NCBI GenBank assembly: GCA_005790605.1
Contig: SXUI01000020.1
Location: 1 to 54,367 of the forward strand
Source of the DNA: Planctomycetia bacterium
GTDB taxonomy: Bacteria > Planctomycetota > Phycisphaerae > Phycisphaerales > SM1A02
DNA length: 54,367 nucleotides
Direction: 5' to 3'
Shown here piece after piece: positions 1 through 54,367 of this stretch. Each line of letters begins with the position of its first letter. The stretch's first letter is position 1. The notes beneath the pieces are model-generated. The model had not been told where the DNA came from. It made no database searches and saw only the letters and a program-made list of their open reading frames with translations. A program made the translations under genes and the position numbers.

Positions 1-2
1 CG

Positions 3-1586
3 ATCGCCATCCTGCGCGGCTTGAAGGCGCGCTATGAAGCACATCACGGGATTCGAATTCAGGACGGCGCAATCATTTCTGCCGCAACCCTCTCGCATCG
101 CTACATCACCGAACGATTTCTTCCGGATAAGGCGATCGACCTTCTTGATGAGGCGGCGTCTCGTCTGCGCATTGAGAATGACTCGATGCCCGTGGAACTC
201 GATGAGGTTCGACGGCGCGTCATGCAACTCGAGATTGAGCGCGAGGCGCTGAAGATCGAGAAGGACTCCGAGTCCAAGAAACGCTTGCTTGGTGTGGAAT
301 CGGAGCTCGCGTCCCTTGGCGAGCAGAACCGTGCGCTCACCGTGCAATGGGAATTGGAGAAGAAGGAACTCGACGCGATCAAGGCTATTCGCAACGAGAT
401 TGAGCGCAAGCAAACTGAACTCGAACAGGCGAAGCGCCGAGCGGATCTCGCGACCGCGTCGCGCATTCAGTACGGCGAGATTCGGGAGTTGGAGCAGCGC
501 CTCCACCTCGCGGAAGCCGCGCTGCGGAGCCAGCAAGCAACAGGCAACGCACTCGTGAAGGAAGAGGTCGATAGCGAGCAGATTGCCGAGGTCGTTGCCA
601 AGTGGACGGGGATTCCCGTCACGAAGCTCATGCAGAGCGATCGAGAGAAGTTGCTCCTGATGGAGCACGCGCTGCAGAAGCGAGTGGTTGGCCAAGATGA
701 AGCGTGCGCTGCGGTGAGCGAAGCGGTTCGACGGAATCGCGCTGGACTCGGCGAGCCGCACCGACCCATCGGTTCCTTCCTGTTTCTTGGTCCGACCGGC
801 GTTGGCAAGACCGAACTGTGCAAGACACTCGCCGAGTTCCTCTTCGATACCCAAGATGCGATCGTGCGAATTGATGGCAGTGAGTACATGGAGCAACACT
901 CGGTGGCGAGACTGATCGGGTCACCGCCAGGCTATGTCGGGCACGATGAAGGAGGCCAGCTCACCGAAGCGGTACGGCGGCGTCCGTATTGCGTCGTCCT
1001 GTTCGACGAGATGGAGAAATCGCATCCCGATGTCGCCAACATCTTGCTTCAACTCCTCGATGACGGTCGCCTCACTGACGGGCAGGGTCGGACGGTCGAC
1101 TTTACGAACACGATTGTCGTGATGACCTCCAACATTGGCTCGCATGCGATCTTAGAGATGAGCGAGAAGGGCGAAGACGAATCGATCATTGAGGCACATG
1201 TACGGCAGCTCTTGAAGAAACAGATGCGGCCGGAGCTCATCAATCGCATCGATGATGTCGTGCTCTTCCATGCACTCACGCGCGAGCAGCTCGCGTCGAT
1301 CGCCCACATTCAACTCGGGAACCTGCGCCGTCGATTGCAAGGGCGCGGCATCCAACTTGAGGTTGCGCCTGCCGCGTCGCTCGCACTCGCGGAGGAAGGC
1401 TACGACCCGCAGTTTGGCGCTAGACCGTTGAAGCGCGTCATCCAACAACGCATTGAGAACGCGCTCGCGAGCAAATTGCTTGCAGGCGACTTCACCGACG
1501 GCGACACGATCGCGGTGGGTTACGAAGGCAACAGTTTCACATTCGTCAAGAGCAGCGCGAATACGGCGCAGACCAGTACTCGCTAA
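3..1586 (+). CDS. clpB: ATP-dependent chaperone ClpB, 3' part (5' end outside window)
   Basis: This is the C-terminal two thirds of the AAA+ disaggregase ClpB, which with DnaK extracts proteins from aggregates in the cytoplasm. The reading frame is open from the first bases of the window, and residues upstream of the first possible start already match the family (ILRGLKARYE), so the gene begins outside. Visible parts, in order: the end of the first AAA+ domain (HRYITERFLPDKAIDLLDEA), a long charged coiled-coil middle domain, and the second AAA+ domain with Walker A GPTGVGKT near nt 789 and Walker B VVLFDEMEK near nt 993. A C-terminal small domain (GARPLKRVIQQRIENALA) follows. The M domain marks ClpB rather than ClpA or ClpC. 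A membrane glycosyltransferase follows closely on the same strand. Family assignment is firm. Confidence 0.95.
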   Translation: MAILRGLKARYEAHHGIRIQDGAIISAATLSHRYITERFLPDKAIDLLDEAASRLRIENDSMPVELDEVRRRVMQLEIEREALKIEKDSESKKRLLGVESELASLGEQNRALTVQWELEKKELDAIKAIRNEIERKQTELEQAKRRADLATASRIQYGEIRELEQRLHLAEAALRSQQATGNALVKEEVDSEQIAEVVAKWTGIPVTKLMQSDREKLLLMEHALQKRVVGQDEACAAVSEAVRRNRAGLGEPHRPIGSFLFLGPTGVGKTELCKTLAEFLFDTQDAIVRIDGSEYMEQHSVARLIGSPPGYVGHDEGGQLTEAVRRRPYCVVLFDEMEKSHPDVANILLQLLDDGRLTDGQGRTVDFTNTIVVMTSNIGSHAILEMSEKGEDESIIEAHVRQLLKKQMRPELINRIDDVVLFHALTREQLASIAHIQLGNLRRRLQGRGIQLEVAPAASLALAEEGYDPQFGARPLKRVIQQRIENALASKLLAGDFTDGDTIAVGYEGNSFTFVKSSANTAQTSTR

Positions 1587-1619
1587 ACAGGCGTGTGGGC
1601 ACGAGGTACGCTGCTCGAA

Positions 1620-3503
1620 ATGCTCGCGCTGTTTCGTACTCTCTTCTTCCCATCGAAGCGCGCGACATTCGGGAATAACGCCATCGCGATCTGTCTCGTC
1701 GGCGCGTGTTCTTTGCTCTGGGGCATTCGCGACATTCCCGTCACCGACCGCGACGAGCCGAGGTTTGCGCAAGCGACCCGTCAGATGCTTGAGAGCGAAA
1801 CGCTTGGTGGGTGGATCATCCCCAAAGTCGGCAAAGAGATTCGGCTCAAGAAGCCGCCGTTGATCTACTGGGCGCAAGCTGCAGTCGTCGCGACCGCAAC
1901 GCAAGGCGATGTTCGACAGGATGCGATTTGGATGTATCGACTGACAAGTGTGCTCGCTGCCACCATCGCGGCGCTCGCGACTTGTTGGATCGGTCGTTCC
2001 ATGTTTGCCGGAAATGTCGGTCTGCTCGCAGGGCTCCTCATCATCGTCTGCCCTGTGGTCGTCATCGATTGCCATATGGCGCGCGCAGATGAACTACTTC
2101 TCGCCACGACGACTGTCGCGATGGCATTGCTCTGGTCGCTGTGGAAACAACATCGCACAGATCGCGCGCGGGGCACGCTGCAACACGGACTCCCACTCTT
2201 GCCATGCATCGGGCTGTGGGTCTTCATCGCTCTTGGCATTCTTGCGAAGGGACCCATCACGCCGTTCGTGGCAGGCACAGCCGCGCTTGGCGCAGCGTTC
2301 GCGCGGCGGGATTTCCGATTCATCACGAGACTTCGAATCGGCACTGGAGTCTTGGTGCTCCTCGCACTTGGCGCCCCATGGCTTGCGCTCGCGGTACGCG
2401 AAGTTGGCTGGGAAACTCTCCGCGCTGCATTCGATCGCGAAGTCCTGCAGCGAGCACGCGAAGGCGCTGAAGGACATGCTGCTCCGCCCGGCTACTACCT
2501 CGTCACGCTCGTCGTGTTTTTCTTCCCTGGTTCACTTCTCGTTGCGCTCGCTTTCGGCCGACTTTTTTCACGCGCGTTCGCGGTGCCCCGAGTGTCACGC
2601 GCTGGAATTTTCGCTCGATTGCGCGAACGAATCTGCAGCACGCGCGGTCGCGACGCCGAACTCATGCTCTTTGTGTGGTGTGTCCCAACTTGGCTGGTGT
2701 TCGAACTCATCGTCACCAAGTTCCCGCATTACATCCTGCCGATCTATCCAGCGATCGCTCTCTTCACTGCGCGAGCGATCGTTGGTGGAGTGCGCGCACT
2801 CCCCTCGAAGATCAATGGCGTCGATCGATTCGGATTTGGCGCGTGGCTTTGTGTAGGACTCTGCCTCCTTCTCGCTGGTCCTGCGCTCTTTCTTGCGTTG
2901 CAGTCCTTTGGTCTCACTGCATTCCACGCGGTCACTTGGCCTGAACTTTCTGCAGCCTCGCCAGGGCATTTCGCCATCGCGTCGATTGCGACAGCGCTGT
3001 CGGGTGCTTTGCTCGTCGCCGCGTGGCGATCATCGTGGCGAAACAACTTCCTCCGCGCCATGCAACTTGCGGTGCCCGCAACCGTCATTGCAGAAATGGT
3101 GCTGCTTGGCGTTTGGCTCCCCCAAACTCAGTGGATTTGGAACACCCCAAGGCTCGTGGGCATGATGGTGAGAGATGCAAATCTAATTCCAAGCGACCCA
3201 GCGTTCCCTCGTCTAGGCGCAGTGGGCTATGTCGAGGACAGCCTCATCTTCACCACGCGCAATCGGCTCGATCGGTTGCACGACGAAGAGCTTGTGAGTT
3301 GGATGCAGTCGAACGATGGCGGATATCTCTTTGTGCCATCCACATCGCGCGCATCCACACTGGCTGCCGCCGACTCGGCGGGCTGCGCACTCCGGGAAAT
3401 CGGTACACAACGCGGATTCAATTACTCAGACGGCGAAAGCGTTGACCATGTGCTCTATCGAGTCACGCGCAAAGTTGCAGCAGCGCCGAGCCCGCCGTCA
3501 TAA
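1620..3503 (+). CDS. GT39-family membrane glycosyltransferase (ArnT-like)
   Basis: This is a predicted polytopic inner-membrane protein of about 627 residues, similar to the ArnT / protein-mannosyltransferase (GT39, GT-C fold) family, which transfers sugars from polyprenyl-phosphate donors to lipid or protein acceptors. The first periplasmic loop has the family signature: an acidic DRDEPRFAQATRQML segment, then KKPPLIYWAQA. About ten hydrophobic segments follow, and the C-terminal part is soluble. An ATG at 1620 preceded by GAGG at 1603-1606 was chosen; a GTG at 1593 in the same frame would add nine residues. It lies 33 bp behind clpB, and its 3' end overlaps the converging GAF gene by 41 bp. 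The acceptor and the donor sugar cannot be read from the sequence. Confidence 0.85.
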   Translation: MLALFRTLFFPSKRATFGNNAIAICLVGACSLLWGIRDIPVTDRDEPRFAQATRQMLESETLGGWIIPKVGKEIRLKKPPLIYWAQAAVVATATQGDVRQDAIWMYRLTSVLAATIAALATCWIGRSMFAGNVGLLAGLLIIVCPVVVIDCHMARADELLLATTTVAMALLWSLWKQHRTDRARGTLQHGLPLLPCIGLWVFIALGILAKGPITPFVAGTAALGAAFARRDFRFITRLRIGTGVLVLLALGAPWLALAVREVGWETLRAAFDREVLQRAREGAEGHAAPPGYYLVTLVVFFFPGSLLVALAFGRLFSRAFAVPRVSRAGIFARLRERICSTRGRDAELMLFVWCVPTWLVFELIVTKFPHYILPIYPAIALFTARAIVGGVRALPSKINGVDRFGFGAWLCVGLCLLLAGPALFLALQSFGLTAFHAVTWPELSAASPGHFAIASIATALSGALLVAAWRSSWRNNFLRAMQLAVPATVIAEMVLLGVWLPQTQWIWNTPRLVGMMVRDANLIPSDPAFPRLGAVGYVEDSLIFTTRNRLDRLHDEELVSWMQSNDGGYLFVPSTSRASTLAAADSAGCALREIGTQRGFNYSDGESVDHVLYRVTRKVAAAPSPPS

Positions 3504-3897
3504 GGCGCGCCTCTTCCTCTTGCGTGAACTCGCGCGGGGCATGGTTGCCGGCGCCGAGAGTCCCCAAGACTTCACCAGCACTTGAGAGCAGAGGAACACA
3601 GACGCTTCCGCCAACGCCAGTTGCTTTCGCGCCTGGTCGAATGTCGCCGGTGCAATCTGATTGAAGGTTGCAAGTCGAGACGGGGCGCTTCCGCTGTGCG
3701 GCAAGACCAGCCATACCCTTGCCAACCGGAATGGTTCGCACGATGTCAAGGATGCTCGCTGGAATCCCACATGCAGCGCGCAAGTGAAGCACTCCGTCGC
3801 TTCCCATGACATGCAGCGTTCCCGTGTCACACCCAAACGCCGCGAGGAGCGCTGCGAGTCCATCATTCGCCGAGGAGTTTCCGTGCGTGTGTGGCAT
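3463..3897 (-). CDS. Single-domain GAF protein
   Basis: This is a 144-residue cytoplasmic protein made of essentially one GAF domain. The core is visible as LHLRAACGIP, IPVGKGMAGLAA and VGGSVCVPLLSSAGEVLGTLG, followed by a closing helix that starts FTQEEEARLM. GAF domains bind small molecules or serve as sensory and dimerisation modules; no output domain is attached. The pattern does not clearly match free-methionine sulfoxide reductase, so no enzymatic role is proposed. It is the last gene of a leftward run, 38 bp after the NagB/PIG-L fusion. Its 3' end overlaps that of the rightward GT39 gene by 41 bp. Confidence 0.75.
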   Translation of the reverse strand: MPHTHGNSSANDGLAALLAAFGCDTGTLHVMGSDGVLHLRAACGIPASILDIVRTIPVGKGMAGLAAQRKRPVSTCNLQSDCTGDIRPGAKATGVGGSVCVPLLSSAGEVLGTLGAGNHAPREFTQEEEARLMTAGSALLQLCA

Positions 3898-3935
3898 ACG
3901 CGCATCGTAGTGATTGCGAAGCCCGACGCCTCAAC

Positions 3936-5879
3936 TCAGTCGAGAGGTCGTCCGTCCCAACGCACGAAAGCTTCGATCGCTTCATATTCAGGCAATCCCA
4001 AGCGGTCGTACGCGGCTGCCGTACCCGCATTGCGCTGCTCGGCCCGCTCCCAGAACTCTCGCGCGTCCGCACCCGGAAAGAGCGCGCGATCTTTCTGTGA
4101 CTGATGTTTGAAGATTGCCGTTCGCTTGCGTGCGACTTCCTCGGGCGAAAGCGGCACCGCCATTTCGATTTGCTCGATATCCCACTCCTGCCATGCGCCT
4201 CGGTAGAGCCATGTCGTGCAATCCGAAATCCACGGGTCTTGCGCACACTCTTTGAGCGCTTTGAAGATTGCAGAGAGGCAGACGCGATGGGTTCCGTGCG
4301 GATCACTCAAGTCGCCCGCTGCATACACCTGATGTGGTCGAATCGCGCGAAGCAACTCGACGGTGATGCGAATGTCCTCCGCGCCAAGGGGTTTCTTGCG
4401 CACGCGTCCGGTTTCATAGAACGGCAGATCTAAGAAGTGCAATCGCTCTTCGAGCACGCCTGAGTAAATGCCTGCCGCCTTGGCCTCGCCTCGGCGAATG
4501 AGACCCTTGAGTTTCTGCACTTCCGCAGCATCGACTTCGCCAGGGCGCTTCGCGCGCAGCGCGCGCGCGATCTCGTGTTCCATCTTTTCGACTCGAGCGC
4601 CGTCCATCCCGAAGGTCGCGGCAAAGTCCGATGCGAAGTCAAGAAATCGCAGCGCTTCCGCGTCGAAGACTGCGATGTTGCCAGACGTCTGGTAGGCGAC
4701 ATGCACTTCATGACCCTGATCGACGAGTCGAATGAGCGTGCCGCCCATCGAAATCACATCGTCATCAGGGTGCGGCGAGAAGATCAACACACGCTTCGGG
4801 AAAATGTCGTCGCCAACGCGATCGATGTCACCCGACTGCTTCCGCGCCTCTGGCTTTCCGCCCGGCCAACCTGTGATCGTCCGCTGCATCATGCGGAAGA
4901 CTTGGATGTTGAGGTCGTACGCTTTGCCTGCACTCGCAAGCAGGTCCTGCAAGTGATTCTCGTTGTAGTCCTCGGCGGTGAGTTTCAAAATCGGCTTCTC
5001 ACACTTGCCGGCGAGCCAAACAACCGCTTTACGGATCATCGCCTCGTTCCAGTGGACGGTTCCAGCTTCCCATGGACACTTGCACCGATGCAGCTCCGCC
5101 GCCGCTGCGCGATCAAGGAAGATCTGCGCATGCGGGTGCTCTTGAAGGAAGCTCGCCGCGACCGAATTGGTGATCGGTCCCTCGATCGCGCGCGCAATGA
5201 CTGGCGCTTTCCCCTCGCCGAATGCAATCAAGACCACGCGCCGCGCATCAAGAATGCTCCCGACGCCCATCGTGATCGCGCGCAGCGGCACATGCTCCTC
5301 GCCAAAGAAGTCGCTTGCGGCGTCTTTCTTCGTCACTCCATCAAGCGCAATCAATCGCGTCCGACTCGATTTCGACGAACCTGGCTCGTTGAAGCCAATG
5401 TGTCCGGTCCGACCAACACCGAGCAGTTGCAAGTCGATGCCGCCTGCATCGCGCATCATCTGCTCGTATCGATCGCAGAACGCGCGAAGATCATCGGCTG
5501 GCACCGTGCCGTCCGGGATGTGCACGCTGGCGAGGTCTATATCGATGTGGTCGAACAAGTGCTCCCGCATGAATCGGTGATAGCTCTGCAATTCATGCGG
5601 CTGCATCGGCCAGTACTCGTCGAGATTGAATGTCACGACGTTTCGAAACGAGAGCTTTTCCTCTCGGTGCATTCGAACGAGTTCGTCGTACACCGCAGTC
5701 GGCGTCGAACCCGTCGCGAGGCCGAGCACGCAGCGCGCGCCCGCTGCTTGCTTCGCTCGAATGAGGGTCGCGATCTCCTGCGCAACACGAATACTCACTT
5801 CCCGCGCGCTCTCAAGAACGACAGTAGAAATCTTCTCGCCGCTACAAGGTCGCTGCCAGTGCATGGAATTCGTCTGCAT
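3936..5879 (-). CDS. nagB: Glucosamine-6-phosphate deaminase / PIG-L (LmbE) deacetylase-like fusion
   Basis: This is a two-domain cytoplasmic protein of about 647 residues. The first ~270 residues are a NagB-type sugar-phosphate isomerase (GLATGSTPTAVYDEL; FNLDEYW, carrying the catalytic-loop Asp; GHIGFNEPGSS). The C-terminal half is a PIG-L/LmbE zinc hydrolase fold (FSPHPDDDVISMGG and the later His motif DPHGTHR). The deaminase converts glucosamine-6-P to fructose-6-P plus ammonia; the LmbE half probably deacetylates an amino sugar. The same fusion is known from Bacteroidetes. In E. coli NagB the motif is GNDGHIAFNEP; here it is GRTGHIGFNEP, so the Asp two residues before the His is Thr, which as I recall is shared by fused homologues. 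ATG 5879 was chosen; an in-frame GTG lies at 5900. It lies 30 bp after aroC, probably in one operon. Confidence 0.88.
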   Translation of the reverse strand: MQTNSMHWQRPCSGEKISTVVLESAREVSIRVAQEIATLIRAKQAAGARCVLGLATGSTPTAVYDELVRMHREEKLSFRNVVTFNLDEYWPMQPHELQSYHRFMREHLFDHIDIDLASVHIPDGTVPADDLRAFCDRYEQMMRDAGGIDLQLLGVGRTGHIGFNEPGSSKSSRTRLIALDGVTKKDAASDFFGEEHVPLRAITMGVGSILDARRVVLIAFGEGKAPVIARAIEGPITNSVAASFLQEHPHAQIFLDRAAAAELHRCKCPWEAGTVHWNEAMIRKAVVWLAGKCEKPILKLTAEDYNENHLQDLLASAGKAYDLNIQVFRMMQRTITGWPGGKPEARKQSGDIDRVGDDIFPKRVLIFSPHPDDDVISMGGTLIRLVDQGHEVHVAYQTSGNIAVFDAEALRFLDFASDFAATFGMDGARVEKMEHEIARALRAKRPGEVDAAEVQKLKGLIRRGEAKAAGIYSGVLEERLHFLDLPFYETGRVRKKPLGAEDIRITVELLRAIRPHQVYAAGDLSDPHGTHRVCLSAIFKALKECAQDPWISDCTTWLYRGAWQEWDIEQIEMAVPLSPEEVARKRTAIFKHQSQKDRALFPGADAREFWERAEQRNAGTAAAYDRLGLPEYEAIEAFVRWDGRPLD

Positions 5880-5930
5880 ACCGCTCGACGCTATCGCCAC
5901 CGCGCAACGATGGCAAGTGCCCGCGTCGCG

Positions 5931-7088
5931 TCACACCGACGCGCGATATCGGCTGTACGCGCCTTCGACTTCGCGCATCGTGTCTCCGCCAAACTTCAAG
6001 AGGAATGCTCGGGCAACTTCAAAGGCGACGACATGCTCCATCACCACACTTGCCGCCGCGATAGCGCTCACATCACTGCGCTCATATTGACTCTGCACCG
6101 CTTCGTGGGTGATAAGGTCGACAGAGGGCATGCCCTGTAGGAGTGTGGAGATGGGCTTCATCGTTCCCTGGACAACAATCGGCATGCCGTTAGTCATTCC
6201 GCCTTCAAGTCCGCCGGCATTGTTGGAGGTCCGCTCAAACCCAAAGTGCGAAGACTCGCGTGCTTGCGCGTCGTAGACGATCGCATCATGCACTTTGCTC
6301 CCAAATCGAGAGCCGCACGCACGACCCAATCCGATCTCGACCGCTTTGAATGCCTGGATGCCCATCACGGCGTACGCCAATCTCGCATCGAGCCGCTCAT
6401 CCCAGTGCATACAAGTTCCGACTCCAGGGACACAACCAAAGACATGCGTCTCGCACCAACCACCCACGGTGTCCCGTTCCGTCTTCGCGCGGTGAATGAT
6501 GTCAATGATCCGTTGCGACGCCTCTGGATCGGGGCACGCGACTTCGCTCGCGTCGCGGGCGGTCTTGAGCGCAGTCCAATTGGAAACGGACGGCGAGACG
6601 CTCGACACGACATCCATAGCACCGCGCACGAAGCCGAAGGTTTCGACGCCCCAAGCTTGCAGAAACAATCGCGCGACCGCCCCAGCCGCCACCCGCGCTG
6701 CCGTCTCTCGCGCGGACGCGCGCTCAAGAGTTCCGCGACAGTCCGTTGTTCCATACTTCAAGCTCCCGGCGAGATCCGCATGGCCAGGTCGTGGCCTCGA
6801 GAGCGCGGGCGTTTTCGCCGCGTCGTCGAGTCGATGATCCCGATTCACAATGCGAAGACAGAGTGGCGAGCCGATCGTGATACCCGCGCGGGTGCCGGCC
6901 AAGACTTCTACAGTGTCGCTCTCGATTCGCTGCCGAGCGCCGCGCCCGTATCCACCTTGTCGACGATGCAGTTCATGATTGATGAACTCGAGATCAATGC
7001 GAAGCCCCTCAGGCAGACCATCGATGAGCGCAACAAGTGAATTCCCGTGCGATTCGCCTGCGGTTTGATATCGGAGTGGCGTTGCCAT
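5931..7088 (-). CDS. aroC: Chorismate synthase
   Basis: AroC converts 5-enolpyruvylshikimate-3-phosphate to chorismate, the last common step of aromatic amino acid synthesis, using reduced FMN. About 385 residues from ATG 7088 is the normal family length. Family signatures are clear: an N-terminal ESHGNSLVALIDGLPEG, then GRGARQRIESDTVEVLAG, the central SRPRPGHADLAGSLKYG and ERASARETAARVAAGA, and the late GGLEGGMTNGMPIVV. An in-frame TTG at 7124 would extend the N-terminus by twelve residues with no family similarity, so the ATG is preferred. It lies between the sugar dehydrogenase (58 bp upstream) and the NagB fusion (30 bp downstream), all leftward. No other shikimate-pathway gene is seen here. 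Confidence 0.96.
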   Translation of the reverse strand: MATPLRYQTAGESHGNSLVALIDGLPEGLRIDLEFINHELHRRQGGYGRGARQRIESDTVEVLAGTRAGITIGSPLCLRIVNRDHRLDDAAKTPALSRPRPGHADLAGSLKYGTTDCRGTLERASARETAARVAAGAVARLFLQAWGVETFGFVRGAMDVVSSVSPSVSNWTALKTARDASEVACPDPEASQRIIDIIHRAKTERDTVGGWCETHVFGCVPGVGTCMHWDERLDARLAYAVMGIQAFKAVEIGLGRACGSRFGSKVHDAIVYDAQARESSHFGFERTSNNAGGLEGGMTNGMPIVVQGTMKPISTLLQGMPSVDLITHEAVQSQYERSDVSAIAAASVVMEHVVAFEVARAFLLKFGGDTMREVEGAYSRYRASV

Positions 7089-7146
7089 GGAGTCATTGTC
7101 GGCCTGATCGATGCTTGGACTCAAGCATCGTCAAGGATGCACATGA

Positions 7147-8430
7147 TCAAGGTTGCACTTGAATCTTCCAGATCGAGCCTGGATTGCGTCTCTCCTGACC
7201 ACCGTCAAACGCCAAGACGAACAGGCTCGCGTCATTCATTTCGGCGAAACTAGTGAAGAGCGTCGTCGGATGCTTCAGAAGAAGCTCTGGCTTGGTGCAC
7301 TTCTCGCCGACAAGCTTGGCGCCCCAAATCGAACCATATCCAAAGTCAGCGTAGAGGTACACGCCTTCGAGTGCGGGCAGCCTGGGGTCTCGGCATACAA
7401 ATCCGCCGGTTATCGAAACGCCCTCGCGTCGCGGGTGCTCGATGACCGGCTCCGTGAAGACCACTGCGTCACCATCGCTCGGCTTCGCTCGACCGAACGC
7501 GTGAAATCCTTCACGGACATTCCATCCAAAGTTGCAGCCCTTCTTCACGATGTCGATCTCTTCGTAGCGATTTTGTCCGACATCTCCCGCCCAGAGATCG
7601 CCAGTCTTGCGATCGAATTGCATGCGCCAGATGTTGCGCGTACCCGTCGCCCAAATTTCCGGGAGAACATTGGCGTCAGACACAAAGGGATTGTCCTTTG
7701 GAATCGCATACGCCTTTCCTTCAGACTTCAAATTCACATCGATGCGCAGCACCTTCGAGAGAAAGGTCTTCGGATTCTGCCCATTTCCATGCGGGTCATC
7801 TGCCGCTCCGCCATCACCAAGCGAGAGATACATGTACCCATCTGGTCCGAAGAGGCAAGTGCCTCCGTTGTGGTTGGAGTATGGCTGCGCCTGCGTGAGC
7901 AAGATCTCTTCACTCGCGGGATCGATCGTTCGCCCATCTGCACCGACCGCAAATCGCGACAAGATGCTTCGACGCGGATCGGCGGCCGTGTAGTACACGA
8001 AGACCTCGCGTCGCTGAGGGAAGTTCGGATGGAACGCGAGGGAGAGCAACCCCTCCTCGTTGCCCGAGTCATTCACGCGCTCGCGAATGTCGAGTGCGAC
8101 TGCAGTTTCGGTCGCGCTGTCCTGCGTGAGATCTGCGATAAGCACGCGCCCGGGTTGCTCAACGATAAAGACGGTTCCGCCAGTTTCCCCTGGGGCCTGA
8201 AGCATTTGGATGGGGCGCACGAGTGCGAGGTTTGGGAACACACGCTCGAGCGTCACCTTCGGAATATTCGCGAGCGGCGCGTAGCGTGAGTCCTGCGCGG
8301 GTCCAGCTTTCGTTGCCTCGCTCGGCGTAGGGGTCGCCGCCGGGCGCGACTCTTGCGCGAGAGCCGCCGAAGCTGTCAATGTGAACACCAGCACAGAAAC
8401 ACAGCGAAGCCGTGGAGTCAATGTCTGCAT
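7147..8430 (-). CDS. Secreted PQQ-type glucose/sorbosone dehydrogenase
   Basis: This is an exported protein of about 427 residues with an N-terminal signal peptide (hydrophobic CVSVLVFTLTASAALAQ). It is followed by a six-bladed beta-propeller of the soluble glucose dehydrogenase (GSDH / YliI) family. Signatures visible are HPNFPQRREVFVYYTA, NHNGGTCLFGPDGYMYLSLG, ATGTRNIWRMQFD and GDVGQNRYEEID. Known members oxidise aldose sugars in the periplasm with pyrroloquinoline quinone; the substrate here is unknown. The start is ATG 8430; the open frame upstream begins with a TTG at 8448. It is the first gene of the leftward run with aroC and nagB, and is divergent from the DUF1080 gene, 62 bp away. 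Confidence 0.87.
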   Translation of the reverse strand: MQTLTPRLRCVSVLVFTLTASAALAQESRPAATPTPSEATKAGPAQDSRYAPLANIPKVTLERVFPNLALVRPIQMLQAPGETGGTVFIVEQPGRVLIADLTQDSATETAVALDIRERVNDSGNEEGLLSLAFHPNFPQRREVFVYYTAADPRRSILSRFAVGADGRTIDPASEEILLTQAQPYSNHNGGTCLFGPDGYMYLSLGDGGAADDPHGNGQNPKTFLSKVLRIDVNLKSEGKAYAIPKDNPFVSDANVLPEIWATGTRNIWRMQFDRKTGDLWAGDVGQNRYEEIDIVKKGCNFGWNVREGFHAFGRAKPSDGDAVVFTEPVIEHPRREGVSITGGFVCRDPRLPALEGVYLYADFGYGSIWGAKLVGEKCTKPELLLKHPTTLFTSFAEMNDASLFVLAFDGGQERRNPGSIWKIQVQP

Positions 8431-8492
8431 GACCTGATCGTAGTGCAAAATTCCGCACCAGCTCCACGACGCTCGCGCAGTAGACTTCGCGC

Positions 8493-9149
8493 ATGCACAT
8501 CAAGCAGCTCGCTCGTGTTCTTCGCGTTCTCAGCCTCGCTTGCGTCACCGTTTCACTCGGTGCGATGAGCGCTCCGCCGACTGCGAGCGTTGAACTCTTC
8601 AACGGCAAGGACCTTGCCGGTTGGGTCGGCGATACCGGCGGATATCGAGTCGAGGACGGTGCGATCGTGTGCACAGACAAAGGCGGAAATCTGTTCACTG
8701 AGAAGGAGTACGGCGACTTTGAGTTCAGCTTCGAGTTCCGACTCACCGCAGGCGCGAACAATGGGATCGCGATTCGAAGCCCGCTGCAAGGAGACCCTGC
8801 GTATGCCGGTTATGAAGTGCAGGTCCTCGACAATGGCGCGCCGCAATACGCGAACCTCAAGCCCTACCAGTATCACGGTTCGATCTACGGCATCGCCGCA
8901 GCCAAGCGCGAGGCGATGAAGCCGATTGGCGAATGGAATCAAGAGACGATTCGATTCGTTGGAACCAAAGCAACGGTCACGCTGAACGGCGTGGCGATCG
9001 TCAGTGTGGATCTTGCCGAGGTTGCGAAAGATGGCAAGACCATCGACGAGAAGGAGCACGCAGGGCTGAAGCGCACGCGCGGTCACATCGGTTTCTGTGG
9101 TCACGGCGACGCTGTCGCGTTTCGCAACATCCGTGTCACTGCGCTGTGA
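8493..9149 (+). CDS. Secreted DUF1080 (3-keto-disaccharide hydrolase-like) protein
   Basis: This is a 218-residue exported protein with a signal peptide ending near MSAPPTA, followed by one DUF1080 / GH16-like jelly-roll domain. Typical features are the opening VELFNGKDLAGW, then YGDFEFSFEFRL, NNGIAIRSPL, GYEVQVLDNGAP, GEWNQETIRFVG and the closing GHIGFCGHGDAVAFRNIRV. DUF1080 proteins are very abundant in Planctomycetes and Bacteroidetes; some hydrolyse 3-keto-glycosides, but most are uncharacterised. It shares a short divergent promoter region with the sugar dehydrogenase, so a common role in periplasmic sugar oxidation and 3-keto-sugar breakdown is possible, though this is inference. Its 3' end lies 12 bp from that of the converging reductase gene. 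Confidence 0.87.
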   Translation: MHIKQLARVLRVLSLACVTVSLGAMSAPPTASVELFNGKDLAGWVGDTGGYRVEDGAIVCTDKGGNLFTEKEYGDFEFSFEFRLTAGANNGIAIRSPLQGDPAYAGYEVQVLDNGAPQYANLKPYQYHGSIYGIAAAKREAMKPIGEWNQETIRFVGTKATVTLNGVAIVSVDLAEVAKDGKTIDEKEHAGLKRTRGHIGFCGHGDAVAFRNIRVTAL

Positions 9150-9161
9150 TGCCTGCGCACA

Positions 9162-10241
9162 TCAGACCGCGTACTCGCGGCCAAATCGATTGGTGATGAA
9201 GTCCTCATAGCGGATGTCCTCCATCCGAATGAAGCCCTTCTGCGGCAGTTTCCCTGCGGCAAGGAGATCGAGCGCAGCGCACACACCAGCAGCGGTCGTG
9301 ATCTGAATGCCAGTCCAATGCTTGCCGTCGAATGTGCGCGCTGGGATGCGTCGAGCGTCCGTCTTCTCGACGAGGCGTCCGTTCTCGATTCCAATCGCAA
9401 CGCACACCGTCACAATCACATCATCGTTGGTTGCGGGAATCGCGCGGTCAAACACCGAGCACAACTCCTCGCGCTTGTCGATGAAACCAAGGTCGTGGAG
9501 CAAGAACTTCATGAGATTGCAGTGACCTGGGTACCGGATTGTCTTGTAGTTGACGCTGCGCGCCTTGCCAGACAATGACTCCGCGAGTGATCCGAGACCG
9601 CCTGAAGTATTGAACGCCTCGTACTCCGTGCCATGAATCGTAAAGCGCTCGAGGTTCTCAAGCGGAGGAAGCAGCGTCATCTTTCCATCCACGAGCGCTT
9701 CGCAGGGATTGCAGTACTCATTGATGAGACCGTTCGTCGACCAAGTCATGTTGTACTTCAATTGATTCGACGGGAACTGCGGCAGCGCGCCAACGCGGCA
9801 ACGAAGCTCGTGAATCTCAGACATCGGTGCGGCGAGATGATTCGCCGCGATCGTGATGTATCCAGGAGCTAGCCCGCACTGCGGAATGAATGCGGCCGAA
9901 GCGCCTTGCGCGAGCGCCATCACGCTCTTCGTCACGGCAACATCCTCCGTCAAGTCGAGATAGTGCACCCCGTTCGCTTTCGCTCGCGATGCAATGAGTG
10001 TGTTGCAGAAAAAGGGCGCGCATGAAATGACCGCCCACGCAGACTTCAACGCCGCATCGAGTTGCGCAGCATTTTGAAAGTCGATCGTCGAACCGGTCGT
10101 ATTGGGAAGGCCTTCGACCGCCGTGCGCCATGATGGCTCGTGCGCATCCACCACGCGGACCGCGTACTCGCCGGTCTTCGCGAGGAAGTGCGCAGTCATC
10201 TTGCCAATTTTGCCTGCTCCGATGATCGTCACGGTCTTCAT
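9162..10241 (-). CDS. Saccharopine dehydrogenase family reductase
   Basis: This 359-residue cytoplasmic NAD(P)-dependent protein starts with a Rossmann glycine motif (VTIIGAGKIGKMTAHFLA). It then has the saccharopine-dehydrogenase pattern (SCAPFFCNTLIASRAKANG, VHYLDLTEDVAV, FIPQCGLAPGYITIAA). Later stretches (LRCRVGALPQFP, NTSGGLGSLAESLSGK, TIRYPGHCNLMKFLLHDLG) also fit lysine-ketoglutarate / saccharopine reductase relatives. The exact substrate cannot be assigned; carboxynorspermidine, saccharopine and related iminium reductions are all possible. It follows the Wsp operon on the same strand after a 77-bp gap, so read-through is possible but a functional link is not evident. It converges on the DUF1080 gene. 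Confidence 0.82.
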   Translation of the reverse strand: MKTVTIIGAGKIGKMTAHFLAKTGEYAVRVVDAHEPSWRTAVEGLPNTTGSTIDFQNAAQLDAALKSAWAVISCAPFFCNTLIASRAKANGVHYLDLTEDVAVTKSVMALAQGASAAFIPQCGLAPGYITIAANHLAAPMSEIHELRCRVGALPQFPSNQLKYNMTWSTNGLINEYCNPCEALVDGKMTLLPPLENLERFTIHGTEYEAFNTSGGLGSLAESLSGKARSVNYKTIRYPGHCNLMKFLLHDLGFIDKREELCSVFDRAIPATNDDVIVTVCVAIGIENGRLVEKTDARRIPARTFDGKHWTGIQITTAAGVCAALDLLAAGKLPQKGFIRMEDIRYEDFITNRFGREYAV

Positions 10242-10318
10242 AGCGTTCAGTTCACTCTTGAGGAATGGAATCGAATGGGGGGCGAAGTGTATGCAGGAAG
10301 CGGCAAGGCGCGGCGCTC

Positions 10319-11473
10319 CTACAGCACTATTTCCACCATGGAATAATCATCGTCCCAGGAGTCATTTCCCTGCAATTTCTGAGTATGGGACATCATGCCT
10401 TCGAGCCGCGCATCCGCTGCAGTTTGTTCCATGAATGCAACGAAGGAATCGAAGTCCCACATGCCCCCACTCGGCAGATGGATCTCAAACACGCCGTCGG
10501 AATAGAGATAGAGGCGATCGCCCGTCTGAAGCTGCACGCGCTCTGTCGGAGCGCTGTAGTCAGGCGTGACGCCGATCATGTAGCTCGTCGATTCCAGCCG
10601 CTGCGCATGACCAGCTCGTAACAACAGCGCCGGTGGATGCCCGCCTCCAGCCCAGGTCAGTTCGCGCGCCGACTTCGAGTACACGCCATACCACACCGTG
10701 AAGTACATCCCATGATGGCGCTCCATGGGAAATGCAGCGTTCAGCGCACTCAGGACGCGCGATGGGTCAAGCGCCTGCGCGACATCACTCGCATTGGATC
10801 GGATGAGATTGAGCGCGCTCACGCCCATCAACGCAGGGCCGACGCCATGACCACTCACATCAAGCACATACATCGCGAGATGGTCAGCGTCGATCCAGTG
10901 ATATCCGAAGACATCGCCACCGAGGCTCGCCGACGGAATGAATCGCCAATCCGCGGCGATCTCGCCCTGCATCGGAGCGTCGAGGAGCGAGCGCACGTAC
11001 TCGCTCGCCTTTCGGATTTCTGCGGAGAGATGCGCTTCGCTCGACTGCAACGCTTCGTACGCCGCGTTGCGCTCTAACTGCGCCTTGTATCCGCGCGAGT
11101 GATGCACGACTCGCGCCACAAGTTCCACCGGATCGGGCAACTTGACGATGTAGTCATTCGCTCCGCGCGCGAACGCTTCCGCCTTTGTCGCAGCTTCCTC
11201 CTTTGACGAAAGCACGACAATCGGCACTTCTGCCGTGCTGTGATCGGCGCGATACGCACGCACGAGATCAAGTCCATCGACACCAGGCATCACGAGATCC
11301 TGCAAAATGACTGTGGGTTGAAACGCACGGGCAGTTTCGAGTGCCTTCTGTGGATCGTCGATCGCGAGGTACTCAAGGCCAGCGATGGATGCAAGCATGC
11401 GTCGCACAGCCTCGCCAATGATGCGCTGGTCGTCGACAAGAAGTACGCGATCGGTGAAGTGAGAAAGATCCAT
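10319..11473 (-). CDS. WspR-like receiver fused to PP2C (RsbU/SpoIIE) phosphatase: output of the Wsp operon
   Basis: This 384-residue cytoplasmic response regulator has an N-terminal receiver (residues ~8-125) that closely follows the receiver of Pseudomonas WspR: VDDQRIIGEAVRR, TVILQDLVMPGVDGL with phosphoacceptor Asp59, and ARGANDYIVKLPDPVELVAR with Lys111. A helical linker (~130-165) leads to a PP2C/SpoIIE-type phosphatase instead of the GGDEF domain of WspR. Its metal-binding acidic residues are present: GGDVF (Asp187), DVSGHG (205-210), GGGHPP, YSDG (Asp326) and the terminal DDDYSMV. ATG 11473 is preferred; the frame continues upstream without similarity. It lies 28 bp after wspF in the position where wspR normally sits. 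It should dephosphorylate a phosphoserine or phosphothreonine partner, for example an anti-sigma antagonist; none is seen in the window. Confidence 0.9.
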   Translation of the reverse strand: MDLSHFTDRVLLVDDQRIIGEAVRRMLASIAGLEYLAIDDPQKALETARAFQPTVILQDLVMPGVDGLDLVRAYRADHSTAEVPIVVLSSKEEAATKAEAFARGANDYIVKLPDPVELVARVVHHSRGYKAQLERNAAYEALQSSEAHLSAEIRKASEYVRSLLDAPMQGEIAADWRFIPSASLGGDVFGYHWIDADHLAMYVLDVSGHGVGPALMGVSALNLIRSNASDVAQALDPSRVLSALNAAFPMERHHGMYFTVWYGVYSKSARELTWAGGGHPPALLLRAGHAQRLESTSYMIGVTPDYSAPTERVQLQTGDRLYLYSDGVFEIHLPSGGMWDFDSFVAFMEQTAADARLEGMMSHTQKLQGNDSWDDDYSMVEIVL

Positions 11474-11501
11474 GAATCGTCGTCCGTTCAGCTCTGCGCG
11501 G

Positions 11502-12560
11502 TCAGGCGTGAGGCTTTCTTTGCGCGGAGTCAACGCGCAACGCTGCTCCACATGCGGCTGCGATACTGCCGAGCGGAAGCACCTCATGCGCCGCTCCGAG
11601 CGCGACCGCCGCGCCTGGCATACCCCACACCACGCTCGTCGCCTGATCTTGCGCGATCGTGCGCCAGCCCGCTTGCTTCAGCGCGAGTAATCCACTCGCG
11701 CCGTCCTTGCCCATGCCCGTCAACAACACTGCTACACCCGCAGTGCCATGCAGCGCGTAAGAGTTGAAGAGCGCATCCACACTTGGCTTGTGTAGCGAAT
11801 CTTCGCTCCCGTCCGTTTGCCCGAGCTCGCCGGATGGCTGCAGCGTGAGATGACGATCGTCCCCTGCCACAACGACATCGCCCATTCGCAATCGCTCCCC
11901 TGCTCTCGCGAGGCGCACTTGCACGCCGCTCTTACTCGAGAGCCATCGCGTCAGACCTTCTGTGAAATCGCGCGACACATGCTGCACGATCACAATCGCG
12001 GCAGGGACTGGCTTTGGAAGCGCTGCCAAGATTTCTCCAAGCGCTCGAGGTCCACCGGTCGATGCTCCAAGGAGAATCGTTGGCGTTGCGATGTGCGCTG
12101 CTTGCGCTTTGGGTGCGCGGGGAACGAGCGAGATGACAGGGGTCAAGTCTGCGACTCGAACGATGCGTTTGAGTCGTCGAATGAGTTCGGCGCCGCCTCC
12201 CACCACGCCGTCCCTCGCAAGCGTCGGTGTGTTCACTGCGTCTCTCGCCCCGGCGCCGAGCGCGTCGTATACGAGCGCAGCATTCCCACTCACGGTCGCC
12301 GTGACCACCAGAATCGGAACTGGCGACGCCTTCATGATTCGTCGCGTCGCCTCCACGCCGTCCAAGACAGGCATGATGAGATCCATCAAGATGGCATCCG
12401 GCCTGTCCTTTGCGCATAGGGCGACGGCCTCTTCCCCATCTCGCGCAATCCATGCGGGCTCGAGCATCGGATCGGAACAGATCACCCGACGAAGGGCTTC
12501 GCACGCAAGCGCGAGATCATTCACGATGCCGATTCTGAGGGTCTTCGGTTTCACGCTCAT
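11502..12560 (-). CDS. wspF: WspF-like chemoreceptor methylesterase (CheB family)
   Basis: This is a 352-residue receiver-methylesterase protein that removes methyl groups from the receptor and so adapts or silences the pathway. The receiver begins RIGIVNDLALACEALRR as in Pseudomonas WspF; the phosphoacceptor is Asp60 (AILMDLIMPVLDG). The position of the usual conserved receiver lysine reads GARDAVNTP, without lysine; as I recall WspF is similar there. The esterase domain keeps the Ser-His-Asp triad: Ser167 in GASTGG, His194 in VIVQH, Asp286 in TGMGKDGA. Its start overlaps the wspE stop in an ATGA, so translation is probably coupled. Loss of WspF function locks Pseudomonas Wsp on; the equivalent effect is expected here but is inference. 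Confidence 0.92.
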   Translation of the reverse strand: MSVKPKTLRIGIVNDLALACEALRRVICSDPMLEPAWIARDGEEAVALCAKDRPDAILMDLIMPVLDGVEATRRIMKASPVPILVVTATVSGNAALVYDALGAGARDAVNTPTLARDGVVGGGAELIRRLKRIVRVADLTPVISLVPRAPKAQAAHIATPTILLGASTGGPRALGEILAALPKPVPAAIVIVQHVSRDFTEGLTRWLSSKSGVQVRLARAGERLRMGDVVVAGDDRHLTLQPSGELGQTDGSEDSLHKPSVDALFNSYALHGTAGVAVLLTGMGKDGASGLLALKQAGWRTIAQDQATSVVWGMPGAAVALGAAHEVLPLGSIAAACGAALRVDSAQRKPHA

Positions 12561-14785
12561 GCTTCTGCCTCGCCAATGAGATCACGCACCATTGCGGCGA
12601 AGGACTGGTCTTCAAACGCGCCCTTCGTGAGATATGCATTGGCCCCCGCATGCATTCCTGCGAGCCGGTCCTCCTCTCGATCCTTGTAGGAAACGATAAT
12701 GATCGGCGTCGAAGCAATCGCGACATCAGCGCGCACGGTGCGCGTGAGCTCGATGCCAGTCATGCGCGGCATGTCCACATCGCTCACTAACAAGTCGAAT
12801 CCGCCACCGCGGAGTGCGTAAAGACCATCGACGCCATCGTTGGCCGTCTCAACTTCGTAACCGAGTCGAACAAGAAGTTGTCGCTCGACCTCGCGAACCG
12901 TCGCGCTGTCATCCACGACGAGCACTCGCTTGCGTCGCGCCGACAGTGTGCTGATCGCGCGACGCTTTGCAGCAGGAGACCGACCCTCGGTCAATTGCTG
13001 GCGCATGGAGGACAGGATGTCTTCGCTGTCGACGATGAGTGCTGGCTCTCCGTCCTCACGAATCGCCGCTGCGGAAACATGCGGAACTTTGCCAAGTCGC
13101 GCATCAAGAGTCCGAACAACAAGGTCTTCCTCTCCCACGAAGTCGTCCACTAGGAATCCGTACCAATCTTCGCCGCCGAGCACGACGATGCTCGCGCGTT
13201 CACGCAGGTCCACGGTTCCGAGTTCAAAGAGTGTCGCGGCATCCACAAGACCAACGGAGCGCGTGTCGAGCGGAAACTGCAGGCGCCCCTCGATGGTCGT
13301 CAGTTCTGATGCCGGAATCTGCACCACCCGTTCAATTCGGGCGAGCGGGAAAGCGAATGTCTCACCACTCACTTCCGTCAGCAGTGCGCGAACAACACTC
13401 ACCGTGATTGGAAGCTCTAACTCAAAGACCGTTCCCGTACCGGGAACGCTCTCCACGCGCACACTTCCGCCGACTTCGCGCATCGTGCTTTGCACGACAT
13501 CAAGTCCGACGCCCCTTCCTGAAAGTTCCGTCACGCTCGATGCTGTTGAAAACCCTGGCAAGAAAAGGAACTCCAACACCTCTTGCGTACTCATCGTCGC
13601 GACCATCTCCGCACTCGCGAGCGACTTGCGAACAACGCTCTCCCGTACGCGGTTGGCGAGAATTCCGCGACCGTCGTCGCCAACGCGGATGCGCAGCATG
13701 CCAGCCTCATGCCGCGCAGCAACGCGGAGTACTCCAGAGGAGGGCTTGCCCGCCGCGCGCCGTTCATCTGGCATCTCCATGCCGTGATCGAGCGCATTGC
13801 GAAGAAGGTGATTCAGAGGCGCTTCGAGCCGCGCAAGAATGTCGCGGTCCACTTGCACGGTCTCACCGTCAATCTCAAGTCGCACTTCCTTTCCGAGAGC
13901 ACGCGCGAGATCGCGAACCGTTCTTGGGAGCGCGCCCGTGACATCCGCAAATGGACGCATCCGACTTGAGAGAACTTCGTGATAGAGCGAGTTCGCGGTT
14001 TCTTCGCCTCGGCGGATCGACTCATCGACCGTCACTGTCTGGAGCGCAACCTCAGTGCGCGTGCGCTGCACCATTCGTCGCAACGGAGCGAGCGTAGACG
14101 CATCAATCCCCTGCTGTCGCATCACGGTTCGCAAGCGATCGAGTTCGTCCTCCATTTCAATGACGCGCGACTTCAACGCGCCGGATTGCCGACGCACAAC
14201 CTCCATGCGCCGCGACTCAAGCATCATTTCGCCAGCGAGTTGAAGCAGACGATCGAGTTTTTCGGCCGTCACGCGAACCGCCGAACCGCGCGCCTGCGGC
14301 TCCGTCGGAGGCGCGCTCGCCGCCGTCGGTGCCGCAATCGCCGCCGCGCGTTGGGGCGCAGCTATCGCAGGCCGCTCAAGCTCCACGGATTCAGCAGGCT
14401 TCGAGAGTGCCGCCCCCAGTTCGGCGAGCACGGATGCGTGTGCTTGCATCCACTCCGGAACTTGGGACTCCGAAATCGTCGCAAGCGACGCGAGCACATC
14501 GGTCGCGCGCAGCAATTGGTCGATGCGTGAAGCGGTGGGAGACTCTCGACCTTGCTGCATTGCAACAAGCGTGTCCTCCATGCCGTGCGCAAACTCAACC
14601 ACACGTTCGAGCCCGATCACCTTTGCTGCGCCTTTGATCGAATGCGCTGCGCGCATGAGTGGCTCGATGTCCGAAGGCGATGCGCTTTGCTCAAGCTTGA
14701 TCAATCCAGCGGAAAGCGTCGCCGCATGTTGCTCTGCTTCGCCACGGAAGAGTTCGTAGAGCGAGAAACCACCGAGGTCGCTCAT
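12557..14785 (-). CDS. wspE: WspE-like hybrid histidine kinase (CheA-REC)
   Basis: This 742-residue cytoplasmic CheA-type kinase ends in a receiver. In order: an HPt domain with phosphorylatable His48 (RAAHSIKGAAKV), a P3 dimerisation helix pair, and the ATPase domain (NHLLRNALDHGMEMP, VGDDGRGI, SGRGVGLDVV). A CheW-like P5 domain follows, then a C-terminal receiver (VLVVDDSATVREVERQLL, LLVSDVDMPRMTG, VSYKDREEDR). There is no separate P2 domain. It is expected to phosphorylate the downstream REC-PP2C protein and WspF; the attached receiver may tune or drain phosphate. The start is ATG 14785, with GGAAGGAG seven bases upstream and an ATGA overlap with the wspD stop; the earlier GTG at 14812 is unlikely. 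Confidence 0.93.
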   Translation of the reverse strand: MSDLGGFSLYELFRGEAEQHAATLSAGLIKLEQSASPSDIEPLMRAAHSIKGAAKVIGLERVVEFAHGMEDTLVAMQQGRESPTASRIDQLLRATDVLASLATISESQVPEWMQAHASVLAELGAALSKPAESVELERPAIAAPQRAAAIAAPTAASAPPTEPQARGSAVRVTAEKLDRLLQLAGEMMLESRRMEVVRRQSGALKSRVIEMEDELDRLRTVMRQQGIDASTLAPLRRMVQRTRTEVALQTVTVDESIRRGEETANSLYHEVLSSRMRPFADVTGALPRTVRDLARALGKEVRLEIDGETVQVDRDILARLEAPLNHLLRNALDHGMEMPDERRAAGKPSSGVLRVAARHEAGMLRIRVGDDGRGILANRVRESVVRKSLASAEMVATMSTQEVLEFLFLPGFSTASSVTELSGRGVGLDVVQSTMREVGGSVRVESVPGTGTVFELELPITVSVVRALLTEVSGETFAFPLARIERVVQIPASELTTIEGRLQFPLDTRSVGLVDAATLFELGTVDLRERASIVVLGGEDWYGFLVDDFVGEEDLVVRTLDARLGKVPHVSAAAIREDGEPALIVDSEDILSSMRQQLTEGRSPAAKRRAISTLSARRKRVLVVDDSATVREVERQLLVRLGYEVETANDGVDGLYALRGGGFDLLVSDVDMPRMTGIELTRTVRADVAIASTPIIIVSYKDREEDRLAGMHAGANAYLTKGAFEDQSFAAMVRDLIGEAEA

Positions 14786-15375
14786 CGAAGACTCCTTCCA
14801 AGCATTGTGCACACGCGCGCCGTATCAAGCAGCGCGACGAGCGATGCGTTCGCATTCGCATCGACCCGCACGAGCGCGATGGCGCAGCCATCCGCCGCGC
14901 GAGCCACGGTGGCCGGCGGTGACTGAAATCGAGCCTCCCCCAGACGCAACACGCCCTCGACGAGATCAACTGGAATCGCCCATCGGTCCTGCGCGGCACC
15001 AATCACAACGAATCGCGCTTGTCCGCTCGGCTGAAATTCTGCGAGCCCAAGTGCATGATCGAGTCGACCAACGGCGGTCAGTTCGCCCGCAACATTGGCG
15101 AGCCCGGCAAACACTGCGTTCGTTCGATGTGGAACTCGTCGTACTGTCGTCACCGCAACAACGCGATGCGATTCGCTCGCCTCAAGCGCGAACCGTTCGC
15201 CACCTAACTGAAAGATGAGCAGGCTTCGAAGCGTCCCCTCATGTGCGGGTTCTGGCTGCGCAATGTTGCGTGTATTCGCGGCAACCACACTTGGGTCTAT
15301 GGGGCGCGCAAGCAACTCGCGCATTCGGCCAAAGCCATCCGTGTCCTTCGTTGAGGCAAGTTCGTGATCGCTCAT
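14782..15375 (-). CDS. wspD: WspD-like CheW coupling protein
   Basis: This is a 197-residue CheW-family scaffold protein that links the chemoreceptor to the WspE kinase. A ~45-residue N-terminal extension precedes the CheW fold, seen as SLLIFQLGGERFALEASE, GLANVAGELTAVGRL, RFVVIGAAQDRWAIPVD and VEGVLRL. It is the second of two CheW proteins in the operon, as in the classical Wsp arrangement, and the one placed directly before the kinase. Start and stop both overlap the neighbouring genes in ATGA tetranucleotides, so expression is very probably coupled. No unusual residues are evident. Confidence 0.88.
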   Translation of the reverse strand: MSDHELASTKDTDGFGRMRELLARPIDPSVVAANTRNIAQPEPAHEGTLRSLLIFQLGGERFALEASESHRVVAVTTVRRVPHRTNAVFAGLANVAGELTAVGRLDHALGLAEFQPSGQARFVVIGAAQDRWAIPVDLVEGVLRLGEARFQSPPATVARAADGCAIALVRVDANANASLVALLDTARVCTMLGRSLR

Positions 15376-16514
15376 CGCGCCTCCGCCTCACTCGCGAGAT
15401 GCGCTCTCCACGCGCGCGCACGAAAGCGCTCTGATTCCATTGACCGACCTTGTTGCTCGAGTAAAAGCGCGAGCGACAAGAGCGCAGACTCGCGCCTCTG
15501 CTCAAGATAAAGCGCACGGCGCAGCGACCCCTCCGCCGCAGCCGCGTCGCCAGCCGTAAGCTCGAGAGCAGCCAGCGCCTCATGCAGCGAGGCACACGAT
15601 GGATCTTGCGCAACCGCCGCGCGCGCTTGTTCAAGCGGTGTCTGCGACGCTGCAATCGGAGTCGCGACAGCAATCGGTGCACTCGCGACTGGGGCCTCTA
15701 CGCTCGACGCTGGCGAGAGCGCGATCCACGGCTTCGTGACTGACGCAACTCTCGCCCGCAGCGCGAACGCTCCAACCTCTGCGATCGGCGCGAAGCCCGC
15801 CTGCTCGGCCACACGCATCTCCGCGTGGCCGACGAAGAGCACACCGTCATGCGCAAGGACGGATCGCAGGCGCGCGAGGATTGCAAGTCGCATCGCATCA
15901 GAGAGGTAGATCGCGACATTGCGAAAGAAGATCGCGTCGTAGTGCCCCTGAAGCGGGCAACTTCGCAAATCTCCAGCTTCAAGCGAAATGCGCGAGGCAA
16001 GCGCGCGATCGAGCGCGACGCCCTGCATCGGCGTCGGAAGCGGAACGAAACTCACAGCAGCCCAAGACGGTATCGGCTCACGCACGAGCGTTCCGCTGAA
16101 CGCATTGAGCGCCTGTGCCGCTTCGACACTCTGATCAATCGCGTCAACCGCGATGCATGACGGCGCGAGGCCTGCACTCACGAGAGTCGCCACGATGCTC
16201 GCCGGTTCAGCGAGTCCGCCACTTCCAGCACTCAGCATGCGGCAACCACTCGATCGACCGCGGTACATCCGCCGTAGCAACTCGAAAGACGCCGGATACC
16301 GAAACAGCCAAGTTTCGCTCGGGGCGCACGCGGCGACCACGCGCGAGCGCTCTTCTGCACTTCGCTCAAGCAGCGCAAGGTATGCATCGCAATCGGCGCA
16401 CGCGAGAGCTCGCTGCCGTTCCATCAGAAACGGCGTCAATGCGGCAACACTCACCGCATCTTCTCGGATCGCGCCGCTCCGAGCCAGCCAAGATGCCACT
16501 CGCTCGGCGTTCAT
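15372..16514 (-). CDS. wspC: WspC-like CheR receptor methyltransferase with C-terminal helical repeats
   Basis: This 380-residue protein has a CheR methyltransferase domain (residues ~1-260). A low-complexity Ala/Pro/Val linker follows, then a C-terminal TPR-like region (about 285-370: CASLHEALAALELTAGD, AAEGSLRRALYLEQRRES). The architecture matches WspC, which methylates WspA glutamates using S-adenosylmethionine. Family positions visible are SETWLFRYPASFELLRR and FFRNVAIYLSDAMRLAIL. The SAM-binding motif is unusual: where CheR proteins have a C-S-x-G-E-E-P-Y-S pattern, this one reads SAGSGGLAEPASIV. It overlaps wspB and wspD by ATGA at each end. Confidence 0.87.
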   Translation of the reverse strand: MNAERVASWLARSGAIREDAVSVAALTPFLMERQRALACADCDAYLALLERSAEERSRVVAACAPSETWLFRYPASFELLRRMYRGRSSGCRMLSAGSGGLAEPASIVATLVSAGLAPSCIAVDAIDQSVEAAQALNAFSGTLVREPIPSWAAVSFVPLPTPMQGVALDRALASRISLEAGDLRSCPLQGHYDAIFFRNVAIYLSDAMRLAILARLRSVLAHDGVLFVGHAEMRVAEQAGFAPIAEVGAFALRARVASVTKPWIALSPASSVEAPVASAPIAVATPIAASQTPLEQARAAVAQDPSCASLHEALAALELTAGDAAAAEGSLRRALYLEQRRESALLSLALLLEQQGRSMESERFRARAWRAHLASEAEAR

Positions 16515-16972
16515 CCCGACGCGCCTCCATCCAATGCGGCATCAAGTGGCAAGCGCCGCTGATCCGCCATCAATCGATCGCATCGAATCAATTGCAGTGT
16601 GCCATCTGCATCAGGAATGGTTGGACCAAAGTGCGCGGCGCCGCCAAATCCGAATCCAGGGTGCGCGCACGGCGCATCGAAATCGCGATCGCCTAGCCCT
16701 ATGACTTCTTCGACGAGTAGGCCAAGCGCATCCCCTTCCGGAAGTTGCACCATCACGATTCGCGAGCCCATGCGCAGTTTCGCTGGTGTGCCGACAATCA
16801 TGTGAGCAAGGTCCACGAGTGGAACAAGCGTGCCGCGCCGGTTGAACAACCCAAGCAGCCACTCGGGCCCCCCGTGCGCACTGCGATACTCAACCATCGG
16901 AAGCACTTCGAGAATCTCACTCGCCGCTATCGCGAAGCGCCGGCCTTCAATTTCGAGAAAGAGCGCCTGCAT
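16511..16972 (-). CDS. wspB: WspB-like CheW coupling protein
   Basis: This is a 153-residue single-domain CheW protein. The fold is visible as ALFLEIEGRRFAIAASEI, EWLLGLFNRRGTLVPLVD, IVMVQLPEGDALGLLVEEV and IGLGDRDF. It should join the WspA receptor to the WspE kinase at the membrane array. Its ATG follows the receptor stop directly (TGAATG), and its stop overlaps the wspC start, so it lies in the same transcript. Being first after the receptor gene fits the WspB position. Confidence 0.88.
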   Translation of the reverse strand: MQALFLEIEGRRFAIAASEILEVLPMVEYRSAHGGPEWLLGLFNRRGTLVPLVDLAHMIVGTPAKLRMGSRIVMVQLPEGDALGLLVEEVIGLGDRDFDAPCAHPGFGFGGAAHFGPTIPDADGTLQLIRCDRLMADQRRLPLDAALDGGASG

Positions 16973-19051
16973 TCACCCTCCCGATCTCGGAAGTCGAAAC
17001 CGCGCGACCGCCTCTTGCAAGAACGCGACCGCGTGTGAAAGTTCATCCGCGACGCGAGAGCACTCTGAGACGCTGACGCCGGTTTCGCGTGCGCCAGCGA
17101 CAAGCGTTTGCATCGCCTCGTGAATCTGTTGGACGCCAAGCGCCTGCGTTTGCATGCCCTCCTTCACAGCACCGAAACGTTCACTCGACTTCTTGAACTC
17201 TTCGATGATCTGAGTGAGCACCTGACTCACGCGACTCACTTCCTCAAGTCCCGTACTCATCTCGCCGGCAAGCTTGCCCATCTCTCGATTTCCACTGACA
17301 ACCGCCTCCTGCATCTGTCGAACCATGCGCTCGATATCGAGGGTCGCCGCTGCGGTCTGATCCGCGAGGTGTCGCACTTCGCGCGCAACCACAAGAAAGC
17401 CTCGGCCAGAGTCTCCGGCTTTCTCGGCCTCGATCGCGGCATTGACTGAGAGCAGATTCGTTTGCTCGGCGACCTTCGCGATGGTGTTCACAACGCCCGT
17501 GATCGCTTGCGCCTTCTCACTGATCGCTTCAAGTCGCTCCGCAACCTCAGTGGTCGATTTATCAAGTCGCTGGACCGAGACCGTCATCGCTTCAAGCCCC
17601 GCGCGTCCCGTCGTTGCGGATGCTGCGCTTCGACGCGCACCAAGGTCGACCTCATCCACACTTCGCAAGAGTTCCGCGCCTGTGCCGCCAATCTCTCGAA
17701 TCGCTGCTGCAATCTGCGCGGTCGACCCACTGAATGACTCGACGGTGCGCGACTGCTGCCGCGAGGTTGCGCTCAACTCAGCCGCGCTTGCTGCGAGATG
17801 CTGCGCGTTGCCGCGAACGCTTCCGACGATGTCCGCCAGTTGCCGGCGCATCGACTCCACGCCACGCAACAGTTCCGCCGTTTCATCCTGACCCGTGACT
17901 GCGCCACCCTCAGACGCGAGGTCGCCTTGTGCGATCCCACTCGCGGCTACTTGCGCAAGCCGCACTCGAGCAGCCGTCCGCGCCGCAACCATCCACAAGA
18001 GTGAAACGAGGATTACTAAACCAACGAGCGCTGTGACGAAGTTGAGCGTGACAGCCCAAAGGGTTCCCGCGAGCATCTCGCGTTGCGGTTTTCGAAGCAC
18101 GAAATGCCAATCGCCAGGAGTAATGGTGGCGGAGACGTAGTAACACTCCTCGCCGAGTACCGGATCGCTGTGCTCCGTGAGTGCAATCTCGCCCGCTGGC
18201 GCGATCGATGCAAAGTACGGCGCGTATGCGGTCCCCTTCACCGCCTTGGTCCGAATCCGAGCCGTCCGCGCCGCATCGTCACTGCCTGAGGGATCGGTCG
18301 TCGCGAGCAGGTAGAAGCCACGCGTCTCGAGAAAAATGTCGCCGCCAAGTTCGCGCGCCATGGCTTCGAGGTCATGCTGTATTCTTGCAAGCGGGATATC
18401 GACGCACGCGACGCCGGCAAACTTCTTCTCGATGATGATCGGATGAACACACTCGATGATGTCATCGCCGTGATACTCGTACGGCTTCGTAATCACCGTC
18501 GCAACGACGCCGCCGCGCTCGAAGACTTCCTTCGGGTGCGCGTACCACAGGCCACCATCATCTTCGGTGTCCTCTGTAGGCTCCAACACCAAGCCGCCCG
18601 GCGTCGACTCGTCACGCCTTATATATGGAAGAAATCGACCGGCCGCATCCATCGCCTCCGCGGGAATTGTCCCGGCAGCGAGTGCTGCTGCGTCGGCGCC
18701 GTCCGTGGATGGCTCATACACGATGTACGCGCCTCGCCAGTCCGGATTCGCGCCCGCCGTTCGACGGAGCAGTTCGAGCGTCTCTGCGCGCTTTCCATAG
18801 AGGCCACTCTCTTGCGCGTGCGCCAGCGTCCGAGTGGCGAGCGCGGCCTCGGCGTTTTGTCGCTCGATGTGTGCGACCGCGACGCCCGCTCGCTCGCGCA
18901 ATTCTCGTTCAAGAGCATGCGCAGAAGCAAAGTAAGCGCGGACCCCACTCGAAGTGACCACCGCGACGAGCACGAACGCCGTTGGGAGGACCCCAAACAA
19001 CAAACTTCGACCAAGCATCGACCGTAAGAATGGCACCTTCGAAGTACTCAT
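16973..19051 (-). CDS. wspA: WspA-like chemoreceptor with periplasmic Cache-type sensor
   Basis: This is a 692-residue methyl-accepting protein and the first gene of the Wsp-type operon. In order: a cytoplasmic N-tip, TM1 (~15-37), a ~290-residue periplasmic region resembling a double-Cache (PDC) sensor (GAYIVYEPSTDG, GLWYAHPKEVFERGG, FAGVACVDIPL, YYVSATITPGDWHF), TM2 (~330-356), HAMP, and a long signalling coiled coil. The hairpin tip (~529-555, EQTNLLSVNAAIEAEKAG) and the adjoining ADQTAAATLDIERMVRQMQ resemble WspA. No C-terminal NWETF-type tether is present. The ligand is unknown; Pseudomonas WspA responds to surface contact, which cannot be assumed here. The structured repeat block lies upstream, beyond the start. 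Confidence 0.9.
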   Translation of the reverse strand: MSTSKVPFLRSMLGRSLLFGVLPTAFVLVAVVTSSGVRAYFASAHALERELRERAGVAVAHIERQNAEAALATRTLAHAQESGLYGKRAETLELLRRTAGANPDWRGAYIVYEPSTDGADAAALAAGTIPAEAMDAAGRFLPYIRRDESTPGGLVLEPTEDTEDDGGLWYAHPKEVFERGGVVATVITKPYEYHGDDIIECVHPIIIEKKFAGVACVDIPLARIQHDLEAMARELGGDIFLETRGFYLLATTDPSGSDDAARTARIRTKAVKGTAYAPYFASIAPAGEIALTEHSDPVLGEECYYVSATITPGDWHFVLRKPQREMLAGTLWAVTLNFVTALVGLVILVSLLWMVAARTAARVRLAQVAASGIAQGDLASEGGAVTGQDETAELLRGVESMRRQLADIVGSVRGNAQHLAASAAELSATSRQQSRTVESFSGSTAQIAAAIREIGGTGAELLRSVDEVDLGARRSAASATTGRAGLEAMTVSVQRLDKSTTEVAERLEAISEKAQAITGVVNTIAKVAEQTNLLSVNAAIEAEKAGDSGRGFLVVAREVRHLADQTAAATLDIERMVRQMQEAVVSGNREMGKLAGEMSTGLEEVSRVSQVLTQIIEEFKKSSERFGAVKEGMQTQALGVQQIHEAMQTLVAGARETGVSVSECSRVADELSHAVAFLQEAVARFRLPRSGG

Positions 19052-19334
19052 CGGGGACTTCAGAATACCCGAGCGAGTCTCTTGATCGCATCACTTAAGC
19101 GCTCGCGACCTGCGGCGCGTTGAGTCTGATCCGCCAACCTCACCGTAGACGCGCCGCCTCGCTCGCTTTCGACTGCGCCTGGCCGAGTGAATCGGCACAG
19201 GCGCAAGGGTAGAGTCTCTGTTTGTCCGCTCGCGACATGGAATCCGCTCCAAGCAGCGGATTCCTCGCTCGCTTTCGCCTGCGGCGCAATTCCGATGTCT
19301 TCTAAGACACAATCCGACGAGCTGCACTCGATTT

Positions 19335-19364
19335 CCGGCGGTGCCGATTCACTCGGCCCGCCGG
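19335..19364. repeat. 30-bp interrupted palindrome (R1)
   Basis: Arms CCGGCGG and CCGCCGG enclose inner arms GCCGA and TCGGC around the loop TTCAC, giving twelve base pairs with one bulged T. The same 30 bases occur reverse-complemented at 33723-33752; a diverged version lies near 53982-54008. The inner word GATTCACTCG recurs further in R3. Confidence 0.85.
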
Positions 19365-19383
19365 AGTCCAGAGCGAGTGCAGC

Positions 19384-19416
19384 GTTTTTGCCACGCGCCC
19401 TGGCGTGGCAAGAAAC
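19384..19416. other. Conserved hairpin of the interspersed repeat (R1)
   Basis: A stem GCCACGC / GCGTGGC (19390-19396 with 19403-19409) closes the loop GCCCTG. The flanks GTTTTT and AAGAAAC extend the pairing imperfectly. In R3 the same position reads GCCGCTG / CAGCGGC around GCTCTG, so the helix is kept while its bases change. It lies 12 bases beyond the fkp stop codon. The T-run precedes rather than follows the stem on the + strand, so it is not a standard intrinsic terminator for either direction. Confidence 0.75.
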
Positions 19417-19428
19417 CTGACACGAGCG

Positions 19429-22359
19429 CTAGAGCACCGCGCATCGCAGCCCGACAGGATCCACTTCAAATGGGAACGCGCGTGCGCGAGGATGCTGCGG
19501 GTGTTTCGCGATGTCCTGTCGCATCGCCTCGGCGCGACGCTCATCTTTCGCAATCAACAACATGAACCCGCCACCGCCCGCTCCCGCGAAACATGCCGCG
19601 GAGAGCTTCGATTTCCACCGCGCAGCGAGAGCATCAAATGCGGGAGGGCAACATCCGGCGTCAAGAATTCGTTTCTGCCGCATATAGAACGCCAACTCTT
19701 CGGCGACTGCGTCCACGCTCGACCCCTGCAACGCGAGACGCATGCGCTGCGCGTTCTCGCCAAGCGCTTCGACGGCGCGCCGCGTCGATGGTGTTCGAAC
19801 GAGCCAGTTCCAAACAACGGACTCGAGAATGTTCTTTGCCATCCGGCGCTCGCCGGTGAAGTAGAGAATCGTCCGTGACTCGAGCGCAGCGAGAAGTTTG
19901 CGCGTCGGCGTGATCACTTCGGGCGAAGGAATCTGCGCGCCGCCTGGCGCTGTTCGCGAGATCTTGAACCCGCCCAGTAGACCACCGACCTGATCCTGCC
20001 AACCTCCTCGAGTGGAGAGCATTTGCTCCAACACACTCGTGAGCGCAAAGAGACGCTCGCTCGAACATTCACGACCAAAGAGCCGCTCGAGGCAATGAAT
20101 CGTCGATGCTCCAAGGATCGAACTCGTCCCAAGCCCGCTTCCCTTGGGAACTGCGGAGAACATCGTGAGGGAAATTCCTCCGCCAATCTCTTCGAGCCAC
20201 TGCGCGAGATTCGCTTCACGCGCACTTGGTGCCGCACCAGTCAAGACGAGTGCGTTCTCCGCGAGTGAGGACCACCGCGTTGGATCCGTCCGTCCCATGA
20301 GATCGGCCGTCGAACGAATCACGCGTGTCTCACCAAGGTCCGTACTCGTGATTCGAATCACGAATTCTTCTTCGAGCTTTGCGACGACTTGCGTCGGAAG
20401 TTGTCCGCGCAGCGTCACAGCGACATTCACGACGCTGCCACCGACCTCATTGCAGATTGGTGGCGTATCTGTCCAGCCGCCCGCGAGATCCACACGCACC
20501 GGGGTTGAAGTCCAAATCGCCTGATCGGGAAGAATTGCAGCGCGAGACGGTGCCTCTGGAAGGTCGAAGCGACTCAAGACAGTGTCGCCGACGGCGCGAA
20601 ACGCTTCATCCCGCAGGCCTGCTGCTGCTGACTCGAGCCCACCTGCTCGCATGTGCTGTGAAAGTCGCGCGGCGAGCGACGCGCGCTGTAAGGGGTCCCC
20701 TGTTTGTGCCACGGCGGCGCGCGCACGGGACTTCTCTCTCGCGAGCCAGTGCAGCGCGCGCGCGTCTCGCTTCGTTTCAATCGCTGGCGCGTCCGCGGCG
20801 ACCAAAAGATCTTGCATGTTGACACGCTTGGCGCGGAGCCAAGTCGTCGGCGGCGCCTTGCCGGCCCACATCCATTCCATCGCACGCAGGATGTCGCCCT
20901 CACCACTCACGCACCAAATTCTCGCGTCCCAGAGTGAACCACCTGCAGCAACAAGATCTCGCACGCGCACTCCACACTGCAGCGCGAATTCTGCAAATGG
21001 CTTCCCAAGAAATGTCCCGCCACGATCAACCGGCGTCTTGAAATCGTCGTCGATGCCGCAACAGATTGCAGCGCGACCACCTGTGACAGGAAGCACGCCG
21101 ACCGAGACGCCGTGCGGAAGCGTGAGGGTGTCGGTGTCAACGCCGACGAGCACATTTTCTCCACCGAGCTCGAGACGCTTGGCGTGCACGAGATCGAGAA
21201 CCACGCGGTCACGCGCCACGCGAAGCGTTCCAACACCAGACTCAAACATCGCGACGCCTTCGCCTGCACCATCACTCGCACTCGCAATCGCAGGCGCCTC
21301 AAATCCGAATCGCTTCGCTACTGCTCTGTTGCCTACGACCGTGTCGAGGAGTTCGCGAGTTGTACCGATGTGAAGAAACTCGCCCGCGTCCGAAACTTCG
21401 CAGGCAAATCGCGTCTTTCGAAGGCCTTTGAAGAAGGCTGTGAGGAACGGTGCATTCGCGCGATCACAGAGTCGCAGGTAACCGGCGAGCGTCTGTGGCT
21501 TGGGAAGCGCGCATAAAAGCTCGCGATACAGATCGATCGGCGCAAGCTCTGCGCGCGCCATTCCATCCGCAAGCGACCCTTTCCGAGCGACAACGCGTCC
21601 CGGCGCGAGAAGAGCAACTCCACTCGCGACCAACATGGACTCCACCGCCGCGGCGTCCAATGACATGAGCCCCGTGTCAACGAGCGCCCTCCCGTCACTC
21701 CCGAGAGCGCCCGCCGCGCGCATCGCTTCAACCGATGGCTTCTGAAGAAACGCAACCGTCTCCTTCGCGCTCCCTTTCAAGATGTACACACCGTGGCGCG
21801 TTGCTCGCGCTGCAGATGCTCTACTCGCGACGCCGACGACCCCCTTTCCTCGAAAGCGCACCAATGCATGCTTGATGCCAAGGACACAGTCACCAGCCGC
21901 GATCAACACCTCGCCGCCCTCTCGAGGTGGAAGTGAGAGGAGATCATCGAGCAGCAAGTCGAACACCGCACCAGCGCGACCAGCGCTGCCCTGCCGGGGG
22001 AGCGTCGCGAAGAGCTTGCCCTGTACGGCATACATCGGAAGCCGTCGTGCATCGCCACCAGAGTGCAGAATCAAAACTCGCTGATTCGCGAAGAGTTCGC
22101 GGAGGCGGCTGGGTGAAGACGCGGGCTGCGCAGCGAGAAGTTTCTCAGCAATCGCTTTGAGCGCAAGAATCGTTGCGGCTCCAGAACCAATACGACGATC
22201 GCGCGCGTCGGCGACGACAAAGTACTGCGCGCCATACGGAAGCTGCCCGTCCCGCGACCGAGACGCGAGCATGCTTTCGTACGCAACCGCCTGACGCTGG
22301 TTTGCTGCGGTGAGCACGATCCAGTCGAGGATGGGCGCGCTCGCTACTCGCATCCTCAA
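19429..22359 (-). CDS. fkp: Bifunctional L-fucokinase / fucose-1-phosphate guanylyltransferase
   Basis: This 976-residue cytoplasmic protein is similar in length to Bacteroides Fkp (about 950), which makes GDP-L-fucose from free L-fucose in two steps. The N-terminal half is the guanylyltransferase (fucokinase-family PF07959-like: ILHSGGDARRLPMYAVQGKL, RHGVYILKGSAKETVAFL). The C-terminal ~370 residues are a GHMP kinase: PVRVDLAGGWTDTPPICNEV at the sugar site, PKGSGLGTSSILGAS as the ATP loop, and GAGGGGFMLLIA near the end. The next gene, divergent across an 88-bp gap, is a mutarotase. A GH95-like (fucosidase-related) lipoprotein lies further along, consistent with fucose scavenging. The TAG stop touches the edge of the structured repeat R1. 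Confidence 0.92.
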   Translation of the reverse strand: MRMRVASAPILDWIVLTAANQRQAVAYESMLASRSRDGQLPYGAQYFVVADARDRRIGSGAATILALKAIAEKLLAAQPASSPSRLRELFANQRVLILHSGGDARRLPMYAVQGKLFATLPRQGSAGRAGAVFDLLLDDLLSLPPREGGEVLIAAGDCVLGIKHALVRFRGKGVVGVASRASAARATRHGVYILKGSAKETVAFLQKPSVEAMRAAGALGSDGRALVDTGLMSLDAAAVESMLVASGVALLAPGRVVARKGSLADGMARAELAPIDLYRELLCALPKPQTLAGYLRLCDRANAPFLTAFFKGLRKTRFACEVSDAGEFLHIGTTRELLDTVVGNRAVAKRFGFEAPAIASASDGAGEGVAMFESGVGTLRVARDRVVLDLVHAKRLELGGENVLVGVDTDTLTLPHGVSVGVLPVTGGRAAICCGIDDDFKTPVDRGGTFLGKPFAEFALQCGVRVRDLVAAGGSLWDARIWCVSGEGDILRAMEWMWAGKAPPTTWLRAKRVNMQDLLVAADAPAIETKRDARALHWLAREKSRARAAVAQTGDPLQRASLAARLSQHMRAGGLESAAAGLRDEAFRAVGDTVLSRFDLPEAPSRAAILPDQAIWTSTPVRVDLAGGWTDTPPICNEVGGSVVNVAVTLRGQLPTQVVAKLEEEFVIRITSTDLGETRVIRSTADLMGRTDPTRWSSLAENALVLTGAAPSAREANLAQWLEEIGGGISLTMFSAVPKGSGLGTSSILGASTIHCLERLFGRECSSERLFALTSVLEQMLSTRGGWQDQVGGLLGGFKISRTAPGGAQIPSPEVITPTRKLLAALESRTILYFTGERRMAKNILESVVWNWLVRTPSTRRAVEALGENAQRMRLALQGSSVDAVAEELAFYMRQKRILDAGCCPPAFDALAARWKSKLSAACFAGAGGGGFMLLIAKDERRAEAMRQDIAKHPQHPRARAFPFEVDPVGLRCAVL

Positions 22360-22447
22360 ACAATAGCGCGAGATCTGCGAGGCGTGAAATCAACTTCAGC
22401 TTCACACACACAACGGTGCCGCTCACCGCATCGACTACCATTGGGCC

Positions 22448-22876
22448 ATGCGCGCCTTCGCTCAGGCCATCGACCTCAAAGACAATCCAGAGATGATTGC
22501 GGAGTATGTCGCGCTGCACCGCAAGGCGTGGCCTGAAGTGACGGACGCACTTCGCGAAATCGGCATTCATTCGATGCGCATCTACCGCGGCGGAACGCGG
22601 CTTTTCATGCTCATCGAGACCGAAGATAACTTTGATCTCGCGCGATACCAGGACTACGCGAAACTTCCGCGCACCGACGCTTGGGACACGCTGATGCGTC
22701 GTTATCAACAACCAACTCCGTTTGCAAAACCCGGCGAGTGGTGGTCCCCGCTCGAAGAGATCTTCGATCTTGGAGACTTCCCAACCAAGTTCGAACGGGA
22801 CCGCGACAACGCAAGTCTGGAAGATCTGTTTCCTGATGACCCTCACTTCAACGATTGGCTCAGGGATCACGGATGA
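22448..22876 (+). CDS. L-rhamnose/L-fucose mutarotase family protein (RhaM, DUF718)
   Basis: This is a 142-residue cytoplasmic ferredoxin-like-fold protein of the RhaM family (about 105-140 residues). Family marks are the N-terminal AQAIDLKDNPEMIAEY, the HRKAWPEVTDALREIGI segment with its catalytic-region His, and IYRGGTRLFMLIET. The paired Trp residues of GEWWSPLEEIFDL lie further on. Such enzymes interconvert alpha and beta anomers of 6-deoxy sugars. Because it is divergent from fkp and no rhamnose catabolic genes are near, L-fucose is a plausible substrate; this is inference. The last ~25 residues, after DLGDFP, extend beyond the usual domain. A 63-bp gap separates it from the beta-CASP gene on the same strand. 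Confidence 0.85.
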   Translation: MRAFAQAIDLKDNPEMIAEYVALHRKAWPEVTDALREIGIHSMRIYRGGTRLFMLIETEDNFDLARYQDYAKLPRTDAWDTLMRRYQQPTPFAKPGEWWSPLEEIFDLGDFPTKFERDRDNASLEDLFPDDPHFNDWLRDHG

Positions 22877-22939
22877 GTTTTTGCTCGCGCTGTCGACCGA
22901 ACCCCGACCACGATCACAACGCAAGACCACGGCTACCGC

Positions 22940-24382
22940 ATGAATGAAATTGTCCTCGAGTTCTTTGGCGCCGCCGGCGAAGTCACCGGATCATGCACGC
23001 TCGTGCACGCGAACGGCCGACGCATCTTGGTCGATTTCGGTTTGTTTCAAGGCTCTGAGGATGCGGAACTCCGAAGTCTTGTGCCTCCGCCCGTGGACCT
23101 ATCAACGCTGACCGCAGTCGTTGTCACCCACGCGCATATCGATCACTGTGGGCGGCTTGGAATGCTCCCGAAGCACGGCTTCACGGGAAAAATCTACGCC
23201 ACCACGGGGACTGCCGATCTTCTGCCGCGCGTGTTGCGAAGTTCTGCGCGTCTGCAACGTATGCGCTTTTATGAACGCACCGACGGCACTTCCGCATGGG
23301 CTCGCGCGCTCATGCCAGGCGAAGAACCTGCAGCAGCACCGGTGCTTCCTGTGATTCCTCGCATGTTCGAAATGGCGGACTCGAAGGACTGCGCGAGTCG
23401 CATCGTCCCAGTGCCACTCGGCAAGGAAATGTCGATCGCTGAAGATGTCACGGTTCGATTCTGGAATGCCGGCCATGTGGTTGGCGCGGCGAGTGTCGAA
23501 CTCACTGTCGGCGTCGGCGCGTCGCGCAAATCCGTCGTCTTCTCCGGCGACTTAGGAAGCTACGGCTCACCACTTCTCGCGCCCCCAGAATCGCCGCGGC
23601 ACGCCGACATCGTCGTGATTGAGTCAACGAATGGGGGTCGTCGTCGAGAGCCTGGCGCAAATCCAGAGCGCGACATCGCAGCGGTTCTTGCAGAGGCTTC
23701 AGGCGATCGCGCGAAGATTGTCGTCCCATGTTTTGCGCTCGGTCGCGCACAGCAAATCGTCCATCGACTGAGCGTGCTTCGGGCGCGCGGTGAACTTCGA
23801 AACTTCAATGTCTATCTCGACTCACCGATGGCCGTGCATGGAATGGAGGCGCTTTACAAGCACCCCGAATACCTTGCACCTGGCTTGCGAACCGCTGTCG
23901 AAGCGGGCGAAGCGCCGCTGTGGTTTCCGGAGTTGCACTACCTCCTTTCCAAGCGCGAGTCGATGGCGCTCGATGGCCTCGTCCATGGCGGCATCGTTAT
24001 TGCGGGGAGTGGGTTCATGGATGCCGGACCGATTCTGCGGCACCTCGAGATGTCGGTCGATCGCGAAGATGTTCGCGTCCTCATCGGGGGATATCAGCCA
24101 GAGGGCGGCATGGCATGGCGACTCTCCAACGGCGCCGACCGCATGCAATTCAATGGTCGAGTCGTTCCGGTCCGCGCGAAGATTGCTCGCGTCGAAGGCC
24201 TATCAGGTCACGCGGATCAGGACGATCTCATGCGGTGGCTTGAAGGCTTCGCCGATCCACCTGGTCGTGTCGTCATTAATCACGGGACGGATGAAGGACG
24301 GTCTGCACTCGCGACTCGCGTGCGTGCGGAAATCGGTTGCCCCGTTTCCATGCCGAATCTCGGCGAAACAGTTTCAGCGTGA
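22940..24382 (+). CDS. Metallo-beta-lactamase / beta-CASP nuclease family protein
   Basis: This 480-residue cytoplasmic protein has the metallo-beta-lactamase core interrupted by a beta-CASP domain, as in RNA-processing nucleases (CPSF-73 and TTHA0252 relatives). Two-zinc motifs are clear: EVTGSCTLVHANGRRILVD at the start, THAHIDHCGRLGML (HxHxDH), and AGHVVGAASVEL followed by FSGDLG. Beta-CASP motifs follow: PCFALGRAQQIVHRLS, GSGFMDAGPILRHLE, GLSGHADQDDLMRWLEGF and VINHGTDEGRSAL. The likely activity is metal-dependent endo- or 5'-exoribonuclease; no RNA target can be named. Its stop overlaps the next start (TGATG), so the nucleosidase-like gene is probably translationally coupled. Confidence 0.9.
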   Translation: MNEIVLEFFGAAGEVTGSCTLVHANGRRILVDFGLFQGSEDAELRSLVPPPVDLSTLTAVVVTHAHIDHCGRLGMLPKHGFTGKIYATTGTADLLPRVLRSSARLQRMRFYERTDGTSAWARALMPGEEPAAAPVLPVIPRMFEMADSKDCASRIVPVPLGKEMSIAEDVTVRFWNAGHVVGAASVELTVGVGASRKSVVFSGDLGSYGSPLLAPPESPRHADIVVIESTNGGRRREPGANPERDIAAVLAEASGDRAKIVVPCFALGRAQQIVHRLSVLRARGELRNFNVYLDSPMAVHGMEALYKHPEYLAPGLRTAVEAGEAPLWFPELHYLLSKRESMALDGLVHGGIVIAGSGFMDAGPILRHLEMSVDREDVRVLIGGYQPEGGMAWRLSNGADRMQFNGRVVPVRAKIARVEGLSGHADQDDLMRWLEGFADPPGRVVINHGTDEGRSALATRVRAEIGCPVSMPNLGETVSA

Positions 24383-25179
24383 TGATGGACAACGCACGCT
24401 CGCCCACCTTCGAACTCGAACCGCTCCCGAACCAGATTCGTCGCGTCTTGGTCTACATCGCGATGGAGGCCGAAGCGATCGGGATTGCGGATGCGCTTGG
24501 GTGTGGGGTTCCCACTCGCTTTCACGCAAACACTTCGGTCGTTTCCCGCGAGTGCACGCATGAACAGATGCGCGTGCAGCTCCTGACCGCGGGGTATGAC
24601 CCAGTGCTCGGCGTCGATCGAATCGGCCCTCTTCCCGCAGCCCTCGCGGTGTCTCATGCGCTTGATCAAGACGCGTTTGATTTGATCATCAACGCAGGGA
24701 CGGCGGGTGGATTTCAATCCCAGGGGAGTTCCATCGGCGAACTGATACTCGCACGGGATACACAGTTTCACGACTGTCGCGTCGCGTTACCCAAGTTTGA
24801 TCTTCTCGCTCGCGCGCACACAAGACTCTCTTGCACCGAATCGCAGCTTGAGTCCCTCGCGGCGCAGATTCATGCGCGCGTTGGCAGGGTCTCCACTAGT
24901 TCAAGCCTCGACGCAACTCGTGAAGAACTCGCGCTGTTCTCGCGCGAGAACATGCTCGCAAAGGAAATGGAGTTGGGAGCGATCGCGATGGTGGCGCGCG
25001 AGCGACGCGTTCCGCTAGTCGCCTTGAAATCCATCACCGATTTCGTGGACGGGCACGAACCAAATCATGTTGCCTTCACACGCAATCTCGCGGTCGCGTC
25101 AGGCAAACTTGCAACCGCGATGCCACGGTTCTTGAAGTGGATCAGCGATCAACAGCCGCGCCCCGCGCGATCCGCGTGA
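24382..25179 (+). CDS. MTA/SAH nucleosidase-like (PNP/UDP phosphorylase family) protein
   Basis: This ~265-residue cytoplasmic protein is similar to 5'-methylthioadenosine / S-adenosylhomocysteine nucleosidases, closest in feel to the plant-type branch. It shows the N-terminal RRVLVYIAMEAEAIGIADAL (MTAN starts typically with I-x-A-M-x-x-E), the glycine loop LIINAGTAGGFQ, and NMLAKEMELGAIAMVARER, where the ribose-binding Met-Glu lies. The C-terminal VALKSITDFVDGHEP carries the catalytic Asp (S-D-type: KSITD). It would split adenine from MTA or SAH; an alternative nucleoside is possible. ATG 24382 overlaps the stop of the upstream gene; the next ATG is at 24385. Its end overlaps the converging lipoprotein gene by 38 bp. 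Confidence 0.84.
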   Translation: MMDNARSPTFELEPLPNQIRRVLVYIAMEAEAIGIADALGCGVPTRFHANTSVVSRECTHEQMRVQLLTAGYDPVLGVDRIGPLPAALAVSHALDQDAFDLIINAGTAGGFQSQGSSIGELILARDTQFHDCRVALPKFDLLARAHTRLSCTESQLESLAAQIHARVGRVSTSSSLDATREELALFSRENMLAKEMELGAIAMVARERRVPLVALKSITDFVDGHEPNHVAFTRNLAVASGKLATAMPRFLKWISDQQPRPARSA

Positions 25180-25585
25180 TTGAGAATGACCAGACGGGCG
25201 TCGATCCATTCTTCCCGCCGACGATGAGCGTGATTGGACTGACGCTCTCCTTGCCACCATTGACTGCGACTCGATCCTGCGCGACGAAGTAGGTGTCCTG
25301 CGTGACGCCGTCACTCAGTTTGAGATCAATGCGGCCCCATGCGCCCACGGCAATCACTGCTTCGCCGCTCGCGTCGGTCGCCACTTCAAAGGGCGCCGAC
25401 ATGCGAGATGTCATCCCCGTCGCTGGCGCCGCACTGACGGTGATCCCTTCGACAGTTTTCCCTGTCGAAGCATCGCGAACCGTCACGAGGTAACTCCCGC
25501 TCTTCACATGGGGATTGCATGCGAACTGCGTCAGTGTCAATGCGATGAAGCACACAAGGGCCGAGGCAAAGCGAATCGGAAGCAT
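25142..25585 (-). CDS. Small lipoprotein with carboxypeptidase-regulatory-like (Ig-like) domain
   Basis: This is a predicted 147-residue lipoprotein. A hydrophobic signal (SALVCFIALTLTQFAC) ends in a lipobox-like LTQFAC, from ATG 25585; ATG 25603 and GTG 25612 are alternatives. The mature part has one beta-rich domain: VTVRDASTGKTVEGITVSA, then FEVATDASGEAVIAVGAWGR. This is typical of carboxypeptidase-regulatory or transthyretin-like folds in surface proteins. No enzyme motif is visible and the function is unknown. It lies 28 bp after the MFS transporter on the same strand, probably co-transcribed. Confidence 0.7.
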   Translation of the reverse strand: MLPIRFASALVCFIALTLTQFACNPHVKSGSYLVTVRDASTGKTVEGITVSAAPATGMTSRMSAPFEVATDASGEAVIAVGAWGRIDLKLSDGVTQDTYFVAQDRVAVNGGKESVSPITLIVGGKNGSTPVWSFSITRIARGAAVDR

Positions 25586-25613
25586 GGCGCGAAGCGTAGC
25601 CATATTCAGCACT

Positions 25614-26951
25614 TCATTCCTCTTTGAATTTCAACGAAGTTCCGTAGGTCTCGCGAAGGCCAAAGACCGCGGGCACTGCAATCAGCATGGCAACGACAGC
25701 CGTCGCCGCGGCGGCCATCCAAGTCGCGCGTTCTCCGAATCCCCCCGCAGTAAACGCGCCATCAAACGCCACCCACATCATGCCCCATCCCGCGGTCGAC
25801 CACCGAACTAAGTTTGGTGCGGTGGTCGCAACGGTGCCTCGAAGATCGGTTCCAAACTGCTCCGCGGCGGTCGTCGCAAAGACGGCCCAATACCCAGTCG
25901 CGACTCCCAAGAAACAAACGACTGCGTAGAACATCGGCAGCGAAATCGCGCCGAGCGTGAAGTAGCAAGCGATCGCAATGGCAGTCAGAAGCTGGAACAG
26001 CAAGATCGACTTCTTGCGAGACCTCATCCATTGGCTACACAGTCCGCTGAGAAGATCGCCCGCCGCGAGACCGACATAACACCAAAAAATCGCGTTCTTC
26101 GGCGAGGGCTTCTCCACGCCCTGCAACCCAAGCGAAGTGCCGATGACATCCGCATACTTCACGAGCACTCCGACAGCAAACCAAATCGGGACTGCAATGA
26201 AGACCGTGCAGAGGTAGCGCAGCAATCGGCGCGGCGGCGAAAACAGGCGCCAGAAAGCACCAGCGCCCAGAGCTTGATGACCTGCCATCTCGCGAAAGAG
26301 TCCGCTCTCGGCAACTCCGATTCGAAGGAAGAGCAAACACAGTCCCAAACATCCTCCAATGGCGAAGGATGTCCGCCACGAGCAATAGGTCGTCGTCACA
26401 TACGCGGCAATCGCGCCCACGATGCCAACCACTGCGACGATCGTGGTCGCGTACCCGCGTCGCTGCTCAGAGACAATCTCCGAGACGAGCGTGATTCCTG
26501 CACCGAGCTCCCCCGCAAGGCCGAACCCGGCAACAAACCTCAGCACCTCATACTGATCAATAGCCCGACCTACACCGAGCGAGTACATCCATCCATACGC
26601 TCCGTTTGGATCGATATCTGCGATCGCCGCGTTCAACACATTCGCAATTGAGTACACCAAGATGGAGCCAAAAAGGACCTTGAGACGCCCCTTCCGGTCG
26701 GCCAGAACTCCCCACACAAGACCCCCGAGGAGCAGCCCTGTCGTCTGCAGCGTGTTGTCGAGCCAGAGTCCCCAATGCTTGAGCAACGCATCCGCAGCAT
26801 CGGGCGCGAGCCCAACAAGGTCAGGCGCCAGAACCTCCTGCAAGCTCTCCTTGCGGACAAGTGCGAAGAGCAGCAGGTCGAAAATGTCAACGAAATAGCC
26901 CAATGCGGCGACGAGAACCGCAAGCCCGATAGCGTTTCGACCAGTCCGCAT
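25614..26951 (-). CDS. MFS transporter (metabolite:H+ symporter type)
   Basis: This 445-residue integral inner-membrane protein has about twelve hydrophobic segments. The conserved loop between TM2 and TM3 reads GVLADRKGRLKVLFGS, the major-facilitator A motif (GxLaDrxGRkxxl). RFVAGFGLAGELGAGITLVSE, then EQRRGYATTIVAVVGIVGA, resemble the metabolite/H+ symporter (MHS) branch that carries organic or sugar acids. The substrate cannot be read from sequence. ATG 26951 was chosen because the 28 residues upstream in the frame carry no membrane or family pattern. It is divergent from the prepilin-like cluster, separated by 139 bp in which no clear promoter was recognised. Confidence 0.85.
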   Translation of the reverse strand: MRTGRNAIGLAVLVAALGYFVDIFDLLLFALVRKESLQEVLAPDLVGLAPDAADALLKHWGLWLDNTLQTTGLLLGGLVWGVLADRKGRLKVLFGSILVYSIANVLNAAIADIDPNGAYGWMYSLGVGRAIDQYEVLRFVAGFGLAGELGAGITLVSEIVSEQRRGYATTIVAVVGIVGAIAAYVTTTYCSWRTSFAIGGCLGLCLLFLRIGVAESGLFREMAGHQALGAGAFWRLFSPPRRLLRYLCTVFIAVPIWFAVGVLVKYADVIGTSLGLQGVEKPSPKNAIFWCYVGLAAGDLLSGLCSQWMRSRKKSILLFQLLTAIAIACYFTLGAISLPMFYAVVCFLGVATGYWAVFATTAAEQFGTDLRGTVATTAPNLVRWSTAGWGMMWVAFDGAFTAGGFGERATWMAAAATAVVAMLIAVPAVFGLRETYGTSLKFKEE

Positions 26952-27090
26952 GGAGCGCAGTGTTGCACCCTCCGCCCTTATCAGCAAATGAGGTTGCGCC
27001 CACGAGGGGTACACTCGACAATATCTGCGAGCCAAGAAGCGAATCCGTCAGAGTTGAGCTTTCGTCGATCCGTTTGGGTCCTACCTTCGT

Positions 27091-27984
27091 ATGGTGAAGC
27101 GCATGTCACATCGCAAGAACGCATTTACGCTCGTCGAACTGCTCGTCGTTGTCGGCATCATCGTGCTCCTCGTCGGCTTGCTCTTCTCAAGCCTCGGTGA
27201 GTTCCGTCGTCAGGCGGTCCAAACGGCATGCCTCTCCAACCAACGACAGATTGCGCTCGCGTGTGTTGCCTACGCAGATGACAACATCGGTCGTCTGCCT
27301 TCTCCGCGCACCGATCATCTCAGCAGCGACTCAGCCCTCTCCTATAAGAATATGTGGGTCGATACTGCGGCCACAGGTGGCCTCGTCGCAGGAAAGGAAA
27401 CTGAGAAGTCACTCGAGGCGGGAGCTCTTTGGACCTATCTCGGGCAAGACCCGAAGGTGTACAAGTCGCCGCAGGATCCCGACGACACGAGCAAGCGAAT
27501 TCGCAGCTACGCGCTCAATGCGTTTGTTGGTGTCGGTGAGGGAAACTACAACGAGCGCTGCGATGATCTTTGGGACTTTCCACATCCGGATCACACACAG
27601 ACGCCCGCTGAACTGAAGAAGCAGTGGTTCAAGACTGTGACTATCGCGCAGATTCCACAGCCCTCTCGCACGATGAATGCGATCACCGAGGAAGATCGAT
27701 ACGGCTACAACACGCAAGGGTGGTGCATTTCGATTCACCCGTCCTTCAATCAGCCACTGTTCGGAGAATGGATTGACTCGCCAGCGTTGTGGAATGGTTC
27801 GCGCGTGAACATGTCTTACATGGATGGATCGGTCGAGGCCGCGGACATCTTGTATCCATCGCTCGCGCGTCAATTCGCCGCTGACGCAGACTCGCACTGG
27901 GTCATCGAAGGCGGCGGTCGCCCCGCGTTCAAGTACATGGCGGACCGAATGCTCCCGGGGCACATTCGCCAAAACCTGCAGTGA
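27091..27984 (+). CDS. Prepilin-type N-terminal methylation protein (DUF1559-like), copy 1
   Basis: This 297-residue secreted pseudopilin-like protein has a short basic leader (MVKRMSHRKNA). The type IV prepilin cleavage/methylation motif FTLVELLVVVGIIVLLVG follows, then a long globular domain. As in the large planctomycete DUF1559-like group, an N-methylated helix is followed by LSNQRQIALA, and a late DG motif (NMSYMDGSVEAADILYP) lies before the C-terminus. Start ATG 27091; ATG 27103 would also serve. It is the first of three adjacent paralogues. Processing needs a prepilin peptidase, which is not seen in this window. A role in a pseudopilus or surface fibre is inference from the N-terminus. 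Confidence 0.85.
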   Translation: MVKRMSHRKNAFTLVELLVVVGIIVLLVGLLFSSLGEFRRQAVQTACLSNQRQIALACVAYADDNIGRLPSPRTDHLSSDSALSYKNMWVDTAATGGLVAGKETEKSLEAGALWTYLGQDPKVYKSPQDPDDTSKRIRSYALNAFVGVGEGNYNERCDDLWDFPHPDHTQTPAELKKQWFKTVTIAQIPQPSRTMNAITEEDRYGYNTQGWCISIHPSFNQPLFGEWIDSPALWNGSRVNMSYMDGSVEAADILYPSLARQFAADADSHWVIEGGGRPAFKYMADRMLPGHIRQNLQ

Positions 27985-28021
27985 TTCCGCGCGCCACGCG
28001 CAAACGCAATTGAGCTCACGC

Positions 28022-28921
28022 ATGACTACAAGCCGTGCTTCGCAGTGCCCGCCACGCGCCTTCACTCTTGTCGAGTTGCTCGTGGTGGTGGGCATCATCG
28101 TGCTCCTCATCGGGCTGTTGTTCTCGAGCCTCGGGGAGTTTCGCCGCCAAGCTGCGCAGACGGCGTGCTTGTCGAATCAGCGACAAATCGCCCTAGCCGC
28201 CGCGGCCTACGCCACGGACAACAACGGTCGGCTCCCATGCGGCCGCACCGCGCATCTCTCGTACGGATCTCCGCCTGACTTCGTGAACATGTGGGTGGAC
28301 TCGGCCGCGCCTGGAGCCACGCTTGGCGGTCGCGAAACCGTGAAGTCGCTTGAAGCCGGCGTGATGTGGAATTACCTCGGGCAAAACGCTGCCGCGTACA
28401 AATCTCCACAAGATCCCGACGACACCACCAAACGCATTCGCAGTTACTCCCTCAACTCATTCGTCGGAGCGGGCGAGCGAAGTTACAGCAATCGCTGCGA
28501 TGATTCGTGGGACTTCCCGCACTCGGATCACCCGCAGACGCCGGTGGAATTGAAGAAGAAGTGGTATCGGATGGTGACGATTGCGCAGATCCCGCAACCT
28601 TCACGAACGATGTACACGATCACTGAAGAAGACCGCTACGGATTCAACCTTGATGGATGGACGATCACGATTCACCCATCATTCAACAATCCTCTGTTTG
28701 GGGAGTTCATCGATACGCCAGCAACTTGGAATGGCTCGCGCGTCAACATGTCATACATGGACGGCTCCGTAGAAGCTGCTGACATTCTTTACCCGTCGCT
28801 GATTCGTCAACTCGACGCGGATGCGGATTCACATTGGGTCATAGAAGGTGGCGGGCGCCCGGCATTCAAGTACCTCTCTGACCGCTTGTTGCCCGGGCAC
28901 ATTCGCCAGAACCTGCAGTGA
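28022..28921 (+). CDS. Prepilin-type N-terminal methylation protein (DUF1559-like), copy 2
   Basis: This is a 299-residue paralogue of the preceding protein, 37 bp downstream. The prepilin motif (AFTLVELLVVVGIIVLLIG) and almost the whole body align without gaps of note: QSPQ becomes KSPQDPDDTTKRIRSY, and WNGSRVNMSYMDGSVEAADI and the ending GHIRQNLQ are the same as in copy 1. The open frame extends upstream to 27824, but that part lies inside copy 1, so ATG 28022 is the start. High similarity to copy 1 suggests recent duplication. Confidence 0.86.
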   Translation: MTTSRASQCPPRAFTLVELLVVVGIIVLLIGLLFSSLGEFRRQAAQTACLSNQRQIALAAAAYATDNNGRLPCGRTAHLSYGSPPDFVNMWVDSAAPGATLGGRETVKSLEAGVMWNYLGQNAAAYKSPQDPDDTTKRIRSYSLNSFVGAGERSYSNRCDDSWDFPHSDHPQTPVELKKKWYRMVTIAQIPQPSRTMYTITEEDRYGFNLDGWTITIHPSFNNPLFGEFIDTPATWNGSRVNMSYMDGSVEAADILYPSLIRQLDADADSHWVIEGGGRPAFKYLSDRLLPGHIRQNLQ

Positions 28922-28958
28922 GCGTGCCCACGAGGCGGTTGCCGATCGAAGCCTCCCC

Positions 28959-29855
28959 ATGCACCCTCGTCACGCATCCCATCGCGCGCCGGCCTTCACG
29001 CTCGTCGAATTGCTCGTCGTCGTCGGCATCATCGTGCTGCTCGTCGGCTTGCTTTTCGTGAGCCTGGCGCAGTTCTATCGGCACGCTCGACAGACTGCGT
29101 GTCTCTCCAAGCAACGACAGATTGCGCTCGCGAGCGCGGCATATGCAGCTGACAGTGACGGTCGATTCCCATCCCCTCGCACCGATGCGAGAGCATGCGC
29201 TGCCGCTCCCTTCACGATGAACTCGTGGGTTGACACCGCAGCCGCTGGCGGATTTGTCAATGGCATTGAAACGACTGCCTCTCTTGAGGCAGGTCGGTTG
29301 TGGAACTATCTCAACGCCGATGCGTCTGCTTACAAGTCCCCGCAAGATTGGACGGATGCCTTCACGCGCGTGCGAAGTTACTCACTGAACGCATTCGTGG
29401 GCGTTGGAGAGCGCAACTACAACGCTCGCGCCAACGACAACTACGACTTTCCGAGCCCGGATCATCCGCAAACGCCTGCGGCGCAACGTGGAAAGTGGTT
29501 CAACACGACGACGCTCGCTCAGATTCCGCAGCCGGCGCGGACGATGTGCTCAATCAGCGAAGAGGACAGTGCGGGCTACAACACGCATGGTTGGATCATC
29601 GCGCTCCACCCCTCCGACACGCATGCGGGCTTCGGCCAATGGCTCGACTCGCCAGCGCTTTGGAACGGCTCGCGAGTAAACATCTCAAACCTCGATGGAT
29701 CGATCGAGGCGCTCGACATTCTTTACGACAGTTTGCGTGAGCAGTTCGAGTCGCAGGCGTCATCGCACGGACTCGTCGAAGGCGGAACCCGTCCGGCGTT
29801 CAAAGCAATGGCGGACCGCATGTTGCCGGGGATCATCGACCCGGCGCTGCAGTAG
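28959..29855 (+). CDS. Prepilin-type N-terminal methylation protein (DUF1559-like), copy 3
   Basis: This 298-residue third paralogue lies 37 bp after copy 2. The motif AFTLVELLVVVGIIVLLVG is intact, but the body is more diverged (QFYRHARQTACLSKQRQ; SPQDWTDAFTRVRSY; NISNLDGSIEALDILYDS) and it ends in GIIDPALQ. The start is ATG 28959; the frame is open further upstream inside copy 2. It probably belongs to the same transcript as copies 1 and 2. It converges on the small lipoprotein gene, 19 bp away. Confidence 0.85.
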   Translation: MHPRHASHRAPAFTLVELLVVVGIIVLLVGLLFVSLAQFYRHARQTACLSKQRQIALASAAYAADSDGRFPSPRTDARACAAAPFTMNSWVDTAAAGGFVNGIETTASLEAGRLWNYLNADASAYKSPQDWTDAFTRVRSYSLNAFVGVGERNYNARANDNYDFPSPDHPQTPAAQRGKWFNTTTLAQIPQPARTMCSISEEDSAGYNTHGWIIALHPSDTHAGFGQWLDSPALWNGSRVNISNLDGSIEALDILYDSLREQFESQASSHGLVEGGTRPAFKAMADRMLPGIIDPALQ

Positions 29856-29874
29856 GTAGGCGCGAGCGCCTGCG

Positions 29875-30288
29875 TCACTTCCCAGCGAGCGCTTTCAATT
29901 GGTCGTAGGGCAGCGACATGATCATGTCCATGACCGCGCGATCGTCGTCAGTCCAGTTCCCAGCGTTGACGATCTTGCCGATGACTTGACCTGATGCTCC
30001 GACCTTGCCGAAGAGTTCGTTGAACTTCGCGCGTTGTGCGTCATCCATATCTTCGCCAATCGAACCGCGGAAGTCACCCAGCTCGGCATCGGCGGCATGC
30101 CGCGCCATGATCGCATCGATGAGCGGTTTGAACTTCGCGTGCTTTGCCGCCTCGAGTTGCGCCGACGGTGGAACGAACGGCGGCGGTTCTTGCGCGCCTC
30201 TCGACGAGCCGTCGTCACAAGCGACGAACGCGAGCGTCACAGCGGCAAGGAGCGAGCAAGCCCGAACACCAGAGGAAGAGCGAGGCAT
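29875..30288 (-). CDS. Small hypothetical lipoprotein
   Basis: This is a predicted 137-residue lipoprotein. The signal ACSLLAAVTLAFVAC has a lipobox-like end, followed by a Ser/Pro-rich spacer (DDGSSRGAQEPPPFVPP). The rest is a helical, charged domain (LEAAKHAKFKPLIDAIMARH, SIGEDMDDAQRAKFNELFGK, DDDRAVMDMIMSLPYDQLKA). I do not recognise the family. The open frame runs to 30687, but the signal peptide at ATG 30288 marks the likely start. It converges on prepilin copy 3 and is divergent from the blue-copper gene. Confidence 0.65.
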   Translation of the reverse strand: MPRSSSGVRACSLLAAVTLAFVACDDGSSRGAQEPPPFVPPSAQLEAAKHAKFKPLIDAIMARHAADAELGDFRGSIGEDMDDAQRAKFNELFGKVGASGQVIGKIVNAGNWTDDDRAVMDMIMSLPYDQLKALAGK

Positions 30289-30442
30289 AGGGGGAGCGTA
30301 ACAACCAAAGTCAGTTGCCATTAAGCCATCGGAAGCGCCTCCGATGGGTCGGGGGCTGTCGGAAATCCGCAATTCCCGCAATATTGGCTTTGAAGTGTTG
30401 GAATGCGCTGTACTTTGGGAGGCGGCTGGCGCCTCCTCCCTT

Positions 30443-30970
30443 ATGAGCATCCCCGTACAGTTTCCATCCAAACTTGTGCTTCCGGTCGCCTTCGGCGCTC
30501 TGATCGCTGCCGTGACCCCGTGCATCGCGGCGGAGATCACCGTCTCGACGAAAGGCTTCACATTCAATCCACCGAGCGTGAACGCGAATCCTGGCGATGT
30601 GATTCGATTCGTGCGCACCGGCGGGTCGCATACCGCCACGAGCGGATCGAATTGCTCTCCTGATGGGCTCTTCGATGCGCCGCTCAATCTTGCGAATCCA
30701 GTCTTCCTCTGGACTGTCCCGCAAAGCGCGGCTGGAACGACCGTCGCGTACTACTGCAATCCACACTGCTTCTCCGGCATGGACGGTGTGATTGTCGTCG
30801 GTGCGGGCGGAGGGCCACCTTGCGATCTCAACGACGATGGCTTCGTCAATGCTTCCGATCTTGCCATTCTCCTGAGCAGCTGGGGAACAGCAGGTCCTGG
30901 GGACATTGACGGGAACGGCGTTGTCGAAGCGCCAGATCTTGCCATACTACTAGGCAAGTGGACTGGTTGA
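30443..30970 (+). CDS. Secreted blue-copper (cupredoxin) protein with C-terminal dockerin-like module
   Basis: This is a 175-residue exported protein. A signal peptide ends at CIAAE, followed by a plastocyanin-like domain of about 90 residues (VSTKGFTFNPPSVNANPGDV, then VRTGGSHTATS). The type 1 copper ligands are all visible: His of GGSHTA, then Cys, His and Met of YYCNPHCFSGMDG. A duplicated dockerin-like calcium-binding motif closes the protein (CDLNDDGFVNASDLAILL and DIDGNGVVEAPDLAILLGKW). It probably carries single electrons outside the inner membrane and is retained or sorted by the C-terminal module. Its 3' end overlaps the redoxin gene by 13 bp, which suggests joint expression with the redoxin / cytochrome pair. 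Confidence 0.85.
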   Translation: MSIPVQFPSKLVLPVAFGALIAAVTPCIAAEITVSTKGFTFNPPSVNANPGDVIRFVRTGGSHTATSGSNCSPDGLFDAPLNLANPVFLWTVPQSAAGTTVAYYCNPHCFSGMDGVIVVGAGGGPPCDLNDDGFVNASDLAILLSSWGTAGPGDIDGNGVVEAPDLAILLGKWTG

Positions 30971-31614
30971 AAAATCGTTTCGCTTGCGTCTGCGTCGCGG
31001 CGCTCATTTTGCCGAGCACCGTAGGTTTTTTTTGGGGCGCATGCTCGCTACGGCAATCGGGGCGCGCACCGACCCATCCGAGTGAGCTTCGAGGTATCAC
31101 GACGCTAGACGGTTGTCCCCTCGATCCGCGCGACGAGATCCCCGGCACCTTGGTGGCCGTTGTCTTCATCTCTCATGACTGCCCGATCTCCAACGCACTC
31201 GCGCCGGAACTCTGCGCGCTTGCTCCGAACGCCCGCGGCCGCGGCGTCTGTTTCTATGCAGTCCACGCGAATCCTCCCGAAGATCTCGCGCTCGTCGTCA
31301 CCCATGGCAAAGAGTTTGGATTCTCCGCCGCGATGACGGTGCTCCTTGATCCAGACCAAACGCTCGCGCGAGCAACGGGTGCCCGCGTCATGCCCGAAGC
31401 GGTGCTCTTTCGGTGCCATGCGGACCGCGAGATCGAGATCCTTTACAGCGGCCGCGTGAACGATTTGTACTCCGCGCTTGGTCGTCGCCGAGCGTCACCG
31501 ACGCGCAATGAACTTCGCGATGCAATCGACGCCGCCGTCGCTGGCGTTGCGCCTGTCCAATCAAAGACGAAAGCAATCGGATGCTTTATCGAAATGTCGC
31601 CTTCGCCGGACTGA
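30958..31614 (+). CDS. Membrane-anchored or exported redoxin (AhpC/TSA-like)
   Basis: This 218-residue protein has an N-terminal hydrophobic segment (FACVCVAALILPSTVGFFWG) and a thioredoxin-like redoxin domain. The peroxidatic-type cysteine stands in FISHDCPISNALAPELCALA, the pattern seen in planctomycete redoxins that precede cytochrome c and PHM-like domains. The later GARVMPEAVLFRCHADREIE supplies the cis-Pro region (VMPEAVLF). The start is GTG 30958, inside the end of the cupredoxin gene; a TTG at 30967 is an alternative. It overlaps the cytochrome/PHM-like gene by 34 bp. In many relatives the redoxin and the downstream domains form one polypeptide; here they are separate. A redox or metal-delivery role is inference. 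Confidence 0.78.
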   Translation: MDWLKNRFACVCVAALILPSTVGFFWGACSLRQSGRAPTHPSELRGITTLDGCPLDPRDEIPGTLVAVVFISHDCPISNALAPELCALAPNARGRGVCFYAVHANPPEDLALVVTHGKEFGFSAAMTVLLDPDQTLARATGARVMPEAVLFRCHADREIEILYSGRVNDLYSALGRRRASPTRNELRDAIDAAVAGVAPVQSKTKAIGCFIEMSPSPD

Positions 31615-32834
31615 TTGCGGCTTGCATCGCGGTGGAAGCCGTGGCTCACACCGATGCGGAAGACGCGCTCGCACGGCACTGCCTCAGTTGCCACAGCGAC
31701 CGCGGCGCTGCTCCATTTCGATTCGACTCGATACACGGCCTGCTCCGCAGTCGCCAACTCATGCGCGCGCTTATCGAAGACAACACGATGCCGCCATCGC
31801 TCGTCAACGACTACGCGCATCCGATTACAAACAATCGAAAACTCAACGCCGCGACAAAGCAAGTCTTGCTTGACGCGCTTTCCACGCCAGAGTCTGTAAG
31901 GGCAGCGTTTCCCAATTTCCACGCCAACGACGACACCGAGGCCTGCGACGAGCGCCTGCGCTTCTCGCCCTTCGCAGCATGGACGATGCCCGCGAGTGGC
32001 GGAATGCGGTTGCGCACCTATCTCGTCGAAACTGCACGCAATGCTCCCGCGCGCGTTCGCGGCTTTCACAGCACCGCGCCCCGCGCGTTCGCGAGTTCGC
32101 CCATTCGAATGCTCGCCTGCGCACCAGACCCCTCGCGCTCGCTCGCAATCTTGCAAGAACCAAACGAGGCAGGCTTCGAAGCGATGGGAAATGTCGGAAC
32201 AATTCCCGCGGGCGCGCTAGGCGCGATCACGCGCGTGATGCCGCGTTTCGAACTTCCACGCGGCTTCACCTTCCTGCTCCCAGAAGGCGCCATCGCGATG
32301 GAGATGACTTCGGAGCCGATCGGTAAGGCTGCACCCGTAGAGGCCGATCTCGCGTGGATCGAAAGCGACGCCTATGACACACGCGTCGTTCGTGCAATCG
32401 CACTTGCGCCCAGACAATTGCGGATTCCCGGCGGAGCGTCGTTGGAGTGCGCGCGGCAACACACGATACCTCGCGACCTCGACCTGATCGGCGTCATCGT
32501 GAAGGGCGGTGCGTTTCTGCGAAACGTCACGCTCGAGTCCCGCCCTCTCGGAGGATCCCTCAAGCCACTTCTCGAGATTCCCGATTTCCGACTCGCGTTG
32601 AGTGAGCCATGGTTCTTCGAAACACCCATTGCACTCGATCGTGATGAGCGCATCACCGCGACCTTCGGCTTCGATAACACGAGTGAGAATCCGCAGCAGC
32701 CCCTCGATCCCCCGCAGGAAGTCATCGGCGGACTCCCGCCTGAGGGCGAAGACAGCGTCGTCATTCTGCTTGTTGCCGATCGCGTGCGTGGATCAACTCC
32801 TGCAGTGCTGCCGACGAACACTCCAAGCCGATAG
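31581..32834 (+). CDS. Cytochrome c motif fused to degenerate PHM-like (copper type II monooxygenase) fold
   Basis: This is a 417-residue exported protein with a signal peptide ending near AVAHTD. A haem-binding CLSCH motif lies in a small cytochrome-like segment (ALARHCLSCHSDRGAAPFRF, then a PP-containing DNTMPPSL that could supply Met). The C-terminal ~250 residues resemble the two jelly rolls of copper type II ascorbate-dependent monooxygenases (IPAGALGAITRVMP; FDNTSENPQQPLDPPQEV near the end). Where family members have copper-binding His (HYHP-type and HMHL-type motifs), this protein reads MEMTSEPIGK and VIVKGGAFLRN, so the metal ligands appear lost. It follows the redoxin with overlapping frames and precedes pgeF by 8 bp. 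Confidence 0.72.
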   Translation: MLYRNVAFAGLIAACIAVEAVAHTDAEDALARHCLSCHSDRGAAPFRFDSIHGLLRSRQLMRALIEDNTMPPSLVNDYAHPITNNRKLNAATKQVLLDALSTPESVRAAFPNFHANDDTEACDERLRFSPFAAWTMPASGGMRLRTYLVETARNAPARVRGFHSTAPRAFASSPIRMLACAPDPSRSLAILQEPNEAGFEAMGNVGTIPAGALGAITRVMPRFELPRGFTFLLPEGAIAMEMTSEPIGKAAPVEADLAWIESDAYDTRVVRAIALAPRQLRIPGGASLECARQHTIPRDLDLIGVIVKGGAFLRNVTLESRPLGGSLKPLLEIPDFRLALSEPWFFETPIALDRDERITATFGFDNTSENPQQPLDPPQEVIGGLPPEGEDSVVILLVADRVRGSTPAVLPTNTPSR

Positions 32835-32842
32835 AGGCATGA

Positions 32843-33664
32843 ATGCTCGTCGAGGTTGTTACTCCTGAAGGCTTGGTGCTACTCCAGAGCCCGCTGTTAC
32901 GCGACGCTGGTTTCGCACATGGATTCTCCACACGAATCGGCGGCGTGAGCAGCGCGCCCTTCGACACGCTGAATCTGCAATCTTCACGCGCGAATGCGGA
33001 CCTTGATGCGAGTGAGCGCGACGCGGAGTCCAATCTCCTAGAGAATCGGCGGCGATTCGCGAAGGCTACCGGCATTGATCCGTCGCGCCCCATCGCCGAA
33101 GTGAGTCAAGTGCACGGCTGTGGTGTTGCAACGAGTGTCGACGCACTTGCGGCGCGCCAGTTCGCAGACGCCATGACCAGCGCACCAGGAGAAGGAGCAG
33201 CGCTCATTCGCATCGCTGATTGCGTACCCATTCTCGTAGGTTGCAACGCCACTGGCATGGTTGCGGCGATGCACGCAGGATGGCGCGGCGTTGTTGCTGG
33301 TGTTGTCGGTTCAGGAATCGCCGCACTGCTTTCGCGGGGTGCGCAGCGCGCATCATTGCGAGCAGCGATTGGGCCTTGCATCCGCACTGAGCAGTTTGAG
33401 ATTGGCGACGAAGTCACAACTGCGTTCTCCAAGGCTGGACTCCGCGAGTTCATTACCGAATTCAAACAGCCGTCAGGTAAACAGCACGCGGATCTTGTGA
33501 AGGCTGTGTCCATGCAGCTCAGGGGCGCTGGGATCGCCGCGCGTAACTTCGACTCTGGTCCGCCGTGCACGTTTGAAGACCCGAAACGCTTCTTCAGTTT
33601 CCGACGCGATGGCGTGCGCAGCGGGAGACTCGCCGCGATCATCGCGCCGCGAGGCGTCCCTTGA
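32843..33664 (+). CDS. pgeF: Peptidoglycan editing factor PgeF (YfiH / DUF152 family)
   Basis: This 273-residue cytoplasmic protein belongs to the laccase-domain (YfiH) family, which removes wrongly incorporated residues in peptidoglycan precursors; some members act on purine nucleosides. Signatures are AHGFSTRIGGVSSAPFDTLN, EVSQVHGCGV, RIADCVPILVG, AAMHAGWRGVVAGV and AAIGPCIRTEQFEIGDEV; these carry the conserved His and Cys metal-site residues. The ending is short. It is the last gene of the rightward cupredoxin-redoxin-cytochrome group. Its TGA stop forms the edge of the structured repeat R2. Confidence 0.92.
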   Translation: MLVEVVTPEGLVLLQSPLLRDAGFAHGFSTRIGGVSSAPFDTLNLQSSRANADLDASERDAESNLLENRRRFAKATGIDPSRPIAEVSQVHGCGVATSVDALAARQFADAMTSAPGEGAALIRIADCVPILVGCNATGMVAAMHAGWRGVVAGVVGSGIAALLSRGAQRASLRAAIGPCIRTEQFEIGDEVTTAFSKAGLREFITEFKQPSGKQHADLVKAVSMQLRGAGIAARNFDSGPPCTFEDPKRFFSFRRDGVRSGRLAAIIAPRGVP

Positions 33665-33676
33665 GCGCTTGCGCAG

Positions 33677-33704
33677 GTTTCTTGCAGTGAAGCACCGCAA
33701 AAAC
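33677..33704. other. Conserved hairpin of the interspersed repeat (R2)
   Basis: Flanks GTTTCTTGC and GCAAAAAC pair, and the stem GCAGTG / CACCGC closes a three-base loop. On the opposite strand the one mismatch becomes a G-T pair. It is shorter than the R1 and R3 stems but occupies the same place relative to the palindrome. It begins 13 bases after the pgeF stop. Confidence 0.65.
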
Positions 33705-33722
33705 CTGCACTCGCTTTGGACT

Positions 33723-33752
33723 CCGGCGGGCCGAGTGAATCGGCACCGCCGG
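33723..33752. repeat. 30-bp interrupted palindrome (R2)
   Basis: This is an exact reverse complement of 19335-19364, 14.4 kb away, with arms CCGGCGG and CCGCCGG and inner arms GCCGA and TCGGC. Perfect identity over 30 bases outside genes implies either recent spread or strong constraint. Confidence 0.85.
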
Positions 33753-33898
33753 AGATCGAACTCAACGCGCCGATCGAGCGAAAACAGAAGACACCGGAAT
33801 TGCGCCGCTCGCGTTTCACTCGCGGCGGCGCAGTCGAAAGCGAGCGAGGAATCCGCTGCTTGGAGCGGATTCAAGTCGCGAGCGCTCAAGAGACGCGG

Positions 33899-36664
33899 TC
33901 AACGCATACGCACCCAACCGTCGCCAAGAACCACATCTTGCATCCGTTCAGGCGGATCAACCGTGATCCACTCCACCTTTCCATCGCGAAGTGATGCGGT
34001 GACAGTCGTGTTGTACGCCGCCTTCAATCGGAAGTGCCCGCTCCAGCTGCTCGGCAACGCTGGACAAACAACGATCTGTCTACCCGCGGATTGCAACAAC
34101 ATCTCCTGCATCGTCGTCATGAGATTCCCACCGTGACACTGATCGGGAACCCAGTCGAAGTTCGGTCCCCAGAATGTTGGAAATCGGAATGCGCGATTCG
34201 TGTTCTTCGACTTCGCGATCAGGATCGATGCTGCCTCGTCAGCCAATCCGAGACGCGCAGCCTGTTGCCCATCCTGTGGCCAACCATTCGTGAAGTGTTC
34301 GATGCGCGATGCGTAACTCGCGCGGCCGACCGTGAGGTCGTCGCGCAACACGCCAGACGCCTGGAACGGCCAAATCGCGAAGAGCTCTGGATTCTCGCAG
34401 TTCGAACGCTGCGGATTGAACTTCGCGGCAGCTGCGAAGCGCACCTCGCCCGTCTTGGTGTTGGCCACAATCGGAAGCGGCGGACATGCGACGCGCATCC
34501 GTTCCCAAAGCGCACGATCTTCCGCCGAGCCGACATCGGCGGGCAACGCGCAGAGTCGACTTGTGATTTCGCGAAGTCCGGCGACAGTCGGAAGATCATT
34601 CACGACGCCAGTCCAGTAGGTCTCGAGTGATTGCGTTGGCGAGATCACGAGAGCCCCATCGGCGTCCCGCGCAAACCGCGAGTCGAAGTACGCAAGCACT
34701 TCGCGCGCCATCGGAAGTGTCTGCGCTTCTAGCTGCTTGCGATCCTGCGTGTAGTCCCAGTGATCAAGCATGAGCGCGACAAGTTCGGGGCCCTGATTCC
34801 ACGCCCATCGCCACCACGCACAATCGATGTCGCCAGCGGACTTCCCGTCGCGATCCCAGCCATAGTCGGCGTTGGCGTAGGTCCCCATCGTCGTCATCGT
34901 TTCGGGGAAGTACGCGCCACTCGCGTTGTAGTACGACGACGCGCGCGCCTTCGAGATTGGCAAGAGCCGCGAGTAAAACCCGAACAGCGATTGCATCGTG
35001 TCGGCATCGCCGCGCGCAAGCATGCCGTGATACGGAAGGCGCGTGTTCTGCCACCAGTAGGAGCCACCCCACGCCCGCCAGTCGTCGTTGAACTCCTTGC
35101 CATTGATCGGTTGCGGTGCAATCGTGAAGATTGATCCGTTGAACTTCACAGGAAACGACCCACGCGTTGCCGCGAGCGTGACGAATCGCTGCAGCGCGTA
35201 CGCCGAACTCACCGAGGTCGATGCACGAACGGCTCGCGGCGACTCGGCAACGAGTGTGTCATTCAAGCACAGCTGCAGCTTTCCGCCCTCACCCGCCGCG
35301 TACGCGAGAACGACATGCGACCGCTCGCCCACTGGAGGCGATGCATCGCTCTGCAGGGTCGTCGTGCCGACGATCGCTCGCAGTTTGCCTTGCTGAAGAT
35401 CGAAAAGGAACCCGTCCGAACCACCGGCGGTGATCTTGTCGGCGATGCGGCCCGTGGACTGAGGCGCAGACGGTTGAATCCAGGCATCAATGATGAAGTC
35501 CGACTTCGCCTCAAGTTCAGGCGCGAGCTTCCAAGTCGAACCGTTCTCGTTCGCGATGACCACATTCGCGTCATCCGTGATGAAGCGCACATCAGAAATC
35601 ACGCCATCAAACCTATTTTGTGCGTTCGAGTCGTATCCGATGCGAATCGGATGCGCGGTTTCAAGCAAGGACTTCTCACGCGGAGGATTGACGAACACGA
35701 ATGACTCGTTCCACCTCGACGCGTGCCACGCGGCAGTGCGCTTGCGGGCAGCATCAAAGGATGGCGCAGCGGCCGCGCGCTCGCCGAGGCGCTCAAGCCA
35801 CCCCTCAAGGTCATCAGCTTGCGAGCAGCTCGCGGTGATGTGCATCGATGTTCGGCGAGTCGGCGCCGCGGTCGACATCGTGTTGGAGTTCACTCGCTCC
35901 CATCCATCACCATCGACACGACCGCCGAATGTACGAAGAATCAGCGGATCCTCGAAGGAACTCGCGACATCAGATAGCCCTTGATGCGCAAGCGTGAACG
36001 GCGTGTAGGAACTCTCGTTCCGGTGATACCACACCACGGCGTCATCCGATGGCACGATGACATCCGCCGACTCTTTTACTTCGACGCTCGCAGGCGCATC
36101 GTGCATCAACCACGACGACTTCAGTTCTTCTCCCTTCAAGACATGTTCGCTCGTGCGCCACGACTCAAGCGTCGCACATGCCGTCCTCGGGACATCGCTT
36201 GTCATCGAGAGGAAGAGGCTTGGCGAGCCTGCGTCCACGAACATCTCAAGTTGCACTCCTTGGGCAGATATCGTTAACGACCCAGTCTCGATGTTGAGTC
36301 GTTGCACGAATGACGCATCAACTGGAAACGGCGGATCACAGTGCACGCGCACGCGACCAAGCTTCAGAAGGCGCTCTGCCTCACTAAAACTGTCCGTGTG
36401 TGAGAGAAGCACGAGAAGGTCGCCGCCTGCGTCCATCCACACATTGGCACCAAACTCACCATTTCCCAGTGGCATCGAGCCCGTCGCATTGAGCCCGGGC
36501 TCATGCCAAATCGGATCGAGAGCCTGAATCTCCGCTCGCGCCGACGCACTTGGTGCACTCTGCCATTGCGCGAAAGTTGGCTTTCCATTCGCGGGTGGTG
36601 TCGAGCAACTCAGGAGAGATGCGCACAACGGCGCAGTGAAGACGGTGAGGCATCGAGCGATCAT
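33899..36664 (-). CDS. GH95-like / DUF5703 glycoside hydrolase lipoprotein with LamG-like insertion
   Basis: This is a 921-residue predicted lipoprotein with lipobox LLSC (Cys20). The N-terminal beta-sandwich resembles the DUF5703 / GH95 N-domain (DPIWHEPGLNATGSMPLGNG, then EFGANVWMD). A region with the look of a LamG / concanavalin jelly roll (about residues 335-490: FDGVISDVRFITDDANVV, SDFIIDAWIQPSAP, LQLCLNDTLVAESPRA) is inserted before an (alpha/alpha)6-barrel-like catalytic region (WGGSYWWQNTRLPYHGML, FPETMTTMGTYANADYGW, PTFWGPNFDWVPDQCHGGN). GH95 enzymes are alpha-L-fucosidases or alpha-L-galactosidases; the fucose salvage gene fkp nearby fits, but the substrate is inference. It lies 18 bp downstream of the beta-propeller gene, on the same strand. 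Confidence 0.8.
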   Translation of the reverse strand: MIARCLTVFTAPLCASLLSCSTPPANGKPTFAQWQSAPSASARAEIQALDPIWHEPGLNATGSMPLGNGEFGANVWMDAGGDLLVLLSHTDSFSEAERLLKLGRVRVHCDPPFPVDASFVQRLNIETGSLTISAQGVQLEMFVDAGSPSLFLSMTSDVPRTACATLESWRTSEHVLKGEELKSSWLMHDAPASVEVKESADVIVPSDDAVVWYHRNESSYTPFTLAHQGLSDVASSFEDPLILRTFGGRVDGDGWERVNSNTMSTAAPTRRTSMHITASCSQADDLEGWLERLGERAAAAPSFDAARKRTAAWHASRWNESFVFVNPPREKSLLETAHPIRIGYDSNAQNRFDGVISDVRFITDDANVVIANENGSTWKLAPELEAKSDFIIDAWIQPSAPQSTGRIADKITAGGSDGFLFDLQQGKLRAIVGTTTLQSDASPPVGERSHVVLAYAAGEGGKLQLCLNDTLVAESPRAVRASTSVSSAYALQRFVTLAATRGSFPVKFNGSIFTIAPQPINGKEFNDDWRAWGGSYWWQNTRLPYHGMLARGDADTMQSLFGFYSRLLPISKARASSYYNASGAYFPETMTTMGTYANADYGWDRDGKSAGDIDCAWWRWAWNQGPELVALMLDHWDYTQDRKQLEAQTLPMAREVLAYFDSRFARDADGALVISPTQSLETYWTGVVNDLPTVAGLREITSRLCALPADVGSAEDRALWERMRVACPPLPIVANTKTGEVRFAAAAKFNPQRSNCENPELFAIWPFQASGVLRDDLTVGRASYASRIEHFTNGWPQDGQQAARLGLADEAASILIAKSKNTNRAFRFPTFWGPNFDWVPDQCHGGNLMTTMQEMLLQSAGRQIVVCPALPSSWSGHFRLKAAYNTTVTASLRDGKVEWITVDPPERMQDVVLGDGWVRMR

Positions 36665-36682
36665 GCTCGAAGTGTGACAGAA

Positions 36683-39625
36683 TCAGGTCGACCATGCTGC
36701 AAGCAGCATGGAGAGATCGGCTGCGTCGACAACACCGTCACCGGTGAGATCCGCAGTTCCTGCGGTCCCCCATTGCGAAAGCATAATCGCGAGATCTGCC
36801 GCATTCACGAGGCCATCGAAGTTGAAATCTCCGTTCGGTAAACGAACATCGCGAGTCCACATGCCACGCCCGTGCGTGGCCGCGAGCAGTGTTCGCGAGT
36901 TCGGGAGCATGACGAGTTCGTCGACGCTGACATTCGCCGGACCGTAGTCACTCCCGCTCCATGTCGATCCGCCGTTGACGCTCGAGAAAATGCCGAACTC
37001 AGTCGCGGCATAGAGGCGTTGCGGATCATCAGGATGAATGACCATCCCTCGAACCGGGATCGAAGGAAGACCGAGGCCGCCGCTTCCGGTGACATCCGTC
37101 CACACTCCACCACTGTTGATGGTCTTGCGAATGTTGTCGCTGTTGAATCCACCGAGGCAGACGAACGCCGTCGTCGACGAACCCGGCGCAAACACGATGC
37201 GAGAGATGTAGCGATTCGGAAGTGGGTTCTTTGTCGCGTTGTCGTCAATCACCGTCCAAGTCGGCGTGTCGCTTGATGCGTTTGCGGTGCGCCAAAGTTG
37301 ACCATCCCCTTGCGCGACCCAGACGACTTCGGGATCGATCGGAGAAACAGCGATGGCACTCACATTGTTCGTGCACGCACGAATCTGCTGCCACACCACG
37401 GAGGTTGCTCGCGCATCTCGCGTGCGCCATAGGTTCGCACCTCCGGCGTAGAGCACCTTGGGATCGTTCGGATCCAGAATGAATGGCGCGATGAAGTTCG
37501 CGTTTCCTGATTCTGCATCAGTCAAGCCGGAGTAGATGTTTGACGCGCTCACGCCAGCGTCGGTCGAGCGGTGAATCTTGAGGTTCACATATTCCCCGTA
37601 CTGATAGCGCGGATCTTCCCAGTCGATCGCGCACCAGCCGCCATCGCCACCGTACGGCAGATTCGCCACCGTCGAACCCTCGAGCACTCGAAGCGTGCCG
37701 TTGTCCTGCGTTCCGCCGAGAATGATCGATGTCGTTGCGCTCGTTGGCACGACACCCGTCGCGCTGCCGCCTCGGCGCAACTTTGCGGCGGGAACGAACT
37801 GGCGCGCAACACCCGGACCTTCGTAGCGCAAGATGAGTCCGGCGCCACCTGTGCCTTCAAAAAACTGCACCTCAATCGCATGACTGCCTGCGCCAAGCGC
37901 GGCAATGCCAGACCGCTCTTGCATGCCGTGCAATCCATCATTGTCGACGACAGTCACACCATTGATCCGGAGTCGACTTCCATCATCGCTCTCTGTGCTG
38001 AACTTGTAGAGACCTGGGTTGTCGATCGTCATCCAACCCGTAAAGAGTCCACCGACATTGTCTGCGCGCGTGGAGTTGGCGAAGTTCAAATTTGTGGATG
38101 CGTAGTTGAGCGTGGTCACGCTCGTCGAGAGATACGGCGTCAGCGCGCTGAAGTTCGGAAGCGCGCTTGGAGCAGTGAGTCCGAAGTACTTTGCCGCGAG
38201 ACCAGCTGAAGTTCCCGTCACGACTGCGCCTGGGGTCAGTGGAATCTCCACGCCCGCTGCGCCATAGAACTGCGTGGTGATGTAACCCGTCACAATGGCG
38301 CGCCATCCCGAAGAAGTCCCAGCGGCTTCGATGTCATCGGCGACATGCATGGCTCCATCGGAAAGCGAGTACACACGGCGATTCGACGTGCCATTGAACC
38401 CAGGATCACTCACGAAACCATGCACATCGGGATGCACCTGATCTGTGAGGATGTAGCCGTTGGAGGTTTGCGTCAGCGTCACACCACCATCCACAGACTT
38501 CCACGCGTGGTAACCGCCAACGAGCAGGAAGTTTGGATTGGTTGGATGAACCCACAGCGGACATGCATACCAGCTTGAGCCGCACGCGCCCGTCGTGGTG
38601 ACCAGCGCGTAGTTCTTTCCACCATCGGTCGACTTCCAAATGACGCCGCCGCCAAGCGCAGCATCCGCATACACAATGTTTGGATTACTTGGCGCGTAAC
38701 AGAGTTCGATGCGACTCCCAAACCCAACTTGATGATCCAAGCCGGTTGCTGCGTGCCAAGTTGCGCCCGCATCGTCGCTCCACAAGGCTCGGTGAAACCA
38801 GTCGCTGTCGTAGTCAATGATGTGTGCGACGGCGAGATTGCCATTGGTTGGATGGAACTGCACATCGAAGCTTCCCTGCGCCCACTGCGGATTACTCCAC
38901 GATGCGCCCCCGTCCGTAGATCGCATCACGCCACCGTATCGCTTCGAGGCAAGCATGACAGACGGGTTCGTCGGCGAAATCGCGATCCGATTCACGGTCT
39001 CCCAATTGTTCGTACTCGGAATCTGCACCCATGTGACGCCGCCGTCGGTCGACTTGAAAATCCCATCGCCGCCGAGCGCGTCGCCGTTGAATTGACCTTC
39101 GCCAGTTCCGGCAAACAGCACATCCGGATTCGTCGGATGGATCGCGAGTGAACCGATCGCAAGTGAACCCATACGGTCATTCACAACCGACCATGAGGCA
39201 CCGCTGTCCACCGAGTAGAAGATCCCCCCACCAACGGATCCTGCCCACATGCGATTGGTTTGCGTCGGATGAATCACGAGCGAGCGTGTTCGACCACCCA
39301 CATTCGTTGGACCTCGCGAGATCCATGACGCATCCATGGAAGCGATGCCTTCGAAGGCGCCTTCGTCTCCCCGTCGCGCACTTGCGGTAACTAACGCTTG
39401 CACTTGGTCCATGCCGCGCGACACTTTCGCGGGATCAATCTGACCAAACTCATCGCGCCATGCAAGCCGCCGCCACATCATCGCTTTGTCAGGCCCCGTC
39501 GCGCGTGGAAGTGATTCCGCGCGTGGCGCTGGCGGCGGAACAGTCGCGCAGCCTTGAACGACGCACAGCGCGCTCAGGAGCGTGGTTCCGAAAGCACTTG
39601 TGAAGAGGAAATGGGGGCGCTTCAT
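36683..39625 (-). CDS. Secreted sortilin/BNR beta-propeller with PA14 insertion and dockerin-like C-terminus
   Basis: This is a 980-residue exported protein; the signal region ends CVVQGCATV and could be a lipoprotein site. Repeated BNR/sortilin motifs (GIFYSVDSGASWSVV, GIFKSTDGGVTWVQI, GVMRSTDGGASWSNP, VIWKSTDGGKNYALV) give two stretches of beta-propeller. Between them is a PA14-like lectin domain (AGLAAKYFGLTAPSALPNF; FSTESDDGSRLRINGVTVVD; EVQFFEGTGGAGLILRYEG). A dockerin-like pair ends the protein (GDFNFDGLVNAADLAIML and DLTGDGVVDAADLSMLL). Carbohydrate binding at the cell surface or in the medium is likely; no catalytic motif is evident. The frame is open to 39745, but ATG 39625 precedes the signal peptide. 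It is divergent from the PPC-like gene. Confidence 0.83.
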   Translation of the reverse strand: MKRPHFLFTSAFGTTLLSALCVVQGCATVPPPAPRAESLPRATGPDKAMMWRRLAWRDEFGQIDPAKVSRGMDQVQALVTASARRGDEGAFEGIASMDASWISRGPTNVGGRTRSLVIHPTQTNRMWAGSVGGGIFYSVDSGASWSVVNDRMGSLAIGSLAIHPTNPDVLFAGTGEGQFNGDALGGDGIFKSTDGGVTWVQIPSTNNWETVNRIAISPTNPSVMLASKRYGGVMRSTDGGASWSNPQWAQGSFDVQFHPTNGNLAVAHIIDYDSDWFHRALWSDDAGATWHAATGLDHQVGFGSRIELCYAPSNPNIVYADAALGGGVIWKSTDGGKNYALVTTTGACGSSWYACPLWVHPTNPNFLLVGGYHAWKSVDGGVTLTQTSNGYILTDQVHPDVHGFVSDPGFNGTSNRRVYSLSDGAMHVADDIEAAGTSSGWRAIVTGYITTQFYGAAGVEIPLTPGAVVTGTSAGLAAKYFGLTAPSALPNFSALTPYLSTSVTTLNYASTNLNFANSTRADNVGGLFTGWMTIDNPGLYKFSTESDDGSRLRINGVTVVDNDGLHGMQERSGIAALGAGSHAIEVQFFEGTGGAGLILRYEGPGVARQFVPAAKLRRGGSATGVVPTSATTSIILGGTQDNGTLRVLEGSTVANLPYGGDGGWCAIDWEDPRYQYGEYVNLKIHRSTDAGVSASNIYSGLTDAESGNANFIAPFILDPNDPKVLYAGGANLWRTRDARATSVVWQQIRACTNNVSAIAVSPIDPEVVWVAQGDGQLWRTANASSDTPTWTVIDDNATKNPLPNRYISRIVFAPGSSTTAFVCLGGFNSDNIRKTINSGGVWTDVTGSGGLGLPSIPVRGMVIHPDDPQRLYAATEFGIFSSVNGGSTWSGSDYGPANVSVDELVMLPNSRTLLAATHGRGMWTRDVRLPNGDFNFDGLVNAADLAIMLSQWGTAGTADLTGDGVVDAADLSMLLAAWST

Positions 39626-39796
39626 GGCGAGACAGGACATTCGTTGAACATAGCGCGGAACTTCAACCGCATCTCGAAAACACGGGAGTTTCCGCGGTTT
39701 TGGGACTGTCGATGCGGCACAGCGCCGTTCACGATGTACTCTCATCGTGTCGTTGGCTCCACTTTCTCGCTTCTCGCCTCTTTCTCATTCCGACCC

Positions 39797-41617
39797 ATGA
39801 CTACTTCCCGCATCCTCCTTTCGTCGGTCGTCCTCGCCTCTGCCGCCGTCATACTTGGGCAGTGGAACGCGCCCGCGCACGCGCGCCTCGGCGGAGGTGG
39901 CAAGGGTGATGGTGGAGTTGCTGGCGGAAGCACCAACTGTGCGACGGCGCCCGCTGCGATCTTGGGGGACAATCCGTTCGACACCACCGGTGCGACTGGG
40001 TCGCTGAGTGTGTTGGCTGGAAGCACATGCGGCGATCACACGATGTACAAGGTGAACTACTTCACCTTCACGCCTGCGGAAACTGGCACCTACACCTTCT
40101 CGACTTGTGGGTCCACGGATTGGGACACGCGCATCGCCGTGCTGCAAGCATGCGGCGCCAATCTCGTACCCGTGATTTGCAATGACGATGCGTGCGCGTA
40201 TCAAAGTCAAGCGAATGGACCACTCACGCAAGGCGTGCTGTACCGCGTTGTCGTCGGTGGGTACGGCGGCGGCGACGGCGGCGCTGCGACACTCAACATC
40301 AGCCTCGATACGCCCGGCGGCGGCGGCGGAACAGTTGGGCCAGATGTGATCGTCGGTTCGCTGTCGGATATCGCGCAGTACGGATCCGTTGTCGTCAGTG
40401 GCCAAACGATCATGGCGTACGCGATTGGGACAGTGAGTTGCAACATCGGCGATGCGCTCTTGGATTGGTTTGCATCGCCAGACGCCCGCCACCCATTTAT
40501 TCCGCAAAACATGTACCGCATCAAGGGTGGTCGCATCGAACAGATCGGCGCCGGATGGGGCAAGCATGGCTTCTACGCATTGCAGGACTCACTTTGTGGT
40601 CCATGCACACCATCGCCCAGCGGCTCGTGGCTTGGCGTTGGATGCTCGGATCCATACGGCGCAAGTCTCAATGGAAGTCAGGGCGGTCTTGGAACACGGA
40701 CCGAAGTCAATGCTGCGACAGGCGTGTTTCCTGGCACGATCAATGTGGGCATGCCAGCAGCGCCCGCCACGATTGGGCGGCGCGTGCAAGTCAATGGAAA
40801 TGACCTGAATCCTGCGCTGAACGCAGGCGCCGTGTACCTGTGCGAGGGTCAGTACATCCACGCTGGAGATGCAGCCGCGGGCAACGACAACAACAATGGT
40901 TCATGGCGATTGATGACCATCGGCGCTCTCAGTGGCGGCGCGTACAACATCACGCCAACCGGCGCGACGAATCAACAACAGAGCGCGATTCGCGCATGGC
41001 GCGTGGTCGTACCCGCCGTCACGCTCGTTGATGTCGATGTTCCAGACGATGGTCGATTTACCGTTGGATACAACGTGACCGACATCGGCGGCGGAAAGTG
41101 GCACTACGAGTACGCGATTCAGAACATCAATAGCGATCGCAGTGGTCGTTCCTTCAGTGTGCCCGTTCCTCCAAGCGCAATCATCACGAACACCTATTTC
41201 AAAGACATCAACTACCACTCTGGCGACGCATACTCGCCGACGGATTGGACCGTCTCCACAAGTGGCGGAGCGGTGACTTGGACAGGTGGCACCTACGCGA
41301 CAAGCCCCAACGGCAACGCGCTTCGATTCGCGACGCTTTACAACTTCGCGTTCGACGCGAACTATCCGCCAACGGGCGCACTCGGAACCATCGGGCTTTT
41401 CAAGCCAGGAGCGGAGCCGAATGTCACCGTGGCGATTCAAGGACCTGGTGGCCCACCAACGAATCCAGCCGATCTCAATGGCGATGGCGGCGTGAACGCG
41501 TCCGATCTCGCGATGTTGCTGAACGCTTGGGGAACAACCGGGCCTGGCGACATCAACGGCAGTGGCGTGGTTGACGCGGCTGATCTCGCTGCTCTGCTGA
41601 GTGCTTGGACGAGCTGA
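39797..41617 (+). CDS. Large secreted protein with PPC-like domain and dockerin-like C-terminus
   Basis: This is a 606-residue exported protein. A signal peptide (SRILLSSVVLASAAVILGQW) is followed by a Gly-rich spacer and a prepeptidase C-terminal (PPC)-like domain (VNYFTFTPAETGTYTFSTCG, VICNDDACAYQ, GVLYRVVVGGYGGG). The central ~300 residues (NMYRIKGGRIEQIGAGWGKH, GTINVGMPAAPATIGRRVQV, WHYEYAIQNINSDRSGRSFS) are not recognised beyond a beta-rich look. The end has the two dockerin-like motifs (ADLNGDGGVNASDLAMLLNA, DINGSGVVDAADLAALL). ATG 39797 is chosen for the signal peptide; the frame is open to 39554. The role is unknown. The 256 bp before the next gene hold no recognised element. Confidence 0.75.
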   Translation: MTTSRILLSSVVLASAAVILGQWNAPAHARLGGGGKGDGGVAGGSTNCATAPAAILGDNPFDTTGATGSLSVLAGSTCGDHTMYKVNYFTFTPAETGTYTFSTCGSTDWDTRIAVLQACGANLVPVICNDDACAYQSQANGPLTQGVLYRVVVGGYGGGDGGAATLNISLDTPGGGGGTVGPDVIVGSLSDIAQYGSVVVSGQTIMAYAIGTVSCNIGDALLDWFASPDARHPFIPQNMYRIKGGRIEQIGAGWGKHGFYALQDSLCGPCTPSPSGSWLGVGCSDPYGASLNGSQGGLGTRTEVNAATGVFPGTINVGMPAAPATIGRRVQVNGNDLNPALNAGAVYLCEGQYIHAGDAAAGNDNNNGSWRLMTIGALSGGAYNITPTGATNQQQSAIRAWRVVVPAVTLVDVDVPDDGRFTVGYNVTDIGGGKWHYEYAIQNINSDRSGRSFSVPVPPSAIITNTYFKDINYHSGDAYSPTDWTVSTSGGAVTWTGGTYATSPNGNALRFATLYNFAFDANYPPTGALGTIGLFKPGAEPNVTVAIQGPGGPPTNPADLNGDGGVNASDLAMLLNAWGTTGPGDINGSGVVDAADLAALLSAWTS

Positions 41618-41873
41618 GTTGTTCGCCAACGCAGATTGCAGTGCTTATCTGTCCCTAAGTCGGTCCCACAGGCAATGTCTGTGACTGATTTTGCCTGCTC
41701 GTGCGCGATTCAACTTGCAACTGCAAAGCGATGTGAAGACTCTCGCTGTGACATTCACGCACTTCGCTCACGGCGAGCGTGATTCGCGTCGATAGGTTTG
41801 CGCCAGCATTTCGACAATGCGCGCACATTCGAGCGACGCTCCGTGATTGTCAGTGCGGATTGAGGAGTTCGTG

Positions 41874-44036
41874 ATGATGAAGGACAAGAAGTCAAATCGC
41901 CTATCGCTCGCTGCACTTGCGCTCGTCGCACTCGGCACCACCGTCGTCGACACAACGATCCTCGCCAACGAAGCTGCGGTCGAAGCACTCGCCGGTGGAC
42001 CAACTCGATACAACATTCTCTTCGTCATTCTCGATGATGTCGGCGCCGATCAACTTTCGTTGTCGAACCCTGCAGGTACCGATCTCGCGTCGACGCCGAC
42101 CATCGACGCAATCGCTGCACAGGGCGTGAACTTCTCGAACTGTTGGGCGATGCCGGAGTGCTCTCCAAGTCGCGTCTGCTTTTTCACTGGTCGATATCCA
42201 GGTCGCACTGGGGTCATGACCGCCTTGACTCCGACGACACTTCCCCAATCGCAGTGTTCGCCATTCGAAGTCACCACGCCGATGATTCTGGACGGTGCTG
42301 GATATCACACGACACTTGTCGGGAAGTTCCACCTCTCACAGAATTACCTGAATCCCGCAGGCATCGCCGCGCCAGCGTCCAACGGATTCGCTGAATTCAA
42401 TGGCACGCTGCTCGGTGCCCCTCCCTACATCGACCCAACGATCGCAGGGCAAGTGGACTCCACAACCGTGGTGTACTCCTGCGGGTTTCCTGTCAGCGGA
42501 AGCTCACCAGCCGTCTGCGCTTGTGCCTTTCCAAACGGTGATTGTGTGCCGGGTGTAGACGCACTCGAATGCCTCAGCGCCGGAGGTCTCCCATTAGTGG
42601 AAACCGATGGCACACCGATTCTCGATTGCAGCGCCGAAGCAGCGGCGCGCATTGATTGGAGTGCGACGAACGGATCCTACGCATGGCCGCGCACCATCAA
42701 CCACAACGGCGGCGCGACGCAGGTCGTCCCCGTACGGAAGTACGCGAATGTTGTGCAGGCTGATGACGCCATCGCGTTCATCAACGCACAACGCAAGCTC
42801 CCCAAGAGCAAGTGGATGTGCACCCTCGCGTTTACGGGCGATCACGACCCATGGCAACCACCACCGCCATCGATGAGCCCGACGACGTGGCCCTCAGATC
42901 TTCCGCTGGCATGCGAGGCTCAGCCGGATGTTCAGGATCCTTCTGTGCAACAACGCAAGCTTTCGGACATGACGATCGAGGCGCTTGACCTCCAGATCCG
43001 TCGCGTGCTGCTCTCCACGGGACTTGCGCATCTCAATAAGTCCGGCGCATTGACGCTCTCGTTGCCCGACACAGTCATCGTTGTCGTTGGCGACAATGGA
43101 TCGTTTCTCACCACCGTGCGCGCTCCGTTCAATCCAACGCGCGCAAAGGCGACTGCGTATCAGTCGGGCGTTTGCGTCCCCATGGTCGCTGCGGGCGGAC
43201 CCACGGTTACGCCAGGTCGTCGCTGCGACAAGATGGTGAACATCGTGGATCTGTTTCAACTGTGGGGCGAACTTGCCGGCGTCGATGTGCACGCTGCGGT
43301 CCCGGTTGGTCGCAAGCTCGATTGTCGGCCGCTGCTGCAGTATCTCACGCAGCCCGATGCGCCAAGCGCGCGGGAATGGAACTTCTCGCAGTATGGAACG
43401 GAGTACATGAGCGAACCGTGCTATCCATGCCTGATCTCGTCGGATCAGGGAAGCATTTGCACCGACACGATTCTGACCTCAGAACAATTGTGCGAGTCAC
43501 AAGGTGGGGTCTGGTATGGACCAACCGACACCAATCCCAATCCGACTGCATCCGACTGCTGTGACTTGTGGACGCAAATGAATGAGCCCGCTGGTTTCAC
43601 GATCGTCTACGCCGAGCAGCAATCACTCACCGATGGTCGCTGGAAACTCATCTACGATGAACAACCATCCTGCTTCGCGAAGAAGGGTGCTGGCGACTAC
43701 GAGTTCTATGACCTCACGCAGTGCTTTGCCGCCGACAAACTCTTTGGACTCGGCATCGACAATCCCGACTACGACCTGCTCGCTTCAGGCACACCACTCA
43801 CTCCCGAACAAGAGTTCCAGTACAACCGACTGCTCACAAAATTGACCCAGATGCAGGCGGATCTAGAGCCCTGCGTAGGCGACCTCACGCTGAATGGAGT
43901 TGTGAACTCCGACGACTTGGCAGCGCTCGTCCAGTACTGGGGCATCCCAAGCATCGGTGACCTCAACAACGATGGCACCACGGATGGAAGCGATCTCGCG
44001 ATCCTGCTCGACAATTGGGGCCCTTGCGCAAACTGA
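41874..44036 (+). CDS. Secreted Cys-type sulfatase with dockerin-like C-terminus (1)
   Basis: This is a 720-residue exported arylsulfatase-family protein. After a signal segment (AALALVALGTTVVDTTILA), the core starts YNILFVILDDVGADQLSL, with metal-binding Asp54 and Asp55. The formylglycine motif is CSPSR (Cys96), then FFTGRYPGRTGV. GKFHLS stands where most sulfatases have GKWHLG, and VVVGDNGSF supplies the later metal-site Asp-Asn. Two Cys-rich inserts interrupt the fold (about 210-270 and 515-565). A dockerin-like pair closes it (LTLNGVVNSDDLAALV; DLNNDGTTDGSDLAILLDNW). Cys96 needs a formylglycine-generating enzyme, not present here. ATG 41874 lies six bases after GAGGAG; the earlier TTG at 41847 is unlikely. 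The substrate is unknown. Confidence 0.88.
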   Translation: MMKDKKSNRLSLAALALVALGTTVVDTTILANEAAVEALAGGPTRYNILFVILDDVGADQLSLSNPAGTDLASTPTIDAIAAQGVNFSNCWAMPECSPSRVCFFTGRYPGRTGVMTALTPTTLPQSQCSPFEVTTPMILDGAGYHTTLVGKFHLSQNYLNPAGIAAPASNGFAEFNGTLLGAPPYIDPTIAGQVDSTTVVYSCGFPVSGSSPAVCACAFPNGDCVPGVDALECLSAGGLPLVETDGTPILDCSAEAAARIDWSATNGSYAWPRTINHNGGATQVVPVRKYANVVQADDAIAFINAQRKLPKSKWMCTLAFTGDHDPWQPPPPSMSPTTWPSDLPLACEAQPDVQDPSVQQRKLSDMTIEALDLQIRRVLLSTGLAHLNKSGALTLSLPDTVIVVVGDNGSFLTTVRAPFNPTRAKATAYQSGVCVPMVAAGGPTVTPGRRCDKMVNIVDLFQLWGELAGVDVHAAVPVGRKLDCRPLLQYLTQPDAPSAREWNFSQYGTEYMSEPCYPCLISSDQGSICTDTILTSEQLCESQGGVWYGPTDTNPNPTASDCCDLWTQMNEPAGFTIVYAEQQSLTDGRWKLIYDEQPSCFAKKGAGDYEFYDLTQCFAADKLFGLGIDNPDYDLLASGTPLTPEQEFQYNRLLTKLTQMQADLEPCVGDLTLNGVVNSDDLAALVQYWGIPSIGDLNNDGTTDGSDLAILLDNWGPCAN

Positions 44037-44240
44037 TGCGGGGTTTTGGCACCATCGGTGCGAGTGCGGCGCTGCGGAAAGAGCCATGCAGGCCATGTGC
44101 AATCAGACAGGCTCGACGCTAGGCCATCGTAATCCGCAGAGTTCGCTTGCATTCGCGAGTCATTGCGGCAGAGTAAGCATGGAGTTCAGTGAAAAGGGAT
44201 TCGTCGTCCCCGTTTTCTTACGCCCTGCGAGAACTCCCCA

Positions 44241-44927
44241 ATGTCGAAATTTGCACTCGTCTCCGTCGCGTCGATTGTCGCGCTCGGTTCTGCCTCCGCT
44301 GCGCTCGCGGACTTCCATACAACTTACACCGACGCGACGAACGATCTGTTCGACAATGGCTTCGGCAACCTCGACATTGAGTCGGTAACGGTGCATCAAG
44401 TCGATGACGGCAGTGATTGGCAACTTTCAATCTCTGTCACCACACGCGCATGGTCGGATTGGACCAAGTACATGGTGTTCATGAATCTATACGGCGTTGA
44501 CGCCGCCTCGTCCAATCCTTGGAATCGGCCGGTGGATCTCAACGGGGCCTCGATCAACACTTACTTCGGCGCCTGGGTGGACGGCGCCGGAGGCGCACAG
44601 GCTTGGAGTCACTCCCCCGCGGATGGATGGATGTTGTGGGGCAGCGCGACTCCAGCGATTGACGCGGCGAGCCGTACGATGACTCTCTCGCTCGGCTCCG
44701 TTTCCTACGAGGACGCGGCGAACTTTTTCTTCGACTTTGATGTTGCAACCTCCGGAGGCGGCAACGATCCCGGCGTTGATCACCTGAGTCGATCCGACAT
44801 GGCAACCACCGGTTGGGGCACCGCCTCAGTCGCTGGAAGCTTCCTGCACTACCAAGCGCTGCCCTCTCCCGGCGCTATTGCGCTCTTGGGACTTGCTGGA
44901 CTTGCCGCGCGCCGCCGTCGCAACTGA
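44241..44927 (+). CDS. PEP-CTERM-like secreted protein
   Basis: This is a 228-residue exported protein with signal peptide (ALVSVASIVALGSASAALA) and a beta-rich central domain (DFHTTYTDATNDLFDNGFGN, VHQVDDGSDWQLSISVTTRA). It ends in a C-terminal sorting signal: a PSPG motif, a hydrophobic helix ALLGLAGLAA and the basic end RRRRN. This layout is the PEP-CTERM type (here PSPGA), cleaved by exosortase in known systems; no exosortase gene is in the window. The function of the body is unknown. A clear terminator follows at 44957. The 204 bp upstream hold only a short GCACC/GGTGC inverted repeat at 44050-44062. Confidence 0.78.
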   Translation: MSKFALVSVASIVALGSASAALADFHTTYTDATNDLFDNGFGNLDIESVTVHQVDDGSDWQLSISVTTRAWSDWTKYMVFMNLYGVDAASSNPWNRPVDLNGASINTYFGAWVDGAGGAQAWSHSPADGWMLWGSATPAIDAASRTMTLSLGSVSYEDAANFFFDFDVATSGGGNDPGVDHLSRSDMATTGWGTASVAGSFLHYQALPSPGAIALLGLAGLAARRRRN

Positions 44928-44956
44928 GCGGACTCCGCGTCTCACATCGCATCAAA

Positions 44957-44997
44957 AACAAGAGAGCCCCTGCACATGCAGAGGCTCCCGTTGTTTT
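44957..44997. terminator. Bidirectional intrinsic terminator
   Basis: A stem GAGCC..CTGCA / TGCAG..GGCTC is flanked by AAAACAAG on the left and TTGTTTT on the right, so a T-run follows the stem on both strands. It lies between the converging PEP-CTERM and Ntn-hydrolase genes and can stop both transcripts. Confidence 0.8.
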
Positions 44998-45009
44998 CTA
45001 AGACACCAC

Positions 45010-46143
45010 TTACTTCGTCGAGCTTCCAGCCGTCGCTGGAAGAAATGCGAACGGCTTCGCGACTTCAAACTTGTCTGCGGCATTGCCTGCGAAACACTTC
45101 CCGCCCGCGAGGGTGAGCTTCTTCACAGACGCGCCAGCGGTGAAGTCGAGATCCGCCAGCGGAACCCAGAAAGTAGACGGCGAAGTGACCGAGTCAAACA
45201 ACAACACCTTGTTCTTGTTGTCAATGATCGTGCGCCAAATCGTGGACGAGATGTTCGGTTGTCCTGGCGTCGTGATGCCCAGCGGCACGCCGATGCTGCG
45301 CATGACCGAGAGCACGGAGGCCGCCGCTTGGAACTCAAACTTCTGCTCTGGCACGGCCTCGATGTAGTTCTTGTCGATCGTGCGTGGGATCGAATCGAGC
45401 AAGAACGACGCGCGCGCGAATCGATCCGCAGCGCGATTCGTCCCCGGAAGGAATTCCAACCCGCCGACGGACTTCCAGTACGAGTTCAACGCCAATTGTT
45501 GATCGAAACTCGGCGAGTTCGTCATCACGGTGAACTCCTTGCCGTGATGAATGACAAGCTTCCCGCCGATGTACTCGAAGATCGCCGAATCTCCCGTTGC
45601 ATCTGAAATCGAGAGATGTAACTGCGCGCCCTTGCCGTTCGGCAGCATCGGCGCGATCACGCAGAAAGACTCCTTGCGGAGCGCGTCAACCGTTTCGCTC
45701 ACGCTGCCGAAGTTGTCAAGAACATATTGCGCCCACGCGCTGATTGAAATCGATGGCTTGTTGGCTGGGGTTCCGTAATCGGACTCCGCGAGATAGAGCA
45801 TGTTCGCAACGAGACCCTGCTCGTTGATGCCATCGGCTGTCCCAGATTCATATCCGCTCACCACGAGGCTTCCGAACTTCGAAGTCCAGTGCACGGTGTT
45901 CGCGCCGCTCGCGCCATCGCGCTGCATGCCACGCGGGAAGACCCAGAGATTCGAGTACATGTCCTCCGCCCAGTCCATGCCGCGCCCGGTGATGACCGTG
46001 CCATTAGGCGCGACATACAGGATGCGGGTGCATGCTCGAGCAGTTTCCGTCGCAATCAGCATCGCGAGAAATCCGGCGACGCAAAGCGAGAGTGCGAGTG
46101 AAGAGAAGACAGAAGAGATCGATCGAGGACGGATACGGGTCAT
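45010..46143 (-). CDS. Linear amide C-N hydrolase (choloylglycine hydrolase family), exported
   Basis: This is a 377-residue Ntn-hydrolase of the penicillin V acylase / bile-salt hydrolase family. A signal peptide (LALSLCVAGFLAMLIATETA) ends just before RACTRILYVAPNG, so the nucleophile Cys (about residue 38) becomes the N-terminal residue after export, as in this family. Other signatures are VITGRGMDWAEDM (substrate-site Arg and Asp), NEQGLVANMLYLAES, FEYIGGKLVIHHGKEFTVMT and TNSPSFDQQLALNSYW. Known activities are cleavage of acyl-amide bonds, including N-acyl homoserine lactones in some Gram-negative members; the substrate here is unknown. GGAG lies five bases before ATG 46143. The gene is divergent from the second sulfatase. 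Confidence 0.88.
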   Translation of the reverse strand: MTRIRPRSISSVFSSLALSLCVAGFLAMLIATETARACTRILYVAPNGTVITGRGMDWAEDMYSNLWVFPRGMQRDGASGANTVHWTSKFGSLVVSGYESGTADGINEQGLVANMLYLAESDYGTPANKPSISISAWAQYVLDNFGSVSETVDALRKESFCVIAPMLPNGKGAQLHLSISDATGDSAIFEYIGGKLVIHHGKEFTVMTNSPSFDQQLALNSYWKSVGGLEFLPGTNRAADRFARASFLLDSIPRTIDKNYIEAVPEQKFEFQAAASVLSVMRSIGVPLGITTPGQPNISSTIWRTIIDNKNKVLLFDSVTSPSTFWVPLADLDFTAGASVKKLTLAGGKCFAGNAADKFEVAKPFAFLPATAGSSTK

Positions 46144-46461
46144 GAGTACTCCAAAATCCGCCCAAAGCCGTGTCTTCCCTTCATCCGCAAATGTGCAGAG
46201 CGGAAGGCAGCGTCAGCGCGGGAAAGGAGCGTAGGCGCTCACGCCGAAACTGGTTTGAACAACCGCACTACGCAGTCCTGCGTCATCGGCGAGTGATGCT
46301 GATCACTTGGCGAGCCATTCGCGCGACTTCCATGCAGAAGGCTTTGTGCTTATGGGGCTTCCAAGTGCTCTTGCTCGCGCAAGTGGGCGATCGCGCTCAC
46401 AATTTCCGGTCGTGATGGTGCATTCGGGGTCCCGCGCGAAAATCGTGAGGCAACATGAGGC
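46144..46461. other. Intergenic region between divergent hydrolase and sulfatase genes; no gene seen
   Basis: These 318 bp should hold both promoters. I see no convincing -35/-10 pair, palindromic operator or small gene. A GAGG-type ribosome site stands about 11 bases before the sulfatase ATG. An overlapping short ATG at 46455 is out of frame. Confidence 0.5.
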
Positions 46462-48708
46462 ATGAGGAAACTCCCGAACTTGGGGCGCGCCGTCAGTGCG
46501 CTCGCACGAACTGGCCTCGCGATCGCGGCCTCGATTGTGTTCACGGCAACGTCATCGAGCTTCGCCGCGGAAAAGTCGGGTAAAGGAGCAGCAAAGCCGA
46601 ACATCGTCGTCATCATCCTCGACGACATCGGCATTGATCAGATGGGGTTCCCGCCCTTCAACTGGAACCAATCCGAATTTTGCCCATCGATGCCGGTGCT
46701 CGGAGCGATCGCAGCACAAGGAGTTTCCTTCACGAACTTCTGGGCCACTCCGGAGTGCTCGCCAACTCGCGCGGCGATTCTCACGGGCCGATTCGCTTTT
46801 CGAACAGGCGTCGTGACCGCGCTCGTTGACCCGATGCTTCCGGTCAATCAGCTCCATCCGTCTGAGATCACGGTTCCGAAACTCCTTCGCGAGGCGGGAT
46901 ACAAGACAAGCATGATTGGGAAGTACCACCTCGGAGGTGGACCCGAGAACACACCTCCAGGATTCGGTTACGAAGCGCCAGCAACGACTGTGAATCTCGA
47001 TTTCTACGACGGCTATTGGGGGCTTCCCGAGGGCATCGATGTGAGCGTCGGTGGGCAAACGAGTTCAGGGGTCTACACCTGCGGGGCACCCTCGGGGACG
47101 CCAAATCTTGGCGCTGCTTGTTTCCCCGATGGAAGTTGCATCGAGAACATCAATCCATACACGGCGATGGCGCTCGGAGGGACGCCCCTCTTGGACCAAG
47201 ACGGGAACCTCGCGACGGAGTGTTGCGGGAACCATAGATGCTGCAGCACCATCGACTTTGAGATTCCGAACGCGTACTACAAGTGGCAGCGTTACATCAC
47301 GCACGCCAATGGCGCAACGATGATCCCATTGGAGTTGACCAAGGAGTACCTAACCTCCTTCGTCTCCCGTCGATCAACAGAATGGATCACGCAAGCGCGC
47401 CAGTCACCACAACCCTGGTGTTGCTTCGTCACACACTCGTCCGCGCACACGCCGATCCAAACCCCACCGCCTGCGCTGACAAACAACGCCACCGAACCCT
47501 CGAGTTGTGATCCTGTGGGCGCGCCGACACCTCCCTATCGGCTCGCGTACAAACAAATGTGCGAGTCGCTCGATACATCGATCGGTGAAATGCTTCTTGA
47601 CCTCGACCTCGCGACGCGGTCAAAGTCTGGGCTTGTGCAACTGATTGACCCTGCGATCACAAACACCATGATCGTCGTCGTCGGAGACAACGGGTCGCTC
47701 GGCACGACCGTGCTGAATCCGTTTAGTCCCGCAAACTCCAAGCAAACGGTCTATCAAACTGGGACTTGGACTGCATGCATCGTCGCAGGCCCACAGGTGG
47801 TGCAGCCCAATCGCGCGGTGGACGCAGTGGTGAATTGCGCCGACTTGTTCGGTTTACTTCTTGATAGTGCGGGCGTCGAATGGCAGAGCCAGATTCCTCC
47901 ACATCGCATCGTCGATTCCCGACCGATGCTCCCCTACCTCACAAATCCGAAACAAGGACAGATTCGGGACATCGATTTCTCGATGTATCGCCAAGGCACT
48001 TTCGTGCCTGGGCAATGCGGGCCATGTCTCATGGGTGCGACGGTGATCGACAATCTGTTTACTTCACCCTCACTCTGCTCGGAAAACGGGGGGTGTTGGC
48101 TCTCAAGTGCCGCGCCACCGTTTACGCCGAACGATTTCTGCGCGTTGGATGGAATCGTTGACTGTGCTGGAGTCAGTTACTGTTTTGGTTCCGCCTGCGA
48201 AGAGAATCCTGACTCCATTCCTGCGAACCCGCCAACCTTGCAACAGTTCGCCGTCCGTCATGGGCAGTGGAAGCTCGTTGTGAAGCAATACCCGAGTTGC
48301 GTAACCCCCTCGTGCGTGATTGAGTTCTATCAGCTCGATGCGATCCAACCGCCTCATCAACCGGGACTCGATACACCGGGGGAAAATGGAAACTCGATCC
48401 CACTCGACAATCTCAACGCGACGCAACAAGCGAAGTTCGACTTGCTCACGCAGTCGATGTACGACCTCCTCGTGAGCAACTGGTACTGCCCTGGTGACGG
48501 CAATCTCGACAAGAAGGTTGACGCGGAAGATCTCACGGGATTGCTCGCAAGCTGGGGCTACCCGGGATTCTGGGATATGAACAACGATGGCACGACAGAT
48601 GGTGAAGATCTCGCCGTGGTGCTCGGCAGTTGGGGTTACGACTGCATCGGATCGGTCGATCTCACAGCGCAGGACATTCCACCCTGCCTGATTGATGCGT
48701 TGCCATAA
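46462..48708 (+). CDS. Secreted Cys-type sulfatase with dockerin-like C-terminus (2)
   Basis: This is a 748-residue exported sulfatase, paralogous in layout to the one at 41874. Signal segment: GLAIAASIVFTATSSSFAA. Core: KPNIVVIILDDIGIDQMG with metal-binding Asp-Asp, formylglycine motif CSPTR (Cys99) followed by AAILTGRFAFRTGVV, then MIGKYHLGGGPE, and VVVGDNGSLGTTVL for the second metal-site Asp-Asn. Cys-rich inserts (TCGAPSGTPNLGAACFPDGS; TECCGNHRCCSTID; a later NGGCWLSS..DCAGVSYCFGSAC) are longer than in usual sulfatases. A dockerin-like pair (GDGNLDKKVDAEDLTGLLAS; MNNDGTTDGEDLAVVLGSW) is followed by 21 extra residues. The activating enzyme is not in the window and the sulfated substrate is unknown. 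A strong terminator follows. Confidence 0.88.
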   Translation: MRKLPNLGRAVSALARTGLAIAASIVFTATSSSFAAEKSGKGAAKPNIVVIILDDIGIDQMGFPPFNWNQSEFCPSMPVLGAIAAQGVSFTNFWATPECSPTRAAILTGRFAFRTGVVTALVDPMLPVNQLHPSEITVPKLLREAGYKTSMIGKYHLGGGPENTPPGFGYEAPATTVNLDFYDGYWGLPEGIDVSVGGQTSSGVYTCGAPSGTPNLGAACFPDGSCIENINPYTAMALGGTPLLDQDGNLATECCGNHRCCSTIDFEIPNAYYKWQRYITHANGATMIPLELTKEYLTSFVSRRSTEWITQARQSPQPWCCFVTHSSAHTPIQTPPPALTNNATEPSSCDPVGAPTPPYRLAYKQMCESLDTSIGEMLLDLDLATRSKSGLVQLIDPAITNTMIVVVGDNGSLGTTVLNPFSPANSKQTVYQTGTWTACIVAGPQVVQPNRAVDAVVNCADLFGLLLDSAGVEWQSQIPPHRIVDSRPMLPYLTNPKQGQIRDIDFSMYRQGTFVPGQCGPCLMGATVIDNLFTSPSLCSENGGCWLSSAAPPFTPNDFCALDGIVDCAGVSYCFGSACEENPDSIPANPPTLQQFAVRHGQWKLVVKQYPSCVTPSCVIEFYQLDAIQPPHQPGLDTPGENGNSIPLDNLNATQQAKFDLLTQSMYDLLVSNWYCPGDGNLDKKVDAEDLTGLLASWGYPGFWDMNNDGTTDGEDLAVVLGSWGYDCIGSVDLTAQDIPPCLIDALP

Positions 48709-48738
48709 ACGCGCGATTCGTCGACCCTTCAAAGAACA

Positions 48739-48770
48739 CCGCCGCGAGTCAATCGACTCGCGGCGGTTTC
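48739..48770. terminator. Intrinsic terminator between sulfatase and tRNA-Ala
   Basis: A perfect 12-bp stem CCGCCGCGAGTC / GACTCGCGGCGG with loop AATC is followed by TTTCGTT on the + strand and by TGTTCTTT on the - strand. It can end the sulfatase transcript and the leftward tRNA transcript. Confidence 0.85.
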
Positions 48771-48777
48771 GTTGAAG

Positions 48778-48850
48778 TGGACCTGATCGGGCTCGAACCG
48801 ACCACCTCTTCCATGCCATGGAAGCGCTCTACCAAATGAGCTACAGGCCC
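48778..48850 (-). tRNA. tRNA-Ala (anticodon GGC)
   Basis: The 73 bases fold as a full cloverleaf: acceptor stem GGGCCTG / CAGGTCC, D arm GCTC / GAGC, anticodon stem CTTCC / GGAAG with loop ATGGCAT (anticodon GGC), a five-base variable loop, and T arm GTCGG-TTCGAGC-CCGAT. The third acceptor pair is G3-U70, the alanine identity element. The discriminator is A and CCA is not encoded. A bidirectional terminator follows directly. Confidence 0.95.
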
Positions 48851-49033
48851 AGCAACCACACGCTTGCTGCGACGAATCGCCTGCGTGTGGGGAGGGAGAG
48901 CCTACCTTGAAGCCCGCCCTGAGGCAACATGATCGACCGTTCTATGCACGCAGTTGCGCGAAGATCGCGGTGATGCGCGAATAACTCACGATGCACCGCC
49001 CGCGAGCGGCTTCTCACGAGCGCAAAGCACAAC

Positions 49034-50644
49034 TCATGGTCTCTTCACGATGTCGCGAATCCAGTGTTTCGCGTTGTCCGCATCGCCGCCGACCGGCAGC
49101 CACCCTGTGTCGCTCGCAAGCATCGCTTCGGCGCCGCTTGGAATCCCGATATCGCCCGACGGCTTCCCTTCATTCGAATGCAGCACAATCGTGAGCACAT
49201 CGCCCGCGGGGTCTTGCTTGACTGCCGTTGCGCGGACCGCTTTCTCGGGAACTCCCACCGCCACGATATGCAACTCTTCCACCTGTCCATCCTCAAACGC
49301 GATCCAGATGGAAGAGTGATAGGTCTTTGATCGTTCGACGGTGAGCATCGTCGAAATCGTCGCCGTCGCGCCGGGTTCGATCGACAATCGGTCCGCCTTC
49401 GTCTGGGTACCACCACAGCTCGCCTTGACGCTCTTGATGGCGCGAGCTTGTACGCCGACATTCGTCAGTTGGAAACTCGCGTCCACTTGCTTGGGCGTAT
49501 CGCCAAACTGCACCGCGCCAAGATCCAAACTACGCCCCGGCTCAATGCGCACGCCGTTGGAAGTCACCGAGGCAGAAGCGTGAACCCCTTGCGCCAACTC
49601 CGCGCCTCGCGCGGAGGAGTTGAGCACCGCGGAGTCGCTCGATGCAAGCCGCTTCGCGCTTCGCAGATGCTCGATGAGTTCACGATCGGTTGGCGGAGTC
49701 ATCACCGGCGAGGCTAGCTCGTAAGACACACCGTCGAAGTCGACGACCCGCGAGCCCACCACGAAGCGCAGCACAGCACTGGGCGTTCGATCGAGAACTG
49801 TTGTGCCCTCCTGAAGCGTCATGCGACGCAAGATCTCGCGATCGAAGTCAGCGCGGTCGAGCAGCGCTGCATGAAGGAGACGACCAGCGGTTGTGCGTGC
49901 GAGCTTCAGTTCTCCTCTCCGGTCGCGCCCCGCACGAACCCAACCCTCGCTCCGAATGCGGGTGGCGCACAATCCGCTGCCGACGGCGATTGGTTCCTCC
50001 ATCGACATCACCGAGTGAAAGTGCGTGATTCGGCTGCCATCCGCCGCGAGGTGAAACTCGGCTGACTTGATGCCGCTCCAGAACCAAGCCTCGCCGACGC
50101 GCCGAAATGTGTATCGATACTCATTGAAGGGATACGGATCGCCGCCCCACGCATAGGTGAGCGTGCATTCGTTTGGCGCTGATTCTGTCAGAGTTGGCTC
50201 ATTGCCGAACTGCCTCCATCGACCCTTGTCAGACATCCACTTCGAGGTCAAGTCTTCACCTATCTGGAGGAGCGGCGCGAGCCACAGCGCGGGAAACGGA
50301 ACTGAGAATTGCTTGCCGATCGGTTCAAGAAAGACAACGCCGGAGGTTCGCACCCAGATTCGCGAGCCATCACAAACTGAGCTCAAGCTACCTCCATTCG
50401 CGAAGCGCTCGTCTGACTCGAGATACCACCGCGGACCATCGGACGCTCCCGAGAGCAATGCTCCGTCAGCCCCGTCAGGAGCCTCCCCTTCGAGCGGCCC
50501 CTTGACCGCGTCGATGACCGCGTCGATGACCGCGTCGAATGCGAAGCACTCCGAGTGCAGCGAGCGTAGCGTCGTTTCACTCGGCGGATCGACCGTCCAA
50601 AACGGTGTCACGAGGAAGGCGATGAGCCTGGCGTTGATGGACAT
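49034..50644 (-). CDS. Hypothetical exported protein with C-terminal DUF1573-like domain (1)
   Basis: This 536-residue protein has a short hydrophobic start (ARLIAFLVTPFWTV), possibly an export signal. About 340 residues not recognised follow (SVCDGSRIWVRTSGVVFLEP; RYTFRRVGEAWFWSGIKS). A C-terminal DUF1573-like Ig fold comes last (LDLGAVQFGDTPKQVDASFQ; IKSVKASCGGTQTKADRLSI, where DUF1573 usually reads SCGCT; then a beta strand pair). The layout repeats that of the gene at 51638, divergent across the gap, which suggests distant paralogues. GAGGAA lies six bases before ATG 50644. A 12-bp tandem repeat lies within the coding part. The function of DUF1573 is unknown. Confidence 0.7.
   Translation of the reverse strand: MSINARLIAFLVTPFWTVDPPSETTLRSLHSECFAFDAVIDAVIDAVKGPLEGEAPDGADGALLSGASDGPRWYLESDERFANGGSLSSVCDGSRIWVRTSGVVFLEPIGKQFSVPFPALWLAPLLQIGEDLTSKWMSDKGRWRQFGNEPTLTESAPNECTLTYAWGGDPYPFNEYRYTFRRVGEAWFWSGIKSAEFHLAADGSRITHFHSVMSMEEPIAVGSGLCATRIRSEGWVRAGRDRRGELKLARTTAGRLLHAALLDRADFDREILRRMTLQEGTTVLDRTPSAVLRFVVGSRVVDFDGVSYELASPVMTPPTDRELIEHLRSAKRLASSDSAVLNSSARGAELAQGVHASASVTSNGVRIEPGRSLDLGAVQFGDTPKQVDASFQLTNVGVQARAIKSVKASCGGTQTKADRLSIEPGATATISTMLTVERSKTYHSSIWIAFEDGQVEELHIVAVGVPEKAVRATAVKQDPAGDVLTIVLHSNEGKPSGDIGIPSGAEAMLASDTGWLPVGGDADNAKHWIRDIVKRP
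50504..50538. repeat. 12-bp tandem repeat inside a coding region
   Basis: The unit GACCGCGTCGAT occurs 2.9 times in a row, in frame with the DUF1573 gene on the minus strand, where it encodes repeated AVID. The length is a multiple of three, so copy-number change would leave the frame intact. Confidence 0.9.
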
Positions 50645-51166
50645 GAGTGTTCCTCGGTTGCGCTGACGATCAAAGGCGCGGGCGAGTAGAAGCCAATGCG
50701 TGACACACCATGCATCCGGGCACCAAGCGCGCGTCTCAGGAATGGAGTTCCATCGAGCCGTTCAAACAATTCTGCACACGCGAGGGGCTTCGCTGACTGG
50801 CATGTAACCTCCGCCAGTTCCACCCACGATCGCGAACTCCAGAGTACCGACCGCGCAAGTCAAATCAATACGAGAGGATGGACTTGCGCGCAATTTGTCT
50901 CGATCTCGAGCGTGTGTGCGATTTTCACACATCCCAAAGCACTGGCAACGAAATCGCGCTCCGCCTTGCGAGTCATGCGTCATGACCGCCACGCATGGCA
51001 GCATCGCGAGAACTCGCGAGCGTGAGGCCGCGCGCACTGATGAACATCATCGCCATGAAATCGAGAGTGATTGACACGGAGCTCAGGGGGGGGTATCGTT
51101 TTTATAGCGATGTCTGCGGCGATATCGCGATTTGATTCGGGCCCCTTCAAGTCAGGAGAAAATGGA
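50645..51166. other. Intergenic region between two divergent DUF1573 loci; no gene seen
   Basis: These 522 bp separate the leftward DUF1573 gene from the Cys-rich protein gene. Short open frames here lack family patterns or good start sites. An inverted repeat TGTGTG / CACACA (50923-50941, seven-base spacer) is visible but not assigned. A promoter for the rightward gene is proposed at 51071-51099. Confidence 0.5.
51071..51099 (+). promoter_or_regulatory. Possible sigma70-type promoter for the Cys-rich protein gene
   Basis: TTGACA (51071-51076) and TATCGT (51094-51099) are separated by 17 bp; the -35 box is perfect and the -10 matches four of six. A run of eight G lies within the spacer. The leader to ATG 51167 would be about 60 bases. 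Confidence 0.45.
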
Positions 51167-51634
51167 ATGATGCAGCCCATGATCGGCCTTGGTGTAACGC
51201 TTGTCTTCGCAGCGTTCGTGCCCTCTGCTCCAGATGATGACCTTGATCGCGCGTTGCGCGTCGTCACCGCGCCGGAGAAGCTTGAGGAAGGCGTGGACTT
51301 TGAGTACACGCAAGAGGGCCTCCAACTCATTTACGACGCAATCTGCTACACGCAGTCGAGTCTCAGGTGTTCCAACCAAAGCATGCCTTGCAAGTATCTC
51401 TCTGTTGGTGCGGCCTGCGTCTACTGCGACGGTGCGGGAGGCTCGTTCTTCGCGACCCATGGTTTTTGTGTTCCACATCCGTCGGACACCTGTCTCGTCA
51501 ACCCCGCAGGTCAAACGAAATGCGGTAAGCAGAAGCGGTCAACATGCGCGGGCGTTGCGCCAAACTTGACTTGCGCGACCGTGATGCCAACCTCGAACAA
51601 GGACTGCCATTTCAAAGAATGCACCGGAGGTTGA
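51167..51634 (+). CDS. Small cysteine-rich exported protein
   Basis: This is a 155-residue protein with signal peptide (MIGLGVTLVFAAFVPSAP) and a mature part containing twelve cysteines in its last ~100 residues (CYTQ, RCSN, PCKY, ACVYC, FCVPH, TCLV, KCGK, TCAG, TCAT, DCHF, ECTGG). The even number suggests six disulfide bonds in an oxidising compartment. I do not recognise a family. AGGAG (51154-51158) lies eight bases before ATG 51167; the frame is open to 51071. The next gene starts three bases after the stop with its own GGAGG, so the two are surely co-transcribed and may work together. Confidence 0.72.
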   Translation: MMQPMIGLGVTLVFAAFVPSAPDDDLDRALRVVTAPEKLEEGVDFEYTQEGLQLIYDAICYTQSSLRCSNQSMPCKYLSVGAACVYCDGAGGSFFATHGFCVPHPSDTCLVNPAGQTKCGKQKRSTCAGVAPNLTCATVMPTSNKDCHFKECTGG

Positions 51635-51637
51635 GGT

Positions 51638-53449
51638 ATGCCACTGAGTACAGCTTTGACCTGTGCTGTAGCGGCTTTCGGTGGATGTACCGCCCACCCA
51701 GTGTTCACCTGTAACCAGGAGGTCATCACAGCTGAGTCCCGCGCGCTCTGCGACGCCGTGATCGAATCTCTCGATCGCGAGCTTGCAAGCCGGCAGTCAA
51801 TGCAGGTTCAGTATGCCGTCTCGATCTATGGCCCGCGAGACGGAGAGGTGCCACAGTTCACTCCTCCATTGGATGCGCAAGCACCCGATCGACTGCAATC
51901 CGTTGTTCTCGCAACGGTGTATCGCAGCGGCGCGGTATATCGAGTGCGCGAGGGCACAGTGTGGTCGAGAGACCCCTCGAGCATGGGTTGTGCTGTTACA
52001 TATACGAGTGACGGCATTGAGTACCACACTCGCTTCGAGAACGCCGGAAACCCGAACACGAATCTCATGCTCGACCTTTGCGACGCTGAGCATCGAGTCG
52101 GTCCAGTGATGGATGCGTATGGGTGGCGAGTGTTCGGACAAGTGGCACCGCTTGACTACCAGTACTTCATGCGTAATGGCGCCGCTTCATCCGATCTCGC
52201 CCTGCAGAACAAGACGAGTGATACCAGTATCGTGACATGGCGATTTCTTCCTGATGCGCCGCAGACGCGCATGACCGCGACCATTGATTCTGAGTCCAAC
52301 GCCCTCCGCGGAATTCAAATGGATGTGTACGCCGGCGACGCCAACCTGCCCCAGGCGAAGCTCATGCTCCGAAAGGCCATTGAGTTCACGAAGCATCAGA
52401 TCGGCGATCAATCTCTGCGCGGAGCGCGCCTCGTCGAACAACTCGGAGAGGCGAGCGAGGAGTTCCCACCAACCTGGGCCCTCGCCATCGTGACACCTCT
52501 GTCAATCGAGCCTCGGACTTGCTCCGCTGACCTCGTTCAGCTTGTCCCGCGAGCGAACGAGGTTGTTCAGGACACACGATTCGATATCGCGACGATGCCA
52601 CAAGACGCGCGCGTCAACATCAATGGCCGAATCGAGCGCCGTCAAGCACCATTCGATGGCGACATTGGTTGGAATCTCGATCGGCGACTCGAGCGGCTTG
52701 CTCCAGCAACACCCATGGCAGCGAGCGCGCCGCAAACCACCGCAACCGTTCCCTTCACGCTCGCGGGGCAATTCGATGCAGGTGATGTCTTGATCGGTGA
52801 CGAGCCTGCCCGCGTCGCTCACGACTTCACAGTACGAAACAACTCACGAGAGACATGGACCGTAGAGCAGGTCGTGAAGTCGTGCGGGTGTATCACCTGC
52901 GACATCAACAAGAACTCCATCGCTCCAGGGGAGGACGCAATCGTCTCCATGGCGATGGTGGTTCCGAATCCGGGTCGGCAGGAGCAATCCGTCGCCATTC
53001 TTTTTGGTGATGATCGAGTTGAACGATTCTCCCTCTGCGCGCGTGGCTACATCGTCGGGAACCTCCGTGTGATCTCCTCCGGATTTGTCGAGCGCGATGG
53101 AATCTGGCGTGCAGAGATTCGCGCGTATTGGGTAGAGTCTGATCCTGCGTTACTCGCCGATCCTGTGGAGCCTCTGATGCTTGAAGAAGGCTCTGGTGGG
53201 ACCCTCTCCTTTGAGGGGTGGACGGTCATCGAACCATCATCGCTCGACGGCGACCGACCGAGACGGTTGTTCGGTCGTGGGACGATTCAACTCGCCGCGA
53301 GCAATGCTTCGGGCGCACCAAACATCCAGACCTCATTCCGATTGAAAGCGACCGACGCACGAGCGTGCAGCATTCCGATGACGCGGTTCAGTAGCGCAGA
53401 TGGGCCTCGATTTCGAAGCCGAGCCGAGATTGACGCCGCAGAGCGTTGA
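51638..53449 (+). CDS. Hypothetical exported protein with DUF1573 domain (2)
   Basis: This is a 603-residue protein with a short hydrophobic, Cys-containing start (STALTCAVAAFGGCTAHP) that may be an export or lipoprotein signal. A ~340-residue region of unknown type follows (VVLATVYRSGAVYRVREGTV; AVTYTSDGIEYHTRFENAG; RFLPDAPQTRMTATIDSESN). Then comes a DUF1573 domain (DAGDVLIGDEPARVAHDFTV; VKSCGCITCDINKNSIAPGE; VAILFGDDRVERFSLCARGY) with the usual SCGC, and a C-terminal beta-rich extension of about 130 residues. GGAGG lies seven bases before ATG 51638. It follows the Cys-rich protein gene by three bases and converges on trxA with five bases between stops. Confidence 0.75.
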   Translation: MPLSTALTCAVAAFGGCTAHPVFTCNQEVITAESRALCDAVIESLDRELASRQSMQVQYAVSIYGPRDGEVPQFTPPLDAQAPDRLQSVVLATVYRSGAVYRVREGTVWSRDPSSMGCAVTYTSDGIEYHTRFENAGNPNTNLMLDLCDAEHRVGPVMDAYGWRVFGQVAPLDYQYFMRNGAASSDLALQNKTSDTSIVTWRFLPDAPQTRMTATIDSESNALRGIQMDVYAGDANLPQAKLMLRKAIEFTKHQIGDQSLRGARLVEQLGEASEEFPPTWALAIVTPLSIEPRTCSADLVQLVPRANEVVQDTRFDIATMPQDARVNINGRIERRQAPFDGDIGWNLDRRLERLAPATPMAASAPQTTATVPFTLAGQFDAGDVLIGDEPARVAHDFTVRNNSRETWTVEQVVKSCGCITCDINKNSIAPGEDAIVSMAMVVPNPGRQEQSVAILFGDDRVERFSLCARGYIVGNLRVISSGFVERDGIWRAEIRAYWVESDPALLADPVEPLMLEEGSGGTLSFEGWTVIEPSSLDGDRPRRLFGRGTIQLAASNASGAPNIQTSFRLKATDARACSIPMTRFSSADGPRFRSRAEIDAAER

Positions 53450-53454
53450 TGCGA

Positions 53455-53790
53455 TTAGGCTTTGAGTGCCTTCTCAAGCGCATCGGCGTAGGTCGCCTTG
53501 GGACTTACTCCACCAATGCGTGCGACCTGCTGGCCGCCCTTCATGATGATGACCGTGGGAATCGAGTTGATGTTGAATTGACCTGCGAGTTCCATTGCGG
53601 AATCGATGTCGAGCTTCGCAACCTTCGCGCGACCTGCGAAGTCGTTCGCGAGCTCATCAATCGTCGGACCGAGCTTCAAGCATGGTTGGCACCAAGGCGC
53701 CCAGAAATCAATCAACACTGGAACGGCGCTCTGCAGCACCTCCGCTTGAAAGTTGGCGTCGTTGATCGTCAATGTGTTCGGTCCGGCCAT
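53455..53790 (-). CDS. trxA: Thioredoxin
   Basis: This 111-residue cytoplasmic thioredoxin is of normal family length. The order of elements is complete: PVLIDFWAPWCQPCLKLGPT with the redox pair Cys-Gln-Pro-Cys (most thioredoxins have Cys-Gly-Pro-Cys), AKLDIDSAMELAGQFNINSI, then the cis-proline SIPTVIIMKGGQQVARIGG. It reduces protein disulfides, normally with thioredoxin reductase. AGGAG stands eight bases before ATG 53790; the open frame upstream to 53922 reaches towards the repeat region and lacks similarity. A possible role in keeping neighbouring redox proteins reduced is not supported by position alone. Confidence 0.93.
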   Translation of the reverse strand: MAGPNTLTINDANFQAEVLQSAVPVLIDFWAPWCQPCLKLGPTIDELANDFAGRAKVAKLDIDSAMELAGQFNINSIPTVIIMKGGQQVARIGGVSPKATYADALEKALKA

Positions 53791-54027
53791 TACATGAACT
53801 CCTAGAGAAACTCTCGTGCGTGCCACGGGAACTCCAACCCGCGGGAAGAGGATGCTAGCGGGTTCCGGACTGCGCCGGAGGTCAGGTTTCGCGCGTCCAA
53901 CGCATCCCGCTCGCGTCGCCACGAGTGCATTCGCGAGCGTCCCAATTCAAGCGTTTTCCGACGCACTGAGCCCGCTGTGCGCTGGCGCCGATTCACTCGC
54001 CCCGGCGCACTCCAGAACGAGTGCAGC

Positions 54028-54060
54028 GTTTTTGCCGCTGGCTCTGCAGCGGCAAGAAAC
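54028..54060. other. Conserved hairpin of the interspersed repeat (R3)
   Basis: The stem GCCGCTG / CAGCGGC (54034-54040 with 54047-54053) closes the loop GCTCTG. Flanks GTTTTT and AAGAAAC are as in R1. Compared with R1, three stem pairs change on both sides at once, which keeps pairing. Confidence 0.78.
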
Positions 54061-54123
54061 CTGACACGAGCGCTCAAGATTCGCGAGCGAGGCGATGCGC
54101 TTACCGCGGCGATCACAGGTAGG

Positions 54124-54367
54124 ACTCAACGCATCGCAAGTCGCGAGCGCTCAAACATCGCGCGAGCGCTCAGGCAGGTGACGCCGGAATTGCGGCGGAC
54201 GCGATTCACTCGCCCCGGCGCAGTCCAAAGCGAGCGAGGCGATGCGCCGACGATCAAGGCCACGACCTGGACTCAACGCATCGCAAGTCGCGAGCGCTCA
54301 AACATCGCGCGAGCGCTCAGGCAGGTGACGCCGGAATTGCGGCGGACGCGATTCACTCGCCCCGGCG
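54124..54367. repeat. 147-bp direct tandem repeat, cut by the window end
   Basis: The 97 bases at 54271-54367 are identical to 54124-54220. Each unit starts ACTCAACGCATCGCAAGTCG and contains GCGAGCGCTCA twice, CGGAATTGCGG and GATTCACTCG. The number of further units is unknown. Confidence 0.9.

What the first reader, a model, noticed from the sequence alone, without database searches (positions are those of the whole stretch)
10319..19051. Complete Wsp-type operon whose output is a PP2C phosphatase instead of a diguanylate cyclase
Gene order (receptor, CheW, CheR, CheW, CheA-REC, CheB, response regulator) equals wspA-B-C-D-E-F-R of Pseudomonas, and all starts from wspB to wspF overlap or abut. 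The final receiver follows the WspR receiver closely (VDDQRIIGEAVRR, ILQDLVMPGVDGL, GANDYIVKLPD). After the linker, however, a SpoIIE/RsbU-type PP2C domain with its metal-site Asp residues replaces GGDEF. This implies that a known surface-sensing, c-di-GMP-producing pathway has been rewired to control a Ser/Thr phosphorylation switch, possibly partner switching of a sigma factor. I do not know a described example.
Basis: partly seen in the sequence, partly recalled or inferred. Interest (0 to 1): 0.78.

Follow-up and report, generated by a model that had tools for sequence, protein, structure and literature searches.

The report
Wsp-type operon with PP2C phosphatase output
In this bacterium a receptor-kinase pathway best known for making the messenger c-di-GMP ends instead in an enzyme that strips phosphate from proteins, an arrangement that is conserved in its relatives and that a second bacterial group seems to have reached with a different phosphatase.

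Summary
Window 10319-19051 (minus strand) is a tight seven-gene chemosensory operon in Wsp order. Its last protein joins a WspR-type receiver, a ~49-residue helix and a SpoIIE/RsbU-type PP2C phosphatase. The receiver's best solved relatives are Pseudomonas WspR (154, 140 bits; next PleD, 74). The phosphatase and the whole fold are nearest Pseudomonas RssB. Key site residues are invariant or nearly so in 59 family rows.

In the same family 14 of 21 genomes carry regulator and kinase, adjacent; the other 7 lack both. In 12 planctomycete-labelled drafts the wsp operon has no R after CheB and the same regulator lies on another contig. Four cyanobacterial Wsp loci carry a different PP2C, with SiaB-like and STAS genes beside or near it; one common PP2C clade is rejected (AU p = 0.004).

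'No described example' is too strong: REC-PP2C regulators in chemosensory clusters were listed in 2012, and Shewanella Che1/CrsR-CrsA is a proposed case. Sigma-factor control is unproven: RsbW/STAS genes lie elsewhere, occur with or without the operon, and no SigB-type sigma passes its cut-off. New variant of a known kind; interest about 0.5.

The parts
16973..19051 (-). WspA-like chemoreceptor (MCP), 692 aa
   Evidence: MCPsignal 105 bits; weak PDC/Cache-like periplasmic match below cut-off; similar receptor at the same place in most operon-bearing relatives
16511..16972 (-). WspB-like CheW, 153 aa
   Evidence: CheW 60.5 bits
15372..16514 (-). WspC-like CheR methyltransferase, 380 aa; C-terminal TPR only hinted at in the window copy
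   Evidence: CheR 58 bits; TPR models E 0.24-0.65 here, 7.5e-5 in L044, 2.3e-4 in L130, 4.9e-4 in L140, 8e-6 in Massilia L096, all below Pfam's TPR cut-offs
14782..15375 (-). WspD-like CheW, 197 aa
   Evidence: CheW 58 bits
12557..14785 (-). WspE-like CheA-REC hybrid kinase, 742 aa
   Evidence: Hpt, dimerisation, HATPase, CheW and REC domains, Hpt motif AAHSIKGAA; orthologue adjacent to F and R in 14 of 14 family genomes that have R
11502..12560 (-). WspF-like CheB methylesterase, 352 aa
   Evidence: REC + CheB_methylest 190 bits; NCBIfam PRK12555 CheB subfamily 391 bits, over its cut-off of 342
10319..11473 (-). Response regulator R, 384 aa: WspR-type receiver, helix 115-163, PP2C
11069..11449 (-). 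WspR-type receiver of R (residues 9-135): D14, D15, phospho-acceptor D59, S89, K111
   Evidence: D59 and K111 59/59; D14 and D15 58/59 with one gap; S89 is S or T in 59/59; best PDB match WspR 3bre
10322..10960 (-). PP2C (SpoIIE/RsbU class) of R (residues 172-384): D187, D205, D326, D375, D376
   Evidence: all five 59/59 in the family alignment; SpoIIE 132 bits

Best explanation
A Wsp-class chemosensory array (receptor A, coupling proteins B and D, kinase E, adaptation enzymes C and F) whose output regulator R is a phosphorylation-gated Ser/Thr phosphatase. Proposed chain: receptor state sets WspE autophosphorylation; WspE passes phosphate to D59 of R's WspR-type receiver; the phosphorylated receivers pair, and the long helix carries this to the PP2C domain and switches it on, as proposed for RssB and RsbU/SpoIIE relatives; the phosphatase removes phosphate from Ser/Thr on a STAS-domain antagonist, opposing an RsbW-like kinase encoded elsewhere (best candidate in this genome: STAS ORF 168 aa + RsbW-like ORF 149 aa at G000:C23:32239-33218). 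C and F tune the receptor by methylation. Shown by sequence: operon, kinship of kinase and receiver to Wsp, intact site residues, linker helix in the model, co-inheritance of kinase and R. Inferred: phosphotransfer, activation on phosphorylation, STAS as substrate, which kinase opposes it, and what is finally controlled.
For: Domains and operon. Receiver closest to WspR, 154 bits against 74 for the next family, and in one 101-row set of WspR-type receivers in a 128-row tree (support 90, long branches flagged). PP2C closest to RssB (58 bits), then SpoIIE-class proteins at 23-27 bits. Model pLDDT 90.7 with one helix 115-163 between the domains; top whole-fold match RssB 3f7a/3eq2. Site residues invariant or nearly so in 59 rows, near-duplicates included. 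Co-inheritance: R and WspE both in 14 of 21 family genomes, both missing in 7 of 21, E-F-R adjacent in 14 of 14. R on another contig but kinase kept in 12 genomes. Four cyanobacterial Wsp loci with their own PP2C have a SiaB-like and a STAS gene directly downstream (3 of 4) or nearby on the other strand (1 of 4). RsbW-type (PF13581) and STAS matches in 26 of 26 genomes tested.
Against: No RsbW or STAS gene adjoins R in the window. Such genes are also in all 7 family genomes without the operon, so co-occurrence does not tie them to R. In the 18 stretches fetched round R STAS near R was seen in 2 (G166, about 1.3 kb away; G228, about 9 kb away), and the printed STAS list was cut off. The genome has two other PP2Cs that could serve the C23 pair. 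G160 and G166 have R but no close WspE orthologue; 6 of 20 further genomes with R apart from wsp genes show only a diverged, weak or partial WspE match (completeness not given). WspR-type receivers also occur on HD proteins without WspE, for example in G255. No biochemical data.
Confidence: 0.72

Rival explanations
1. Sigma-factor partner switch proper: R dephosphorylates the C23 STAS protein, which captures the RsbW-like kinase and frees a sigma factor.
For: An RsbW-like (PF13581, 94 bits) and STAS (60 bits) gene pair exists; 7 of 14 operon-bearing family genomes have only one PF13581 match at E <= 1e-6; HsbR and CrsR precedents.
Against: No hit passes the SigB/F/G cut-off; best 119 and 110 bits against 234 (only 1 of 14 control genomes passes it, so divergent sigma factors would be missed). 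The pair is unlinked and such genes are not lost with the operon. Anti-sigma models score far below cut-off on the kinase (31 against 135, 30 against 145).
Confidence: 0.25
2. The switch feeds c-di-GMP by another road: R dephosphorylates a STAS or SiaC-like protein that controls a diguanylate cyclase, so the pathway still ends in c-di-GMP, as SiaABCD and HsbA-HsbD do.
For: Cyanobacterial cousins carry SiaB-like and STAS genes beside or near the operon. HsbA~P binds the cyclase HsbD (PMC5085249 and PMC6482189, passages). The genome has 3 GGDEF genes.
Against: No DUF6272/SiaB match in this genome, though that search rang in no control and is inconclusive; no GGDEF gene in the operon.
Confidence: 0.2
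3. R is not the kinase's own output: an ordinary RsbU-type regulator that happens to lie downstream.
For: In 12 genomes R lies on another contig than the operon, so adjacency is not required; G160 and G166 have R without a close WspE.
Against: The receiver is WspR-type, not RsbU-type; co-inheritance 14 of 14 against 0 of 7 in the family; kinase retained in the genomes with R apart.
Confidence: 0.05

Closest known systems
Wsp system of Pseudomonas/Burkholderia (WspA-F, WspR)
   Same: Gene order (recalled for Pseudomonas; seen in Massilia L096), CheA-REC kinase, two CheW, CheR, CheB, WspR-type receiver.
   Different: Output is PP2C, not GGDEF; no evidence here for surface sensing or c-di-GMP; the receptor's outer domain is only weakly recognised.
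ACF/CheR-TPR chemosensory clusters with varied response regulators (PMC3447774; passages read)
   Same: A family-2C Ser/Thr phosphatase fused to REC is among the outputs listed there.
   Different: The word 'planctomyc' does not occur in its main text; its table S2 was not available to me; the passages read give no phylogeny of these receivers or phosphatases.
Shewanella oneidensis Che1 / CrsR-CrsA and P. aeruginosa HptB / HsbR-HsbA (PMC9855816, PMC6482189, PMC5085249; passages read)
   Same: CrsR is encoded in a chemosensory locus; REC-PP2C regulator; STAS-type antagonist; partner switch.
   Different: CrsR and HsbR carry their own kinase/anti-sigma domain; R ends after the PP2C. Che1 is described with an F7 array, CheD and CheY, not in Wsp order, and its role in RpoS control is given as probable.
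P. aeruginosa RssB (3eq2, 3f7a)
   Same: REC-linker-PP2C without a third domain; nearest whole fold.
   Different: Its receiver is distant (44 bits); a chemosensory partner is not known to me (recall).
Cyanobacterial Wsp + REC-PP2C loci L089, L090, L091, L098
   Same: Wsp genes, WspR-type receiver (192-194 bits), PP2C output.
   Different: PP2C from another lineage (AU p 0.004); slr1658-superfamily (SiaB-like) and STAS genes beside or near.

Membership tests
Wsp chemosensory system | wspA-B-C-D-E-F-R order with CheA-REC kinase | tested here: met
Wsp chemosensory system | WspR-type receiver | tested here: met
Wsp chemosensory system | GGDEF output making c-di-GMP | tested here: not met
   PP2C instead; no WspR-type receiver found on the genome's 3 GGDEF genes. 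Filed as Wsp-type, not as a Wsp c-di-GMP system.
Wsp chemosensory system | WspA-type receptor sensing surface contact | not testable with these tools
   periplasmic region weakly PDC/Cache-like, below cut-off; function needs experiment
ACF chemosensory class | CheR-TPR and multidomain response regulator | tested here: inconclusive
   multidomain regulator met; TPR weak in the window copy (E 0.24-0.65), E below 1e-3 in the 4 other CheR proteins scanned, all below Pfam cut-offs
RsbU/RssB-type PP2C response regulators | REC + SpoIIE-type PP2C with metal-site Asp residues | tested here: met
   which residues bind metal is recalled from the family
RsbU/RssB-type PP2C response regulators | receiver of the same lineage as those regulators | tested here: not met
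   receiver is WspR-type
Partner-switching module | cognate RsbW-type kinase and STAS antagonist acting with the phosphatase | tested here: inconclusive
   present in the genome, unlinked, and also in genomes without the operon
SigB/F-type sigma partner switch | SigB/F/G-family sigma factor | tested here: not met
   0 of 6 hits over the TIGR02980 cut-off; divergent sigma factors are not excluded

The most novel reading that the evidence does not exclude
The Wsp array is a general-purpose chassis: one receptor-kinase core and one receiver type, with the output swapped repeatedly (GGDEF, PP2C at least twice independently, HD-type phosphodiesterase, histidine kinase). In Planctomycetes the usual output is protein dephosphorylation, sometimes paired in tandem with an HD protein expected to break down c-di-GMP, so c-di-GMP synthesis is one use of the array rather than its definition.
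Probability: 0.6. Interest if true: 0.65.

Novelty: new variant of a known kind. Interest (0 to 1): 0.5.

Why it matters
Genomes are read by homology, and Wsp genes of planctomycetes, WspR included, have been taken in print as surface-attachment or biofilm genes (PMC6461901, PMC9119077; passages). If those regulators are REC-PP2C, as in the relatives here, that reading needs checking. The system also offers a natural experiment: the same kinase and receiver type with different outputs, including two apparently independent PP2C fusions, which lets one ask how one receiver switches unrelated enzymes. The cyanobacterial version, with SiaB-like and STAS genes beside it, makes the substrate question directly testable.

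Tried and rejected
Rejected: ordinary RsbU receiver (scores bimodal); a separate GGDEF WspR. Inconclusive: SiaB/DUF6272 partner in this genome (no hit, but no control rang). The first ORF picker took antisense ORFs in GC-rich DNA and was replaced by a homology-first picker. The receiver tree has 50 of 123 inner branches open and is not used to say which output is ancestral. Paper searches in which I saw no report of a planctomycete Wsp operon ending in PP2C: 20 of 535 listed; 14 of 14; 25 of 164; 20 of 38; 4 of 4; 12 of 15; followed single names. These cover an open-access library only.

Rows dropped before counts: before the domain tables, ORFs matching WspE over 250 bits or WspF over 150 bits. 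For the receiver tree 25 locus names were excluded as duplicates or short-flank copies, besides rows with receivers under 25 bits or under 105 residues, short ORFs matching only the kinase's receiver, and histidine-kinase, undetermined, L116, L121 and L122 rows with receivers under 100 bits. 25 names were excluded for the PP2C tree and 21 for the output count. L047 was excluded in the two trees as a copy of L124, but their contig lengths show it is another record; this does not change a conclusion. In one search the truncated L077 was mislabelled 'otherREC'. The 52 rows were picked from the 102. The search for related loci kept 80 of 546 confirmed relatives, itself a capped list, chosen by likeness to R, and the genome search scored only the best 6 candidates per genome, so counts of outputs are biased toward PP2C. 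Some record labels look like binning errors (Limnohabitans L046, Kuenenia L045, Mycobacterium L092, Mycolicibacterium L106), so taxon names are used loosely.
Full report
OBSERVATION. The final gene most likely starts at 11473, 28 bp behind CheB, rather than at 11587. The genome has 3.03 Mb in 80 contigs and is 99% complete.

RECEIVER. Against all PDB sequences the receiver (residues 1-135) finds Pseudomonas WspR first (3bre 154 bits, 3i5a 140 bits), then PleD at 74; RssB is at 44. A receiver profile splits the collected proteins into two groups with nothing between 90 and 140 bits. In a 128-row tree the 101 WspR-type rows lie on one side of a branch of length 1.42 with support 90. The program warned of long branches in that tree, so I rest on the scores more than on the tree.

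PHOSPHATASE. The C-terminal domain is SpoIIE/RsbU class (132 bits), nearest in the PDB to RssB (58 bits). In a family alignment of 59 rows, window and near-duplicates included, D187, D205, D326, D375 and D376 are 59/59, as are receiver D59 and K111; D14 and D15 are 58/59 with one gap. Which of these bind metal or phosphate is recalled from the families. The AlphaFold model (pLDDT 90.7, pTM 0.71; alignment of 19 sequences) has one helix, residues 115-163, between the domains; the best whole-fold match is RssB (TM 0.57, rmsd 7.3 A for the first hit, so domain packing differs or is uncertain).

CONSERVATION. Of 298 class genomes sampled, 19 have a near full-length R at 49% identity or more, the window's own included; 59 of 298 have some match at E <= 1e-30. 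In the window's family 14 of 21 have R, and exactly these 14 have a WspE orthologue (49-64% identity, own copy aside). The other 7 have neither: six give no kinase match and G125 only 32-33% matches. G255, one of the seven, does hold a WspR-type receiver on an HD protein, and G297 a partial PP2C match. Ignoring relatedness the exact probability of the 14/7 split is about 9e-6 (my arithmetic, 1/116280). E, F and R are adjacent in all 14. In G237 and G285 a REC-HD gene sits between F and R. In G055 R is near the operon but on the other strand. G160 and G166 have R without a close WspE orthologue.

NO GGDEF VERSION SEEN IN THE CLASS SAMPLE. Of the receiver-only matches to R at E <= 1e-30 I count 17 places; 15 were fetched and none gave a GGDEF hit: 12 gave an HD hit and 3 (L164, L165, L170) neither. 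Two places (G231:C65, G209:C103) were not fetched.

SPLIT OPERONS. Twenty loci had R with no wsp gene recognised in the fetched DNA (some contigs are only 3-8 kb). Their genomes, with four controls, were searched with WspE: 14 of these 20 have a match of at least 40% identity covering most of the protein; L079's has 38%, L073's 29%, and those of L070, L080, L081 and L082 are weak or partial. Sixteen regions round kinase genes were fetched; in 12 (L171-L182) the DNA beyond CheB is visible and no R follows, and R sits on a contig of different length. In L172, L177 and L180 the upstream part is cut. L183 ends inside CheB; L184 shows no R but another gene after CheB; L185 and L186 are divergent. 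All 12 are draft genomes with planctomycete labels.

OTHER OUTPUTS. On WspR-type receivers in this sample, with a WspE-type kinase in the locus: planctomycete-type PP2C 30 rows (some duplicate records), histidine kinase 7, GGDEF 4, cyanobacterial PP2C 4, HD 4 (each in tandem with a PP2C regulator), undetermined or short 2. Outputs were assigned by BLAST to examples; Pfam was run on a few of each kind except that one HD regulator (L059) was scanned. Without the kinase nearby there are also longer HD proteins (L161-L163 and others; not scanned), a nucleotide cyclase (L101), SpoIIE in Desulfobacterales records (L114, L116) and an FAD/NAD-binding domain (L164, L170). The sample was drawn by likeness to R and is not a census.

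TWO ORIGINS OF THE PP2C. Cyanobacterial Wsp loci (Brasilonema L089, Argonema L090, uncultured L091, Cuspidothrix L098) have WspR-type receivers (192-194 bits), but their PP2C is 19, 25 and 21% identical to the window's where aligned in the first three and gave no BLAST hit to it in the fourth. In a 52-row tree the 23 window-type PP2Cs fall with 9 PP2Cs without a receiver from the window's class (100/100); two of these nine were scanned and have a GAF domain. The four cyanobacterial ones form their own clade (100/99) elsewhere. Holding the two wsp-receiver groups as one clade is rejected (p-AU 0.0037). The groups were chosen after a first tree and a long branch is involved, so the p-value is somewhat optimistic.

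PARTNERS. In L089-L091 the PP2C gene is followed by a gene of one family and a STAS-like gene. In L089 and L090 the first is a slr1658-superfamily protein over cut-off that also matches the SiaB-kinase model weakly (28 and 30 bits, cut-off 85), in L089 the second is a slr1659-superfamily protein over cut-off; L091 was not scanned. In L098 the pair is nearby on the other strand, its first member a slr1658 protein over cut-off. In the window's genome the best candidates are a STAS ORF (168 aa; reads HMSSAALG at the usual phospho-serine place, by eye) and an RsbW-like ORF (149 aa) side by side on C23. PF13581 and STAS matches occur in 26 of 26 genomes tested, including the seven without the operon, so they fit but do not prove a link. 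SigB/F/G: 6 hits, none over cut-off. PF19788 gave nothing, and nothing in the controls.

LITERATURE. PMC3447774 (passages) lists family-2C phosphatase among REC fusions in CheR-TPR clusters. PMC9855816 and PMC6482189 (passages) describe Shewanella Che1 with CrsR-CrsA and RpoS control; PMC5085249 (passages) gives HsbR-HsbA. PMC8552884 (passages) places the origin of the Wsp systems it studied in betaproteobacteria; 'Planctomycet' does not occur in its main text. PMC7555055 (passages) reports an slr1658 mutant phenotype in Synechocystis. The class of idea is therefore known. In the listings and the papers opened I saw none on a Wsp operon ending in PP2C in planctomycetes. PMC6461901 and PMC9119077 mention WspR in planctomycetes without domain detail in the passages read; that those genes are REC-PP2C is my guess.

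VERDICT. Real and conserved, with intact sites; the mechanism up to a regulated PP2C is likely, its substrate unknown. New variant of a known kind.

Noticed in passing
L089 9980-12505, L090, L091, L098: Cyanobacterial Wsp loci with a separately acquired PP2C and, beside or near it, slr1658-type (SiaB-like) and STAS genes; in L089 a mechanosensitive-channel gene comes next.
   Followed up: partly
L164 1360-3216, L170 3-1640 (and L165, not scanned): WspR-type receiver fused to a large FAD/NAD-binding (NAD_binding_9) domain in relatives from the window's family; no such output is known to me.
   Followed up: partly
L059, L076, L130, L133 (and L137 without Wsp genes): Tandem regulators: REC-HD directly followed by REC-PP2C.
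   Followed up: partly
L171-L182: wsp operons with no R gene after CheB, in draft genomes that hold R on another contig.
   Followed up: yes
window 9162-10241: 359-aa gene directly downstream of R; a same-length neighbour of R in near relatives (scanned in L045) is saccharopine-dehydrogenase-like, function unknown.
   Followed up: partly
L101 9817-11331: WspR-type receiver fused to an adenylate/guanylate cyclase domain in a Desulfobacterales record.
   Followed up: no
L131 10022 onward: In family genome G155 no WspA-like receptor was recognised upstream of wspB; an ORF of 594 aa with weak receiver and HD hits lies there instead.
   Followed up: no
L053 and L055: Almost the same locus under Ignavibacteriae and Desulfobulbaceae names: probable binning error in one of them, or recent transfer.
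   Followed up: no
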